A DNA stretch of 43,485 nt, taken from NCBI GenBank assembly GCA_013697915.1, contig JACCVY010000076.1, positions 1-43,485 on the forward strand. The letters are read 5' to 3'. The DNA is from Blastocatellia bacterium (GTDB taxonomy: Bacteria > Acidobacteriota > Blastocatellia > Pyrinomonadales > Pyrinomonadaceae). Each line of letters begins with the position of its first letter. Position 1 is the first letter of the stretch. Below are positions 1 through 43,485 of this stretch, in pieces. The position numbers and the translations under genes were made by a program. A model generated the notes under the pieces. It had not been told where the DNA came from. It saw only the letters and a list, made by a program, of their open reading frames with translations, and made no database searches.

Positions 1-333
1 GACCTCTTCGCGCGTAACACCTAAACTCTCGGCAAACCGCAACCACAATTCCGGATGGTTTTCTGCGCCCTGCTCCTCTTCAATCAGGTTTTCGAGCAGC
101 ATTTGGCGCGTTTCGAGATCGTCGCAATGCGAATGCACTGCGCTCACATAAGTCGGGAAAGCGCGAACGTGCGCGTAATACTGTTTTGCGTACTCCTGCA
201 AAACTTCTCTGCTTAACTTGCCTTCGCTCCAGGCAACGTAGAATGGATGCTTGAGCATTGAATGCTGCATCACAGCCGCAAGTAAGTTGTTTTCAAACGT
301 CGAGCTGGTTAACGAAGCGTTTGCGATTGTCAT
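1..333 (-). CDS. CADD-family iron-dependent oxygenase (PqqC/TenA fold), 5' part only
   Basis: This reading frame runs from an ATG at 333 off the left edge, giving the first 111 residues. I translated it by hand. The protein contains HPFYVAW (residues 29-35), AFPTYVSAVHSHCDD (58-72) and EEEQGAENHPELW (85-97), which match the N-terminal half of Chlamydia CADD (CT610) and its bacterial relatives. In Chlamydia CADD a tyrosine in the HTFYVKW segment is consumed to make para-aminobenzoate for folate, with a metal site using Glu and His from the EE..NH segment. Tyr32 and these Glu/His residues are all present here. The metal ligands and lysine of the C-terminal half lie outside the window. A good Shine-Dalgarno (GGAGGA) sits about 5 bases before the ATG. 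It could instead be another haem-oxygenase-like PqqC/TenA relative, but the match to the CADD pattern is strong. Confidence 0.82.
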   Translation of the reverse strand, partial: MTIANASLTSSTFENNLLAAVMQHSMLKHPFYVAWSEGKLSREVLQEYAKQYYAHVRAFPTYVSAVHSHCDDLETRQMLLENLIEEEQGAENHPELWLRFAESLGVTREEV

Positions 334-487
334 GTGTTCCTCCGAAGTGGTCGACTGATTTGCCGGCGATTATAACTGCTGACGTAAATACTGACCAGCG
401 AAACCTTCAATCGGTATTGTCCTTGTTCGAACTAATCACTGTGCAACCTCTAATGATTCAGAGAAGGAACAAGTTGCGAAGTCTCAA

Positions 488-579
488 GGTTGGGAAGGGT
501 GGTTTACCCCCGCGCGTTGAATGTCAGGGGTGCAACTACAGCCACTCAACCAAAGCGGGGTAAACCACCCTTCCCAACC
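488..579. repeat. Palindromic dispersed repeat, family A (GGGAAGGGTGG type)
   Basis: Two arms of about 25 bases (488-513 and 555-579) are near-perfect reverse complements: GTTGGGAAGGGTGGTTTACC on the left and its complement ending CCACCCTTCCCAAC on the right, around a loop of about 41 bases. Related copies lie at 23907-23977 and 28225-28366. The element sits between the start of the CADD gene and the end of murQ, so it could also form a terminator-like hairpin. The rest of the 334-625 gap shows nothing I recognise. Confidence 0.85.
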
Positions 580-625
580 ATGAGCTTTTCTATCTTGAAT
601 CATGCACTTCATCCTACTGTGCTGA

Positions 626-1552
626 TCAATTGGAATCCTGACCACCAAGTTGCTCAATCGCTTTCTGCACCACGCCGTTTGAAGCTTTCAAAGCGTCTTT
701 CGCAGTGCGCAACTCGCAACCGGTCCTGGACATGACCAGCGCGCTGCGCAGATCGCCTCCAGCCGCTTCCAATTTTTCACCTGCGACACTTTCTGCGACT
801 CCCGTTTCAGCCATGATGATTCGCGCCGCTCGCTCGCGCAGCTTTGCATTGCGAGGCTGCAAATTTGTCATGCGATTGCCACTAACGTAACCCAGCCTGA
901 TCATCGTTGCTGTCGATAACATATTGAGAACCATTTTCTGCGCGCTGCCAGCCTTGAGTCTGGTTGAGCCGGCGAGCACTTCTGGTCCAACCACGGCCAC
1001 AATACTAACCTCCACTGCCTTTGTGATGGGCGAGGCGGGTACACAGGTTAGGGCCACGGTGAATCCGCCAAGCTCGCGCGCATAAGAGACCGCGCCCACC
1101 GTATATGGAGTTCGACCGGAAGCGGCGATGCCAACCAGCGCATCGTCTTTGGCGAAACCACGCTGCCGCAAATCATTGGCGCCGGCTTCGGCATCATCTT
1201 CTGAAGCTTCGACCGCGCGGTAGCAAGCTTCGTAACCGCCGGCGATTACCGCCTGGACCAGATCGGGAGCAACTCCGAATGTCGGCGGGCATTCTGCCGC
1301 ATCCAGCACACCTAACCGTCCGGAAGTGCCGGTACCGATATAAAAGAGTCTGCCCCCTTTGCTAAGTCGATCGACAATGCCCTCGACCGCCTTCTGAATA
1401 TCCGTTAGCACATTGCCAACTGCCGGCGCTACCAGGCGATCCTCTTCATTCATCAGACGCAGAATGTCCGGAACCGCAAGTTCGCTTAAGTTGGCGGTAC
1501 GTGGGTTTTCCTGTTCGGTGATTGGCAGCTCGCCTGAAGTATTTGCACTCAT
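626..1552 (-). CDS. murQ: N-acetylmuramic acid 6-phosphate etherase MurQ
   Basis: MurQ cleaves the D-lactyl ether of MurNAc-6-phosphate, giving GlcNAc-6-phosphate and lactate in cytoplasmic cell-wall recycling. The 308-residue protein has the usual family length. It shows the SIS-fold phosphosugar loop GTGTSGRLG (residues 73-81), followed by LDAAECPPTF with Glu87, and ASEDD with Glu118. These two glutamates are 31 residues apart, as are Glu83 and Glu114, the proposed catalytic pair of E. coli MurQ. The family signature NRMTNLQPRNAKLRERA follows at 226-242. The gene starts 12 bases after the stop of the sugar kinase gene on the same strand, so the two are almost certainly co-transcribed and probably act in sequence. 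No strong ribosome binding site is visible, which fits translational coupling. Confidence 0.97.
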   Translation of the reverse strand: MSANTSGELPITEQENPRTANLSELAVPDILRLMNEEDRLVAPAVGNVLTDIQKAVEGIVDRLSKGGRLFYIGTGTSGRLGVLDAAECPPTFGVAPDLVQAVIAGGYEACYRAVEASEDDAEAGANDLRQRGFAKDDALVGIAASGRTPYTVGAVSYARELGGFTVALTCVPASPITKAVEVSIVAVVGPEVLAGSTRLKAGSAQKMVLNMLSTATMIRLGYVSGNRMTNLQPRNAKLRERAARIIMAETGVAESVAGEKLEAAGGDLRSALVMSRTGCELRTAKDALKASNGVVQKAIEQLGGQDSN

Positions 1553-1564
1553 CTGATTGGGAAA

Positions 1565-2569
1565 TTAAACGGCAAGCGCAATATCGTTTAGACGTTCGTG
1601 GGCCATACGCGCCGCGGCCACCGCCGGCGGAAATTTCGGCGGTGTCAAAAAGGCGCGGGGTGCAATGTCCAGCAGCGCTTCACGCAAATGCGAAAGGACG
1701 AGTTCTTCACTCGAGGCAAAAACGCCGCCAACGTAGCCCACCGGAAAAGTTTCGCGCTCTAATTTTAGATTGCGAATTACTGCGCTGGCAGCCGCGCCTA
1801 GTTCTTTGCCTGCTTCAACCAGAATTTCGCGCGCCACTCGATCCTTTGCTTTCGCCGCCTGGATAACAAACTTACCAAATCCTGCGAGATACTCGTTCGT
1901 TATCGAAGGCGCATACACAGCGGTGGACAGATCACTTGGATTCGACACCCGAAAATATTTGCCAGCAGCTGCGCTGAGAGACGTCGCCGGTCCGCGGCCG
2001 TCGCTGGCGTACGCAATCGCGCGCAATCCGCGCCGCGCAATCCAGGCGCCCCCGCCTTCGTCGCCGGCAAGCGGCCCCCAGCCACCGGCGCAAGCCCGCT
2101 TTCCACGCGCATTAATCCCACAACAAATCGATCCCGTTCCGGCAATTACAACCAACCCCGGTGCGCCTTGCGTGGCTGCATAGAGCGCAATGTCAGCGTC
2201 GCCAACCACCACCACATCGACAATCCCGAGACCCTTAAGAGTGTCGTGCATGCGCGCGCGCAGTTCATGACGGCGAACGCCGGCCAGGCCAACCTCAGCG
2301 GCCACAAGATCCGTCCGCCTCAGGCCGGCGACGTCGCAAGCTTTATCGACAGCTTCGCGAATCGCAGTCGCCGCACTTACAACGCCGACTCGGAGAGGGT
2401 TGGAAGGTCCGGCGACGCCCTCGCCGAGAATATTTAAATCGAGATCCAGAATGACGGCATCCGTTTTCGTGCCGCCGCCGTCAACGCCGAGCACGGCTCC
2501 CGGCGATGTTGAATACCGCGGACTTGGAAAAACCGGCGTTTTTCTTTTTGCGTTAAGCATGAACGACAT
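1565..2569 (-). CDS. BadF/BadG-type N-acetylhexosamine (GlcNAc/MurNAc) kinase
   Basis: An ASKHA-fold sugar kinase of the BadF/BadG/BcrA/BcrD family, 334 residues. The phosphate-1 motif GVDGGGTKTDAVILD lies at about residues 28-42. Further on are GTGSICCGIN (the phosphate-2 region) and a GGWGPLAGDEGGGAWIARRG segment typical of N-acetylglucosamine kinases of this family. The next gene is MurQ, whose substrate is MurNAc-6-phosphate, so a MurNAc or dual MurNAc/GlcNAc kinase role (as in MurK of Clostridium) is likely; this is inferred from context. The start is uncertain: ATGs exist at 2569 and 2560, neither has a strong ribosome binding site, and the conserved domain begins only at about residue 27. 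The gene is the first of a two-gene operon read away from the divergent LysR gene. Confidence 0.9.
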   Translation of the reverse strand: MSFMLNAKRKTPVFPSPRYSTSPGAVLGVDGGGTKTDAVILDLDLNILGEGVAGPSNPLRVGVVSAATAIREAVDKACDVAGLRRTDLVAAEVGLAGVRRHELRARMHDTLKGLGIVDVVVVGDADIALYAATQGAPGLVVIAGTGSICCGINARGKRACAGGWGPLAGDEGGGAWIARRGLRAIAYASDGRGPATSLSAAAGKYFRVSNPSDLSTAVYAPSITNEYLAGFGKFVIQAAKAKDRVAREILVEAGKELGAAASAVIRNLKLERETFPVGYVGGVFASSEELVLSHLREALLDIAPRAFLTPPKFPPAVAAARMAHERLNDIALAV

Positions 2570-2639
2570 TGCCCACTACACCCGCGAGCTTCACCCTCAT
2601 CAACACCTTGACGCCGAGGAGCACTCTAAGCAAGGCGAT

Positions 2640-2736
2640 GAGGTCAGTACCACCACGCGGTAGCGGGTGGGTTTCTTCGGAACGTTCAATAGGTCGCGAT
2701 TTGACCCACCCGCTACCGCGGAGTGGTACCGACCTC
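2640..2736. repeat. Palindromic dispersed repeat (GTAGCGGGTGGG type)
   Basis: The arms 2640-2672 and 2704-2736 are reverse complements with a few mismatches; each carries the core GCGGTAGCGGGTGGGT, and they flank a 31-base loop. It lies in the 288-base gap between the divergent kinase and LysR genes, upstream of both. No second copy was found in this window. It is too long and too regular to be a LysR operator, though it could still affect expression. Confidence 0.85.
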
Positions 2737-2799
2737 GTGACACAACATACCGCGCTTCCAGTCCCGTTGGGCCATAGCAATTTTATAGAAATGGTTATG

Positions 2800-2805
2800 T
2801 ATAAT
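2800..2805 (+). promoter_or_regulatory. Candidate -10 element before the LysR gene
   Basis: A perfect TATAAT lies 52 bases before the LysR start codon in an AT-rich patch, preceded directly by TG. No good -35 hexamer is found 16-18 bases upstream, so this could be an activator-dependent promoter or chance. Confidence 0.35.
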
Positions 2806-2857
2806 GGAAACTAAAAGATTTTATGAATACAATAACGATTCCTGATAGCGGAGGGGT

Positions 2858-3826
2858 ATGGAAATACGTCAACTGAGAGCTTTTGTAGCCATTGCCGAGA
2901 CCGGCACGTTCACCGCCGCCGCCCGTCGCGTACACGTTACGCAGGCGGCCATCAGCATGCAGATCCGGCAGTTGGAAAATGAGTTGGTCGTCAAACTTTT
3001 CCTGCGTGCGCCGCGGCGCGTGGTGTTGACCGAAGCCGGAGAGCAACTGCTGCAACGCGCGCGGCATATTCTGCGCGATCACGATGCGGCCGTCGCCGAA
3101 GTCGCGGAGTTGGCGGGGACTCAACGCGGGCGTCTGCGCATCGGCAGCGCCTCGGCGGGCGTGACTACGGACGTCTTACCAAAACTTTTCAAAGGAGTGC
3201 GAAAGCAACATGCGGATGCGCACCTAAGTTTAGTTTCCGGAACCAGCGACGCTTTGGTAGGTCAACTGCTCAACGGAGAGTTGGACCTGGCGTTTGTGTC
3301 TTTGCCGGTAGAGGCGCGCGGTATTCACACCGAGCGGCTCAGCCAGGATCAATTGGTGGCCATCGCCTCGCCGCGTCACGCGTTGGCTAAGCAAAAAACG
3401 GTCAGTGCCTTTACGCTTGCCGGAGAAAAACTGATCCTCGGCGAGCGCGGCGGCAACACGCGACGATTAATCGATCAGTTCTTCGCACAAGCCGGCGTGA
3501 CGCTTCATGTCTCGATGGAACTTAGCCGGCAAGCAGCTATTCGCCGAATGGTTGAAGAAAACATGGGCGTGGGAATTGTGCCGCTGCAATCGGTGACGGA
3601 GGCCGTCGCACGCGGGCGACTGGTCAGATGGTGGATCGAGGGCGCGCAAATAAATTGGGAACTGGGAGTCGCAAAACAAATCGGCGGCTACGAATCAGAG
3701 GTGATGGAAACGTTCGTCGCACTCGCGCGCAAGTATTTCGAGGGTGAAAGTACGGTTGATTCTTCGAAGAAAACACGTAAATCGGGGCCGCTCAAAACTC
3801 GTCCAAAGAAGATCGCTCGCCGGTAG
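2858..3826 (+). CDS. LysR-family transcriptional regulator
   Basis: A 322-residue LysR-type regulator. The winged helix-turn-helix fills residues 1-60: LRAFVAIAETGTFTAAARRV, then the recognition-helix region HVTQAAISMQIRQLE. A linker helix and a periplasmic-binding-protein-like effector domain follow (about 90-300). The C-terminus is a basic tail rich in Lys and Arg, beyond the normal domain end. The ribosome binding site GGAGG is 4 bases from the ATG, so the start is firm. It is transcribed divergently from the kinase-murQ pair, the usual LysR arrangement for controlling its neighbour, so it may regulate amino-sugar recycling; no effector can be read from the sequence. E. coli murQ is controlled by the RpiR-type MurR, so a LysR here would be different wiring. 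Confidence 0.93.
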   Translation: MEIRQLRAFVAIAETGTFTAAARRVHVTQAAISMQIRQLENELVVKLFLRAPRRVVLTEAGEQLLQRARHILRDHDAAVAEVAELAGTQRGRLRIGSASAGVTTDVLPKLFKGVRKQHADAHLSLVSGTSDALVGQLLNGELDLAFVSLPVEARGIHTERLSQDQLVAIASPRHALAKQKTVSAFTLAGEKLILGERGGNTRRLIDQFFAQAGVTLHVSMELSRQAAIRRMVEENMGVGIVPLQSVTEAVARGRLVRWWIEGAQINWELGVAKQIGGYESEVMETFVALARKYFEGESTVDSSKKTRKSGPLKTRPKKIARR

Positions 3827-3849
3827 GGTGGTAGCTCGGTTTGTTTGTC

Positions 3850-3947
3850 TCTGTGCGTCCTTTGTGCTCTTTGTGTCTCAGTGGTGAATCATTAGAGATG
3901 GCCAACCACAGAGACACAGAGAACATTATGCACAAAGGACGCACAGA
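3850..3947. repeat. Palindromic repeat of the 'ACAGAGACACAG' type, copy 1
   Basis: Outer arms 3850-3867 (TCTGTGCGTCCTTTGTGC) and 3930-3947 are perfect reverse complements of 18 bases. Inner arms 3870-3886 and 3905-3921 (core ACAGAGACACAGAG) match with two mismatches. It separates the convergent LysR and aminotransferase genes. A diverged second copy lies at 26559-26658, where it enters a coding frame. Confidence 0.85.
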
Positions 3948-3973
3948 AATAATTGGAGGGGACACGAGGCGCA

Positions 3974-5086
3974 TTATTGTTCTTTTGTCAGCGCCTCAAT
4001 TAGACGGTCGATGTCCGCTTCATTATTAAAGAAGTCAGTCGCCACACGAATTCCCTGCGGCTTTTCCGTAACGATTATTTTTTGGCTCGCAAGTTTGCTC
4101 ACCAATTGACCGGGATCGCCGGCGGCAACTAGCGTCTGGGCTGAGCGTGTTCGATCGTCGTCGATCGGAGACAACACCTTCCAACCAGAATCGATCAGCC
4201 GCTCAGTCAGATAACGGTTTAGTTCGAGAGCGCGCGCCTGGACGTTCTCGATTCCAATACTTCCAATCAAATCAACCGAGGCGCCCAGCGCAAAGATGCC
4301 GGCGTAGTGCGGACACCCAAGTTCAGCCCGCGCGGCAGCGTCGTGGCGCAGATGCGCTTCATCATTTCGCATCGTAAAAGGATCCTGAAGGCTGAGCCAG
4401 CCAATCGCATGCGGCTTTGAAGCCGCTTGCAGCTCGCGCGAAAGATAAACAAAGCCGCTGCCGTATCCCGACAGCATCCATTTGTGGCCGGTGGAACACA
4501 GTGCATCGATCTTCATGCGCTTTACATCAATTGCAAACGCTCCCGCCGACTGCGCGGCGTTTACGACGAACGCATGTCCGCCTTTAGCGTTTCCCAACTC
4601 TTCCAAATCGCTGCGAAACCCATTTGAAAATTGCACATGGCTCAAACAAATAACGCCAGTGCGAACGTTCATGGCGTCGCGGACATCCTGAATCCCGACC
4701 TGGCCTGCAATTGATCTCACCACATGAATTGGGATGCGCCGGTTCATCCACGGCAGGGTGGAAACGGGAAATTCGAGATCGCATGAAATGACTTCACCGT
4801 GATTCTCGAGCGCATCGATGATCACGTTCATCCCGGTTGAAGTATTTATTGTAAGCGCAACTTCATCCGCTTCAGCATTGATAAATCTTGCAACGTTCTT
4901 TCTAACTTTTTCGCGTTCCGCCAGCCATTCGTCCCAGTGAATATCGCCGTCATTCATCATCAGGCGATAGTATTCAGACGCGGTTTCGCTGGTTGCGCGC
5001 GGCAATGGACCAGCCGCAGCTGTATTCAAGTAGACAGAGTTCTCAGTTGCAGGAAACTGCTTTCGAATTTCGGACCAGTCTATCAT
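3974..5086 (-). CDS. PLP-dependent class V aminotransferase / cysteine desulfurase-like
   Basis: A fold-type I PLP enzyme of the class V aminotransferase group (cysteine desulfurase, selenocysteine lyase and isopenicillin-N epimerase relatives). With the start at 5086 it has 370 residues beginning MIDWSEIRKQFPATENSVYLNTAAAGPLP-like; the YLNTAAAGPLP segment is the typical N-terminal substrate loop. ALCSTGHKWMLSGYGSGF contains the PLP-binding lysine (the HK pair). No obvious active-site cysteine loop is seen near the C-terminus, so a desulfurase role is not assured. The frame stays open for 41 more codons to 5209, but that extension lies within a dispersed repeat (5146-5291) and lacks family similarity, so I chose the inner ATG. 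The gene stands alone on this strand; its substrate is unknown. Confidence 0.85.
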   Translation of the reverse strand: MIDWSEIRKQFPATENSVYLNTAAAGPLPRATSETASEYYRLMMNDGDIHWDEWLAEREKVRKNVARFINAEADEVALTINTSTGMNVIIDALENHGEVISCDLEFPVSTLPWMNRRIPIHVVRSIAGQVGIQDVRDAMNVRTGVICLSHVQFSNGFRSDLEELGNAKGGHAFVVNAAQSAGAFAIDVKRMKIDALCSTGHKWMLSGYGSGFVYLSRELQAASKPHAIGWLSLQDPFTMRNDEAHLRHDAAARAELGCPHYAGIFALGASVDLIGSIGIENVQARALELNRYLTERLIDSGWKVLSPIDDDRTRSAQTLVAAGDPGQLVSKLASQKIIVTEKPQGIRVATDFFNNEADIDRLIEALTKEQ

Positions 5087-5145
5087 TGCTTGGAAAGATA
5101 CAGCATGAGTCAAACGGGGCGGTAGTCCGACCGCTCTTTGCGGAA

Positions 5146-5291
5146 GCGTGAGCGGTAGCGACCGGATGCGGGCGTCAACTTGAGGTTGGATTACAAACAA
5201 AGAATTCAATGTTTAGAAGAGTTGAGTCTAGCATCCGGTCGCATCCACCACCCCACGCGGGCTGCCCGCGCGGGGACCCCGGTCCGCTCGC
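5146..5291. repeat. Long palindromic dispersed repeat, family B (GTAGCGACCGGATG type), copy 1
   Basis: A half-element ending GAGCGGTAGCGACCGGATG (5151-5169) faces, across a spacer of about 62 bases, the complementary CATCCGGTCGC (5232-5242). The latter leads into an inner hairpin, CCCACGCGGGCTGCCCGCGC, and GGGGACCCCGGTCCGC. Positions 5232-5291 match the reverse complement of 22141-22200 at 57 of 60 bases by eye, 17 kb away. The spacers do not match well. The 313-base gap 5087-5399 holds little besides this element. Confidence 0.88.
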
Positions 5292-5399
5292 GGTTCTGCA
5301 CGGGCAGCAAGAAATCTTTCATCGAACTAGAATAGGACCTTGATGCGGTTCGCTGGCGCTTTGTCTCGGTGTATAGTTTCCTTTAGGAGTCAAAAGGAA

Positions 5400-5834
5400 A
5401 TGAATGTGGGCAGAATAATAGCTTCGGTACAAATCGGTAACGTAATCGATGCGTCAAAGACTTTCAGATGTGATGCATTGGTTGATACCGGCGCGTCCCA
5501 CATGATTCTTCCGAGAGCGTGGAAAGAACGCTTGGGTCAATTAGAGGGTACCAGAACAATTCAAATGGAAACGGCCACGCAAGAGATTTTGACAGGCGAG
5601 GTTTGTGGACCCGTTCGGATTCAGATAGAAGGGTTTCCCACGGTCTACAGCGAAGTGGCATTCGTAGAGATGAAGCCGGCCAATGGTGAGTTCGAACCAT
5701 TAATTGGTTACATCGTTCTCGAGCAGAGTCAGGCCGGCGTTGATATGCTCGGTCACCGATTAATTCCCCTCAAACACATGGATTTGAAATGTTTGCCGAA
5801 CCTGGGGAAGGCTCGAGCTGAACTAACTATTTGA
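5400..5834 (+). CDS. Retropepsin-like aspartic protease (clan AA), small
   Basis: A single-domain 144-residue protein with DALVDTGASHMILP (about residues 25-38), the DTGA active-site motif of retropepsin-like aspartic peptidases. It is about half the size of pepsins, so it should act as a homodimer like retroviral proteases. A second half with LIGYIVLEQSQAGVD resembles the flap and hydrophobic-Gly segment of bacterial clan AA proteins. No signal peptide is seen, suggesting cytoplasmic action; the substrate is unknown. The frame opens at 5340, but the ATG at 5400 is preceded by AGGAG about 9 bases upstream and starts the conserved part (MNVGRIIASV), so I use it. The next small gene follows after about 30-56 bases on the same strand. 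Confidence 0.83.
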   Translation: MNVGRIIASVQIGNVIDASKTFRCDALVDTGASHMILPRAWKERLGQLEGTRTIQMETATQEILTGEVCGPVRIQIEGFPTVYSEVAFVEMKPANGEFEPLIGYIVLEQSQAGVDMLGHRLIPLKHMDLKCLPNLGKARAELTI

Positions 5835-5890
5835 CGGAGACTGGGATTAGTTAGAAATCACAATCATGCCTGACGAGAACACAGAAGGGA

Positions 5891-6166
5891 ATGAACGGCA
5901 AACGCCCTTTCGAGGAGCGAGTTTTCGCTCGCTTTGATGCTTTGGATTCGGCGATGCGAAATACGGATTCGCGGCTGCAAAAACTGGAGATTCGTGCTTA
6001 CGACACCAAGCCAATATGGGAACAGGCTCTCAAAGAGATTGTTGAGACCAGGCGCGAACTCTCCAAGCGTTTGGATCGCATCGAGAGGATCGCCCATGAA
6101 ACCCGCGCTGATTTGCGAGACGCCGAAGATCGTCTTGATAAAATAGAAACTAAACCCGGCCAATAA
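5891..6166 (+). CDS. Small coiled-coil protein of unknown function, probable start frameshift
   Basis: From the ATG at 5891 this encodes 91 residues, nearly all predicted helix with heptad-like spacing (ARFDALD..., RLQKLE, LSKRLDRIERIAHETRADLRDAEDRLDKIE), so a coiled coil is likely; no known domain is recognised. The 5891 ATG has an AAGGGA touching it, too close for normal initiation. An ATG at 5866 opens MPDENTEGN and then runs out of frame; removing one A at 5894/5895 would join it smoothly to GKRPFEERVF, giving about 99 residues. This suggests a one-base insertion, real or from sequencing. The 3' end faces glgB convergently with 18 bases between. I cannot assign a function. Confidence 0.7.
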   Translation: MNGKRPFEERVFARFDALDSAMRNTDSRLQKLEIRAYDTKPIWEQALKEIVETRRELSKRLDRIERIAHETRADLRDAEDRLDKIETKPGQ

Positions 6167-6184
6167 CTTCGGCAGAATACTACT

Positions 6185-8215
6185 TCAACCCTCGCTACCA
6201 TCTCTACACTCGAACGGCGCTTCAAACCACAATACTGCCAGCGGCGGCAACGTAAATACAACCGAGTATTCAAGACCATGATGCCGAATCGCTTCCGCCG
6301 CGATTCGCTTTGCAGGACCTTTCTGAGCGCCACCATAACTTTCGGCATCGGTGTTCAGTAATGGTTTGTACTTCCCTGCTCGCGGCAAGCCGAGCCGGTA
6401 ACCTTCAATCGTCACGGCCGAGAAATTATAAACGCAGATGATTTCCGCGCCTGTCGACGGTGAGAGACGCCGAAACGCGATCACGTTTTGCGAAGCGTTA
6501 GCAACATCGATCCAGGCGAAGCCGGTGGGTTCGCCGTCTGCTTCCCACAAACACTCTTGTTTGCGATAAATCCGGTTAAGGTCGCGAAGCAATTTTTGCA
6601 AACCGCCGTGCTGCGGCTCTTCAATCAGGTGCCAATCGAGACTTTCGGTTTCGGTCCATTCGCGCCATTGCCCAAACTCGCCGCCCATGAAAAGCAACTT
6701 CTTGCCCGGGTGCGCCCACATGTAGGCGTAAAGCGCGCGCAGGTTTGCAAACTTCTGCTCCGTATCGCCGGGCATTTTGTTTAGCAGTGAGCCCTTCATG
6801 TGGACCACTTCATCATGCGAAAGCGGCAGGATAAAGTTTTCGCTCCACGCGTAGATCAGGCCAAACGTCAACGCGTTGTGATTGCCGGCGCGAAAGAGTG
6901 GATCGGTCTGAAAGTACTTCAGCGTGTCGTGCATCCAACCCATGTTCCACTTAAAGTCGAACCCCAACCCACCCGTGTAGGTTGGATGGCTGACCATGGG
7001 CCATGCAGTTGACTCTTCGGCGATCATGATCGTGCCGGGACATTCGCGATGTGTTACCTCATTCAACTCTTTCAGAAAAGCAAGCGCCTCGAGATTTTCG
7101 CGCCCGCCAAACTGATTCGGAACCCACTCGCCTTCGTTGCGGCTGTAGTCGAGATAAAGCATCGAGGCGACGGCGTCGACGCGCAGCCCGTCAATATGAA
7201 ACTCGCGAAACCAATAAAGCGCGTTGGCGATCAGGAAGTTTTTTACTTCGCTTCGTCCATAATTGAAAATGTAAGTGCCCCAATCCGGATGCTCACCTTT
7301 GCGCGGATCGAGATGTTCGTACAAAGCGGTGCCATCAAAACGACCGAGAGCGAATGCGTCTTTGGGAAAATGCGCCGGCACCCAATCCATAATCACGCCA
7401 ATGCTTTTTCTATGTAGATAGTCGATCAAATAGCGCAGGTCGTCAGGCGTGCCATAGCGCGCTGAAGGCGCATAGTAGTTGCTGACCTGATAACCCCAGG
7501 ATGGGCCATAGGGAAATTCCTTGAGGGGCAAAAACTCCACGTGCGTAAAACCCACCTCGCGGACGTACTTCGCGAGGGGCTCAGCCATTTCTCGATAAGT
7601 CAGCGGTCGATAGTTTTCATCGGCAATGCGGCGCCACGATCCGAAATGAACTTCATAAATCGACATTGGCCGGCGAAAATGTTCTGCCGTCGCGCGTCTC
7701 CTCATCCAGGTCGCGTCACGGTATCGATAATTTGACTCGTACACGACGGACGAAGTGTTGGGCGGCTCTTCTGCGTATGACGCATAAGGATCGGCCTTCA
7801 GAGAGACCGGCAGCCCCGGTGATTGGATTTCATATTTATAAAGCTCCCCGGCCGTAAGTCCGGGGATGAAAACTTCCCAAACGCCGGATTCGCCCAGCCG
7901 GCGGAGCACATGACGCGATCCATCCCAGCCATTGAAATTCCCAACCACACTTACGCTTTCAGCACTTGGCGCCCACACGGCAAACGAAACTCCCTTGACG
8001 CCGTCATGAGTCGCCATATGCGCGCCAAGTTTCTCGTAGATGTGTTCGTGCTTCCCTTCCGCAAACAGATGGCGATCGAGTTCGCCAAATATTTGTGGCT
8101 CCGGCTCCTTATCGATAGCAGGCGATGGCATGGCCGCTCGCTTGCGCGGAACGCGGCGAGGTGATTCTGCGGCTTTCTTTGGACGCTTAGCTTTGCTCGA
8201 ATCTTTTTTGGTCAT
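6185..8215 (-). CDS. glgB: 1,4-alpha-glucan branching enzyme GlgB
   Basis: Transfers alpha-1,4-glucan segments to alpha-1,6 positions during glycogen synthesis. At 676 residues it matches GlgB that lacks the extra N1 domain. Order: a Lys/Arg-rich N-terminal tail (1-35, unusual), a CBM48-type module (about 65-165, with VGNFNGWD), and a GH13 barrel with MDWVPAHF (276-283), GLRVDAVASM (nucleophile Asp347) and IMIAEESTAW (acid/base Glu400). The 53-residue spacing between these equals that of E. coli Asp405/Glu458. LPLSHDEVVHMKGSL is also present, and a C-terminal beta domain ends the protein. Its start overlaps the stop of the GH57-type gene by 4 bases, so they are translationally coupled. Glycogen synthase GlgA lies far away at 39.7 kb. 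Confidence 0.97.
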   Translation of the reverse strand: MTKKDSSKAKRPKKAAESPRRVPRKRAAMPSPAIDKEPEPQIFGELDRHLFAEGKHEHIYEKLGAHMATHDGVKGVSFAVWAPSAESVSVVGNFNGWDGSRHVLRRLGESGVWEVFIPGLTAGELYKYEIQSPGLPVSLKADPYASYAEEPPNTSSVVYESNYRYRDATWMRRRATAEHFRRPMSIYEVHFGSWRRIADENYRPLTYREMAEPLAKYVREVGFTHVEFLPLKEFPYGPSWGYQVSNYYAPSARYGTPDDLRYLIDYLHRKSIGVIMDWVPAHFPKDAFALGRFDGTALYEHLDPRKGEHPDWGTYIFNYGRSEVKNFLIANALYWFREFHIDGLRVDAVASMLYLDYSRNEGEWVPNQFGGRENLEALAFLKELNEVTHRECPGTIMIAEESTAWPMVSHPTYTGGLGFDFKWNMGWMHDTLKYFQTDPLFRAGNHNALTFGLIYAWSENFILPLSHDEVVHMKGSLLNKMPGDTEQKFANLRALYAYMWAHPGKKLLFMGGEFGQWREWTETESLDWHLIEEPQHGGLQKLLRDLNRIYRKQECLWEADGEPTGFAWIDVANASQNVIAFRRLSPSTGAEIICVYNFSAVTIEGYRLGLPRAGKYKPLLNTDAESYGGAQKGPAKRIAAEAIRHHGLEYSVVFTLPPLAVLWFEAPFECRDGSEG

Positions 8216-9750
8216 GCCGTCACTGGTGCCAATGTCTCGCGAGTCCGATCAAATGAAGGATTGGTAGGTTCAACAAAACGTCGATAGATATCTGCGCCGT
8301 TTCCAAATTCAGGTTGGTTGCTTTTTGCTTTCGCCAGAATTTCCAGGAAGCGCTGCCGCGGCGACGGCAACTTAAGTTCGCGCATCAACTCGATGACGCG
8401 GCAGGCGTATTTCAGAATCTGAATTGGCTCAAGGCCGCCGATATCGTTGAAGAACCAGCCGCAGCTGGTAAACATCAACAACGCATTACGCTGCATTTCC
8501 AGAAATGCCAACGCGCTGAGTTCTTGTTCGCGATTTAACTGACGTGGTGCATGGCAGCTTAAGAACAGTTCGCGTGATTCGAATTGATCCAGAATTAGTT
8601 TTATCGACTCATCCCGGGCCGCCCAGGGATCGATAAACAATTCACCGCGCGTTGCTGCAAACGCGGCAGCCGCTTCGTCGCGCAAAAAGTCCAAAGCCTC
8701 ACGCAAAGGTTTTCGCCACGCCTGGTTCCAACCTGCGCCACCACCCGTGTGACAACCACAGTCGCTGGTCCAACGGCCCACGCCGTGAATACAACTCCAC
8801 GAACTGCCTTCGCCAGCCGGGCCGTTGACTATTTCCACCTCGACCGCCGCTGGATGCCGATCCAAATACTCGCCGTAGTTGCTCGCGCGAAATCCGCGCG
8901 CGGGCGCAGCCGTCTCCAACAGGTGCGCCAGGCCGAGATCGCCAAACTTATGATGATGCCCGTAGCTCTCGCCATCCGTCGCGACATTAACCATCTCACC
9001 TGATCCCATCCCCCCAGCCATACGTTCCGCCAGCAACTCAGTCGAGGAAAGTGCTTTAGCAAATGCGATTGCATGCGCAATATCGCGATCGTAAAAAAAG
9101 ATTGCGAGCGATTTTCTCGAACCGTCTCGATGATAGCGACGATACGGAATGCTGGTGTCGACTGTGCTTTCGGTAAGCTCTTGCCAACTGGCCTTATTGC
9201 TGTCACGAATACGCCGGGCTTGTTGCGGAGCGAGAATTACAAACCTCAGCCCGTGATCGATTAGCGAGTCCAGCACATCGTCGTTGCAAGCTGTCTCCGG
9301 CAGCCACATCGATTCTGGTTCACGTCGAAAGCGATAACGAAAGTCGGCCAGGCCCCAACGAATTTGGGTTACCCGATCGCGTTCATTACACAAGGGCAGG
9401 ATGGCATGATTGTACGCTTGCGCAATCGCGTTCCCGTGTCCATTGAAACGCGTACTACTTTCGGCATCCGCGGCAATAATGCTGGAATAGGTGGCCGGAT
9501 GCTGCCGCTCGAGCCATGAAAGCAACGTGGGGCCGAAATCAAAACTGATGTTCGCGTAGTTGTTGACTATCAGTTCGCTGCCGTTTGCCGCTTGTATCCG
9601 AACAGCAGTGTTTGGTGCGTAACACTCGTCGTGAATTCGTTCGTTCCAATCGTGAAAAGGGGCGGCATCTAGTTCCGGGTCGACGTTGCTGGTCCACGGA
9701 TTTTCGCGTAGCGGTTGATAAAAGTGTCCGTGGACAATCAAGTAGGGCAT
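8212..9750 (-). CDS. Glycoside hydrolase family 57-like / DUF3536 protein
   Basis: A 512-residue protein opening MPYLIVHGHFYQPLRENPW, the hallmark of GH57-type (beta/alpha)7-barrel enzymes related to alpha-amylases and glucan branching enzymes. ESMWLPETACNDDVLDSL (about 147-164) is the WLPE-type catalytic region, and WSCIHGVGRW with SDCGCHTGG marks the DUF3536 C-terminal part. No signal peptide, so cytoplasmic. It is the first gene of a pair whose stop overlaps the GlgB start by 4 bases (ATGA), which points to glycogen or maltodextrin metabolism, either debranching or amylase-like trimming. The exact activity cannot be read from the sequence; members of this subgroup are mostly uncharacterised. 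Confidence 0.88.
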   Translation of the reverse strand: MPYLIVHGHFYQPLRENPWTSNVDPELDAAPFHDWNERIHDECYAPNTAVRIQAANGSELIVNNYANISFDFGPTLLSWLERQHPATYSSIIAADAESSTRFNGHGNAIAQAYNHAILPLCNERDRVTQIRWGLADFRYRFRREPESMWLPETACNDDVLDSLIDHGLRFVILAPQQARRIRDSNKASWQELTESTVDTSIPYRRYHRDGSRKSLAIFFYDRDIAHAIAFAKALSSTELLAERMAGGMGSGEMVNVATDGESYGHHHKFGDLGLAHLLETAAPARGFRASNYGEYLDRHPAAVEVEIVNGPAGEGSSWSCIHGVGRWTSDCGCHTGGGAGWNQAWRKPLREALDFLRDEAAAAFAATRGELFIDPWAARDESIKLILDQFESRELFLSCHAPRQLNREQELSALAFLEMQRNALLMFTSCGWFFNDIGGLEPIQILKYACRVIELMRELKLPSPRQRFLEILAKAKSNQPEFGNGADIYRRFVEPTNPSFDRTRETLAPVTA

Positions 9751-9903
9751 ATGAATTTAGACTGGTTACGACTAGAGTAGCGCAGCCGTTAGTGCCGGCA
9801 AAATGCGGTGGACGCTGAAACCTTTTGCTAAAGATCAATTCAACGATAACATCTGGTCGTCAACTATTCGTCATTGCCGGTGATTAAACGGGGCGAAGTT
9901 ACT

Positions 9904-11001
9904 ATGAGACTCCTGGCCATCATTCCCGGTCTCGCACTAATCGTCGTAATTCTGTGGGACGCGTTCGAAACGATCATTTTGCCGCGGCGAGTCACGCGCC
10001 GCTTTCGTTTGACCAGCGTGTTTTACCAAACGGCCTGGGCGCCATGGTCCGCGTTGGCGCGTTCACTCCACGACCGCAAGAGGCGCGAAAAAATTCTCGG
10101 CTTGTTTGGGCCCTTATCATTGCTGATGCTGCTAGCACTCTGGGCGCTTGGTCTCATTTTGGGATACGCCATTCTGCATTGGAGCCTCGGCGCGCAGTTG
10201 AACGTCAGCGCCCAACCAACATTTGCTGAGTATCTTTATCTTAGCGGGGTCACATTTTTTACGCTTGGCTACGGCGATATGGTTCCAATGCTGGCTATTG
10301 GCCGCACACTCGCCGTCATCGAAGCCGCAACAGGTTTTGGTTTACTCGCAATTGTCATCGGCTATCTGCCTGTCCTCTATCAAGCGTTCTCCCGGCGCGA
10401 GGTAAACATTTCCCTGCTCGACGCGCGCGCCGGCTCGCCTTCGAGCGCTACTGAAATGTTGCGCCGTCATGCGGAAAGCGGAAACCTGGATGAGCTTGGT
10501 TCTGTTCTGCGAGAATGGGAACGTTGGGCGGCCGAGCTGCTTGAAAGTCACTTGTCCTATCCAGTGCTCTGCTATTTCCGATCACAACATGACAATCAAT
10601 CGTGGCTGGCTGCGTTGACGACCGTGCTCGATACTTGTTCGCTGGTTATGGTTGGCGTAGAGGGCCTGCCGGCCTGGCAAGCGAAGCTCACTTTTGCAAT
10701 GGCGCGGCACGCCGTAGTGGACCTCGCGCAAATCTTTAGCACCGCGCCCGCCTCGCCCCAAGCATGCGCCACGCGTTTGTTTCCCGGCGACCTTGAAAGG
10801 CTTCGCGAAATACTCGAGCACAATGGCGCGTCACTCAAGGATGGCGAGGAAGCTGAGCTGAGACTGGAAGAGCTCCGTGGTATGTATGAGCCCTATGTTA
10901 GTGCGCTTTCAGACATGCTGATGATGCCGTTGCCGCCATGGATTTTGGGAAGCGGGGCGATCGACAATTGGAAGACGAGCGCCTGGGGCCGCATACAATG
11001 A
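9904..11001 (+). CDS. Two-TM potassium channel-like ion channel protein
   Basis: A 365-residue membrane protein. Segments: an N-terminal TM helix (MRLLAIIPGLALIVVILWDA), a second strongly hydrophobic stretch (LSLLMLLALWALGLILGYAI), a pore helix and selectivity filter in FFTLGYGDMVPM (TLGYGD, the K+ channel signature), then a last TM helix (AATGFGLLAIVIGYLPVLYQ). The C-terminal 200 residues are cytoplasmic, mostly helical, and resemble no RCK/TrkA_N nucleotide-binding domain. An in-frame TTG at 9874 would add 10 residues; I prefer the ATG at 9904, where the first hydrophobic segment starts. The gene stands alone; it is followed by a terminator-like hairpin about 100 bases downstream. Confidence 0.88.
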   Translation: MRLLAIIPGLALIVVILWDAFETIILPRRVTRRFRLTSVFYQTAWAPWSALARSLHDRKRREKILGLFGPLSLLMLLALWALGLILGYAILHWSLGAQLNVSAQPTFAEYLYLSGVTFFTLGYGDMVPMLAIGRTLAVIEAATGFGLLAIVIGYLPVLYQAFSRREVNISLLDARAGSPSSATEMLRRHAESGNLDELGSVLREWERWAAELLESHLSYPVLCYFRSQHDNQSWLAALTTVLDTCSLVMVGVEGLPAWQAKLTFAMARHAVVDLAQIFSTAPASPQACATRLFPGDLERLREILEHNGASLKDGEEAELRLEELRGMYEPYVSALSDMLMMPLPPWILGSGAIDNWKTSAWGRIQ

Positions 11002-11104
11002 AAGGCGGAAGAATGAAGGATGAAGGTCGAAAGCACACTAAGAGACTCTGAACAGTTGGTGAACTGCACTGAGCCCGCGAAGCGCGGCGATAGCATAAAG
11101 CCTT

Positions 11105-11141
11105 CTATGAAGCCGGGTCGTGTCAAGACCCGGCTTCATAG
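11105..11141. terminator. Strong hairpin downstream of the ion channel gene
   Basis: CTATGAAGCCGGGT (11105-11118) pairs perfectly with 11128-11141 around a 9-base loop, followed by TTTCT. It is a plausible but T-poor terminator. The paired arms belong to a repeat-rich block, so it could equally be part of a dispersed repeat. Confidence 0.45.
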
Positions 11142-11145
11142 TTTC

Positions 11146-11320
11146 TGGGGTGTAGCCGAGCGGAACCCCAGGTTCGTTGAAGTAATAAGCGAAAAGCCCA
11201 CGAAGTGGGCGACAGCTTTGGACGACAGCTAAATCGCAGCGTTTGCGCTATCGCACGCTTCGCGCGCTCCCGTTTTTTTGACTATCGTCGTCCTGGGGTT
11301 CCGCTCCGCTCCACCCCAGG
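11146..11320. repeat. Palindromic element with CTGGGGT...ACCCCAG arms
   Basis: The left arm at about 11146-11173, starting CTGGGGTGTAGCCGAGCGGA, and the right arm at about 11292-11319, CCTGGGGTTCCGCTCC..., are reverse complements at about 26 of 28 bases. The interior has smaller hairpins such as GCCCACGAAGTGGGC. A further short palindrome, CCCAGCCGAGCAGCTCGGCTGGG, split as CCCAGCCGAGC/GCTCGGCTGGG, lies just after it (about 11331-11353). Confidence 0.8.
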
Positions 11321-11673
11321 GGCGGGGTCCCCAGCCGAGCAGCTCGGCTGGGGTGCGAGACTTTATGCTTCCACCCGCTGCGCGGGTTTGGGAAACGCCA
11401 GTCCGCATTACTTGTTCGGACCTTCCTGAAGTTTTTGACGTTCACAAAAACACAGGCTGACGTAGCACAGACTTTAAGGCTAGTTTGGCCCGTTTCATCA
11501 TTCAGCCTTTGATCCCTCATCCCTCATCTTTTGTCTTTCATCCTTCGTCCCTCGATATTCGTCATGAATAAGTTGGGGAAACGTTACGGAAATGTTACCG
11601 AGTTGGTGGTCCAACGGGCTGCAGTTCCGCGCCAACCCGGCTGCGTGGTTGCCGAAATACTAAAATTCGCATG

Positions 11674-11702
11674 TTGACACTTCACCCTACGCTGCATAGA
11701 AT
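11674..11702 (+). promoter_or_regulatory. Near-consensus sigma-70 promoter for the GntR-type gene
   Basis: TTGACA (11674-11679) is separated by exactly 17 bases from TAGAAT (11697-11702), one mismatch from the full sigma-70 consensus. It lies 44 bases before the GTG start of the next gene. This is the best promoter in the window and suggests strong constitutive or autoregulated expression. Confidence 0.8.
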
Positions 11703-11746
11703 TCGCCTACCCCTAAAACAATCGATCGAGTGGAGGAGGAGTCAGA

Positions 11747-12058
11747 GTGAAAACAACTATTCGTGTCAACCGTAAACGTCCTGAGTCCATGACCAAGCAG
11801 ATCACGGACCAACTCACAACCCTTATCGAGTCAGGGGCGATGACTGTCGGCAGTTATCTTCCGAGTGAACGTGAGATGGCAAACTCGCTTAAGGTAGCGC
11901 GCAACGTGGTGCGTGGAAGCTACGAAAACTTGATGAAGGCAGGTCAAATCCAGAGCGAAGGTCGCAAGGGCCGTTCGGTCAGAGCAGCGGGCGGCAAACG
12001 TCGCGCGGCGGCTACGAGCAAGCAAAGCTCAACCGGGGCCAAAGCGCGCAAGAAATAA
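11747..12058 (+). CDS. Minimal GntR-family DNA-binding protein, no effector domain
   Basis: A 103-residue protein starting at GTG, with GGAGGAGGAG 5 bases upstream. Residues about 14-80 form a GntR-type winged helix: ITDQLTTLIESGAMTVGSYLPSEREMANSLKVARNVVRGSYENLMKAGQIQSEG, where LPSEREMA and the NVVR recognition region are the family signature. The effector domain that normally follows (FadR, HutC or YtrA type) is missing; instead there is a basic, low-complexity tail rich in Ala, Lys, Arg and Ser (80-103) that probably adds non-specific DNA affinity. Its targets are unknown. It has a strong promoter of its own and stands alone. A second protein of similar design is encoded at 29583-29849. Confidence 0.85.
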   Translation: MKTTIRVNRKRPESMTKQITDQLTTLIESGAMTVGSYLPSEREMANSLKVARNVVRGSYENLMKAGQIQSEGRKGRSVRAAGGKRRAAATSKQSSTGAKARKK

Positions 12059-12113
12059 ATAGCAATTACAACATTCCCCCTTTCCCCTCGTATCATTTCA
12101 ATAACTCGATTAT

Positions 12114-13457
12114 TTACTGGCTTGCGATTGCGCTTTCCTCACCCAAAGCCATAATTTCGCGATGGATTGCCTTGCGCTCGGCAAGTAAACGGACGAAAAA
12201 TCTTCGCCGCATCAAAAAGAACGCAAGGGCTCGCAACCCTCCTATAGATTTGTCGAACTCCTCGAAGAACCGCACCGCGAGATAACCCAATAGCGGAATT
12301 ACAAGAAACGCCACCAGCGCCAGTTCCCAATTCAGCCATTTGTAAATTAGCGCGGCCAACAGCAACCAGGTCAACGGCAAGAACAACATTCCCGAAATAA
12401 TTTTTACGGTTGAAATGACGTCTTCCTCGTCTCGGGAAAACCTTGTCGCCAGATACCGGCCCAGTCGGTAGGCCGGATAGTGGACCACCACTCCCAACGT
12501 CGCCGGCACTATCAAGACTACAAATACACCAATGCGAATCAATATGTGCATTAACACTATGAGTGGCGCCGGCGGCGGAGAAAAATCATCGGGGTCGACG
12601 CCGGCCTGTATTAGTTCCTGTTCAAAACGACCGAGGCGCAATTCAAGCCGGCGCAAACGCTCGGGCGCTCGCTCGCGTAAAACGGTGTAGGCTTTTATGA
12701 ACCGCTGCTGCAGTTGCAGCTCCTGGGCCAGACTCTCTCGCGACTCATCGTCCGCTTCCGCGGAAAAGATTTTCTCGGCGCGGCCGATCGTTTGCAGCGC
12801 TTCTTCCTGCTCGGCATTGAGAATCACTTCGCGCAAAGCGCATTCGATTCTGTCGGACAGCTCGCGCACCGCAGCGCGCGGAAGATTACCCGTTTCATCG
12901 AGCGCAACTGGTGGCACGTCAATTGGATTTCCGAAATAAAGCAAAACACTGCTGCGAAACTGCGTCTTTGATGTGTAATAAAGGCCGGCCGGAACAATCT
13001 TGAGATCCGTGACCTCGCCGGTGGAGATGGCTCCCAGTGCAATCCTTGCCGCGCCGGTCTTAATTGGCAGCAGCCGCTTCTCGCTGTGGGAAACGCCTTC
13101 CGGACAGATTCCAATTGTGCCGCCACCAGCCAACAGCTTTCGCGCCGCCACAAAAGTCTCTTCATTGCGCGAAACATCTTCGCCTTCGTCCTTGCGGCGA
13201 TAAACCGGCAGCGAATCGAGCGCGCGTATGAAATAGCCCAGCACCAGCATACGAAACAACGGCGCTTTGGCGAGAAACGAAACGCGGCGCGGCGCCAGGC
13301 AAAAAAGAAAAACCGGATCGACCAGGGCGTTGGGATGATTAAGAACGAAGATGACGGGCGACTTGCGCGGCACGTGTTCCAGGCCAATTATTTCGATGCG
13401 CCGGAAATATACGCGCAACGCGAACTTGAGAAGGCCTAGTATGATTCTACGAACCAT
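12114..13457 (-). CDS. PlsC-type glycerol-phosphate acyltransferase with C-terminal membrane helices
   Basis: A 447-residue membrane-associated acyltransferase. The catalytic LNHPNALVDP motif (residues 39-48, His41/Asp47) has five residues between His and Asp, one more than the common HX4D form. ICPEGVSHSEKRLLPIKTGAARIALGA (from about 117) is the phosphate-binding block with the PEG core. The middle part (about 195-300) is helical, and the C-terminus has two hydrophobic pairs (LIVLMHILIRIGVFVVLIVP and the LLFLPLTWLLLAALIYKW / LALVAFLVIPLLGYLAV region), so the protein is anchored in the membrane. It is larger than bacterial PlsC (about 245 residues) and belongs to the longer PlsC-like group. 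It probably acylates a (lyso)phospholipid precursor; whether the substrate is G3P or lyso-PA is undecided. It is divergent from the S9 peptidase gene. Confidence 0.87.
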   Translation of the reverse strand: MVRRIILGLLKFALRVYFRRIEIIGLEHVPRKSPVIFVLNHPNALVDPVFLFCLAPRRVSFLAKAPLFRMLVLGYFIRALDSLPVYRRKDEGEDVSRNEETFVAARKLLAGGGTIGICPEGVSHSEKRLLPIKTGAARIALGAISTGEVTDLKIVPAGLYYTSKTQFRSSVLLYFGNPIDVPPVALDETGNLPRAAVRELSDRIECALREVILNAEQEEALQTIGRAEKIFSAEADDESRESLAQELQLQQRFIKAYTVLRERAPERLRRLELRLGRFEQELIQAGVDPDDFSPPPAPLIVLMHILIRIGVFVVLIVPATLGVVVHYPAYRLGRYLATRFSRDEEDVISTVKIISGMLFLPLTWLLLAALIYKWLNWELALVAFLVIPLLGYLAVRFFEEFDKSIGGLRALAFFLMRRRFFVRLLAERKAIHREIMALGEESAIASQ

Positions 13458-13575
13458 TAATTAATTTGAACGCTCAGCCTGGATGAAGCGCCGTGAAGCG
13501 TGCACCGCCCCACCGACTAGTGCCATAATATTCCCGCTAGCCAAAAATCAGCGAAAAACTTTGAAGAGGGTAACT

Positions 13576-15600
13576 ATGAAACGCTTCCTCGTTGCAATCG
13601 GACTGTCCGTCATCGTATTCGCATCGTTCGCCAACGCTCAACAAAGCGGTCATTACGCAGTTGAAGACTTGTTGAAGATTCGCCGTGTTAGCGACCCGCA
13701 AGCTTCGCCGGATGGCAAGCGCGTGGCCTTTACCATCGGCGACGTTAACTTTGATGCAAACCGCACAGTCACGCAGATCTATATCATGTCGAGCGCCGGC
13801 GGCGATATGAAGCAGCTCACCAGCGGCGCTGGTTCTTCCAGTTCTCCACGCTGGTCGCCTGATGGCAGGAAGATCGCCTACGTCACAGGCGATCAGGTTT
13901 GGGTAATGGAACCAGACGGCAGCAACAAAGAGCAGGTCACGAAAATCTCCACGGGCGCGGGTGGCCCGGTATGGTCGCCGGATGGCAACTGGATCGCTTT
14001 CGTGTCTGACGTTTACCCGGACTGCACCAATGACGAATGCAATCGGGCGAGAGATGAAGTCGCGGAAAAAAGCAAAGTCAAAGCGCACGTGACTGATCGT
14101 TTGCTGTTTCGTCACTGGGTTGAGTGGCGCGACCGGAAACGGACCCACGTTTTGATAGTTGCGAGCAAAGGTGGCGTCGCGCGCGATCTGACTGCCGGCG
14201 ATTTCGATTCGCCTCCTTACGCGGTAGCAGGCGAGGTTGATTACTCTTTCTCCCCCGATTCGAAAGAACTCGCGTACCTGCGCAATCCCGACAAGATCGA
14301 GGCCATCTCTACCAATAGTGACATCTATGTCGTTCCGACCGCCGGCGGCCCAGCGCGCGATATCACCGCTAAGAATAAAGGTTATGAAGATACGCCGGTC
14401 TACACGCCCGACGGCAAATACATCATTTACAGATCACAGGCGACGGCGGGTTTTGAAGCAGATCGCTGGCGGCTGATGGCTTACAACCGCGCCGCCGGAA
14501 CAAGCGTCGAGTTGTTGCGCGGCTTTGATCTAGGCGTCGATGAAATTGCGTTATCGCCTGATGGCAACACGATTTATTTCACGGCCGGCGAGCGCGGTCA
14601 CCAAAATGTCTACAAAGTTCCTGTCAGCGGCGGACAGCAACAAAAAGTCGCCGGCAATGTTTTTGCGAGCAACCTGCAAGTCGCTGCCGACAATACATTC
14701 GTGTTTGTAAGCAGCACATTGTCGGGCCCCGCTGAAATCTTCCGGGGAAATGCGGGAAGTGTTATCGCCTTAACGCACGTTAACAAGGACCTGATGGCCC
14801 AGGCCAACCTCAGGCCCGCGGAAGAAGTGGAATGGACTGGCGCGCTCGGCAAGGAGATTCAGGGCTTCATGATCAAGCCGGTTGATTTCGATCCTAACAA
14901 GAAGTATCCGCTGATTGTCATCATTCACGGCGGCCCGCAAAGCGCCTTCAACAACAACTGGGGCTATCGTTGGAACCCGCAAATTTTTGCTAACGCCGGT
15001 TACGTCGTGTTTCAACCGAACCCCCGCGGCTCAACCGGCTATGGCCAGCAATTCACAAATGAGATCAGCGGTGATTGGGGCGGCAAGCCCTACGTCGACA
15101 TCATGAACGGCGTTACCGACGTGCTGCGTCGCAATTCATTTATCGATCGCACACGCATCGGAGCGGCCGGCGCGAGCTATGGCGGCTACATGATCGATTG
15201 GATTCTCGGCCACAACAACGATCCGCGTTTTCGTTTCAAGACTTTGGTTTCGCACGCCGGTGTTTACAACCTAACCAGCATGTACGGCGCCACCGAAGAG
15301 CTGTGGTTTCCGGAATGGGAATTCAAAGGAACGCCCTGGTCCAATCCGGCGATGTATGAGCGCTGGTCTCCGAACATGTTCGTGCGCAACTTCAAAACGC
15401 CGACGCTGGTCACCGCCGGCGAACTCGATTTCCGCGTTCCCTACACGCAGAGTTTGGAACTCTTCACTGCCTTACAGCGCAACGGCGTTGAATCGAAATT
15501 GATCTTGTTTCCCGACGAAGGTCACTGGATTCTGAAACCACAGAACTCGGCGTTCTGGTATCACAATGTGCTCGACTGGTTTGATAAGCATTTGAAGTGA
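13576..15600 (+). CDS. Secreted S9 family serine peptidase (prolyl oligopeptidase / DPP type)
   Basis: A 674-residue exported peptidase. The N-terminus MKRFLVAIGLSVIVFASFANAQ is a signal peptide with a likely cut after ANA. A WD40/TolB-like beta-propeller (about 30-420) shows repeated blades of the type SPRWSPDGRKIAYV, PVWSPDGNWIAFVS and ALSPDGNTIYFT. The alpha/beta-hydrolase domain has HGGPQSAF, then GASYGGYM (Ser534), AGELDFRVP (Asp618) and DEGHW (His650), the Ser-Asp-His order of clan SC. Substrates are probably short, perhaps proline-containing peptides in the periplasm or medium. An upstream in-frame start at 13483 exists, but the ATG at 13576 begins the signal peptide and has AGAGGG 6 bases before it. 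Amino acid scavenging would fit the APC permease further on. Confidence 0.94.
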   Translation: MKRFLVAIGLSVIVFASFANAQQSGHYAVEDLLKIRRVSDPQASPDGKRVAFTIGDVNFDANRTVTQIYIMSSAGGDMKQLTSGAGSSSSPRWSPDGRKIAYVTGDQVWVMEPDGSNKEQVTKISTGAGGPVWSPDGNWIAFVSDVYPDCTNDECNRARDEVAEKSKVKAHVTDRLLFRHWVEWRDRKRTHVLIVASKGGVARDLTAGDFDSPPYAVAGEVDYSFSPDSKELAYLRNPDKIEAISTNSDIYVVPTAGGPARDITAKNKGYEDTPVYTPDGKYIIYRSQATAGFEADRWRLMAYNRAAGTSVELLRGFDLGVDEIALSPDGNTIYFTAGERGHQNVYKVPVSGGQQQKVAGNVFASNLQVAADNTFVFVSSTLSGPAEIFRGNAGSVIALTHVNKDLMAQANLRPAEEVEWTGALGKEIQGFMIKPVDFDPNKKYPLIVIIHGGPQSAFNNNWGYRWNPQIFANAGYVVFQPNPRGSTGYGQQFTNEISGDWGGKPYVDIMNGVTDVLRRNSFIDRTRIGAAGASYGGYMIDWILGHNNDPRFRFKTLVSHAGVYNLTSMYGATEELWFPEWEFKGTPWSNPAMYERWSPNMFVRNFKTPTLVTAGELDFRVPYTQSLELFTALQRNGVESKLILFPDEGHWILKPQNSAFWYHNVLDWFDKHLK

Positions 15601-15787
15601 AGGAGAGAAACCAACATTGGGACCGGGCTTAGGTTCTAGTAGTCTTAACCGAACGTAACAATCACGAACTTTCATTTTCCGATCGCTTAGTTGCAACTCT
15701 CGCCGACCATGTGAATTGTGAAGTTTGCGGAGCCGGAAGCACCGCCTGTGGAACATTTAATCTCGATCCCCCGTGAACACGGCGATT

Positions 15788-16117
15788 CTAGGGGTGGGCA
15801 CGGCGGATGGTCACCTTGAGTTGCGTCAGGTTGTTGGGCTCGCAGGCGTGGAGAGTCTCTTCCTCCTTAGTCGATGGGTCTTTCGCGAGCATAGTTACGT
15901 GCCAGCCGCACTGTGACTCGGCGCACTGGGGCCAGTTGCAAGCGGCTGTCCCAGAGCTCTTCGGGCAAATAAAGGTAAAAGTCAACGGGACGCTATCCGG
16001 CTTCAGCTCCAGCGTGAAGAGCGGCTGACCGTCACCCGTCGCGCTGCGCTTGCCGACGATCCGTACCGGCACATCGAACCGTTGCGGGCTGACCGTGATG
16101 CGGCACTCGTACGTCAT
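15788..16117 (-). CDS. Small unknown protein, probably beta-rich
   Basis: A 109-residue frame from the ATG at 16117 (a TTG at 16123 adds two residues). The composition looks protein-like: alternating beta-type stretches (ECRITVSPQRFDVPVRIVGK, LFTLELKPDSVPLTFTFICP), five cysteines with a CNWPQCAESQCGW cluster, and a hydrophilic C-terminus. No signal peptide, membrane helix or known motif was seen, and no clear ribosome binding site. It lies between the S9 peptidase and the ATP-grasp gene. Downstream, 15687-15780 on this strand also reads as an open frame without a start, ending ...GSANFTIHMVGESCN, which may be another gene remnant. I cannot assign a function. Confidence 0.45.
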   Translation of the reverse strand: MTYECRITVSPQRFDVPVRIVGKRSATGDGQPLFTLELKPDSVPLTFTFICPKSSGTAACNWPQCAESQCGWHVTMLAKDPSTKEEETLHACEPNNLTQLKVTIRRAHP

Positions 16118-16123
16118 AGACAA

Positions 16124-16430
16124 ACACGTTTCCAGTCGTCACCCGGCGCAGGCCGACCGTGGTTTAGCGCGAAGCCACAGAGCGGCAAAGCAGAGCGTGA
16201 TTAAGCTCACAAAAATCTCTTTCGAGCGAATATTTCAAACCTCAACTTAGAAGTAACAGAGAAGATGTCGCCCCTCGCGGAGCTTTGGCGAATTTCAAAC
16301 ATCTTTGCTTAGTTCTTTATGGGCGGAAGGCAGGAGCAGCCCGTTGGATTACATACTGCTATATCACCACAGACACCGGCGCCAAACATCTTGTTGCAGT
16401 CGTCATCTCCGGTGCAAGTACAAGGTTCTC
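16124..16430. other. Gap with a Cys-rich remnant and a short repeat
   Basis: In this 307-base stretch I see only the Cys-rich open frame at 16309-16434 (separate entry) and a GATGTCGCCCCTCGCGGAGC motif at 16264-16283, resembling the 'CTCCG-AGGAG-CG' type of dispersed repeat also seen at 41244-41318. No promoter is evident. Confidence 0.5.
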
Positions 16431-16434
16431 CTAT
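16309..16434 (-). pseudogene. Open frame for a cysteine-rich peptide, lacking a proper start
   Basis: Immediately downstream of, and out of frame with, the ATP-grasp gene, 41 codons run from after a TGA at 16435-16437 to a TAA at 16309-16311. They encode seven cysteines, with segments PCTCTGDDDCNKMF, GVCGDIAVC and TGCSCLPPIKN. The density and spacing of cysteines look like the C-terminal core of a small secreted or modified peptide. The only in-frame ATG (16389) would leave 26 residues with four cysteines. There is no GTG or TTG upstream, so the 5' part of the gene seems lost or fused away. It may be a remnant of a Cys-rich peptide gene, or a chance frame; the first seems more likely given the composition. 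Confidence 0.35.
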
Positions 16435-17756
16435 TCAGCTCGTTCCAGCGGCGGCAAAACCGCCTCAAAGTCTTCCACAAAACGAGTGGCGTATTTAGCT
16501 AGCAACTCTTCAACCCGCACCAGTTTCTTTGAACGCACGATCAAGCCGGCGTGATGCAGCTTCTTTACCCGATAGACAATTTCTGAATCGTCATAAGCGG
16601 AAGTGTCGGGATCTCCCTGTTTTGCGAGCGATAGCACGATACCGGCATATTCTTTTCGCGATTGCTTAAGTTTGTTACTGAAGCTTCCCTTACGGCCGGG
16701 CTTCTGATCCGATTCTATCCCTCCCTTACCGTTGGACTTCTCCTCTGCTCCTGCCGACTGCTCCTGCCGTCTTCCTCGCTCCCTAGCGTCTGCGACTTCA
16801 ATCTTCGCCCACTCGCGCCAGAGGTTTAAGCCACTTGCAGCTTCCAGGACTTCGGCGATGTAAGCGCCGCCAACGCGCGCGGCAACTTCCAGAAAATAAA
16901 ACTGCCCGTCCGCATCGCTCTTGATGAACTCAACATGTGCCGCTCCACGTTCCAGCCCCAGACCCTTAATTAGTTTCCGGTTTATCTCAAACAGTTTCTT
17001 TTCATCGGCCGAGCCGTGCGCAATCGTCCTGGAAATATAGGTGCCCCCGTAATGCGCCACTTCCAGCGGCGGGCGGCCATAGCGATTCGCGCCGGCGAAC
17101 GCCACGCGACCGTTATTCACAATCGAATCGACGTGGAACACTTCGCCGTTGATAAATTGGGCCAACAGGTAATATGAAGCGCGCTCGCGCAAACTATCGC
17201 GCTCGTTCAGTTCCTCAAAGATGCGCCAGACATCGTCGGCGTTTTCCACTTTGCGAATGCCGATGGCGGAAACGTCTGCACGCGGCTTCAGGATCCAGGG
17301 CGGCGGCACGCGTTCAATGAACTCGAGAATGTCGGCAGGATTCGTTAACGGAACGAAGTCCGGCACTACAACGCCCGCTGCTTTCGCTGCCTCAGCCATT
17401 CGCAGCTTGTCGCGAAAAGTTCTGGCAGTTGAACTATTCATACCGGGCAAACAGAAATGTTCGCGTATAAGCCCCGCAGTCATCACATCAAACTCTTCCA
17501 ACGCGATTACGCGGTCGGGTTTTCTTTCCCGCGCCAGAAATGCAACGAGGTCAATGAACAGTAGCGCGTCCGCGTCGTTAGGAACCGCCATAAGTTGATC
17601 GATGCAGTCGCGCGGCCAGTCTTCCTGCAGCATCTTTTCCCTTGTGATCAGAACCACCTGACAGCCCAGTCGTTTGCATTCACGAATGAAGTCGCCGCCC
17701 TTGAAGTAAGTGGCCAGGCAGATGATGTTGAGTGGGCGCGGGTCGGATTCCGTCAT
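16431..17756 (-). CDS. ATP-grasp domain protein, ligase of unknown substrate
   Basis: A 441-residue ATP-grasp enzyme (carboxylate-amine/thiol ligase superfamily). It has an N-terminal pre-ATP-grasp Rossmann part (1-110, IICLATYFKGGDFIREC...), then DKLRMAEAAKAAGVVVPDF (116-134), PPWILKPRADVSAIGIRKV (152-170) with the ATP-binding lysine, FINGEVFHVDSIV (201-213), and FLEVAARVGGAYI (288-300), which carries the Mg-binding glutamate. Residues about 324-368 are a Gly/Ser/Lys/Glu-rich linker of low complexity (GRRQEQSAGAEEK...), encoded by repeat-like DNA with two 12-bp direct copies; after it YAGIVLSLAKQGDPDTSAYD looks conserved again. No partner gene tells the substrate. Relatives of this type ligate amino acids or peptides, but this is open. 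Confidence 0.82.
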   Translation of the reverse strand: MTESDPRPLNIICLATYFKGGDFIRECKRLGCQVVLITREKMLQEDWPRDCIDQLMAVPNDADALLFIDLVAFLARERKPDRVIALEEFDVMTAGLIREHFCLPGMNSSTARTFRDKLRMAEAAKAAGVVVPDFVPLTNPADILEFIERVPPPWILKPRADVSAIGIRKVENADDVWRIFEELNERDSLRERASYYLLAQFINGEVFHVDSIVNNGRVAFAGANRYGRPPLEVAHYGGTYISRTIAHGSADEKKLFEINRKLIKGLGLERGAAHVEFIKSDADGQFYFLEVAARVGGAYIAEVLEAASGLNLWREWAKIEVADARERGRRQEQSAGAEEKSNGKGGIESDQKPGRKGSFSNKLKQSRKEYAGIVLSLAKQGDPDTSAYDDSEIVYRVKKLHHAGLIVRSKKLVRVEELLAKYATRFVEDFEAVLPPLERAE

Positions 17757-18221
17757 GGGGCGCGTGTACCAACTAGACTCTTGGATTTGTGATTGGGCTA
17801 AATATAAACCTTTTGCGGAAACGAGGTCACTGGATAATCGCTTTGCCCAAAGTACTGGGTTGGTGCCGCTTCGGCTTGCCGTCTGATGTGCGGCGGTGGC
17901 TATGCCCCGCCGTAGAGGTACCTTTAAAAACTTTTTGGGCTATGCCCTTTGGCGGCCTTTGGCCCATAAATCCGAAAGGCTAAGTGCAAACTTGGGGCGT
18001 AGCCCCGGAACAATCTAGCCGCTGTCGGCGGGGCATAGCCTCCGCCGCACATCAGGCGGCCAAGCCGAACCTGACATGGCCCATGACATTTGAGGTAAAG
18101 CTCCTGATGATGTATACAGCCCTGTCTTTTAACCCAGACTGTCAGTTTGCGGTTGCCTTAAAAACTTGCTCGCTTTGATGAATTCATTTCCGCAAACTAA
18201 CGGTTTGCGCTACAACTAATC
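17757..18221. other. Non-coding divergent gap holding a large palindrome
   Basis: This 465-base intergenic stretch separates the divergent ATP-grasp and acyl-CoA ligase genes. It contains the large inverted repeat 17870-18069 and, just before the ligase start, a short hairpin CGCAAACTAACGGTTTGCG (18193-18211), a motif with a relative at about 29502-29526. No gene or clear promoter was found. Confidence 0.6.
17870..18069. repeat. Large inverted repeat with 43-44 base arms
   Basis: The left arm 17870-17912 (TTCGGCTTGCCGTCTGATGT...) and the right arm 18026-18069 (...CGCACATCAGGCGGCCAAGC...) are near-perfect reverse complements and share GTGGCTATGCCCCGCCG / CGGCGGGGCATAGCC. The interior of about 113 bases contains nested smaller palindromes (GGGCTATGCCC, GGGGCGTAGCCCC). 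There is no transposase and no target-site duplication that I could identify, so it is better called a non-autonomous repeat element than an insertion sequence. Confidence 0.85.
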
Positions 18222-19820
18222 ATGATCTTCCGCGGCCCCTATCCCGAAGTCAGTATTCCCAACGTCTCAATCACTTCCTTTGTCTTTCAGAGCGCCGCCG
18301 CGCTCGGCGATAAGCCTGCATTAATAGAAGGAGAAACCGGGAGAAAGATCACCTATGCGCAACTGGCGGATTCGATAAAGCGCGCCGCGGCAGGTCTGGC
18401 TGCGCGGGGATTCAAACAACATGAAGTGTTCGGCATCCTCAGCCCTAACGTTCCGGAGTTTGCCGTTGCTTTTCACGCTGTCGCCACGCTTGGCGGCCTC
18501 TGCACGACGGTTAATCCGCTGTACACCGAGCATGAGATTGCGCAACAACTGAAGGACGCCGGCGCTCGGTTCCTGGTAACCGTTCCCGAGTGTTTAGCGA
18601 AAGCGCTCGCTGCGGCAAACAAAGCGAACATCGAAGAGGTGTTTGTTTTTGGGGAAGCTGAAGGCGCCACGCCCTTCGCGTCTTTACTTGAAAACGATGG
18701 TGTTTTTTCCGAACCAAAAATAAATCCGCGCGAAGATCTGGTTGCGCTTCCTTACTCGAGCGGAACTACCGGTCTGCCGAAAGGCGTGATGCTGACACAT
18801 CGCAATCTGGTCGCCAACATGTGCCAGATGCAGGGCCTCGATTACTTTTTTGAAAGTGACACGCTGATTTGTGTGCTGCCGCTGTTTCATATCTACGGCC
18901 TGGTCGTTGTTCTGAACATGGGCCTATATAAAGGCGTCACAATCGTAACCATGCGGCGGTTTGATTTGGAATTGTTCCTGCAGGCGGTGCAAAAATACGG
19001 CGTCACGCTGGCGCATATCGTCCCGCCAATAGTGCTGGCGCTCAGCAAGAGTCCTATCGTCGATAACTACCAGTTGCCGACGCTGCGCACGATCTTTTCC
19101 GGGGCCGCGCCGCTCGATGAGACGCTTACGCGCGCCTGTATGACTCGACTTACCTGTGACATTCGCCAGGGCTATGGCATGACCGAGACGAGTCCGGTCA
19201 CTCATTCCTCCCCCGCCGACAAGAGCCAGGTAAAGTTCGGCTCGGTCGGAACTCCGGCGCCGAATACGGAATGCAAAATTATCGATCTCGACAGCGGCGA
19301 ATCGCTTGGTCCAAATCAGGAAGGCGAAGTTTGCGTGCGTGGACCACAGATCATGAAAGGCTATTTGAATCGCCCGGAAGCTACGGCGCAAACCATCGAC
19401 CCCGAGTGTTGGCTGCACACCGGCGACGTCGGCTATGCGGATGAAGACGGGCATTTCTTCATCGTTGATCGCGCCAAGGAATTAATAAAGTACAAGGGCT
19501 TCCAGGTGCCCCCGGCGGAGTTGGAAGCAATTTTACTAACGCATCCGTGCGTTTTGGACGCAGCCGTAATTCCCTTACCCGACGAGGAAGCCGGCGAAGT
19601 TCCCAAGGCTTTTGTGGTACTGAAAGGCGAAGCGGCGCCGCAGGCGCTTATGGATTTCGTCGCCGGACGCGTGGCTCCGCATAAACGGATTCGCGCGCTG
19701 GAATTCATTGATAAGATTCCCAAGTCTGCCTCGGGAAAAATATTACGGCGCATGTTGGTTCAATCAGATCGAGAAAGGAAAAAAGCGAATGTCACCGGAA
19801 GTAGTAGCAAGAACAGTTAA
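18222..19820 (+). CDS. 4-coumarate--CoA ligase-like AMP-dependent acyl-CoA synthetase
   Basis: A 532-residue ANL-superfamily adenylating enzyme: acid + ATP gives acyl-AMP, then acyl-CoA. Motifs in order: A3 ALPYSSGTTGLPKGVMLTHRN (from about 174), LPLFHIYGLVVVL (A4 region), QGYGMTETSPV (A5), GEVCVRGPQIMKGYLN, the A7 HTGDVGY, A8 FFIVDRAKELIKYKGFQVPP, and the A10 catalytic lysine in KIPKSASGKILRR near the C-terminus. Overall pattern and length match 4-coumarate/long-chain acid CoA ligases; the real acid is unknown. The gene extends 32 bases into the following SnoaL-like gene, so the two are probably translated together. The upstream region is a repeat-filled gap. Confidence 0.92.
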   Translation: MIFRGPYPEVSIPNVSITSFVFQSAAALGDKPALIEGETGRKITYAQLADSIKRAAAGLAARGFKQHEVFGILSPNVPEFAVAFHAVATLGGLCTTVNPLYTEHEIAQQLKDAGARFLVTVPECLAKALAAANKANIEEVFVFGEAEGATPFASLLENDGVFSEPKINPREDLVALPYSSGTTGLPKGVMLTHRNLVANMCQMQGLDYFFESDTLICVLPLFHIYGLVVVLNMGLYKGVTIVTMRRFDLELFLQAVQKYGVTLAHIVPPIVLALSKSPIVDNYQLPTLRTIFSGAAPLDETLTRACMTRLTCDIRQGYGMTETSPVTHSSPADKSQVKFGSVGTPAPNTECKIIDLDSGESLGPNQEGEVCVRGPQIMKGYLNRPEATAQTIDPECWLHTGDVGYADEDGHFFIVDRAKELIKYKGFQVPPAELEAILLTHPCVLDAAVIPLPDEEAGEVPKAFVVLKGEAAPQALMDFVAGRVAPHKRIRALEFIDKIPKSASGKILRRMLVQSDRERKKANVTGSSSKNS

Positions 19821-20169
19821 GGCTTACTTCGCAGCGTTGCGCGCAATGGACCAACAGGCCTGGGTCAATACGTTTGCCGAAGACGCCGTCAGTAATGATC
19901 CGGTTGGCGCTCTGCCAATCAAGGGGCATCAGAAGTTGGGAGAGTTCTTCCAAACAATCACGGCAGCTTTCAAGGAAGTCGGCCTCACAGAAAATGACGT
20001 CTTCATCGCGGGCAACAGCGCCGCCGTGAAGTGGACCGGCAAAGGAACAAGCAAACAGGGACGCGCCGTGCACTTTGAAGGCATCGATGTGTTTACCATC
20101 AACGAAGCGGGCAAGATCGAGACACTGCACGCCTATTGGAATCCGGCTGAGATGGTCGCGCAACTTTAA
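19789..20169 (+). CDS. SnoaL/NTF2-like (steroid delta-isomerase-like) protein
   Basis: A 126-residue protein with the NTF2-like cone fold pattern: helical start VVARTVKAYFAALRAMDQQAWVNTFAEDAV, then the DPVGALPIKGHQKLGEFF loop, and beta strands ending in IETLHAYWNPAEMVAQL; the AYWNP end is typical of ketosteroid isomerase-like SnoaL members. It starts inside the last 32 bases of the acyl-CoA ligase gene; the frame stays open upstream, but the ATG at 19789 is the only start that gives the family length, and GAAAGGAAAAAAGCG before it gives a usable AAGG site. Coupling to the ligase suggests that both act on the same small hydrophobic acid or ring compound; this is inference. Confidence 0.82.
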   Translation: MSPEVVARTVKAYFAALRAMDQQAWVNTFAEDAVSNDPVGALPIKGHQKLGEFFQTITAAFKEVGLTENDVFIAGNSAAVKWTGKGTSKQGRAVHFEGIDVFTINEAGKIETLHAYWNPAEMVAQL

Positions 20170-20509
20170 TTAACCGCCAATAGTTCGCTAGAATTGATTG
20201 AATTCAGAATAAGGCTTCGCACAAAAAGTGAGTAAATCAGTCCGCCGAGCGGACAAATGACAATAGCCCAGCAGTTTACTGCTGGGGTGGCAAGTGAAAG
20301 GAAATGAGTCCGCTAAGCGGACGGCTGGACGCCAAGTGCCAAACCTCAAATCTATCAGTCGTCCGCTTCCCGGACTTCGCCACGAATTCCTGTCTTCCCA
20401 GCGATGAATCGCTGAGCTATTGTCAATCGTCCGCTAGCGCGGACTAGGCTGAGTGCAGGTTTTTGAGCGACGCCGTTTCCGAAATAGGGCTTTATCGGGA
20501 GTTAGCAAT
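20170..20509. other. Gap with a paired-hairpin repeat
   Basis: The 340 bases between the SnoaL-like and TonB_C-domain genes are mostly the palindromic element 20240-20444. After it, GGGAG 7 bases before 20510 is the ribosome binding site of the next gene. No gene is seen. Confidence 0.65.
20240..20444. repeat. Palindromic element of paired GTCCGC...GCGGAC hairpins
   Basis: The left end GTCCGCCGAGCGGAC + AATGACAATAGCCCAGC (20240-20287) is matched by the reverse complement at 20398-20444 (GAGCTATTGTCAATCG + GTCCGCTAGCGCGGAC). Between them lie two more GTCCGC/GCGGAC-type hairpins at about 20308-20322 and 20359-20375. The AGC-AGTTTACT-GCTGGG and CCCAGC-GATGAATC-GCTGAG pieces are themselves hairpins. 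This multi-hairpin array has no coding content. Confidence 0.85.
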
Positions 20510-21553
20510 ATGAAATACATCGCCTTAAAAGTTTCATCGCTCGCATTACTGCTACTCACGCTGCCGTCATTTCTGTCGGCGCAGTCTTCAGTGAAAACTA
20601 TCGAATGGGAAACGCTTCGTCCGGAGGGTGAGGATTTTTCGGTGCAGATGCCGAAAGGCTCCACCGCGCAATCCGGCAAGGAGACCTATCACAAGTTCGA
20701 ACTCAACACGAGCACCTACGTTGCGCAACTTCCAGGCGGACCGGTTTTCGCCGTCGTTGCGCTCAGCGGAATCAAATCCAATCCGGCCATGTATTCAGAA
20801 ATGGAGCGTTTGAATTCATACGTCGACGCTTTCAAGAACCTGTTTCCGCCAAAAATTCGACCCAAAGGAGCAGTAGCGAAATTGACGCTCGTCGGCGATA
20901 AGGTTCTGCAAGGGAACCCGGGACGCGAATACCGTTTGACGCTTCGCAGTTCCCCGCCAGCTAACACCGGCGCGTTGGAGCCCGAGCTTTTGGGAACCGC
21001 TCATGTGTTTGCGACCAGGAAACGTTTCTACGCTGTCGTATTTCTGAACAACAAAAAAGACGACGAGATGCAGGAGCAGTTTTTGAGTTCATTCCTGATT
21101 CCGGAAAAAATCCAGCCGTCTGCAACCGTTGCCTCGCAGCCGCCGCCTGAGCAGGTGCAAAGAGCGAACTCTGACGGTAGAGACGCGCCTGCTGCCGAGG
21201 CAACTGCAGCGGAAACTCCGACGACTGCTAACGCCGGCGAAGCCAACGACGCGCCGCATTCAAGGAAGCGCGGTCCGATTTCCGGCGGCGTACTTAACGG
21301 CAAGGCTCTTTTCCTGCCTCAACCTGAATATCCGGCTGCGGCGAAAGCTACTGGAACGGCCGGCACCGTTGTGGTGCGCATAACAATTGATGAACAGGGC
21401 AACGTTATTTCCGCGCAAGCGGTGTCGGGACCCCCTGCACTGCAGCTGGTCAGCGTCAATGCGGCGTTGCAGGCAAAGTTCGCAGCTACGCTGCTGGTTG
21501 GCGAACCGGTGCAAGTGATCGGCGTCATCACCTATAACTTCGTACGCCAGTAG
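20510..21553 (+). CDS. Exported TonB C-terminal-domain protein
   Basis: A 347-residue protein. MKYIALKVSSLALLLLTLPSFLSAQ is a signal peptide with a likely cut at SAQ. Residues about 25-210 form an unassigned, mixed alpha/beta region. A low-complexity linker rich in Ala, Glu, Thr and Pro (about 215-260) leads to a TonB_C domain (about 270-347): LPQPEYPAAAKATGTAGTVV, VRITIDEQGNVISAQAVSGP and a final VITYNFVRQ. Unlike classical TonB there is no N-terminal anchor plus Pro-rich rod, so it may be a periplasmic partner rather than the energy transducer itself. GGGAG 5 bases before the ATG supports the start; the frame opens earlier at 20453 but without signal features. No ExbB/ExbD genes are nearby. 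Confidence 0.86.
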   Translation: MKYIALKVSSLALLLLTLPSFLSAQSSVKTIEWETLRPEGEDFSVQMPKGSTAQSGKETYHKFELNTSTYVAQLPGGPVFAVVALSGIKSNPAMYSEMERLNSYVDAFKNLFPPKIRPKGAVAKLTLVGDKVLQGNPGREYRLTLRSSPPANTGALEPELLGTAHVFATRKRFYAVVFLNNKKDDEMQEQFLSSFLIPEKIQPSATVASQPPPEQVQRANSDGRDAPAAEATAAETPTTANAGEANDAPHSRKRGPISGGVLNGKALFLPQPEYPAAAKATGTAGTVVVRITIDEQGNVISAQAVSGPPALQLVSVNAALQAKFAATLLVGEPVQVIGVITYNFVRQ

Positions 21554-21583
21554 TCGCTTGGCGATACTCTCAATTCTTTTTTT

Positions 21584-22120
21584 ATGAAGCACGTTCTAAA
21601 AAGACTGGATAGAGTCCATGAGAAACTTGCGGCCACGGTTGCGCCTTTGGACGAAGTACTGTTTGCGCGACAACCAGCCGACGGTGGCTGGAGCGTTGCG
21701 CAGATTATTCAGCATCTCGCTCTAGTTGAAGACCGTGTTATTAAGGACCTCGAGAAAGAAATGTCTCGGCCGCCGCGAAAGATCAGTTTTATCAGGCGCT
21801 TTGTGCCCACGTCGATTGTTTCCTCGAGGCTGTTGCGCGTGAAAGCACCACAGGCCGTTAACCCTGAAGCCAACGCCGGGCCTGCCGAGGTAAATGTACT
21901 CCCCAGCAAAGCAAGTGCGATCGCCAACTACAATCGCGCGCGCAACGATTTGAAAAACCTCTGCGCCACCCACGGCAACGATCGCTTTCGACAAATAGTT
22001 TTCAAGCATCCATTCCTCGGCGAGATCGACGGCGTTGCCACGGTGTCGTTCGTCGGCTATCACGAACAGCGGCATTACAAACAGATTCGTGAAGTGCTGA
22101 AGAAGATTGCTCGTAATTGA
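21584..22120 (+). CDS. DinB-like four-helix metalloenzyme family protein
   Basis: A 178-residue protein of the DinB/YfiT type: helix MKHVLKRLDRVHEKLAATV, then QPADGGWSVAQIIQHLALVEDRVIKDL (about 28-54) with the first metal-ligand histidine in the QHLALVED motif, and near the end FVGYHEQRHYKQIREVLKKI with the HEQRH histidine pair. These three histidines are the usual metal site. The function of most members is unknown; some are thiol (bacillithiol or mycothiol) transferases. It begins 30 bases after the TonB_C protein stop and ends before a family B repeat. Confidence 0.82.
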   Translation: MKHVLKRLDRVHEKLAATVAPLDEVLFARQPADGGWSVAQIIQHLALVEDRVIKDLEKEMSRPPRKISFIRRFVPTSIVSSRLLRVKAPQAVNPEANAGPAEVNVLPSKASAIANYNRARNDLKNLCATHGNDRFRQIVFKHPFLGEIDGVATVSFVGYHEQRHYKQIREVLKKIARN

Positions 22121-22140
22121 TTCTAAAAATTTGCGGAACA

Positions 22141-22290
22141 GCGAGCGGACCGGGGTCCCCACGCGGGCAGCCCGCGTGGGGTGGTGGTAGCGACCGGATG
22201 TCGGCTCTCAACTCTGTCTGACGTGCGAACCCAAGTATCTAAGAATAACGTTGCGTGTAGCATCCGATCGCTACCGCTCGCGGTCCGCAA
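22141..22290. repeat. Long palindromic dispersed repeat, family B, copy 2
   Basis: Positions 22141-22200 match the reverse complement of 5232-5291 at about 57 of 60 bases. They include GACCGGGGTCCCC, the ACGCGGGCAGCCCGCGTGGG hairpin and GGTAGCGACCGGATG. After a 60-base spacer the complementary arm CATCCGATCGCTACCGCTCG (22261-22280) closes the element. It lies between the DinB-like gene and lysA. No coding content is seen in the 22121-22414 gap. Confidence 0.88.
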
Positions 22291-22414
22291 GACTCGGCGG
22301 AAGCTTTCTTGTAATCGATCTCAACCGCGAAACCGGCGGCTAAATCCGCTTGACGCCTTACCGGTCGCAGTCTATCTTCGCTCGAATTCGTAAACAGCAG
22401 TTTTCTCTATAAGC

Positions 22415-23857
22415 ATGTCATCGACAACAGTTTCTACAACTCCAGCCTGGACGATCTCAGACTATCTCGAAGTCCGCGATGGCCATCTCAACATCAACGC
22501 CGCTGACGCCCTCGACCTTATTACGAAGTACGACTCGCCGTTGTTTGTTTTCTCGGAACCGCGTATCCGCTCAAACATTCAGCGATTGAAGAGCGCGGCT
22601 GACTCAGTCGATCATCCTATTCGCTTTTTCTATGCCTCGAAAGCGAACTCAAACATGGCCGTGTTGAAAACCGTGTTCGATTCGGGCATCGACGTTGAGG
22701 TCAACAGCGGCGGCGAGCTTTTCAAAGCACTACGCATCGGCTTTCGTCCGGACCAAATTATCTTTAACGGCACGAGCAAAAGCGCCAGCGAACTTGACGA
22801 GGCGGTGCGCGCCGGAATTTATGCCATCAACGTCGATTCAATTTACGAGATCGGCTTGGTCGAAGAAGCTGTAAAACGAGTTTCAGCCGAGGATGGCCAC
22901 GCGCCTGCGAAACCTGCGCGCATCACGTTGCGTTTGGTTCCGGAGATCGGCACGCGTTCGCATCTGGGATTGCAGACCGCCCTGCTCACTTCAAAGTTTG
23001 GCATTTCGTCTTCTGAAGTCTTGGAAGCTTTTCGGCGCGGCTTGCAAAACCCGGATTTGATTCACGTCTGCGGCATTCATATTCACGTCGGCTCACAAAC
23101 GCCCGATGTCGAACCCTTCGCCGAAGCGTTTCGCAGCATGTGGGAACACCTGGTCGCGATTCATCGCGAGACGGGTCACACGCTCGAGCACATCAACCTC
23201 GGCGGCGGCATTCCGGTGAACTACCTGCGCGATCGTTCGCAGGCCGATCAATTGCCGCAACACGAGCGCGACATGTTGGGCGCGGACCTTGAACCTTCAG
23301 TGGTCCTGGCGGAAGCGTTGCGCGTCGCGCGCGAGTCAGCGCGCGCTGCCGGCGCCGAACATCTGCTGGAACAAACAACGATTCTGTTGGAGCCCGGCCG
23401 CAGCATCATCGCCGACGCGGGTCTGGTCCTAACATCCGTTCTCAATATGAAACAGCGCCCGGAAACTCTGGATGTCTGGCTGCTGACCGATGCCGGCTAC
23501 AACATCATGCTGTCGATGAACAATTACAAGTGGTACTACCATCTGATATCTGCGAGCCGCGCCGGCGAACCTCACGAACAGGAATATAAAGTAGCCGGAC
23601 CGCTTTGCGATTCGGGCGATGTCTATTTTGATATCGAGCGCGAAGGACGCTTGCCTGACTATCGGCGACTGCCGGCAAACGTGAAGCCTGGCGAGATTTT
23701 GGCGCTGCTCAATTCTGGCGCTTACTCGCTCGCGCAAATGTTTCATTACAACGGACGGCCCTTGCCGGCGGCCGTGATGATTCGTAAGGATGGCACCGCT
23801 GAACTGATTCGCCGCCGCGATACGTATGAAGACCTGGTAACTAACGACATCTGGTAA
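22415..23857 (+). CDS. lysA: Diaminopimelate decarboxylase LysA
   Basis: Converts meso-diaminopimelate to L-lysine with PLP. The 480-residue protein belongs to fold-type III (alanine racemase-like barrel plus beta domain) decarboxylases. RFFYASKANSN (70-80) holds the PLP lysine Lys76. VEVNSGGELFKAL, GIHIHVGSQTPDVEPF, LNLGGGIPVNY-like HINLGGGIPVNY, LEPGRSIIADAG and AGPLCDSGDVYF with the interface cysteine Cys398 follow in order. It is slightly longer than the usual 420 residues, with extra sequence around the DRSQADQLPQHERDML and DGHAPAKPAR segments, so a related decarboxylase (for example arginine-type) is possible but less likely. It stands alone, flanked by repeats on both sides. Confidence 0.88.
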   Translation: MSSTTVSTTPAWTISDYLEVRDGHLNINAADALDLITKYDSPLFVFSEPRIRSNIQRLKSAADSVDHPIRFFYASKANSNMAVLKTVFDSGIDVEVNSGGELFKALRIGFRPDQIIFNGTSKSASELDEAVRAGIYAINVDSIYEIGLVEEAVKRVSAEDGHAPAKPARITLRLVPEIGTRSHLGLQTALLTSKFGISSSEVLEAFRRGLQNPDLIHVCGIHIHVGSQTPDVEPFAEAFRSMWEHLVAIHRETGHTLEHINLGGGIPVNYLRDRSQADQLPQHERDMLGADLEPSVVLAEALRVARESARAAGAEHLLEQTTILLEPGRSIIADAGLVLTSVLNMKQRPETLDVWLLTDAGYNIMLSMNNYKWYYHLISASRAGEPHEQEYKVAGPLCDSGDVYFDIEREGRLPDYRRLPANVKPGEILALLNSGAYSLAQMFHYNGRPLPAAVMIRKDGTAELIRRRDTYEDLVTNDIW

Positions 23858-23906
23858 TTGAGCCCTCAGTGATAAGTTGAATAGTGAACGTCGGAAGGCT
23901 CGCAGT

Positions 23907-23977
23907 CGGGAAGGGTGGCTTGCCCCCGCCAAGAATGGCTGGCATTCAACGAGCGGGGGTAACCCCCCTTCCTAACC
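23907..23977. repeat. Palindromic dispersed repeat, family A, copy 2
   Basis: Arms CGGGAAGGGTGGCTTGCCCC (from 23907) and GCGGGGGTAACCCCCCTTCC (from 23953) are reverse complements with a few mismatches. The arms match those of 488-579 by eye, but the loop differs. It lies in the gap between lysA and the permease gene and might also serve as a terminator-like hairpin. Confidence 0.82.
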
Positions 23978-24028
23978 ATGAGGCGTTCAGAGTTGAGTCC
24001 GGGACTTTGGACATTCGATTAATCCCGC

Positions 24029-25519
24029 ATGCTTGAAACTAAGAACCAGTTAGTTCGCGGCCTAAACCTGATCGCCGCGATTTCCATCGTAATTGGAAAC
24101 GTCATCGGCACCGGCGTGTTTCTCAAAGCGCGCGTCATGACCTGCAACGTCGGCACGCCAAAAATGGTACTGCTCGTCTACGTTGTTGCCGGACTGCTTT
24201 CGCTGGCGGGCGCGTTAAGTTATGCGGAATTGGCGGCAATGATGCCGAAAGCCGGCGGCGAATATGTTTTCATGCGCGAGGCCTACGGGCGGCCGTGGGG
24301 TTTCCTGTTCGGTTGGATGTCGTTTTTCATCGGCAAGGCCGGGTCCCAAGCAGCACTCGGCGTGCAATTCGCACTCTTCCTCAACATTATGATCGGCGGC
24401 TCGCTGGCAGGCGATTTCTTTTCAACAACAGTGTTGGGCCATCCGGTGCCGTTCGGGAAACTTCAGTTAGTCGCGTTGCTGGCGATATTGATCGTCACCG
24501 GAATTAACTGTCTTGCCGTCAAGGTCAGCGGCAGCGTGGCGACGGTTTTATCTGGAATTAAGATCGCGCTCGTGCTGTTGGTCGGAATCGGTGCGTTCTT
24601 GTTTGCGCGCAGCGCTGACTGGTCACACCTGTTGATGGCAAATCTCGGCGGCACGTGCGAAGGCGTCAACGCAGCCGCGCGCTTTGGTTTTGGCGGCTTC
24701 ATCGCGGCGATGCTCGGGGCGCTGTGGGCCTACGACGGTTGGAACAACGTAACTCTCGTTGCGGGTGAGGTTCAGAATCCCGGACGAAACCTCCCCCGCG
24801 CGTTGATAGGCGGCACGATTCTGATCATGGGCCTCTACCTGCTGGCCAACGTTGCTTATTTCTACGCGCTCTCACCAACTGAGATAGCAAGCATCTCAAC
24901 TAAATCTTCCGTGGCCACCGAAGTCGCCAAACAGTTTCTCGGCCCACTAGCAATCAGTTTCATCGCCGCGGCTTTGCTCTCGTCAACTTTCGGCACGCTG
25001 CACACTTCGATTCTGACCGGCGCGCGCGTGCCTTATGCGATGGCTCGCGATGGTTTATTTCTGCGCAGTTTATCTCGCGTTTCACCGCGTACACATGTGC
25101 CCACCGGCGCGCTCATCGTGCAGGCAGTTTGGGCATGCATTCTCATCGTGGCGTTTTCCTCGTCGTTTGATACGTTGACTGACTACGCTATCTTCGGTCT
25201 GTGGATTTTTTATGGACTAGTCACAGCGGCAGTCTTCATATTGCGCCGCAAGATGCCGGAAGCCGACAGACCTTATCGTGCCTGGGGTTATCCGGTGGTG
25301 CCCCTTCTCTTTCTCATGGCTACGGCGCTGATCCTTGGAACTACTTTGCTAGGAGCACGAGTAGATTTTACCGACGCGGTAACTCGGTTGCTGCACGGTC
25401 AATTTCTGAGCGGATTGGGAGTCCTGGTACGTAACCCACCAATAGCAGGCATTGGCCTAATCGCGCTCGGCCTGCCGGTCTACTGGTTGTGGGAGCAGCG
25501 TGCAAAAGGTCAAGGATAA
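24029..25519 (+). CDS. APC-family amino acid permease
   Basis: A 496-residue inner-membrane transporter of the amino acid-polyamine-organocation superfamily. The first TM has the unwound-helix motif AISIVIGNVIGTGVFLK (15-31). Then AGLLSLAGALSYAELAAMMPKAGGEYVFMREAYG (TM2 and the conserved E-A loop), and about ten more strongly hydrophobic stretches, with WAYDGWNNVTLVAGEVQNPGRNLPRA as the TM6-7 signature. The pattern is nearest to the LAT/YfnA-like group. The substrate is unknown but is probably amino acids. No partner gene is close. It is convergent with the lipoprotein-like gene, with 40 bases between. Confidence 0.9.
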   Translation: MLETKNQLVRGLNLIAAISIVIGNVIGTGVFLKARVMTCNVGTPKMVLLVYVVAGLLSLAGALSYAELAAMMPKAGGEYVFMREAYGRPWGFLFGWMSFFIGKAGSQAALGVQFALFLNIMIGGSLAGDFFSTTVLGHPVPFGKLQLVALLAILIVTGINCLAVKVSGSVATVLSGIKIALVLLVGIGAFLFARSADWSHLLMANLGGTCEGVNAAARFGFGGFIAAMLGALWAYDGWNNVTLVAGEVQNPGRNLPRALIGGTILIMGLYLLANVAYFYALSPTEIASISTKSSVATEVAKQFLGPLAISFIAAALLSSTFGTLHTSILTGARVPYAMARDGLFLRSLSRVSPRTHVPTGALIVQAVWACILIVAFSSSFDTLTDYAIFGLWIFYGLVTAAVFILRRKMPEADRPYRAWGYPVVPLLFLMATALILGTTLLGARVDFTDAVTRLLHGQFLSGLGVLVRNPPIAGIGLIALGLPVYWLWEQRAKGQG

Positions 25520-25559
25520 GCTTCGCAGAAAGCATTGAATCTTGAAACGCTCTGATTAG

Positions 25560-26678
25560 TCAGCGCCGCACGACTTCAATCAGCGGCGGATGCACGCCTT
25601 CGCTGGTTGCCAACAGCGCGCGGCCGTCGAGGCGATACGCGATTGACTCACCCTGCTTCCGCTTTCCTAAATCCAGCGACTTCAGCGGCTGTCTCCAGAT
25701 TTGATCAAACGGGGCGCGCGCGTCCGCTAAAACCAGCTCATAGCCATCGACGTAATCGCACAGCGCTACCCGCAAACCATCCGGCGAAATATCCCCGCCC
25801 GTAATCAAGCCACCAAAAAGACTGGGAACATTCAGTTCAGCGATGCGCTTGAGCGTTATCGGCCCATTGGTATTTAGCGGAGCCGTGGCCTTGTAAACAG
25901 TCGGATTCGCAAAAGGAATTTTGCTGACGATATAAAGGTCGCCGGTTACGGGATGGACCAGCAAAGATTCAGCATCATGCGCTCCGTCGGGGTAGCGCAA
26001 GCGAATAACTTCCGCATCGTCGGTGACCAGCGGTTTGAGCTTGCTGGACGAGGAGTCAGTCGGTTTTATTGTTGGCTCTTTGACGCGGTAAACAATTATT
26101 TCACTGCGCCGTCCTTCGTTATCTCCAATGTCGCCAATATAGAGATAGCTAGCTCCAGCTTGCGGCCCCGGCCCAGCCGCGATGTCTTCCCAATCGCGCG
26201 CCGACGCGCCTCTTACTCGCCACGTTCCGCGGCGCGCTCCGTGTTCATGCAGCGCATAGATATTTGGACCATCTCCTGAATCGTTGTGCGTCCAATAGAG
26301 CCCGGGGTTGTTACGTGAAGCGACAATGCCGCTGCTTTCGTTGACTGCCGCGTCATTGAGACGGCCCAATACGCGCGGTGGTCCATAAGTTTCGGTTTGC
26401 TTCGCAACAGACTTTTGTTCTTCCCGCGTTTTCGCAGCCGGCTTCGCTGCCTCGACGCTCGTCGGCACCGGCATTCGCTGGCACGCCGACGAAACAAGCA
26501 TGCAAAGTAAGAGCGCCAAAACGATCGAGACATTCGATAGAGTCTTGGTTTGAGATCTTCTCTGTGCAAACTTTGTGTTCTCTGTGTCTCTTTGGTGAAT
26601 AAGCGCTCGACAGCTACTCACTATAGAGACACAGAGGTCACCGAGGTAACACAGAGAATTCAAGACATTACCGAACAT
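25560..26678 (-). CDS. Lipoprotein-like protein with beta-propeller-like body, 5' end disturbed by a repeat
   Basis: A 372-residue frame. The first 45 residues are encoded by a dispersed repeat (26559-26658). Then follow a hydrophobic helix (VSIVLALLLCMLVSSACQ, about 50-67), which looks like a lipoprotein signal with lipobox LVSSAC and Cys66. The body (about 95-372) has NDAAVNESSGIVASRNNPGLYWTHND, YIGDIGDNEGRR and HDAESLLVHPVTGDLYIVSK, a pattern of beta-propeller-type esterase-like or NHL-like proteins; no catalytic site is evident. No better start is available near the signal: the nearest ATG (codon 60) would remove most of it. The frame begins 6 bases after the murE stop, so it may be read with murE, or its original start was displaced by the repeat. 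Role unknown; probably envelope-attached. Confidence 0.72.
   Translation of the reverse strand: MFGNVLNSLCYLGDLCVSIVSSCRALIHQRDTENTKFAQRRSQTKTLSNVSIVLALLLCMLVSSACQRMPVPTSVEAAKPAAKTREEQKSVAKQTETYGPPRVLGRLNDAAVNESSGIVASRNNPGLYWTHNDSGDGPNIYALHEHGARRGTWRVRGASARDWEDIAAGPGPQAGASYLYIGDIGDNEGRRSEIIVYRVKEPTIKPTDSSSSKLKPLVTDDAEVIRLRYPDGAHDAESLLVHPVTGDLYIVSKIPFANPTVYKATAPLNTNGPITLKRIAELNVPSLFGGLITGGDISPDGLRVALCDYVDGYELVLADARAPFDQIWRQPLKSLDLGKRKQGESIAYRLDGRALLATSEGVHPPLIEVVRR
26559..26658. repeat. Palindromic repeat of the 'ACAGAGACACAG' type, copy 2
   Basis: TTCTCTGTGCAAACTTTGTG and TTCTCTGTGTCTC on the left face GAGACACAGAGGTCACCGAG and ACACAGAGAA on the right. It has the same nested layout as 3850-3947, but the outer arms are less perfect. 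It occupies the 5' end of the lipoprotein-like frame, just downstream of murE. Confidence 0.8.
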
Positions 26679-26684
26679 CGTGTT

Positions 26685-28202
26685 TCACACTGCTCGTTTT
26701 CTGGCATTCCCCAGCGCCTCACGGGCGACTTCCTTATCGTCAAAATGAAAAACTTCACGGCCGATGATCTGATAATCCTCGTGTCCCTTGCCGGCTATCA
26801 ACACCAGATCGCCACTACGCGCTTCAGCAATGGCCCGATGAATTGCATCGCGTCGATCGGCAATCTTGCGATAAGGCTTACCAGTCTTTTGAATTCCGGC
26901 TTCGGCATCGGCGAGAATTTTTTCCGGGTCTTCGGTCCGGGGATTATCCGAAGTCAGAATCACGACATCACTTAAACTCCCCGCCGCTTCGCCCATCGGC
27001 GCACGCTTTGAACCATCGCGATCGCCGCCGCAGCCAAACACGGTGATGATTTTTCCTTTGGTCACTGCGCGAGCAGTGCGCAGCACATTCAACAAAGCAT
27101 CGTCGCTGTGCGCGTAATCGACGACGACTGCAAAATCGTTATCATGCGGCACGCGCTCAAAACGGCCGGGCGCGCCGGTACACTTTTCGAGAGCGCGCGC
27201 AATAACGTCGAGTTCGTAACCCAGCGCCAGGCCGCTTGCCACTGCCGCCAGCGTGTTATAGATGTGCGGTTGACCAACCAGCGGCGAATGAAACTCGCGC
27301 TCGCCTGCCGGCGTCCGCAGAGTGAAGCGCATGCCATCTAATGAAAACTCAGCGTTGCGCGCGGTAACATCCGCATCTGATCTGACTGCGTAACGAACAA
27401 CGCGCGCGCCTTCCTGCTCCAACCTTTCAGCCAGCTCAACTCCATAAGGATCGTCGACGTTGAGGACCGACACGCGCGGCTTTGATCCCAAGCGGCCATC
27501 AAACAGTCGCTGCTTTGCGTACCAGTAATTCTCCATCGTCTTGTGATAGTCGAGATGATCGCGGGTGAGATTGGAAAAAACTGCGACTGCATATTCGAGC
27601 GCATCGCAGCGATGAAAATCCATCGCCTGGGACGAACATTCCATCACCGCTGTCTTGCAAACAATACCAACGGCTTCGCGCAGCAGCCGCTGCATGTCGG
27701 TGGCTTCGGGCGTGGTGCGATCAGCGTTACGCCGCTCGGCACCGAGACGATATTCAACTGTCCCGGTCATGGCCACGGGTTCGCCGGCGGCTTCGGGAAT
27801 CGAGGCGATCAAATAAGCGGTCGTAGTTTTACCGTTGGTCCCGGTGATACCAACGAGTTGCAATTCACGTGAAGGATGATGGTGAACTTCGGCGGCGGCG
27901 AGGGCCATCGCGCGGCGCACGTTTTCAACTTGCAGCCAGGGAAAGTCAGCGGGGGCGTTTTCTGCCCTCAGTTCTGTTGGGGATTCGAGTTCCGAAATAA
28001 CGCCGACGGCGCCTTGCTCGATCACCTGCGGCACGAACTTGTGCGCATCGAACAACTCACCGCGCACAGCCACAAACAAACTGCCTGGCCCGGCCCGGCG
28101 CGAGTCGTGGCGCACGTCTGTTACCACAGCGCCCTCATTGCCGGATAGTTTTCCGCCCGTCACTTCCGCAATTTGTTTTAGAGTTACGGGATCGTTTTTC
28201 AC
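26685..28202 (-). CDS. murE: UDP-MurNAc-tripeptide synthetase MurE (meso-DAP type)
   Basis: Adds the third residue to UDP-MurNAc-L-Ala-D-Glu in cytoplasmic peptidoglycan synthesis. The 505-residue protein has the usual length. Order: N-terminal uridine-binding domain (VTDVRHDSRRAGPGSLFVAVRG, 28-48), central ATPase with P-loop GITGTNGKTTTAYL (118-131), EFH-like CSSQAMDFHRCDALEYAVAVFSNLTRDHLDYHKT, and a C-terminal domain with TSDNPRTEDPEKI. The DNPR motif is that of meso-diaminopimelate-adding enzymes, in contrast to the L-lysine-adding form. This agrees with lysA at 22.4 kb. No other mur/fts genes of the dcw cluster are near, so murE stands apart from its usual neighbours. Confidence 0.96.
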   Translation of the reverse strand: MKNDPVTLKQIAEVTGGKLSGNEGAVVTDVRHDSRRAGPGSLFVAVRGELFDAHKFVPQVIEQGAVGVISELESPTELRAENAPADFPWLQVENVRRAMALAAAEVHHHPSRELQLVGITGTNGKTTTAYLIASIPEAAGEPVAMTGTVEYRLGAERRNADRTTPEATDMQRLLREAVGIVCKTAVMECSSQAMDFHRCDALEYAVAVFSNLTRDHLDYHKTMENYWYAKQRLFDGRLGSKPRVSVLNVDDPYGVELAERLEQEGARVVRYAVRSDADVTARNAEFSLDGMRFTLRTPAGEREFHSPLVGQPHIYNTLAAVASGLALGYELDVIARALEKCTGAPGRFERVPHDNDFAVVVDYAHSDDALLNVLRTARAVTKGKIITVFGCGGDRDGSKRAPMGEAAGSLSDVVILTSDNPRTEDPEKILADAEAGIQKTGKPYRKIADRRDAIHRAIAEARSGDLVLIAGKGHEDYQIIGREVFHFDDKEVAREALGNARKRAV

Positions 28203-28224
28203 GTTTGGAATTGTACGCGGCAGA

Positions 28225-28366
28225 AGAGCGGCGGTAAACCGGCCTTCCCAACCTCGAGATTTTCGATCTTGCTTTCCGGCTATCTTACTGGAAAGCCTTT
28301 CAGTCTATTCGCACGCTCAACAGCCAATCAGCTCAAGGTCAGCAAGGTGGGCTTGCCCCCGCTCTT
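28225..28366. repeat. Degenerate palindromic repeat of family A
   Basis: GAGCGGCGGTAAACC with GGCCTTCCCAACC (from 28226) and its counterpart GCAAGGTGGGCTTGCCCCCG (28342-28361) are imperfect reverse complements and resemble the arms at 488-579 and 23907-23977, here with a much longer loop. It lies in the divergent gap between murE and the SIS-protein gene. Confidence 0.65.
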
Positions 28367-28465
28367 AGTAAGCAACTACCATTCCAGTTCGCAAACCACA
28401 TCGACCAGGGGAAAGACATTGATGATCGCTTCCAGGAAAAATGAGCCTCCAACGGAGATTAACTT

Positions 28466-29500
28466 TTGTCATTAATGCTTCAAGAGATTGCTGAACAGCC
28501 GGCAGCGCTGGCCCGCACTATTCAATCAGAACGCGCCAAGCTTTCACGCCTGGGCGCTTTTCTCAAACAGCGTGATATCGATTTGATTGTACTAGTCGCG
28601 CGAGGCAGCTCTGATAATGCCGCGCTGTTTGGTCGTTATCTCTTGGAAATCACCACGGGCATTCCGGTTTCACTGTCCGCTCCTTCTGTACACACTATCT
28701 ATCGCGCCAAATTAAGACTACAGCACGCGCTGGTTGTCGGCGTCTCTCAATCGGGTGAAGGCGAGGACATAAATCAGGTGCTTGCGAACGCCCGCGCCGG
28801 CGGTGCTTACACCGTCGGCATTACCAATGAACCGGTCTCGGCGATGGTCAACGTCGTCGATGAGACCTTATTAACGCATGGCGGACGCGAGCGATCGGTC
28901 GCAGCAACGAAAACTTTCACCGGTCAGATGCTGCTTTTTTACTTGCTGGCCGAAGCCCTGGCTGGAACTAAACCGCCATGGTCGTGCGACACCATTCCCG
29001 ACTTCGCTGCGCGCGCGCTCGAGCAGCAGCCGGCCATCCTCGAGCTGGTGCAACGCTATGTCTTTATGGAAAACTGCGTGGTGGTCGGACGCGGTCTTGC
29101 CTATGCGAATGCTTACGAGCTTGCCTTGAAGTTAATGGAAACGTGTTACGTTGTCGCCGAACGTTTTTCATCCGCAGATTTTCTGCATGGCCCGGTGGCG
29201 ATGGTCGAACGTCACTTTCCGGTGATTTTGTTTGCGCCGCCGGGAGTGATGTTGCCCGGAGTGAAGAGTTTGATCGGCCGCTTGCGTGAGTTGCGCGCCG
29301 ACTCTTTAGTGATAACCAGTGATTTGGATGCGGCAGCGAGTTGCGCGCGCGCGATCATAATGCCAAAAGAGATTGATGAGTTTGGAGCGCCGATTCCTTA
29401 TATAATTCCCGGCCAACTGTTTGCGGCCTTGCTGGCTGAAGCAAAAGGATTGGATCCGGACCAACCTCGTTCGTTGTCGAAAGTCACGAGAACGCTGTAG
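28466..29500 (+). CDS. SIS-domain sugar isomerase / deaminase-like protein (GlmS C-half type)
   Basis: A 344-residue protein with two SIS domains like the isomerase half of GlmS, without the glutaminase domain. LIVLVARGSSDNAALFGRYL (about 40-60) is the first phosphosugar loop, LVVGVSQSGEGEDINQVLANA the second (SQSGE), and LTHGGRERSVAATKTFTGQML gives the STKTF-like block. GRGLAYANAYELALKLMETCY and ADFLHGPVAMVER begin the second domain. This pattern fits NagB-II/AgaS-type glucosamine-6-P deaminases or GlmS-like isomerases, which would complete recycling after the kinase and MurQ; inference only. Start: TTG at 28466 has GGAG 8 bases upstream, while the ATG at 28475 would put it 17 bases away, so I prefer TTG; the two differ by only three residues. 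Confidence 0.85.
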   Translation: MSLMLQEIAEQPAALARTIQSERAKLSRLGAFLKQRDIDLIVLVARGSSDNAALFGRYLLEITTGIPVSLSAPSVHTIYRAKLRLQHALVVGVSQSGEGEDINQVLANARAGGAYTVGITNEPVSAMVNVVDETLLTHGGRERSVAATKTFTGQMLLFYLLAEALAGTKPPWSCDTIPDFAARALEQQPAILELVQRYVFMENCVVVGRGLAYANAYELALKLMETCYVVAERFSSADFLHGPVAMVERHFPVILFAPPGVMLPGVKSLIGRLRELRADSLVITSDLDAAASCARAIIMPKEIDEFGAPIPYIIPGQLFAALLAEAKGLDPDQPRSLSKVTRTL

Positions 29501-29540
29501 CGCAAGCTGTCAGACTAACGGTTTGCATTACAATACCAAC

Positions 29541-29580
29541 TTGACTTCTGACTTCTGACTTCTGACTTCTGATTTCTGAT
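29541..29580. repeat. Degenerate heptad tandem repeat (TTCTGAC)n
   Basis: About five copies of a TTCTGAC/TTCTGAT unit in a row, ending 2 bases before the start codon of the next gene, where a ribosome binding site would normally be. Relatives are found at 31803-31877, 41879-41946 and, in different wording, at 30388-30423, 39697-39740 and 43282-43338. Confidence 0.85.
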
Positions 29581-29582
29581 CT

Positions 29583-29849
29583 ATGACTCTTATGAACATC
29601 GAGTTAAAAGACTTATCCACTGGCCCTGTCTACGCGCAAGTGCGCGAACAAATCGAAAATCAAATTCGTCAGAAGGATGTCGCGGCGGGCGAAACTCTTC
29701 CCGCCCCTGCCGCGCTCGCGCAGAAACTGTCAGTGGATAAAGGTGAAATCCAGCGCGCATATTTTGAACTGGAACGCGCCGGCTTGGTCACGAAAGAAAC
29801 CGGCAAAGATTTTCTGGGCCAAATGAAGACGACCTATCGCGTTGCCTGA
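29583..29849 (+). CDS. Second minimal GntR-type DNA-binding protein, no effector domain
   Basis: An 88-residue protein. Residues about 11-75 show a GntR-like winged helix: PVYAQVREQIENQIRQKDVAAGETLPAPAALAQKLSVDKGEIQRAYFELERAGLVTKETG, where ETLPAPAALAQKLSVDKGEIQRAY corresponds to the LPSEREMA... signature with several changes, including loss of the SER. There is no effector domain. It starts right behind the heptad repeats and has no recognisable ribosome binding site, so it may be leaderless or poorly translated; ATG at 29592 is an alternative start. Function unknown; probably a small regulator, similar in design to 11747-12058. Confidence 0.75.
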   Translation: MTLMNIELKDLSTGPVYAQVREQIENQIRQKDVAAGETLPAPAALAQKLSVDKGEIQRAYFELERAGLVTKETGKDFLGQMKTTYRVA

Positions 29850-29881
29850 AGTACTCGCAACTCAGGCGGATCCTAACGCGC

Positions 29882-30151
29882 TCATGCCGCCGACTTATGC
29901 CGGACATCGTACCGCGTCTGTTGATGCTGTGATCGGACGTCGCGTAACTTTGCGTTTTCCAGAGTGTTCGCTTCACTCATCAGCCATACGGAAACATTAC
30001 GCTTAGCGCGTGCCTCATCCTTTAACCTGATTGCTTCTTCACGATTCCCAGCATCTAACAGGTTAGAAGCCACTTCTAACTTGGTTGTAGACTCCTTAAG
30101 GGCTTCCATCGCCTGCTCTCGGAGCGCCGCTACTGACGTTTTAATACTCAT
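29882..30151 (-). CDS. Small all-helical protein of unknown function
   Basis: An 89-residue protein with a strong GGGGGGA ribosome binding site a few bases before the ATG, so it is a real gene. The sequence is charged and helical: REQAMEALKESTTKLEVASNL, then LDAGNREEAIRLKDEARAKRN, and a C-terminal basic part. The LLDAGNREEAIRLKDEA stretch resembles a single TPR-like helix pair. No signal peptide or membrane helix. It is convergent with the second minimal GntR-type gene, with 32 bases between. I do not recognise the family. Confidence 0.72.
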   Translation of the reverse strand: MSIKTSVAALREQAMEALKESTTKLEVASNLLDAGNREEAIRLKDEARAKRNVSVWLMSEANTLENAKLRDVRSQHQQTRYDVRHKSAA

Positions 30152-30299
30152 CTATCCCCCCAGGCGTTTTGTTAACGAACAATATCAGTCGGGTCATGCA
30201 ATCTCGTTGCAAACAGCATTCCCTTCTGTGACGAAATCAGCTCTCGCGTGATATTCTTTTTTTCTGCCAAAGAACTTGGTTTATTGCGATTACAAACAT

Positions 30300-30385
<86 letters not shown>

Positions 30386-30387
30386 GA

Positions 30388-30423
30388 AACAGTAGGCAGT
30401 AAGCAGTCGGAAGTAGGCAGAGA
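30388..30423. repeat. Short degenerate tandem repeat behind tRNA-Leu
   Basis: CAGTAGGCAGTAAGCAGTCG and GAAGTAGGCAGAG follow directly after the tRNA CCA end: about four copies of a 7-8 base unit (GCAGT-A/C-GG-like). It belongs to the same style of short repeats as those before other start codons. Confidence 0.7.
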
Positions 30424-30481
30424 ACAAATATTGAAGGAAGGACGCCCGTTGCCGCCAGAATCGCAACGGGCTTAGCACTTA

Positions 30482-31831
30482 ATGAAGACAGAGTTTGTTG
30501 ACGTCTCTCCAACACGTAAAGAGATAAAAATTGAGATTGACCCGGCGGCGATCAAGCAGAGCTATGACGAGGTAAGCGATCGTTATGCGAAACAAGCGAG
30601 CGTGCCGGGCTTTCGTCCAGGCCACGCGCCACGTGCGGTTGTGCGCAATCGCTTCAAAAGTGAGATTCGCGCCGAAGTATTACAGCAACTGATTCCGGAC
30701 GCGGTAAATCAGGCGATAGACAAGCACGAGTTGAATGCCATTAAAGAACCCGATGTCGAACTCGAAAATGCTGCCGGACTGGAAAAGTTTGGCGAGGAAC
30801 CCATCTCGGTCAAGGTCAACGTCGAAGTTTTGCCGAAAGTTGAAGTGCAAAACTACAAAGGGCTGGAAGTAGCTCGCCGCGTTCGCCCAATTACCGATGC
30901 GAACGTGGACGAAATGTTTGACGCTTTTCGCGAGACGTCGGCGGCCATGCAGCCCGTTGAAGATCGCGCCTCCGCGACCGGCGACACCGTTACCGTAAAT
31001 TTAGTGGGCAAGTTTTTGGACATTCCGGACCAGGAAGATCTCAAGGCCGACGACGTAGAAGTAGAGCTCGGCGGTCGAGGGGTGCAAACGGAGTTCACTG
31101 AAAACCTGACTGGCGTGAAGGCAGACGACGAAAAGATTTTCACCGTTAGTTATCCGGAAGATTTCAAATCAGAAGGACTGGCCGGCAAGCGGATTGAGTA
31201 CACGGCAAAGGTCACCGCCGTGCGCGTCAAGGAACTTCCCGAGATAGACGACGAATGGGCCAAAAGCCTGGGCGAAGAGTTTGACTCGGTAGCCACGTTG
31301 CGGACAAAAATTCGCGAGGACCTGGAAAAGCGCGCGACCCAGGAGTCTGATCATCGCCTGCGCGCCGACTTGATGTCCAAACTTCTCGAGCAGAACCAGT
31401 TTGAAGTGCCGCAGAGTCTGATCGATCAACAAACCAGTCGCCGCTTGGAATCCATCGTTCGCGACATGATCGGACGAGGCGTCGATCCTCGCAATCAGCA
31501 GCTCAACTGGGAGGCCGCACGGGAAGAGTTGAAAGCCCAGGCGGAGGCTGATGTGCGCAGCACATTGCTGCTTGAGCGCATTGCGGATGAAGAAAAGATC
31601 GAAGTGTCGAATGAAGACATAGACGCCGAGATTGATGCTATCGCATTGAGCTCACAACAACCGATTGAACAAGTGCGAGGTGTCTTGACAAAGGATGGAG
31701 GCGAACGTAGCATCGCGCACAGGTTGCGCAACCGCAAAGCGCTTGATCTTCTGGTCGAAAACGCGAAGGTCGCCGAAGAAGAGTGGAGCGAAACTGAGGA
31801 GACAGAAGTCAGGAGTCAGAATTCAGAATGA
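30482..31831 (+). CDS. tig: Trigger factor (ribosome-bound chaperone, peptidyl-prolyl isomerase)
   Basis: Binds the ribosome exit tunnel and helps nascent chains fold. The 449-residue protein has normal length. The N-terminal ribosome-binding domain (1-110) has the signature SVPGFRPGHAPRAVVRNRF; the FKBP-like PPIase domain (about 150-245) starts near ASATGDTVTVNLVGKFLD; and the C-terminal helical arms domain has LRTKIREDLEKRATQESDHRLRADLMSKLLEQNQFEVPQSLID. The last residues, EVRSQNSE, are encoded by a degenerate short repeat that continues past the stop, so the natural C-terminus has been altered. It leads the tig-clpP-clpX-lon cluster, an order that is common in bacteria. Confidence 0.97.
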   Translation: MKTEFVDVSPTRKEIKIEIDPAAIKQSYDEVSDRYAKQASVPGFRPGHAPRAVVRNRFKSEIRAEVLQQLIPDAVNQAIDKHELNAIKEPDVELENAAGLEKFGEEPISVKVNVEVLPKVEVQNYKGLEVARRVRPITDANVDEMFDAFRETSAAMQPVEDRASATGDTVTVNLVGKFLDIPDQEDLKADDVEVELGGRGVQTEFTENLTGVKADDEKIFTVSYPEDFKSEGLAGKRIEYTAKVTAVRVKELPEIDDEWAKSLGEEFDSVATLRTKIREDLEKRATQESDHRLRADLMSKLLEQNQFEVPQSLIDQQTSRRLESIVRDMIGRGVDPRNQQLNWEAAREELKAQAEADVRSTLLLERIADEEKIEVSNEDIDAEIDAIALSSQQPIEQVRGVLTKDGGERSIAHRLRNRKALDLLVENAKVAEEEWSETEETEVRSQNSE

Positions 31832-31877
31832 GTAGTCAGCTTTTCTTCTGATTTCCGACTCCTGATTTCTGTATTCA
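31803..31877. repeat. Degenerate heptad repeat spanning the tig stop, in inverted halves
   Basis: CAGAAGTCAGGAGTCAGAAT and TCAGAATG on the left face TTCTTCTGATTTCCGACTCC and TGATTTCTG on the right, so repeat units of one sense end at the tig 3' end and units of the opposite sense follow, forming a potential hairpin of about 30 bases per side. Family of 29541-29580 and 41879-41946. The tig coding frame reads into the first half. Confidence 0.85.
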
Positions 31878-31900
31878 TTACTGAAAGGTTCACACCTACA

Positions 31901-32485
31901 ATGGCTCTAGTTCCCATGGTCGTCGAGCAAACGTCGCGCGGCGAACGCGCCTTTGATATTTTCTCGCGACTGTTGAAAGACAACATCATTTTTCTCGGCA
32001 CCCCTATCGACGATCAAATCGCAAATCTGATCGTGGCCCAGCTTCTCTTCCTCGAAGCAGAAGATCCCGAGAAAGACATCAACATCTATATTAATTCGCC
32101 GGGTGGTTCGATCACCGCGGGCATGGCCGTCTACGACACGATGCAATTCATCCGGCCGGACGTCACCACGATTTGCGTGGGCCAGTGTGCGTCAATGGGT
32201 GCTTTGCTTTTGGCGGCGGGCGCAAAAGGCAAGCGGTTTGCACTGCCCAACTCTCGCATTCTCATCCACCAGCCGAGCGGCGGCTCGCAGGGACAGGCGA
32301 CTGATATTCGTATCCAGGCGGAGGAAATTCTCCGCATGCGCGAACTGACTTCGCAAATTATTGCCAAACATACCGGCCAAACGTATGAAACTGTCGAGCG
32401 CGACGTGGAGCGCGACAAAATAATGTCTGCCGCCCAGGCCAAGGATTATGGTTTAATAGACGAGGTGATTGCCCACCGCGAGTAG
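31901..32485 (+). CDS. clpP: ATP-dependent Clp protease proteolytic subunit ClpP
   Basis: A 194-residue serine peptidase that forms the tetradecameric chamber fed by ClpX or ClpA/C. The catalytic triad is in place: Ser98 in [10 protein letters not shown], His123 in ILIHQPSGG and Asp172 in [13 protein letters not shown]. The first residues [25 protein letters not shown] correspond to the cleaved propeptide plus N-terminal loop. The ATG lies in the tig-clpP gap of 69 bases, with AAAGG 12 bases upstream. It is followed after 24 bases by a free ClpX-type zinc-finger gene, then by clpX. Confidence 0.98.
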
Positions 32486-32509
32486 AGGTGGACACACCCC
32501 GAGGTTGCG

Positions 32510-32731
32510 ATGATTGCAAAAATGAAAGCGCGCGGTGTCCGTTGCTCATTCTGCGGCGTGTCCAATGGCGAAGTGGCTAACATCGTCGCCGGCACACCGC
32601 AGCATGCGAGCGGCGTTCCGAAAGGTATGATTGGCAAGAGCGCCTTCATCTGTAACGAATGTGTTCAGCGCTATCGCGCCCTGATTGCGAATCCCGAAAC
32701 TCCCAACCAGTCCCTGACAGTTCCCAAATAG
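32510..32731 (+). CDS. Stand-alone ClpX-type C4 zinc-finger protein
   Basis: A 73-residue protein consisting almost only of a zinc-binding domain like that at the N-terminus of Clp[18 protein letters not shown] (residues 12-28) and [16 protein letters not shown] (44-59) mirror [17 protein letters not shown] and [16 protein letters not shown] of the ClpX encoded next door, with four zinc cysteines (C12, C15, C49, C52). About 15 extra residues are inserted between the two halves. No AAA+ domain follows. GAGG lies 5 bases before the ATG. It sits 24 bases behind clpP and 38 bases before clpX on the same strand, so it is made with them. The ClpX zinc domain dimerises and binds substrates and adaptors; a free copy could compete with it or act as an adaptor. 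That role is inference. Confidence 0.9.
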
Positions 32732-32769
32732 CAGGTTCGATCGAAACTCGAAGGAGATTCCCCAGACAT

Positions 32770-34014
32770 ATGGTTAGACGAACCGACGACACACTGCGCT
32801 GTTCCTTCTGCGGTAAATCGCAGAACGAAGTCAAAAAGCTCATTGCCGGCCCAACCGTCTACATCTGCAATGAGTGCATTGACATCTGCAACGAAATCAT
32901 CACCGACGATCAGCAGGCAGAGTCGGTAGCAACTCGTCCGCCGCTGCCAAAGCCCGGCGAGATCAAAAGTTTTCTCGATGAGTACGTTATCGGGCAGGAT
33001 GAAACAAAGAAGCGACTGGCGGTCGCGGTCTATCAGCATTACAAGCGCATCGAGCTGGGCCGCCGCCGCGCCGATGTTGAGATCCAAAAAGCAAACATTC
33101 TGTTGATGGGCCCCACCGGCACAGGCAAGACGCTGCTGGCACAAACGCTGGCGCGCATGCTGAGTGTTCCCTTCACCATTGTTGATGCCACCACGTTAAC
33201 CGAGGCCGGTTACGTCGGCGAAGACGTCGAAAACATCATTCTGAAATTGCTGCAAGCGGCAAACGGCGACGTCGAGCGCGCGCAACAAGGCATTATTTAT
33301 ATCGACGAAATCGACAAGATCTGCCGTAAGGACGAGAACCCGTCGATTACCCGCGATGTCTCGGGCGAAGGCGTGCAACAGGCGTTGCTGAAAATCCTGG
33401 AGGGCACGATTGCGAATGTCCCACCCCAGGGCGGACGAAAACATCCGCATCAGGAGTTTTTCCCGATTGATACCGCCAACATTCTTTTCATCTGCGGCGG
33501 GGCTTTTGTAGGCCTTGAGAAAGTAATCGGGCGCCGGCTGCGCAATAAGTCGCTCGGCTTTCAGGCAGAAGTTAAGACCGGAAGTCATCGCCACGCCGAA
33601 GCGCTGGCGGCTGTGCAGCCGGAAGACCTGATTCGTTTTGGTTTGATTCCGGAGTTTGTCGGCCGCCTGCCGGTCTGCGGTGTTTTGCACGAACTCGACG
33701 AGGACGCCCTAATCAAGATTCTTACCGAACCAAAGAACGCGCTGGTCAAGCAGTATCAGAAGAAATTTGATTTTGACAACGTCAAACTCAAGTTCACCGA
33801 AGATGCTTTGAAAGCCGTCGCCAAGCAGGCAGTCGAACGAAAAGTCGGCGCGCGAGGCTTGATGATGATTCTGGAAGAGTTGCTTTTAGACGCAATGTAC
33901 ACGTTGCCTTCGCAAAAGCGCGTAAAAGAGTTTGTTATCACCAGCGAAATGGTCGAGCGCCATCGCGCTGTTCCGGGCGAGGGATTGGCGGGTATTGATG
34001 GTGCGGCCGCCTAG
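32770..34014 (+). CDS. clpX: ATP-dependent Clp protease ATP-binding subunit ClpX
   Basis: AAA+ unfoldase that recognises tagged proteins and threads them into ClpP. With the ATG at 32770 (AAGGAG about 16 bases upstream; the longer frame to 32659 overlaps the upstream gene) it has 414 residues. The C4 zinc finger is at 11-40 (C11, C14, C33, C36), Walker A GPTGTGKT at 114-121, Walker B IIYIDEID at 175-182, sensor-2 GARGL at 360-364. The ClpP-contacting loop reads LGF (262-264) in place of the usual IGF, a mild change. It follows the zinc-finger gene by 38 bases and is followed by lon. Confidence 0.98.
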
Positions 34015-34202
34015 TAGCACCTACTTCAGGCTGTGCCGGCACGGCATCGCAGACGCAAGTCTGTGCCACTAAAGACCGGCCTCTGTGGCGGATGCCCGGG
34101 AAATGCTTTACAATTAGACATCTTATTTATGGGGCGAGACGGCAGTTTAAGCGGCTCGCCTTTCTTGCAAGTAGCCGCAGTTAAGTCCGTTCATTCGCAA
34201 TT

Positions 34203-36632
34203 ATGGAAGAATATTCAGATCGCAGCCCTGCTGACGTTGCCTGGTATCCGATGGTGCCGATTCGCGACGTTGTAATTTTCCCGTTCACAAAAGTTGCTTT
34301 TAAGATTGGACGCGCGGGCTCGGTGCGCGCGCTTGAGCAGGCGCTTGCAGCCGATCGTACTATCTTTCTCGCCACTCAACACGACGCCACGATTGACGAG
34401 CCGGTACCGGATCAAATTTACGACGTGGGTACGCTCGGCCGGATTCTGCAGTCGCAAAAGCAGGATAACGGCCAGATCAAAGTCGTCGTGGAAGGGCGCG
34501 AACGCGCCACCACCGTGCGCATTGAAAACACCGACGGCACTTTTATGGCGCTGGTAAAACGCGCGCCGGTAGTTAACGAAGACGGCACGCGCCTCGACGC
34601 GCTGGTGCAGAAGATTGGCCAACTGGTCGAACAACATCTGCGTCTGGCGCCGGAAGCGCAAACCGATGCTCTGCAAACTGCGCTTCGTAATCAAAATCCT
34701 TCGCATCTTGCTGATGCGCTTGCTTCGCAGCTGCGCATTTCCGTTGAAGACAAACAGGGATTGCTGGAATTGTTTTCCTCCCAGGCCCGTCTGCAGCGCT
34801 TGATTGAGTTGCTCGAGCTTGAGATCGAGAAACGCCAGCTCGATCGCACCATCCAAACGCGTGTGAAACGCCAAATGGAGAAGGCGCAGAAAGAGTACTA
34901 CCTCAACGAACAAATTAAAGCGATTCACAAAGAGCTGGGCCGCAAGGACGAGAAAGCCGAACTCGAAGATCTGAAGAAAAAGATCGAAGAGGTCGGCATG
35001 ACAGAAGAGGCGAAAACCAAGGCAATGCAGGAACTGCATCGGCTGGAAGCCATGCCGCCGATGTCCGCGGAAGGGACTGTGTCGCGCACCTACATCGACT
35101 GGCTGGTGAGCGTGCCCTGGAAACAGAAGTCAAAAGAGATCAAAGACCTGAGCAAGGCGGAAGAAGTTCTCAATGAAGATCACTTCGGCTTGGAAAAGAT
35201 CAAAGAACGCATCCTTGAATATCTCGCCGTTCGCCAACTGGTAAAGAATCCCAAGGGCTCGATTCTCTGCTTCGTTGGCCCGCCGGGAGTCGGCAAAACC
35301 AGTTTGGGCAAATCGATTGCCCGCGCGACTGGGCGAAAGTTTGTGCGCCTGTCGCTCGGTGGAGTGCGCGACGAAGCCGAGATTCGCGGCCATCGCCGGA
35401 CCTACATCGGAGCGTTGCCGGGACAGATTGTTCAGATGATGAAGAAAGCGGGAACGATTAACCCGGTACTGTTGCTTGATGAAGTCGACAAACTCGGCGC
35501 CGATTTTCGTGGCGACCCGAGCGCGGCTTTGCTTGAGGTTTTGGATCCGGAACAGAACCACACGTTCCAGGACCACTACCTTGACGTTGAGTACGATCTG
35601 TCGAAAGTCTTTTTCATTGCCACTTCAAACGTGCTGCACACGATTCCTCCAGCTTTACAGGATCGACTGGAGATTCTGCGTCTGTCGGGTTACACCGAAC
35701 GCGAGAAGCTGGAGATTGCGAAACGCCATCTGGTTCCGAAACAAGCCGAAGCCAATGGCCTGAAAATGGAGCAGTTCGACTTTACGGACGAAGGCCTGTT
35801 GGAAGTTATCCGGCACTTTACTCGTGAATCCGGCGTGCGCAATCTTGAGCGCGAGATTGGTTCATGCTGTCGCAAACTCGCCCGTCGCATTGTGGCCGAC
35901 ACTGTCACCGAAGAGCACAAGGAAACTGTAGACGCTGCTCGCGTTCGCGAGATGCTTGGTCCAATTAAGTTTCGCCAACAAGGCGTCGCTGCCGAAAGCG
36001 AAATTGGACTTGCAACCGGACTGGCCTGGACCGAGGTCGGCGGCGAAGTTCTGCAGATCGAAGCAACCCTTACCAAGGGCCGCGGCGGTGTAATGCTGAC
36101 GGGTAAGCTGGGCGACGTCATGCAGGAATCGGCGCAGGCGGCGCTGACTTGCATCAAGGCGCGCGCAGAGCGCTTAGCGATGAGCATTGACTTTATTCGC
36201 AAGCGCGATTTGCACATTCACGTTCCCGAAGGCGCCATTCCTAAAGATGGACCATCGGCCGGAATTACCATCGCCACCGCAATGGCGTCGGCCCTGGCGC
36301 GCACGCCCGTTAGAAAGAACGTAGCGATGACCGGCGAAATAACCTTGCGCGGTCGCGTGTTACCCATTGGTGGCGTGAAAGAGAAACTGCTTGCCGCGCA
36401 TCGCTTCGGCATCGACACCATCATTCTGCCCAAGGACAATGAAAAGGATTTGCCGGAGGTTCCGGAAGAAGTTCGCAACGCGCTCTGCATCAATCTGGTA
36501 GAGACGATTGATGAAGTGTTGGCGCTTGCGCTCGAAGATGCCTGTCCAACCGACGCCGGTGCTCCGGATGAAGCCAAAGCGCCGCCGCTCTGGACCACGG
36601 AACCGCCCTCGCAAGGCATTCAAACAAGCTAA
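34203..36632 (+). CDS. lon: ATP-dependent protease Lon
   Basis: A cytosolic AAA+ protease for damaged and regulatory proteins. At 809 residues it has the usual LonA length. The N-terminal substrate-binding domain (1-200) starts with [14 protein letters not shown]; a coiled middle region follows ([20 protein letters not shown] at about 220-240). AAA+ Walker A GPPGVGKT is at 359-366, Walker [12 protein letters not shown] follows, and the peptidase domain has PKDGPSAG with Ser685 and GGVKEK with Lys728, 43 residues apart as in E. coli Ser679/Lys722. The C-terminal 25 residues are Pro/Ala-rich. It lies 188 bases after clpX. In the gap are only a hairpin-like GCAGACGCAAGTCTGTG and no clear promoter. 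Confidence 0.98.
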
Positions 36633-36654
36633 TACTTTTTTCAATTCAAGCAGG

Positions 36655-36715
36655 GTTTAGAGTTCGCTTTGGATATGCCGTCAAACCAAAGACAGGCGTA
36701 GCCTGAACTCTAAAC
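36655..36715. terminator. Hairpin downstream of lon (GTTTAGAGTTC arms)
   Basis: GTTTAGAGTTC (36655-36665) and GAACTCTAAAC (36705-36715) are perfect 11-bp complements around a 39-base loop. It lies 22 bases after the lon stop. No T-run follows, so it may be a dispersed repeat of the TTTAGAGTTC type or a Rho-dependent stop region rather than an intrinsic terminator. Confidence 0.4.
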
Positions 36716-36761
36716 GCGTCTGCTTGCAATCCCCTTAAACAAAACAACCCTGGAGGAACTG

Positions 36762-37229
36762 ATGAGTAAACATGACGATGCGGATCTAATTCTGAAACTT
36801 TACGACTTGAGACGAGAAACAACCATGCGAGAAGCCCGCAACTGGATGTTCGGCTTTAATCCGACAACGGTGCAGGACGTTATCGATGTGCTCCTTAGCG
36901 AGCATAGCGGTCATTACCGGATGGTGATTTCCTATTGGGACATGGCTGCCGCGATGGTCAACAATGGCGCCATTGACGAAAAGTTGTTCAATGAAACTAA
37001 CGGCGAGCACTTGTTTGTCTATTCCAAGATCGCCCCGCTCATCCCGGAAGTGCGTGCGTTGTTTGGTAACCCTGAGTTTCTAATGAACCTCGAGACACTG
37101 GTGAAGCGAGTTCCCGACTATGAGGAAAAGATCACCGCCATGCGCGAGCGCATGAAACGATTTGCTGCCATGCGCGAAGAACGCACTGCGAAGGTGCAAG
37201 CGGCGGCGACTGCGACGTCCGCTTCCTGA
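36762..37229 (+). CDS. Conserved-looking protein of unknown function
   Basis: A 155-residue cytoplasmic-type protein, mostly helical: ADLILKLYDLRRETTMREARNWM, then TVQDVIDVLLSEHSGHYRMVISYWDMAAAMV, NNGAIDEKLFNETNGEHLFVYSKI and a long C-terminal helix, YEEKITAMRERMKRFAAMRE, ending in an Ala/Thr/Ser-rich tail. GGAGG 8 bases before the ATG supports the start. The pattern (helical bundle with SYWDMAAAMVNNGAI and an F-G-N-P-E-F loop) faintly recalls the DUF4760 type, but I am not sure. It lies between lon and engB; co-transcription with either is possible. Confidence 0.8.
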   Translation: MSKHDDADLILKLYDLRRETTMREARNWMFGFNPTTVQDVIDVLLSEHSGHYRMVISYWDMAAAMVNNGAIDEKLFNETNGEHLFVYSKIAPLIPEVRALFGNPEFLMNLETLVKRVPDYEEKITAMRERMKRFAAMREERTAKVQAAATATSAS

Positions 37230-37321
37230 GCCAGACAGATCTGCTGTTATTGGGCAGTAAGCCGAGCTTGGGGAAGGTGTGAGAATGCTAAATGAATTCC
37301 TTCCCAAGCTCTTGTCAACGC

Positions 37322-37903
37322 ATGAAAATCACCAGTGCTGAATTCCTGAAAAGTGCTTTCCAGGAAAGCGACTGGCCCCGCGAGCAAAAACCAGAGATCG
37401 CATTTATGGGCCGTTCGAATGTTGGCAAGTCAAGCGTCATCAATTCCCTGCTGAATACTCGCGGTCTGGCGCGCACGTCAAACACACCAGGCCGCACGCA
37501 GTCGCTGAATTTTTTTGACATCAACAATAGTTTTCGTTTCGTTGATCTTCCAGGGTTTGGTTATGCGCGCGTGCCAAAATCATTGCGATTAGGTTGGGGC
37601 GAGATGGTTACGAGCTACCTTGCAAAGCGACAACAGCTTGTGCTATCAATTCAGCTCGTAGATTCGCGCCACGAACCCACAACATTGGATTTGCAGCTTC
37701 ACGATTGGCTTGAGCACAGCGCCAAGCCACGCTTAGTAGTTGCCACAAAATCCGATAAGCTATCTAAAAACGATTTGAAAACGAGTTTGGAGCGCGTACG
37801 CCGCGTGTTCAAAGCAGCAACCGTGATAGCTTTTTCAGCTAAGAGTGGGCACGGGCGAAACGAACTTTGGCACACGATTGAGAAGGCCCTGGCTGATTCT
37901 TAA
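37322..37903 (+). CDS. engB: Ribosome biogenesis GTPase EngB (YsxC/YihA)
   Basis: A Ras-like GTPase needed for late assembly of the large ribosomal subunit. With the ATG at 37322 it has 193 residues, the usual length. G1 GRSNVGKS (30-37), G2 threonines in SNTPGRTQSLNFF, G3 DLPGFGYA, G4 TKSDK (ATKSDK) and G5 SAKSG are all visible in order. The frame stays open to 37292, but ten extra residues there would be encoded within a small palindrome (AGCTTGGGGAAGG/CCTTCCCAAGCT, 37265-37310), so I use the inner start, though it lacks a good ribosome binding site. The lon-engB arrangement matches many bacteria. Confidence 0.95.
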   Translation: MKITSAEFLKSAFQESDWPREQKPEIAFMGRSNVGKSSVINSLLNTRGLARTSNTPGRTQSLNFFDINNSFRFVDLPGFGYARVPKSLRLGWGEMVTSYLAKRQQLVLSIQLVDSRHEPTTLDLQLHDWLEHSAKPRLVVATKSDKLSKNDLKTSLERVRRVFKAATVIAFSAKSGHGRNELWHTIEKALADS

Positions 37904-38115
37904 GCTGTCAGCCCTTGATTAGAAATTGTGGATCGGTTAAGAATGGCCTTTCCATAATTCAGATCGAGCGCTGAGTGCTCAAAATTCTCAACCCCCTTTT
38001 TGTTAATCAAGCTTTCTTCGACACCAACGGATGGCCGACGACATTGCATCAAAGTAATTCCCCGTTTAGTCATTCGGTATCGAGGCAATTGCAAGGCGTC
38101 AGTGAAGTCAGTCAT
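37900..38115 (-). CDS. Possible small gene, unknown function
   Basis: A 71-residue frame starting at 38115, opposite in direction to its neighbours. GAGGCGG lies about 6 bases upstream of the start, and the sequence MTDFTDALQLPRYRMTKRG looks protein-like, with a basic middle and polar end, but shows no known motif. Its stop overlaps the engB stop by 4 bases, tail to tail. A longer start at 38181 adds a basic segment. I rate it as real but uncertain; the rest of the gap to rho shows nothing. Confidence 0.4.
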   Translation of the reverse strand: MTDFTDALQLPRYRMTKRGITLMQCRRPSVGVEESLINKKGVENFEHSALDLNYGKAILNRSTISNQGLTA

Positions 38116-38259
38116 TTTTTGCCGCCTCGCCGCTAATCGACGAGCAAGGATCACCCGCAACAGGGATGCCCGGTTTTTCAAGTTCTAACCTCCAAAGCTA
38201 AACAAATTCAGTCGCGGAAAAACAACAACCGCTCACTAGATAATTAGGAATCAATTGAC

Positions 38260-39636
38260 ATGTCACAGAGAACACGTTCACGCGCTTCGAGCGCGAACAA
38301 CGACGACAATGATGACGGCGCATCCGTAGCTACTGCCGATGCTCCTGAACGAGATGGCGGAGAGCGCCGAGGCAAGGAAGAAGGCTTCCTAAACCTCGCC
38401 GACCTCAAGGAAATGTCCATCTCCAAGCTGACGAGTATCGCCAAGGGCATGGATGTGCCCGGCGCTACCGGCATGCGCAAGCAGGAACTCATCTTCAAAG
38501 TACTGGCGGCACAAACTGAAAAGAGCGGCCTGATCTTTTCCGAAGGCGTGCTCGAGACCCTGCCGGATGGTTTTGGTTTCCTGCGCGCGCCGGAATACAA
38601 CTATCTGCCGGGGCCAGACGATATCTACGTCTCGCCGTCACAGATCAGAAAATTCGACCTGCGCACCGGCGATACCGTCAGCGGCCAGATTCGTCCGCCC
38701 AAAGAAGGCGAGCGCTATTTCGCTCTAATCAAAGTCGAAGCGATAAATTTTGAATCGCCCGACCAGGCGCGCGAAAAAGTTTTCTTCGACAATCTCACGC
38801 CTTTGTATCCGGAAGAGATGTTGAAGATGGAAACCACGCAGGAGAACCTTTCCGCCCGAGTTATCGACCTGGTTACTCCATTGGGCAAAGGCCAACGTGG
38901 ATTGATTGTCGCTCCGCCGCGCACCGGCAAGACGATGTTGCTTCAGACGATCGCAAACTCCGTTACTACCAACCATCCGGAAGTGACCTTGATTGTCTTG
39001 CTCATCGACGAGCGGCCGGAAGAAGTCACCGACATGCAGCGCTCCGTGAACGGCGAAGTTATCTCATCGACGTTTGATGAACCGCCGACGCGCCACGTAC
39101 AGGTCGCCGACATGGTGATTGAAAAAGCGAAGCGCCTGGTCGAGCACAAACGCGACGTGGTTATTCTGCTTGACTCGATTACGCGTCTGGCGCGAGCGCA
39201 CAACGCGGTGGTGCCGCCCAGTGGCAAGATTCTTTCCGGCGGTATTGATTCAAACGCGTTGCAACGCCCCAAGCGCTTCTTCGGCGCGGCGCGCAACATT
39301 GAAGAAGGCGGTTCGTTGACGATTATCGCCACCGCGCTTATCGACACAGGCTCGCGCATGGACGACGTCATCTTTGAAGAATTCAAAGGTACCGGCAACT
39401 CGGAAATTCATCTCGATCGCCGCTTGAGCGACAAACGCTTGTTCCCCGCTATTGATTTGCAACGGTCCGGCACACGTAAAGAAGAGTTGCTGCTCAGCAA
39501 GGAAGACTTAAACCGCATCTGGGTGATGCGGCGCGTTTTGAATCCGCTTTCACCCGTTGAGCAAATGGAAGTTGTGCTCGAACGGCTCGAAAAGGCCAAG
39601 TCAAACGCAGAGTTTCTCGCGTCAATGCAAAGCTAA
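38260..39636 (+). CDS. rho: Transcription termination factor Rho
   Basis: A hexameric RNA-dependent ATPase that ends transcription. The 458-residue protein has an added acidic/polar disordered N-terminus (1-40: [10 protein letters not shown]...), then the Rho_N SAP-like part ([20 protein letters not shown]), the OSB RNA-binding region ([20 protein letters not shown]), Walker A APPRTGKT (218-225), [18 protein letters not shown] (Walker B and R-loop region) and the Q-loop/secondary RNA site near [20 protein letters not shown]. It stands alone. After its stop a hairpin with a T-run is seen (39647-39685). Confidence 0.98.
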
Positions 39637-39646
39637 AGCAGGGTCG

Positions 39647-39685
39647 AAGGCGGATGAAACATTCGTGTCCGTCCGCCTTTTGTTC
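39647..39685 (+). terminator. Candidate intrinsic terminator after rho
   Basis: AAGGCGGA (39647-39654) pairs with TCCGCCTT (39672-39679) around a 17-base loop and is followed by TTTTGTTCTTTCTG. It sits 11 bases after the rho stop and before glgA, so it probably separates the two transcripts. Confidence 0.55.
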
Positions 39686-39696
39686 TTTCTGTTTGG

Positions 39697-39740
39697 CCTC
39701 TGCTTTTTCATCCTTCATTCTTCCCCCTTCATCCTTTTCC
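39697..39740. repeat. Short degenerate tandem repeat (TTCATCC type) before glgA
   Basis: Units like TTCATCCTTCATTC and CCCTTCATCC follow each other up to 4 bases before the glgA ATG. Similar wording occurs at 11510-11562 (CCCTCATCC, TTTCATCCTTCGTCCC) and, complementary, at 11004-11036 (GAATGAAGGATGAAGG). Confidence 0.75.
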
Positions 39741-39743
39741 CTG

Positions 39744-41198
39744 ATGCGCATTGCGATTCTTTCATCGGAAGCGGTGCCTTTCGCCAAAACGGGCGGGCTC
39801 GCTGACGTTGCCGGCGCGCTACCAAAAGCGTTGGCGCGGCAGGGTGTGGATGCGCGACTCATTCTTCCGCTTCATCAACAAATTGATCGGAGTCTTCTCA
39901 GTGCTGAAGTCATTGAAGACGTTCCCGTTGATTGGCGCGGGCGCGTGTCGCCTATTCGTGTTTTTCAGAGCGAAGCAGCGGGCGCTCCTGCTTACCTGAT
40001 TGATGCGGGATTCTATTTTGATAAGCCTTCTATCTATGGTTACGCGAACGATCACGAGCGCTTTGCTTTTTTCTCACGTGCCGCGCTTGCGCTGTTGAGG
40101 AAACTTGACTGGCAACCCGATGTGATTCATGGCAACGACTGGCCTTGCGGTTTCGCGATGAGCGAACTGCGCGCGCGCCGCCGTCATGACGAGTTTTTCA
40201 GGAACACGAAAACCGTTTTTTCAATTCATAACCTGGCCTACCAGGGAACGTTTGATCCAAAAGATCTTTGGTGGCTGGGCTTTGGCGATTCGCCGGAAAA
40301 AGACGACTTCATGCTCAAGGGCGCGGCGTCGGCTTTGAAGGCCGGGCTAATCTCAGCCGACGCGCTTTCAACCGTGAGCCGGCGTTATGCGGAAGAAATA
40401 CAAACACCCGAACAGGGCGCGGGGCTCGACTGGCTATTGCGCGCGCGGCGCGACTCCCTTGTCGGCATCACCAATGGAGTTGATTACGAACTCTGGAATC
40501 CGGAAACGGATCCGTACATTGCGGCCAACTTTTCCGCTGAAGATTTGAGCGGGAAACGCGAGTGCCAGCGCGACCTGTTGCGGCGCTTTGCGTTGCCTGA
40601 AGACTTAGATCGTCCCATCATTGCGATCATCTCGCGGCTGGTTTCGCAAAAAGGCTACGACTTGATTCGCCAACTCTCGAATGCAATTCTGCAAACCGGA
40701 TCGTTCTTCATCGCGCTTGGTGCGGGCGCCAAAGAGTACGCAGACTTTTTGCAAAGCTGGCACGACCAGGCGCCGCGGCAAGTCGGTATTTACAAAGGCT
40801 ATGCCGGTGAACCACTGGCGCATCAGATCGAAGCCGGCGCGGACATGTTTCTGATGCCGTCGCAGTATGAGCCTTGCGGTTTGAACCAAATGTACAGCAT
40901 GCGTTACGGCACCGTGCCTATCGTGCGAGCAACCGGCGGACTTGACGACACGGTGGAAAATTTCAATGCGCAGTACGGCACGGGAACGGGCTTCAAGTTT
41001 CGCGAGTATCATGCCGGCGCGCTGCTTGATAAAATACGTGAAGCACTTTACTTTTATAGCAAGCCCGAAATTTGGCAGCAGATTCAACTCAACGGCATGG
41101 CGCAGGACAATTCCTGGGACGCCGCCGGGAAGAAATATGTTGGTCTTTACGAGCAACTGGTTGGTGAGCAGTCCAAAATAAACGCAGTTGTGTCTTGA
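39744..41198 (+). CDS. glgA: Glycogen synthase GlgA
   Basis: Adds glucose from ADP-glucose to glycogen (GT5 family). With the ATG at 39744 the protein has 484 residues and starts at once with the conserved MRIAILSSEAVPFAKTGGLADV, where KTGGL (15-19) binds ADP-glucose. Further blocks: DVIHGNDWPCGFAMSELRAR, FSIHNLAYQGTFD, VGITNGVDYELWNPETD, and MFLMPSQYEPCGLNQMYSMRYGTVPIVRATGGL, with the catalytic EPCGL glutamate. The open frame extends 30 codons upstream, but that part is encoded by short repeats and is low-complexity, so I reject it. GlgB is 31 kb away in this window. Confidence 0.97.
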   Translation: MRIAILSSEAVPFAKTGGLADVAGALPKALARQGVDARLILPLHQQIDRSLLSAEVIEDVPVDWRGRVSPIRVFQSEAAGAPAYLIDAGFYFDKPSIYGYANDHERFAFFSRAALALLRKLDWQPDVIHGNDWPCGFAMSELRARRRHDEFFRNTKTVFSIHNLAYQGTFDPKDLWWLGFGDSPEKDDFMLKGAASALKAGLISADALSTVSRRYAEEIQTPEQGAGLDWLLRARRDSLVGITNGVDYELWNPETDPYIAANFSAEDLSGKRECQRDLLRRFALPEDLDRPIIAIISRLVSQKGYDLIRQLSNAILQTGSFFIALGAGAKEYADFLQSWHDQAPRQVGIYKGYAGEPLAHQIEAGADMFLMPSQYEPCGLNQMYSMRYGTVPIVRATGGLDDTVENFNAQYGTGTGFKFREYHAGALLDKIREALYFYSKPEIWQQIQLNGMAQDNSWDAAGKKYVGLYEQLVGEQSKINAVVS

Positions 41199-41243
41199 GC
41201 CAAGTGGATTCTAGTTTTCTAGGTGCAACCCTGATAGTCGTCT

Positions 41244-41318
41244 TCGCTCCGTGGGAGCGAGAGGTATCGTTGATCAATGGCGAATGGTCAAAACACATTG
41301 CTCTCCTACGGAGCGCAG
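41244..41318. repeat. Dispersed palindrome of the CTCCG-AGGAG type
   Basis: TTCGCTCCGTGGGAGCGAGAG (split by its own symmetry as CGCTCC/GGAGCG) near 41243-41263 is faced by CTCTCCTACGGAGCG at 41301-41315. A second small hairpin, CGCCCG-TAC-CGGGCG, follows at 41351-41365. The 267-base gap between glgA and trx holds little else; the AAAGGAG 9 bases before 41466 is the ribosome binding site of trx. Confidence 0.6.
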
Positions 41319-41465
41319 GATTTAATAGCAGTATCACGCTATAAACATCTCGCCCGTACCGGGCGAAGAAGTCATTAGGCGTTGTACTGTACTTCCAATT
41401 GCACACTAACAAACGCAGTCTGACTTGTCTGAACTTTGTGAATGGAGTTGAAAAGGAGAACTTAG

Positions 41466-41804
41466 ATGGGTGAACACGTTAACGAAGTTAGCGACAGCAG
41501 TTTTGAGCAAGACGTTTTGCAATCAGACAAGCCGGTGTTGGTGGACTTCTGGGCCGCCTGGTGCGCGCCCTGCCGCATGCTGTCGCCCACCGTCGATGCC
41601 ATCGCCGAAAAGTATGCTGCCAACGCCCGCGTAGTAAAAGTGAACGTCGACGACAATCCGGCGATCTCGCAGCGCTACGGCATCAAAGGCATTCCCACCT
41701 TGATCCTTTTCAAAGGCGGCAAGGAAGAAGAACGCGTGGTCGGCGCAACTTCGAAAGAAGCCATCTCGCGCATGATCGATAAGCATGTCGCTGCGACTGC
41801 CTGA
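41466..41804 (+). CDS. Thioredoxin
   Basis: A small cytoplasmic dithiol reductase of 112 residues. VLVDFWAAWCAPCRMLSPTV holds the active site WCAPC (Cys33, Cys36); the usual form is WCGPC, so Gly is replaced by Ala, which may shift the redox potential slightly. KVNVDDNPAISQRYGIKGIPTLILFKGGKE includes the cis-proline of GIPT. AAAGGAG 9 bases before the ATG supports the start. A GC-rich hairpin follows the gene, and purA lies 153 bases downstream on the same strand. Confidence 0.96.
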   Translation: MGEHVNEVSDSSFEQDVLQSDKPVLVDFWAAWCAPCRMLSPTVDAIAEKYAANARVVKVNVDDNPAISQRYGIKGIPTLILFKGGKEEERVVGATSKEAISRMIDKHVAATA

Positions 41805-41819
41805 TTTCCGATTCGAATC

Positions 41820-41857
41820 AGCGGCGCGGATAGTTCGTTGCAACCGTCCGCGCCGCT
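41820..41857. terminator. GC-rich hairpin after the thioredoxin gene
   Basis: AGCGGCGCGGA (41820-41830) and TCCGCGCCGCT (41847-41857) are perfect 11-bp complements with a 16-base loop. No T-run follows, so termination would be weak unless Rho assists. It begins 16 bases after the stop codon. Confidence 0.5.
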
Positions 41858-41878
41858 CGTGTGTTAAGAGAAAGTTCT

Positions 41879-41946
41879 GAGATCTGACTTCCAATTTCTG
41901 ACTTCTGACTTCTATTTTCTGACCTCTGATCTCTGACTTCTGATCT
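41879..41946. repeat. Degenerate heptad repeat (TTCTGAC)n before purA
   Basis: About nine units of the form TTCTGAC, TTCTATT, CTCTGAT follow one another up to 12 bases before the purA ATG, in the same sense as 29541-29580. The TTTTTCTT after them leaves no ribosome binding site for purA. Confidence 0.85.
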
Positions 41947-41957
41947 CTGTTTTTCTT

Positions 41958-43277
41958 ATGGCTAAAATCATCGTTGTCATCGGGGCCCAGTGGGGCGACG
42001 AAGGAAAAGGCAAGATCGTTGATCTGCTTGCCGAACACTTCGACATCGTTGCGCGCTACCAGGGCGGCCACAACGCCGGCCATTCGGTGCAGGTGGGCGA
42101 TAAGTCGTTTGTGCTGCACCTGCTTCCTTCCGGCATTGTTCACCCCGGCAAGACGTGTGTGCTGGGCAACGGCATGGTGATCGATCCCAAAGCGTTTTTT
42201 GAGGAAGCGGACCGCCTGCTGGGGCAAGGCATCGAGGTTTCTCCCGAACGCGTGAAGATTAGTTCGCGCGCACACCTGATACTTCCCTACCATCGTGCTT
42301 TGGATCACACCAGCGAAGAGCGGCTCGGCAACGAGAAAGTTGGCACCACCTTGCGCGGCATTGGTCCCGCTTATGAAGACAAAGCCGGACGGCGTGGAAT
42401 AAGAACGGCTGACGCCCTGGTGCCGGAAGTATTGCGTTCGCGCATTGAGCGCAATCTCGAAGACGCCAACCGGATCATCATGGCGTACGGCGGCGAGAAA
42501 TTGGATGCGGACGAAATCTTTAACGAGATGTCTGGGTTGACTGAACGTCTCGGCGCTTTCATCAGCGACACAACGCACTTTTTGAATGTGGCGGCGGTGG
42601 ATGGCCGATCGATATTGCTTGAAGGCGCGCAGGCTACTCTGCTGGATGTGGACCACGGCACCTATCCATTCGTCACTTCGTCGAGCACGATTGCCGGCGG
42701 CGCGATCGTTGGCTCCGGGCTAGCGCCAAATCGGCTGACTGGAGTGCTTGGCATTGTGCGCACTTACACCACGCGCGTGGGCGAAGGCCCATTCCCCACC
42801 GAGATGGTTGAGGGCGAAGCAGAGATGGGGCAACTCATTCGTGAGCGCGGCCGCGAGTATGGCGCCTCAACCGGGCGGCCCCGGCGTTGCGGCTGGTTCG
42901 ACGCGTTCGCCACGCGTTATGCAGCGGAGATCAACGGTTTCACTTCCGTTGCCTTGACGAAGCTCGATGTGCTTGACGCGTTGGCTGAAATAAAAGTGGG
43001 TGTTGGTTACAAACTCGATGGCCGAACGTGTGAATCGCTGCCCGCAGTTGCGCAGGAGTTACGCCGCATTGAACCCGTTTACGAAACGCTGCCGGGTTGG
43101 CAAACATCAACGGTGGGAACTACTGAACTCAGCGCGCTTCCCGCAAACGCTCGTCGCTATGTTGATTTTCTTTCCGCGAAGATTGGCGTTGAGATTGGCT
43201 TGGTCTCTACCGGCCCCGAGCGCTCACAAACGATCGTCGTCAAAGACTCTGCCGTCGGCGGTTGGCTGAACGACTAG
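41958..43277 (+). CDS. purA: Adenylosuccinate synthetase PurA
   Basis: Converts IMP, aspartate and GTP to adenylosuccinate in AMP synthesis. The 439-residue protein has the usual length. GAQWGDEGKGKIVDLLAE (9-26) is the GTP loop with the catalytic Asp; HNAGHSV (38-44) holds the catalytic histidine; GTTLRGIGPAYEDKAGRRGIR, LEGAQATLLDVDHGTYPFVTSS and the aspartate loop VRTYTTRVGEGPFPTE, then TGRPRRCGWFD, are all in order. No Shine-Dalgarno is visible, because short repeats run up to 12 bases before the start. It stands alone after trx. Confidence 0.98.
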   Translation: MAKIIVVIGAQWGDEGKGKIVDLLAEHFDIVARYQGGHNAGHSVQVGDKSFVLHLLPSGIVHPGKTCVLGNGMVIDPKAFFEEADRLLGQGIEVSPERVKISSRAHLILPYHRALDHTSEERLGNEKVGTTLRGIGPAYEDKAGRRGIRTADALVPEVLRSRIERNLEDANRIIMAYGGEKLDADEIFNEMSGLTERLGAFISDTTHFLNVAAVDGRSILLEGAQATLLDVDHGTYPFVTSSSTIAGGAIVGSGLAPNRLTGVLGIVRTYTTRVGEGPFPTEMVEGEAEMGQLIRERGREYGASTGRPRRCGWFDAFATRYAAEINGFTSVALTKLDVLDALAEIKVGVGYKLDGRTCESLPAVAQELRRIEPVYETLPGWQTSTVGTTELSALPANARRYVDFLSAKIGVEIGLVSTGPERSQTIVVKDSAVGGWLND

Positions 43278-43281
43278 TTTC

Positions 43282-43338
43282 AAGTTGCAAGTTCCAGCTT
43301 TCAAGTTCCATGTTGCGTACTCAGCACTCAGTACTCAG
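43282..43338. repeat. Short degenerate tandem repeats after purA
   Basis: Two different unit types follow one another: CAAGTTGCAAGTTCCAGC / TTCAAGTTCC (about 9-base units) and ACTCAGCACTCAGTACTCAG (7-8 base units). They lie between purA and tRNA-Lys and have no coding content. Confidence 0.75.
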
Positions 43339-43405
43339 CACTTGGGAACAGCCGACTTGAGACTTCATCACCACTTCCGTAGAATGCCATTCACCGTTTT
43401 GATGT

Positions 43406-43481
<76 letters not shown>

Positions 43482-43485
43482 CTTT

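Follow-up and report, generated by a model that had tools for sequence, protein, structure and literature searches.

A start-less cysteine-rich frame at the 3' end of an ATP-grasp gene in a Blastocatellia bacterium: a possible relic of a PqqD-type protein tail

PqqD is a peptide chaperone of the RiPP recognition element type, and PqqD-like domains found elsewhere are mostly partners that hand a precursor to its modifying enzyme. An HPr kinase, a nucleotidyltransferase, and PqqD also constitute a known accessory set in lasso-peptide systems. Among small peptides, class I lanthipeptide precursors (leader model NF038153) are composed of a leader and a Cys-containing core. Bacterial cis-defensins, which have the CS-αβ fold, are small and Cys-rich, and their cysteine pattern is given as CX(2,18)CX3CX(2,12)CX(4,17)CXC in the sections of the source used here (PMC11561630). 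Here, we compare with these systems a short Cys-rich frame located beside an ATP-grasp gene of a Blastocatellia bacterium, and describe the protein family to which its closest likeness was found.

The window, i.e. the whole stretch of DNA analysed (43,485 nucleotides of contig JACCVY010000076.1), contains the frame on its minus strand (16434..16312), where it translates as IGEPCTCTGDDDCNKMFGAGVCGDIAVCNPTGCSCLPPIKN and is closed by a TAA stop codon (16311..16309); a different translation results when the plus strand is read in that register. An earlier note on this DNA had described, with no strand given, seven Cys in 41 codons, the lack of a usable start, and an overlap of a few bases with the ATP-grasp stop in another frame, all of which are seen on the minus strand. 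The in-frame codon preceding the frame is TGA, and its first codon is ATA (16434-16432), overlapping the TAG stop (16433-16431) of the ATP-grasp ORF (16431-17756, minus strand), with which it has four bases in common. No ATG, GTG, or TTG stands ahead of the cysteines, and the sole in-frame ATG is codon 16. The frame contains a C-x-C near its end, has only one residue that is Arg or Ser, and reaches its stop six codons after the last Cys.

This arrangement might be that of a live short gene, starting unusually at the ATA in the ATP-grasp stop or at the ATG of codon 16 and translated by coupling. The ATAG overlap would suit translational coupling, and ATA is among the possible starts in NCBI translation table 11. 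Besides the missing ATG, GTG, or TTG, however, a start at codon 16 would drop three of the seven Cys, and the frame lacks a signal sequence. A single promoter-like site was found within 15550-16600, and it sits behind the frame; the DNA of the frame was not recovered from any of the 15 other genomes searched within the genus. It is therefore very improbable that the frame is a working gene in its present form.

The frame sits in a stretch of ~830 bp that was not encountered in relatives and is bounded on the far side by a convergent S9 peptidase gene (13483..15600, plus strand; identified by domain match and DNA alignment). In the nearest relative, the DNA alignment covers the end of the S9 peptidase gene (as far as 15600) and resumes at 16467 in the ATP-grasp gene, with nothing aligned between, and the ATP-grasp protein alignment reaches residue 441; among 16 genomes of the genus, including its own, the DNA of 15600-16440 occurs in its own genome only. 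The same stretch holds an orphan ORF of 109 amino acid residues (15788..16117, minus strand), with fairly gene-like codon usage and a G+C content of 0.615, as compared with about 0.49 on either side. This ORF gave no family match in Pfam, NCBIfam, or PHROGs and no convincing relative (best non-self E-value, 0.0026 in 87 genomes), and its structure model (pLDDT, 40) is uninformative. An Rfam search gave no match.

The ATP-grasp gene itself is L-amino-acid-ligase-like according to domain, homology, and structure-database matches, its nearest solved relatives being L-amino acid ligases (PDB entry ID, 4wd3; E-value, 6.4e-19). It is present in 104 of 145 genomes (E ≤ 1e-60, own genome included), and no frame with at least seven Cys follows it within 400 bp on the same strand at any of 29 other loci (two loci have a frame with six Cys; for this survey, only 89 bp were available at one locus and 336 bp at another). 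These results speak against the functional tie, by way of peptide ligation, that the earlier note had raised, and we reject a link between the enzyme and the frame and regard the gene as a bystander. A programmed frameshift out of the ATP-grasp gene was also rejected, since a similar C-terminus (LE(R/K)AE, PERPE, and the like) is found at 26 of the 29 loci of relatives, with L025, L029, and L049 as the exceptions, and inspection by eye revealed no slippery site.

Several repeats were observed in the surroundings. A variable linker of the ATP-grasp protein (window positions 16745-16769) carries the 13-bp repeat CTGCTCCTGCCGA, and the linkers of loci L022-L024 differ there by eye. An inverted-repeat likeness between part of the frame and this 13-bp repeat amounts to an 11-base match, which is estimated to be close to the chance expectation for 2.8 kb, and was left aside. 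The region between the ATP-grasp gene and the divergent AMP-ligase gene contains a 35-nt inverted repeat (17878-17912 and 18026-18060; 94% complementary; 113 nt apart), a sequence similar to which occurs elsewhere in relative L023. Tandem arrays with 7-bp units (such as TGACTTC and TTCTGAC) are found at 29542-29588, 31797-31839, 41875-41949, and 43276-43342.

The cysteine content of the frame was compared with that of real and shuffled DNA. The sample of this genome comprised 238,359 bases (20 stretches of the genome plus the window). None of 1326 coding windows of 41 codons in this genome has more than four Cys, whereas seven or more Cys in 41 residues occur in 17 of the 3787 open frames (at least 35 codons) of the sample, and dinucleotide shuffling of the window gives 1.95 such frames per 43 kb (40 shuffles). 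The description of the frame as far from random thus stands against coding windows and fails against open frames of any kind; the cysteine count by itself is not beyond chance. The frame could alternatively be a chance open frame in intergenic DNA with coincidental cysteines, a reading with which the missing orthologue and the codon usage also agree, the latter failing to separate the frame from noncoding frames. With the Cys codons included, the usage looks noncoding (1.3% of coding windows are as low and 77.5% of noncoding ones as high); with these codons left out, it points neither way (13.6% of noncoding windows and 13.0% of coding ones lie beyond). On the other side, the frame is the only one of the 17 located outside longer ORFs, the remaining 16 overlapping such ORFs by 0.45 to 1.0 of their length and containing 4 to 15 Arg plus Ser residues. 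Shuffling of the intergenic stretch produced one high-Cys frame in 38 of 2000 shuffles; a high-Cys frame with no more than two Arg plus Ser, a cut-off picked after the frame had been seen, arose in none of the 2000 and at 0.025 per shuffled window.

Through one of the 17 high-Cys frames, we found a protein family, multicopy in the same genome and present in 68 of the 145 genomes, whose C-terminal domain matches the self-processing module (SPM) of FrpC (E-value, 1.8e-27) and is directly preceded by hypervariable Cys-rich segments (93 distinct segments; family loci L075:4257-5372, L334-L341, and L342-L471). The cleavage site of FrpC is Asp-Pro, as stated in the portion of the source used here (PMC7078468); the residue before the conserved Pro in the SPM segments was Ser in 63 and Thr in 30 of the 93, under a pattern that admitted only Ser, Thr, or Pro, so that Asp would be missed. 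When Cys is excluded, the residue composition of the frame fits that of these segments and not that of chance frames: its level is reached by none of 482 window-shuffle and none of 252 stretch-shuffle frames, 23 of 39 SPM segments lie below it, and among the 16 other real high-Cys frames only L075:4257-5372 (identified by list position), a coding gene of the SPM family, attains it. Among 49 frames that come from other loci and have no SPM motif, seven also reach this level, and all seven are in loci fetched for the SPM family. The non-Cys residues of the frame are unlike those of chance frames.

The composition would suit an origin of the frame from a different secreted protein rich in Cys, as its relic or a stray fragment; the source would be notably a segment preceding the FrpC-like self-processing domain, or an unknown protein. 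The best of the 93 SPM segments, L339 from the same genome, aligns to 37 residues of the frame with a score of 70, ending in CLPP at the segment end; this score is reached by 3 of 500 shuffles of the frame with fixed Cys positions (2 of 300 in a separate run), and in a tblastn search of the 1-kb region without composition correction the L339 segment matches the frame at an E-value of 2e-5. With composition correction, however, the SPM family has no match at E ≤ 0.01 anywhere in the window. As a set, moreover, the SPM segments are unlike the frame, the mean score against them being reached by 208 of 500 shuffles; the reversed frame averages higher than the forward one (36.6 versus 34.6), and in the mirror test 59 of 72 and 67 of 72 true SPM segments outscore the frame. 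The segments are also internal, standing before the SPM domain, whereas the frame ends at a stop. Taken together, a derivation from the SPM family or from another such protein is rather unlikely.

Homologues of the translated frame, on which the earlier note had made its reading depend, did not come to light: searches of 145, 162 (class), and 396 (phylum) genomes, sets that overlap and include its own genome, gave no direct homologue. The best non-self match in the 145 genomes (E-value, 0.007; locus L002) is a shadow frame inside a permease-like gene, which recurs among the 162 class genomes; the 396 phylum genomes gave none below 0.014. Of the 42 non-self matches at E ≤ 1 in the 145 genomes, 37 (at 19 loci and in 18 fetched regions) were read and nearly all were unrelated frames by eye. 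There was no match in plasmids, Pfam, NCBIfam, or PHROGs, and the best E-values were 3 against phages and 0.08 against PDB sequences. In a scan of at least 120 viral and at least 118 genome stretches for the Cys-spacing pattern, 380 of 595 matches were stop-free, with a best score of 14 (128 for the frame against itself), and a degenerate 24-base pattern of the frame had no viral match. The case made below therefore rests on likeness at the level of a family and not on an orthologue. One weak match, at locus L473 (E-value, 0.6; 37% identity over 30 residues), gave the lead to this family.

The protein encoded at L473 (203 residues) consists of a PqqD-like domain (PF05402; E-value, 1.1e-7), a Tat-like signal recognized by eye, and a Cys-rich tail running to the stop. 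A family of this plan (PqqD-like domain, signal sequence, and hypervariable Cys-rich tail ending at the stop) is found in 68 of the 145 genomes, including the present one (E ≤ 1e-6, with the N-terminal 129 residues of L473 as the query), the list of 68 differing from that of the SPM family. The present genome has two matches (best E-value, 1.3e-14), and genomes G041 and G052 have at least 29 each, 29 being the number of candidates scored in either. Family loci in relatives are L473 and L490-L579; at L508, the PqqD-like N-terminus matches PF05402 with an E-value of 5.4e-4, below the cut-off. Among the 30 loci L490-L519, an HprK-like ORF is found in 20 and an NTP_transf_5-like one in 19, and 15 loci have all three genes in the order of kinase, PqqD type, and NTP_transf_5. 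One representative of the HprK-like gene matched TIGR04352 (HprK-related kinase A; 45 bits versus a cut-off of 200), and one of the NTP_transf_5-like gene matched PF14907 (32.1 versus 31.2). No description of the family was found in a limited literature search. The earlier idea of a secreted or modified peptide core that has lost its 5' part, and whose intact relatives have a leader plus a core, is borne out by the existence of a family with that plan and by the statistical likeness of the frame to its tails, and is not borne out as to an orthologous tail.

For comparison with the frame, tails were collected from the 30 loci, 60 further regions among the matches listed, and 18 fetched regions, giving 109 frames and 103 distinct tails after dropping identical tails and matches that ended before query residue 100; tail starts were placed by alignment offset and are approximate. 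All 103 tails are closed by a stop within the fetched DNA, as is the frame by its TAA. Two families, SPM and PqqD type, were tried in turn, so that the tests of tail likeness were not blind. Against the 103 tails, the mean, ten-best, and maximum scores of the frame were reached by 6, 8, and 16 of 500 Cys-fixed shuffles, respectively. The corresponding counts were 8, 17, and 91 without the L473 tail, 5, 6, and 45 without any G041 tail, and 14, 10, and 43 for the 57 short tails without G041; the ten tails of the genus taken alone gave a weak signal (32, 32, and 103). The maximum score is thus no longer significant once L473 is left out; by the mean and the ten best, the likeness survives the dropping of L473 or of G041, and is therefore broad and not due to one close relative. 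The reversed frame showed no excess over its own shuffles, 150, 291, and 74 of 500 of which reached it by mean, ten best, and maximum, and the forward orientation outscored the reversed one in 52 of 58 true short tails as compared with 36 of 72 decoys.

The z-scores of the frame (3.18 for the ten best and 2.38 for the mean) are close to the medians of 58 true tails of 25-60 residues with near relatives removed (3.15 and 2.36), and were reached by 0 of 72 (ten best) and 6 of 72 (mean) Cys-rich decoys from the SPM family. Comparison frames with at least seven Cys were drawn from real DNA (16, one being a coding gene of the SPM family), window shuffles (120), and stretch shuffles (80). None of these 216 reached the frame by raw score against the tails or by z of the ten best, and five did so by z of the mean (1/16, 1/120, and 3/80, respectively), which, with the composition and the position outside longer ORFs, makes a chance origin unlikely. 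The motif CxC-x(2,6)-D-x(0,2)-C, present in the frame, occurs in only 16 of the 103 tails and in 9 of the 93 SPM segments. In a tblastn search of the window with the family, three weak matches were obtained (E-values, 0.007 to 0.099), the frame being the weakest. Judged by these alignment statistics, the frame resembles the family tails as a group beyond its Cys positions, with no close single match.

The frame could alternatively be the remnant of a modified or defensive peptide of a known class, namely a class I lanthipeptide, a graspetide, or a CS-αβ peptide (bacterial defensin). Class I lanthipeptide leaders exceed the cut-off in a few of the searched genomes (3 of 145). In the genome carrying the frame, by contrast, NF038153 has no match at E ≤ 1, and the lanthipeptide cores of relatives are unlike the frame by eye. 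A helix plus hairpin is predicted by the single-sequence model of the frame (pLDDT, 70, a middling value), whose weak fold matches are mostly scorpion-toxin-like, and the frame shares with cis-defensins its small size, its Cys richness, and the C-x-C near the end. These fold matches all have E-values above 1 (best Z-score, 2.3) and were given no weight; the frame lacks the CxxxC of the published defensin pattern and also a signal sequence. The lanthipeptide and defensin readings thus each fail on a defining feature, i.e. the NF038153 leader and CX3C, respectively. As for the graspetides, the matches listed for the ATP-grasp protein are L-amino-acid ligases and general ATP-grasp models (in NCBIfam, among the best 25 of 29), and the gene is conserved without the frame, leaving this reading unsupported. 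Overall, a relic of any of these known classes is improbable.

With moderate confidence, and on the basis of sequence comparison, we favor the reading that the frame is the stranded 3' end of a gene of the PqqD/signal/Cys-tail type, whose PqqD-like and signal parts were lost at the ATP-grasp boundary. We infer both the descent from this family and the loss event; the working of the intact members is likewise proposed from their domain plan. Intact relatives would be made with the PqqD-like part as a chaperone-like leader or built-in recognition domain, the signal would carry the protein across the membrane, and the Cys-rich tail, folded on disulfides or modified, would be released or displayed as the product. 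In the present genome, a rearrangement with its breakpoint at the ATP-grasp stop codon may have removed the leader and the start, leaving about 41 codons of the tail with their stop. The presumed junction (16425..16440, minus strand) comprises the intact C-terminus of the ATP-grasp protein (LERAE followed by the stop), in whose stop codon region the frame begins. Beside the frame, no trace of a PqqD-like N-terminal domain or of a signal was found, the upstream neighbor being the ATP-grasp gene, and for this reason we file the frame as a relic and not as a working member of the family. The frame is probably silent now and produces nothing, because it has no usual start, signal, or conservation.

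A wider and more doubtful proposal is that the frame represents a broken member of an undescribed exported-peptide system, in which proteins with a PqqD-like domain, a signal, and a hypervariable Cys-rich core would operate alongside an HprK-like kinase and a protein of the NTP_transf_5 type. Such genes would number dozens in some species, their cores being exchanged and shed by recombination, and stranded tails would be the fossil record of this turnover. The relic by itself changes little, and the interest lies in the parent family, whose members resemble exported precursors that have incorporated a PqqD-like domain and end in a hypervariable Cys-rich region. Provided that the tails are active peptides, the family would amount to an extensive and so far unread collection of natural products or surface molecules, and the frame would be an example of how rearrangement can remove or shuffle such tails.

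When the family is set against the known systems, the FrpC-type SPM proteins are represented in these genomes by a domain homologous to theirs in a second multicopy Cys-rich family, in which the Cys segment precedes the domain instead of forming the C-terminus, and the frame does not score as such a segment. The PqqD domain (PF05402) is common to known PqqD and the N-terminus of the family members. In contrast to PqqD known elsewhere, the PqqD-like part here forms one protein with a signal and a hypervariable Cys-rich tail, and of this plan the frame would retain only the tail. Finally, the terms HPr kinase, nucleotidyltransferase, and PqqD co-occur in the lasso-peptide literature, and the PqqD-type genes of this family likewise have both HprK-like and NTP_transf_5-like neighbors at 15 of the 30 loci L490-L519.

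Follow-up and report, generated by a model that had tools for sequence, protein, structure and literature searches.

The window, i.e., the whole stretch of 43,485 nucleotides analysed here (contig JACCVY010000076.1 of a Blastocatellia bacterium of the family Pyrinomonadaceae), carries the genes tig, clpP, clpX and lon, followed by a DUF4760 gene, all on the forward strand and with one additional small gene lodged between clpP and clpX (Table 1). This gene begins with an ATG 24 nt past the clpP stop codon, ends 38 nt ahead of clpX and encodes a free-standing zinc finger of the ClpX type. A GGAG-like element is found in most of the upstream regions of its orthologues (n = 10), with none evident in genomes G029 and G037. 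A consensus scan of the short clpP-finger and finger-clpX gaps revealed neither a promoter-like nor a terminator-like site, so that the finger gene is likely co-transcribed with the clpP-clpX operon; co-expression is inferred from this.

Table 1. Genes and features of the cluster in the window, and loci of double-finger proteins in other genomes (positions within the locus named)
Feature	Position	Strand	Evidence
tig, encoding trigger factor, at the head of the cluster	30482..31831	+	Pfam Trigger_N 3.8e-36, Trigger_C 4.7e-32
clpP, ClpP protease subunit	31901..32485	+	Pfam CLP_protease 2.2e-86
GAGG, probably the Shine-Dalgarno sequence for the finger	32501..32504	+	sequence; 5 nt before ATG
Finger gene: 73-aa protein with a free C4 zinc finger of ClpX type	32510..32731	+	PF06689 39.6 bits; orthologues; purifying selection
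N-terminal octapeptide MIAKMKAR	32510..32533	+	protein nearly invariant, synonymous sites variable (alignment)
First zinc knuckle C12-S-F-C15	32543..32554	+	alignments
14-residue insertion, about residues 30-43, tip of the predicted treble-clef hairpin	32597..32638	+	alignment with ClpX fingers; flanked by AlphaFold2 strands 25-28 and 45-48
Second zinc knuckle C48-N-E-C51, start of the final helix	32651..32662	+	alignments; modelled helix 49-60
clpX, full gene including an N-terminal zinc finger	32770..34014	+	NCBIfam PRK05342.1 646 bits; PF06689 70.3 bits, residues 10-45
lon protease, downstream in the cluster	34203..36632	+	translation; homologues with 80-83% identity in syntenic loci
DUF4760 protein gene, standing alone	36762..37229	+	PF15956 2.2e-23
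Double-finger locus L200	2865..3164	-
Double-finger locus L201	3063..3371	+
Double-finger locus L202	2843..3178	-
Double-finger locus L199

The protein matches the Pfam family zf-C4_ClpX (PF06689) with 39.6 bits against a gathering cut-off of 27 (E 4.8e-10), in two stretches with an insertion between them, and has the CSFC...CNEC cores in common with the neighbouring ClpX. The original prediction, which saw here a free copy of the ClpX finger devoid of the motor, is borne out by this match, while the 15 residues that it gave to the insertion need correction: the cysteine pairs are separated by 32 residues, compared with 18 in the neighbouring ClpX, so that the insertion amounts to 14 residues. 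By the same 14 residues the protein departs from the usual PF06689 spacing, which is typical of the family and not strictly defining. All four cysteines (C12, C15, C48 and C51) are present in the window protein and in 8 of the 9 unbroken orthologues, the ninth, from G037, having C15 replaced by tyrosine. The ClpX models NCBIfam TIGR00382 / PRK05342 give 18.1 bits, with an equivalog cut-off of 370.75, and there is no AAA domain; judged by its sequence, the protein is no ClpX but a relative of PF06689 whose spacing is atypical. A mis-called start or a fragment of clpX is ruled out, since a complete clpX with its own finger lies downstream.

When ClpX fingers were added to the input alignment, AlphaFold2 predicted a strand-strand-helix layout with a pLDDT of 72. 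The best Foldseek matches of this model are the E. coli ClpX fingers 2ds5 and 2ds6 with a probability of 1.00, but with an E value of 0.04 and from an alignment that included ClpX fingers, so that the likeness is partly circular. The N-terminal domain of ClpX itself (PF06689; E. coli structures 2ds5, 2ds6 and 1ovx) shares with the window protein the CxxC...CxxC arrangement, the CSFC and (F/Y)ICNEC cores, the Phe16 position and, tentatively, the treble clef predicted by the model. The window protein differs from this domain in lacking the AAA+ motor and in having the hairpin insertion and a conserved N-terminus of its own, and the fifth cysteine of ClpX (C43) is a tyrosine in 9 of 10 insert-type fingers.

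Ten further Pyrinomonadaceae genomes have an insert-type orthologue in the clpP-clpX gap, with 55-90% identity where the gene is unbroken. Among the sampled genomes of the window's genus in which the clpP locus is available, 9/14 carry the insert-type gene (one of them, that of G066, frameshifted by one base close to the end of a contig) and 5/14 are cleanly without it, their clpP-clpX gaps measuring 36-63 nt. In a tree of clpP and clpX, the window's clade, which includes genus g29 and has a support of 100, carries the gene in all ten of its sampled genomes. The outlier is G037, which belongs to another clade and whose insert-type gene has lost the second cysteine (CSFY). Two short peptide patterns, which diverged copies could escape, were scanned against 84,980 species genomes and placed the insert type at 10 loci, all of them in Pyrinomonadaceae or related Acidobacteria MAGs; the matches examined outside these groups were all full-length ClpX. 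The gene is dispensable, being absent from the same-genus sister clade and from most of Pyrinomonadaceae. Absence from relatives and frequent frameshifts had been named beforehand as signs against a regulator, and they apply in part, through these absences and the single frameshifted copy of G066, yet retention in all ten sampled genomes of the window's own clade is complete.

Purifying selection on the finger gene is clear from its pattern of substitution. Variable sites are distributed over codon positions 1/2/3 as 38/34/68, and the closest orthologue pairs have a dN/dS of 0.07-0.21, more distant pairs being saturated at synonymous sites. Constraint is strongest on the N-terminus and both halves of the finger, and the tail is little constrained: pN/pS is 0.15 for residues 1-11 (pN 0.106 vs pS 0.698), 0.18 and 0.20 in the two parts of the finger, and rises to 0.37 in the insert and 0.79 in the tail. 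In the orthologue alignment, parts of the hairpin loop are nearly invariant, as is the N-terminal octapeptide. Taken together, the ten same-place copies, the codon-position skew and the low dN/dS rule out a chance ORF. Two further origins or roles were considered and set aside: a search of phages yielded no close insert-type relative that would point to a mobile or phage origin (the best matches had less than 40% identity and E values of 0.01 or higher), and PADLOC gave no match that would point to anti-phage defence.

A Pfam scan of 119 Pyrinomonadaceae genomes, combined with gene context, recovered other free ClpX fingers. By our own count, 18 of the 26 free fingers in these genomes sit in the tig-clpP-clpX-lon cluster. 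In other genera of the family, fingers without the insert occupy the clpP-clpX gap in G006, G011, G012 and G454, and a free finger lies between lon and the DUF4760 gene in G014, G028 and G007, its place in G014 and G028 being judged from lon and from the next conserved gene, yihA. Single free fingers are found elsewhere in the genome in G010, G011, G012 and G015, and double-finger proteins, outside the cluster, in G005, G454, G455 and G067. Among 199 sampled Acidobacteriota genomes, extra PF06689 matches are rare outside Pyrinomonadaceae. The family-wide pattern of free fingers is stronger than the single gene. The double-finger proteins, which belong to genus g6 and to G067, consist of tandem ClpX-type fingers, measure about 100-112 aa and are encoded away from clpX. 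In G007, the post-lon DUF4760 protein carries a ClpX finger as an in-frame fusion at its N-terminus (L203 2301-2945, minus strand). The stretch taken from G057 (L193) encodes a second, diverged ClpP homologue of about 43-45% identity, and no clpX match was seen in that stretch.

The post-lon finger of G014 (L196 4023-4463, minus strand) is identical to the ClpX finger at 33 of 35 residues, which makes it look like a recent partial duplication of clpX, and the copy in G454 resembles the start of its own clpX. Given partial copies such as that of G014, duplication of the 5′ end of clpX seems to recur in Pyrinomonadaceae. This leads to the main caution, which is that births beside the parent clpX make the position of a free finger explicable without any function, so that the place of the window's gene could reflect tandem duplication alone. 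The finger gene would then be a relic under drift, or would serve a role unrelated to ClpXP, and the losses of the gene, the lost cysteine and the frameshift are, like the repeated partial copies, in keeping with this. Drift of the insert type is, however, opposed by the dN/dS values and by full same-place retention in one clade, which leave a ClpXP-unrelated role unaffected; overall, we consider a relic or an unrelated role rather unlikely.

At the positions that we take to correspond to Phe16 and Ile46 of E. coli ClpX, the numbering being placed on the free finger from the known ClpX sequence, the phenylalanine is kept in 10/10 insert-type orthologues and the second residue is hydrophobic (L, M or I) in 9/10, the remaining one, in G029, being a lysine. 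In E. coli, these hydrophobic-pocket residues are required for the boost that trigger factor gives to lambda-O degradation; they overlap the site of lambda-O binding, and this part of the ClpX finger also binds SspB and RssB (PMC7804408). The E. coli finger folds and dimerises in isolation (PMC9035409). A kept pocket, a finger able to dimerise on its own and a gene cluster shared with clpX, through which production would keep step with ClpX, could all serve a decoy that merely titrates adaptors, trigger factor or substrates away from ClpX and so sets a threshold for ClpXP activity, with no new binding function. Such a plain decoy would need neither the nearly invariant N-terminus nor the conserved loop, and we regard it as unlikely.

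The N-terminus has also been considered as a degradation signal. Its first residues, M-I-A-K-M, resemble the N-motif-1 degrons of ClpX, of which Dps STAKL and lambda-O TNTAKI are examples (PMC9775585), and the finger protein might accordingly be a substrate or pseudo-substrate of ClpXP, i.e., a self-limiting regulator that the protease removes. MIAKMKA stays nearly invariant despite free synonymous change, and the strict version of the N-motif-1-like pattern occurs in just 1 of 114 long ORFs sampled. The motif is, however, degenerate and was defined in E. coli; the first residue of the finger protein is not polar, and the motif was picked after seeing the sequence, which makes it a lead only. 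Altogether, a substrate role appears improbable.

With the pocket kept and a conserved N-terminus and loop added, the most fitting reading of the protein is that of an additional docking module, either adaptor-like or competing. The explanation that we favour, tentatively, is an action on ClpXP in trans, the protein serving as an extra N-domain with an adaptor-like effect. The finger gene encodes a diverged copy of the zinc-binding domain at the N-terminus of ClpX, in which the AAA+ motor was not retained; its product, probably made from the clpP-clpX operon, would fold as a ClpX-type treble clef and could associate with ClpX, either by dimerising with the finger of ClpX or by binding the same ligands. 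The N-terminal octapeptide and the hairpin loop might then recruit certain clients or adaptors, trigger factor among them, or keep them away. The domain match, the Foldseek matches within their limits, the position in the cluster with its short gaps, the same-place orthologues, selection, the pocket residues, the dimerisation of the isolated E. coli finger and the share of free fingers lying in the cluster speak for an N-domain acting in trans; the absence from the sister clade and from most of the family, the cysteine loss in G037, the frameshift in G066, the lysine in G029 and a ClpX finger that looks the same whether or not a genome has the free one count against it, and so does the possible birth by tandem duplication. 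The original interpretation is supported in part: the motor-less finger in the clpP-clpX gap is conserved and under selection, and mixed dimers with ClpX, blocking of adaptors and adaptor activity are proposed modes of action. As regards the family as a whole, it is possible, if on balance doubtful, that free ClpX N-domain paralogues in the tig-clpP-clpX-lon cluster, repeatedly born from partial clpX duplication, constitute a new kind of ClpXP regulator that would retune client choice by mixed dimers or by competition.

The proposed action on ClpXP via the ClpX finger recalls that of SspB, RssB and trigger factor, the last encoded in the same cluster (PMC7804408). Each of these known adaptors is a different protein docking on the ClpX finger, whereas the window protein is of the finger type itself. 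A free copy of the docking domain, conserved and encoded in the same cluster, would be a simple built-in means of changing the clients of ClpXP, and the apparently repeated births in one family provide natural variants with which the role of the ClpX N-domain could be tested. A literature search covering a minority of the subscription journals found no paper describing the mode of action of free ClpX fingers.

As a class, free ClpX fingers are already annotated, coliphages included. The name 'ClpX C4-type zinc finger protein', which the original prediction had anticipated for similar genes, is given by PGAP to a 110-aa E. coli prophage protein (WP_001163782.1), and a match to its gene is found in 109 of 5426 E. 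coli genomes; the phage family phrog_6797 belongs to the same class. The PHROGs families that match this prophage finger are mostly without assigned function. Like the window's protein, the phage finger is short and has a single ClpX-type finger and no motor; unlike it, the phage finger is encoded among phage genes and not between clpP and clpX, lacks the insertion and carries a long extension at its N-terminus. In coliphage PhiR44_2 (L213 1824-2156, plus strand), a 110-aa protein with one C-terminal ClpX finger (phrog_6797) is encoded downstream of replication endonuclease and partition genes.
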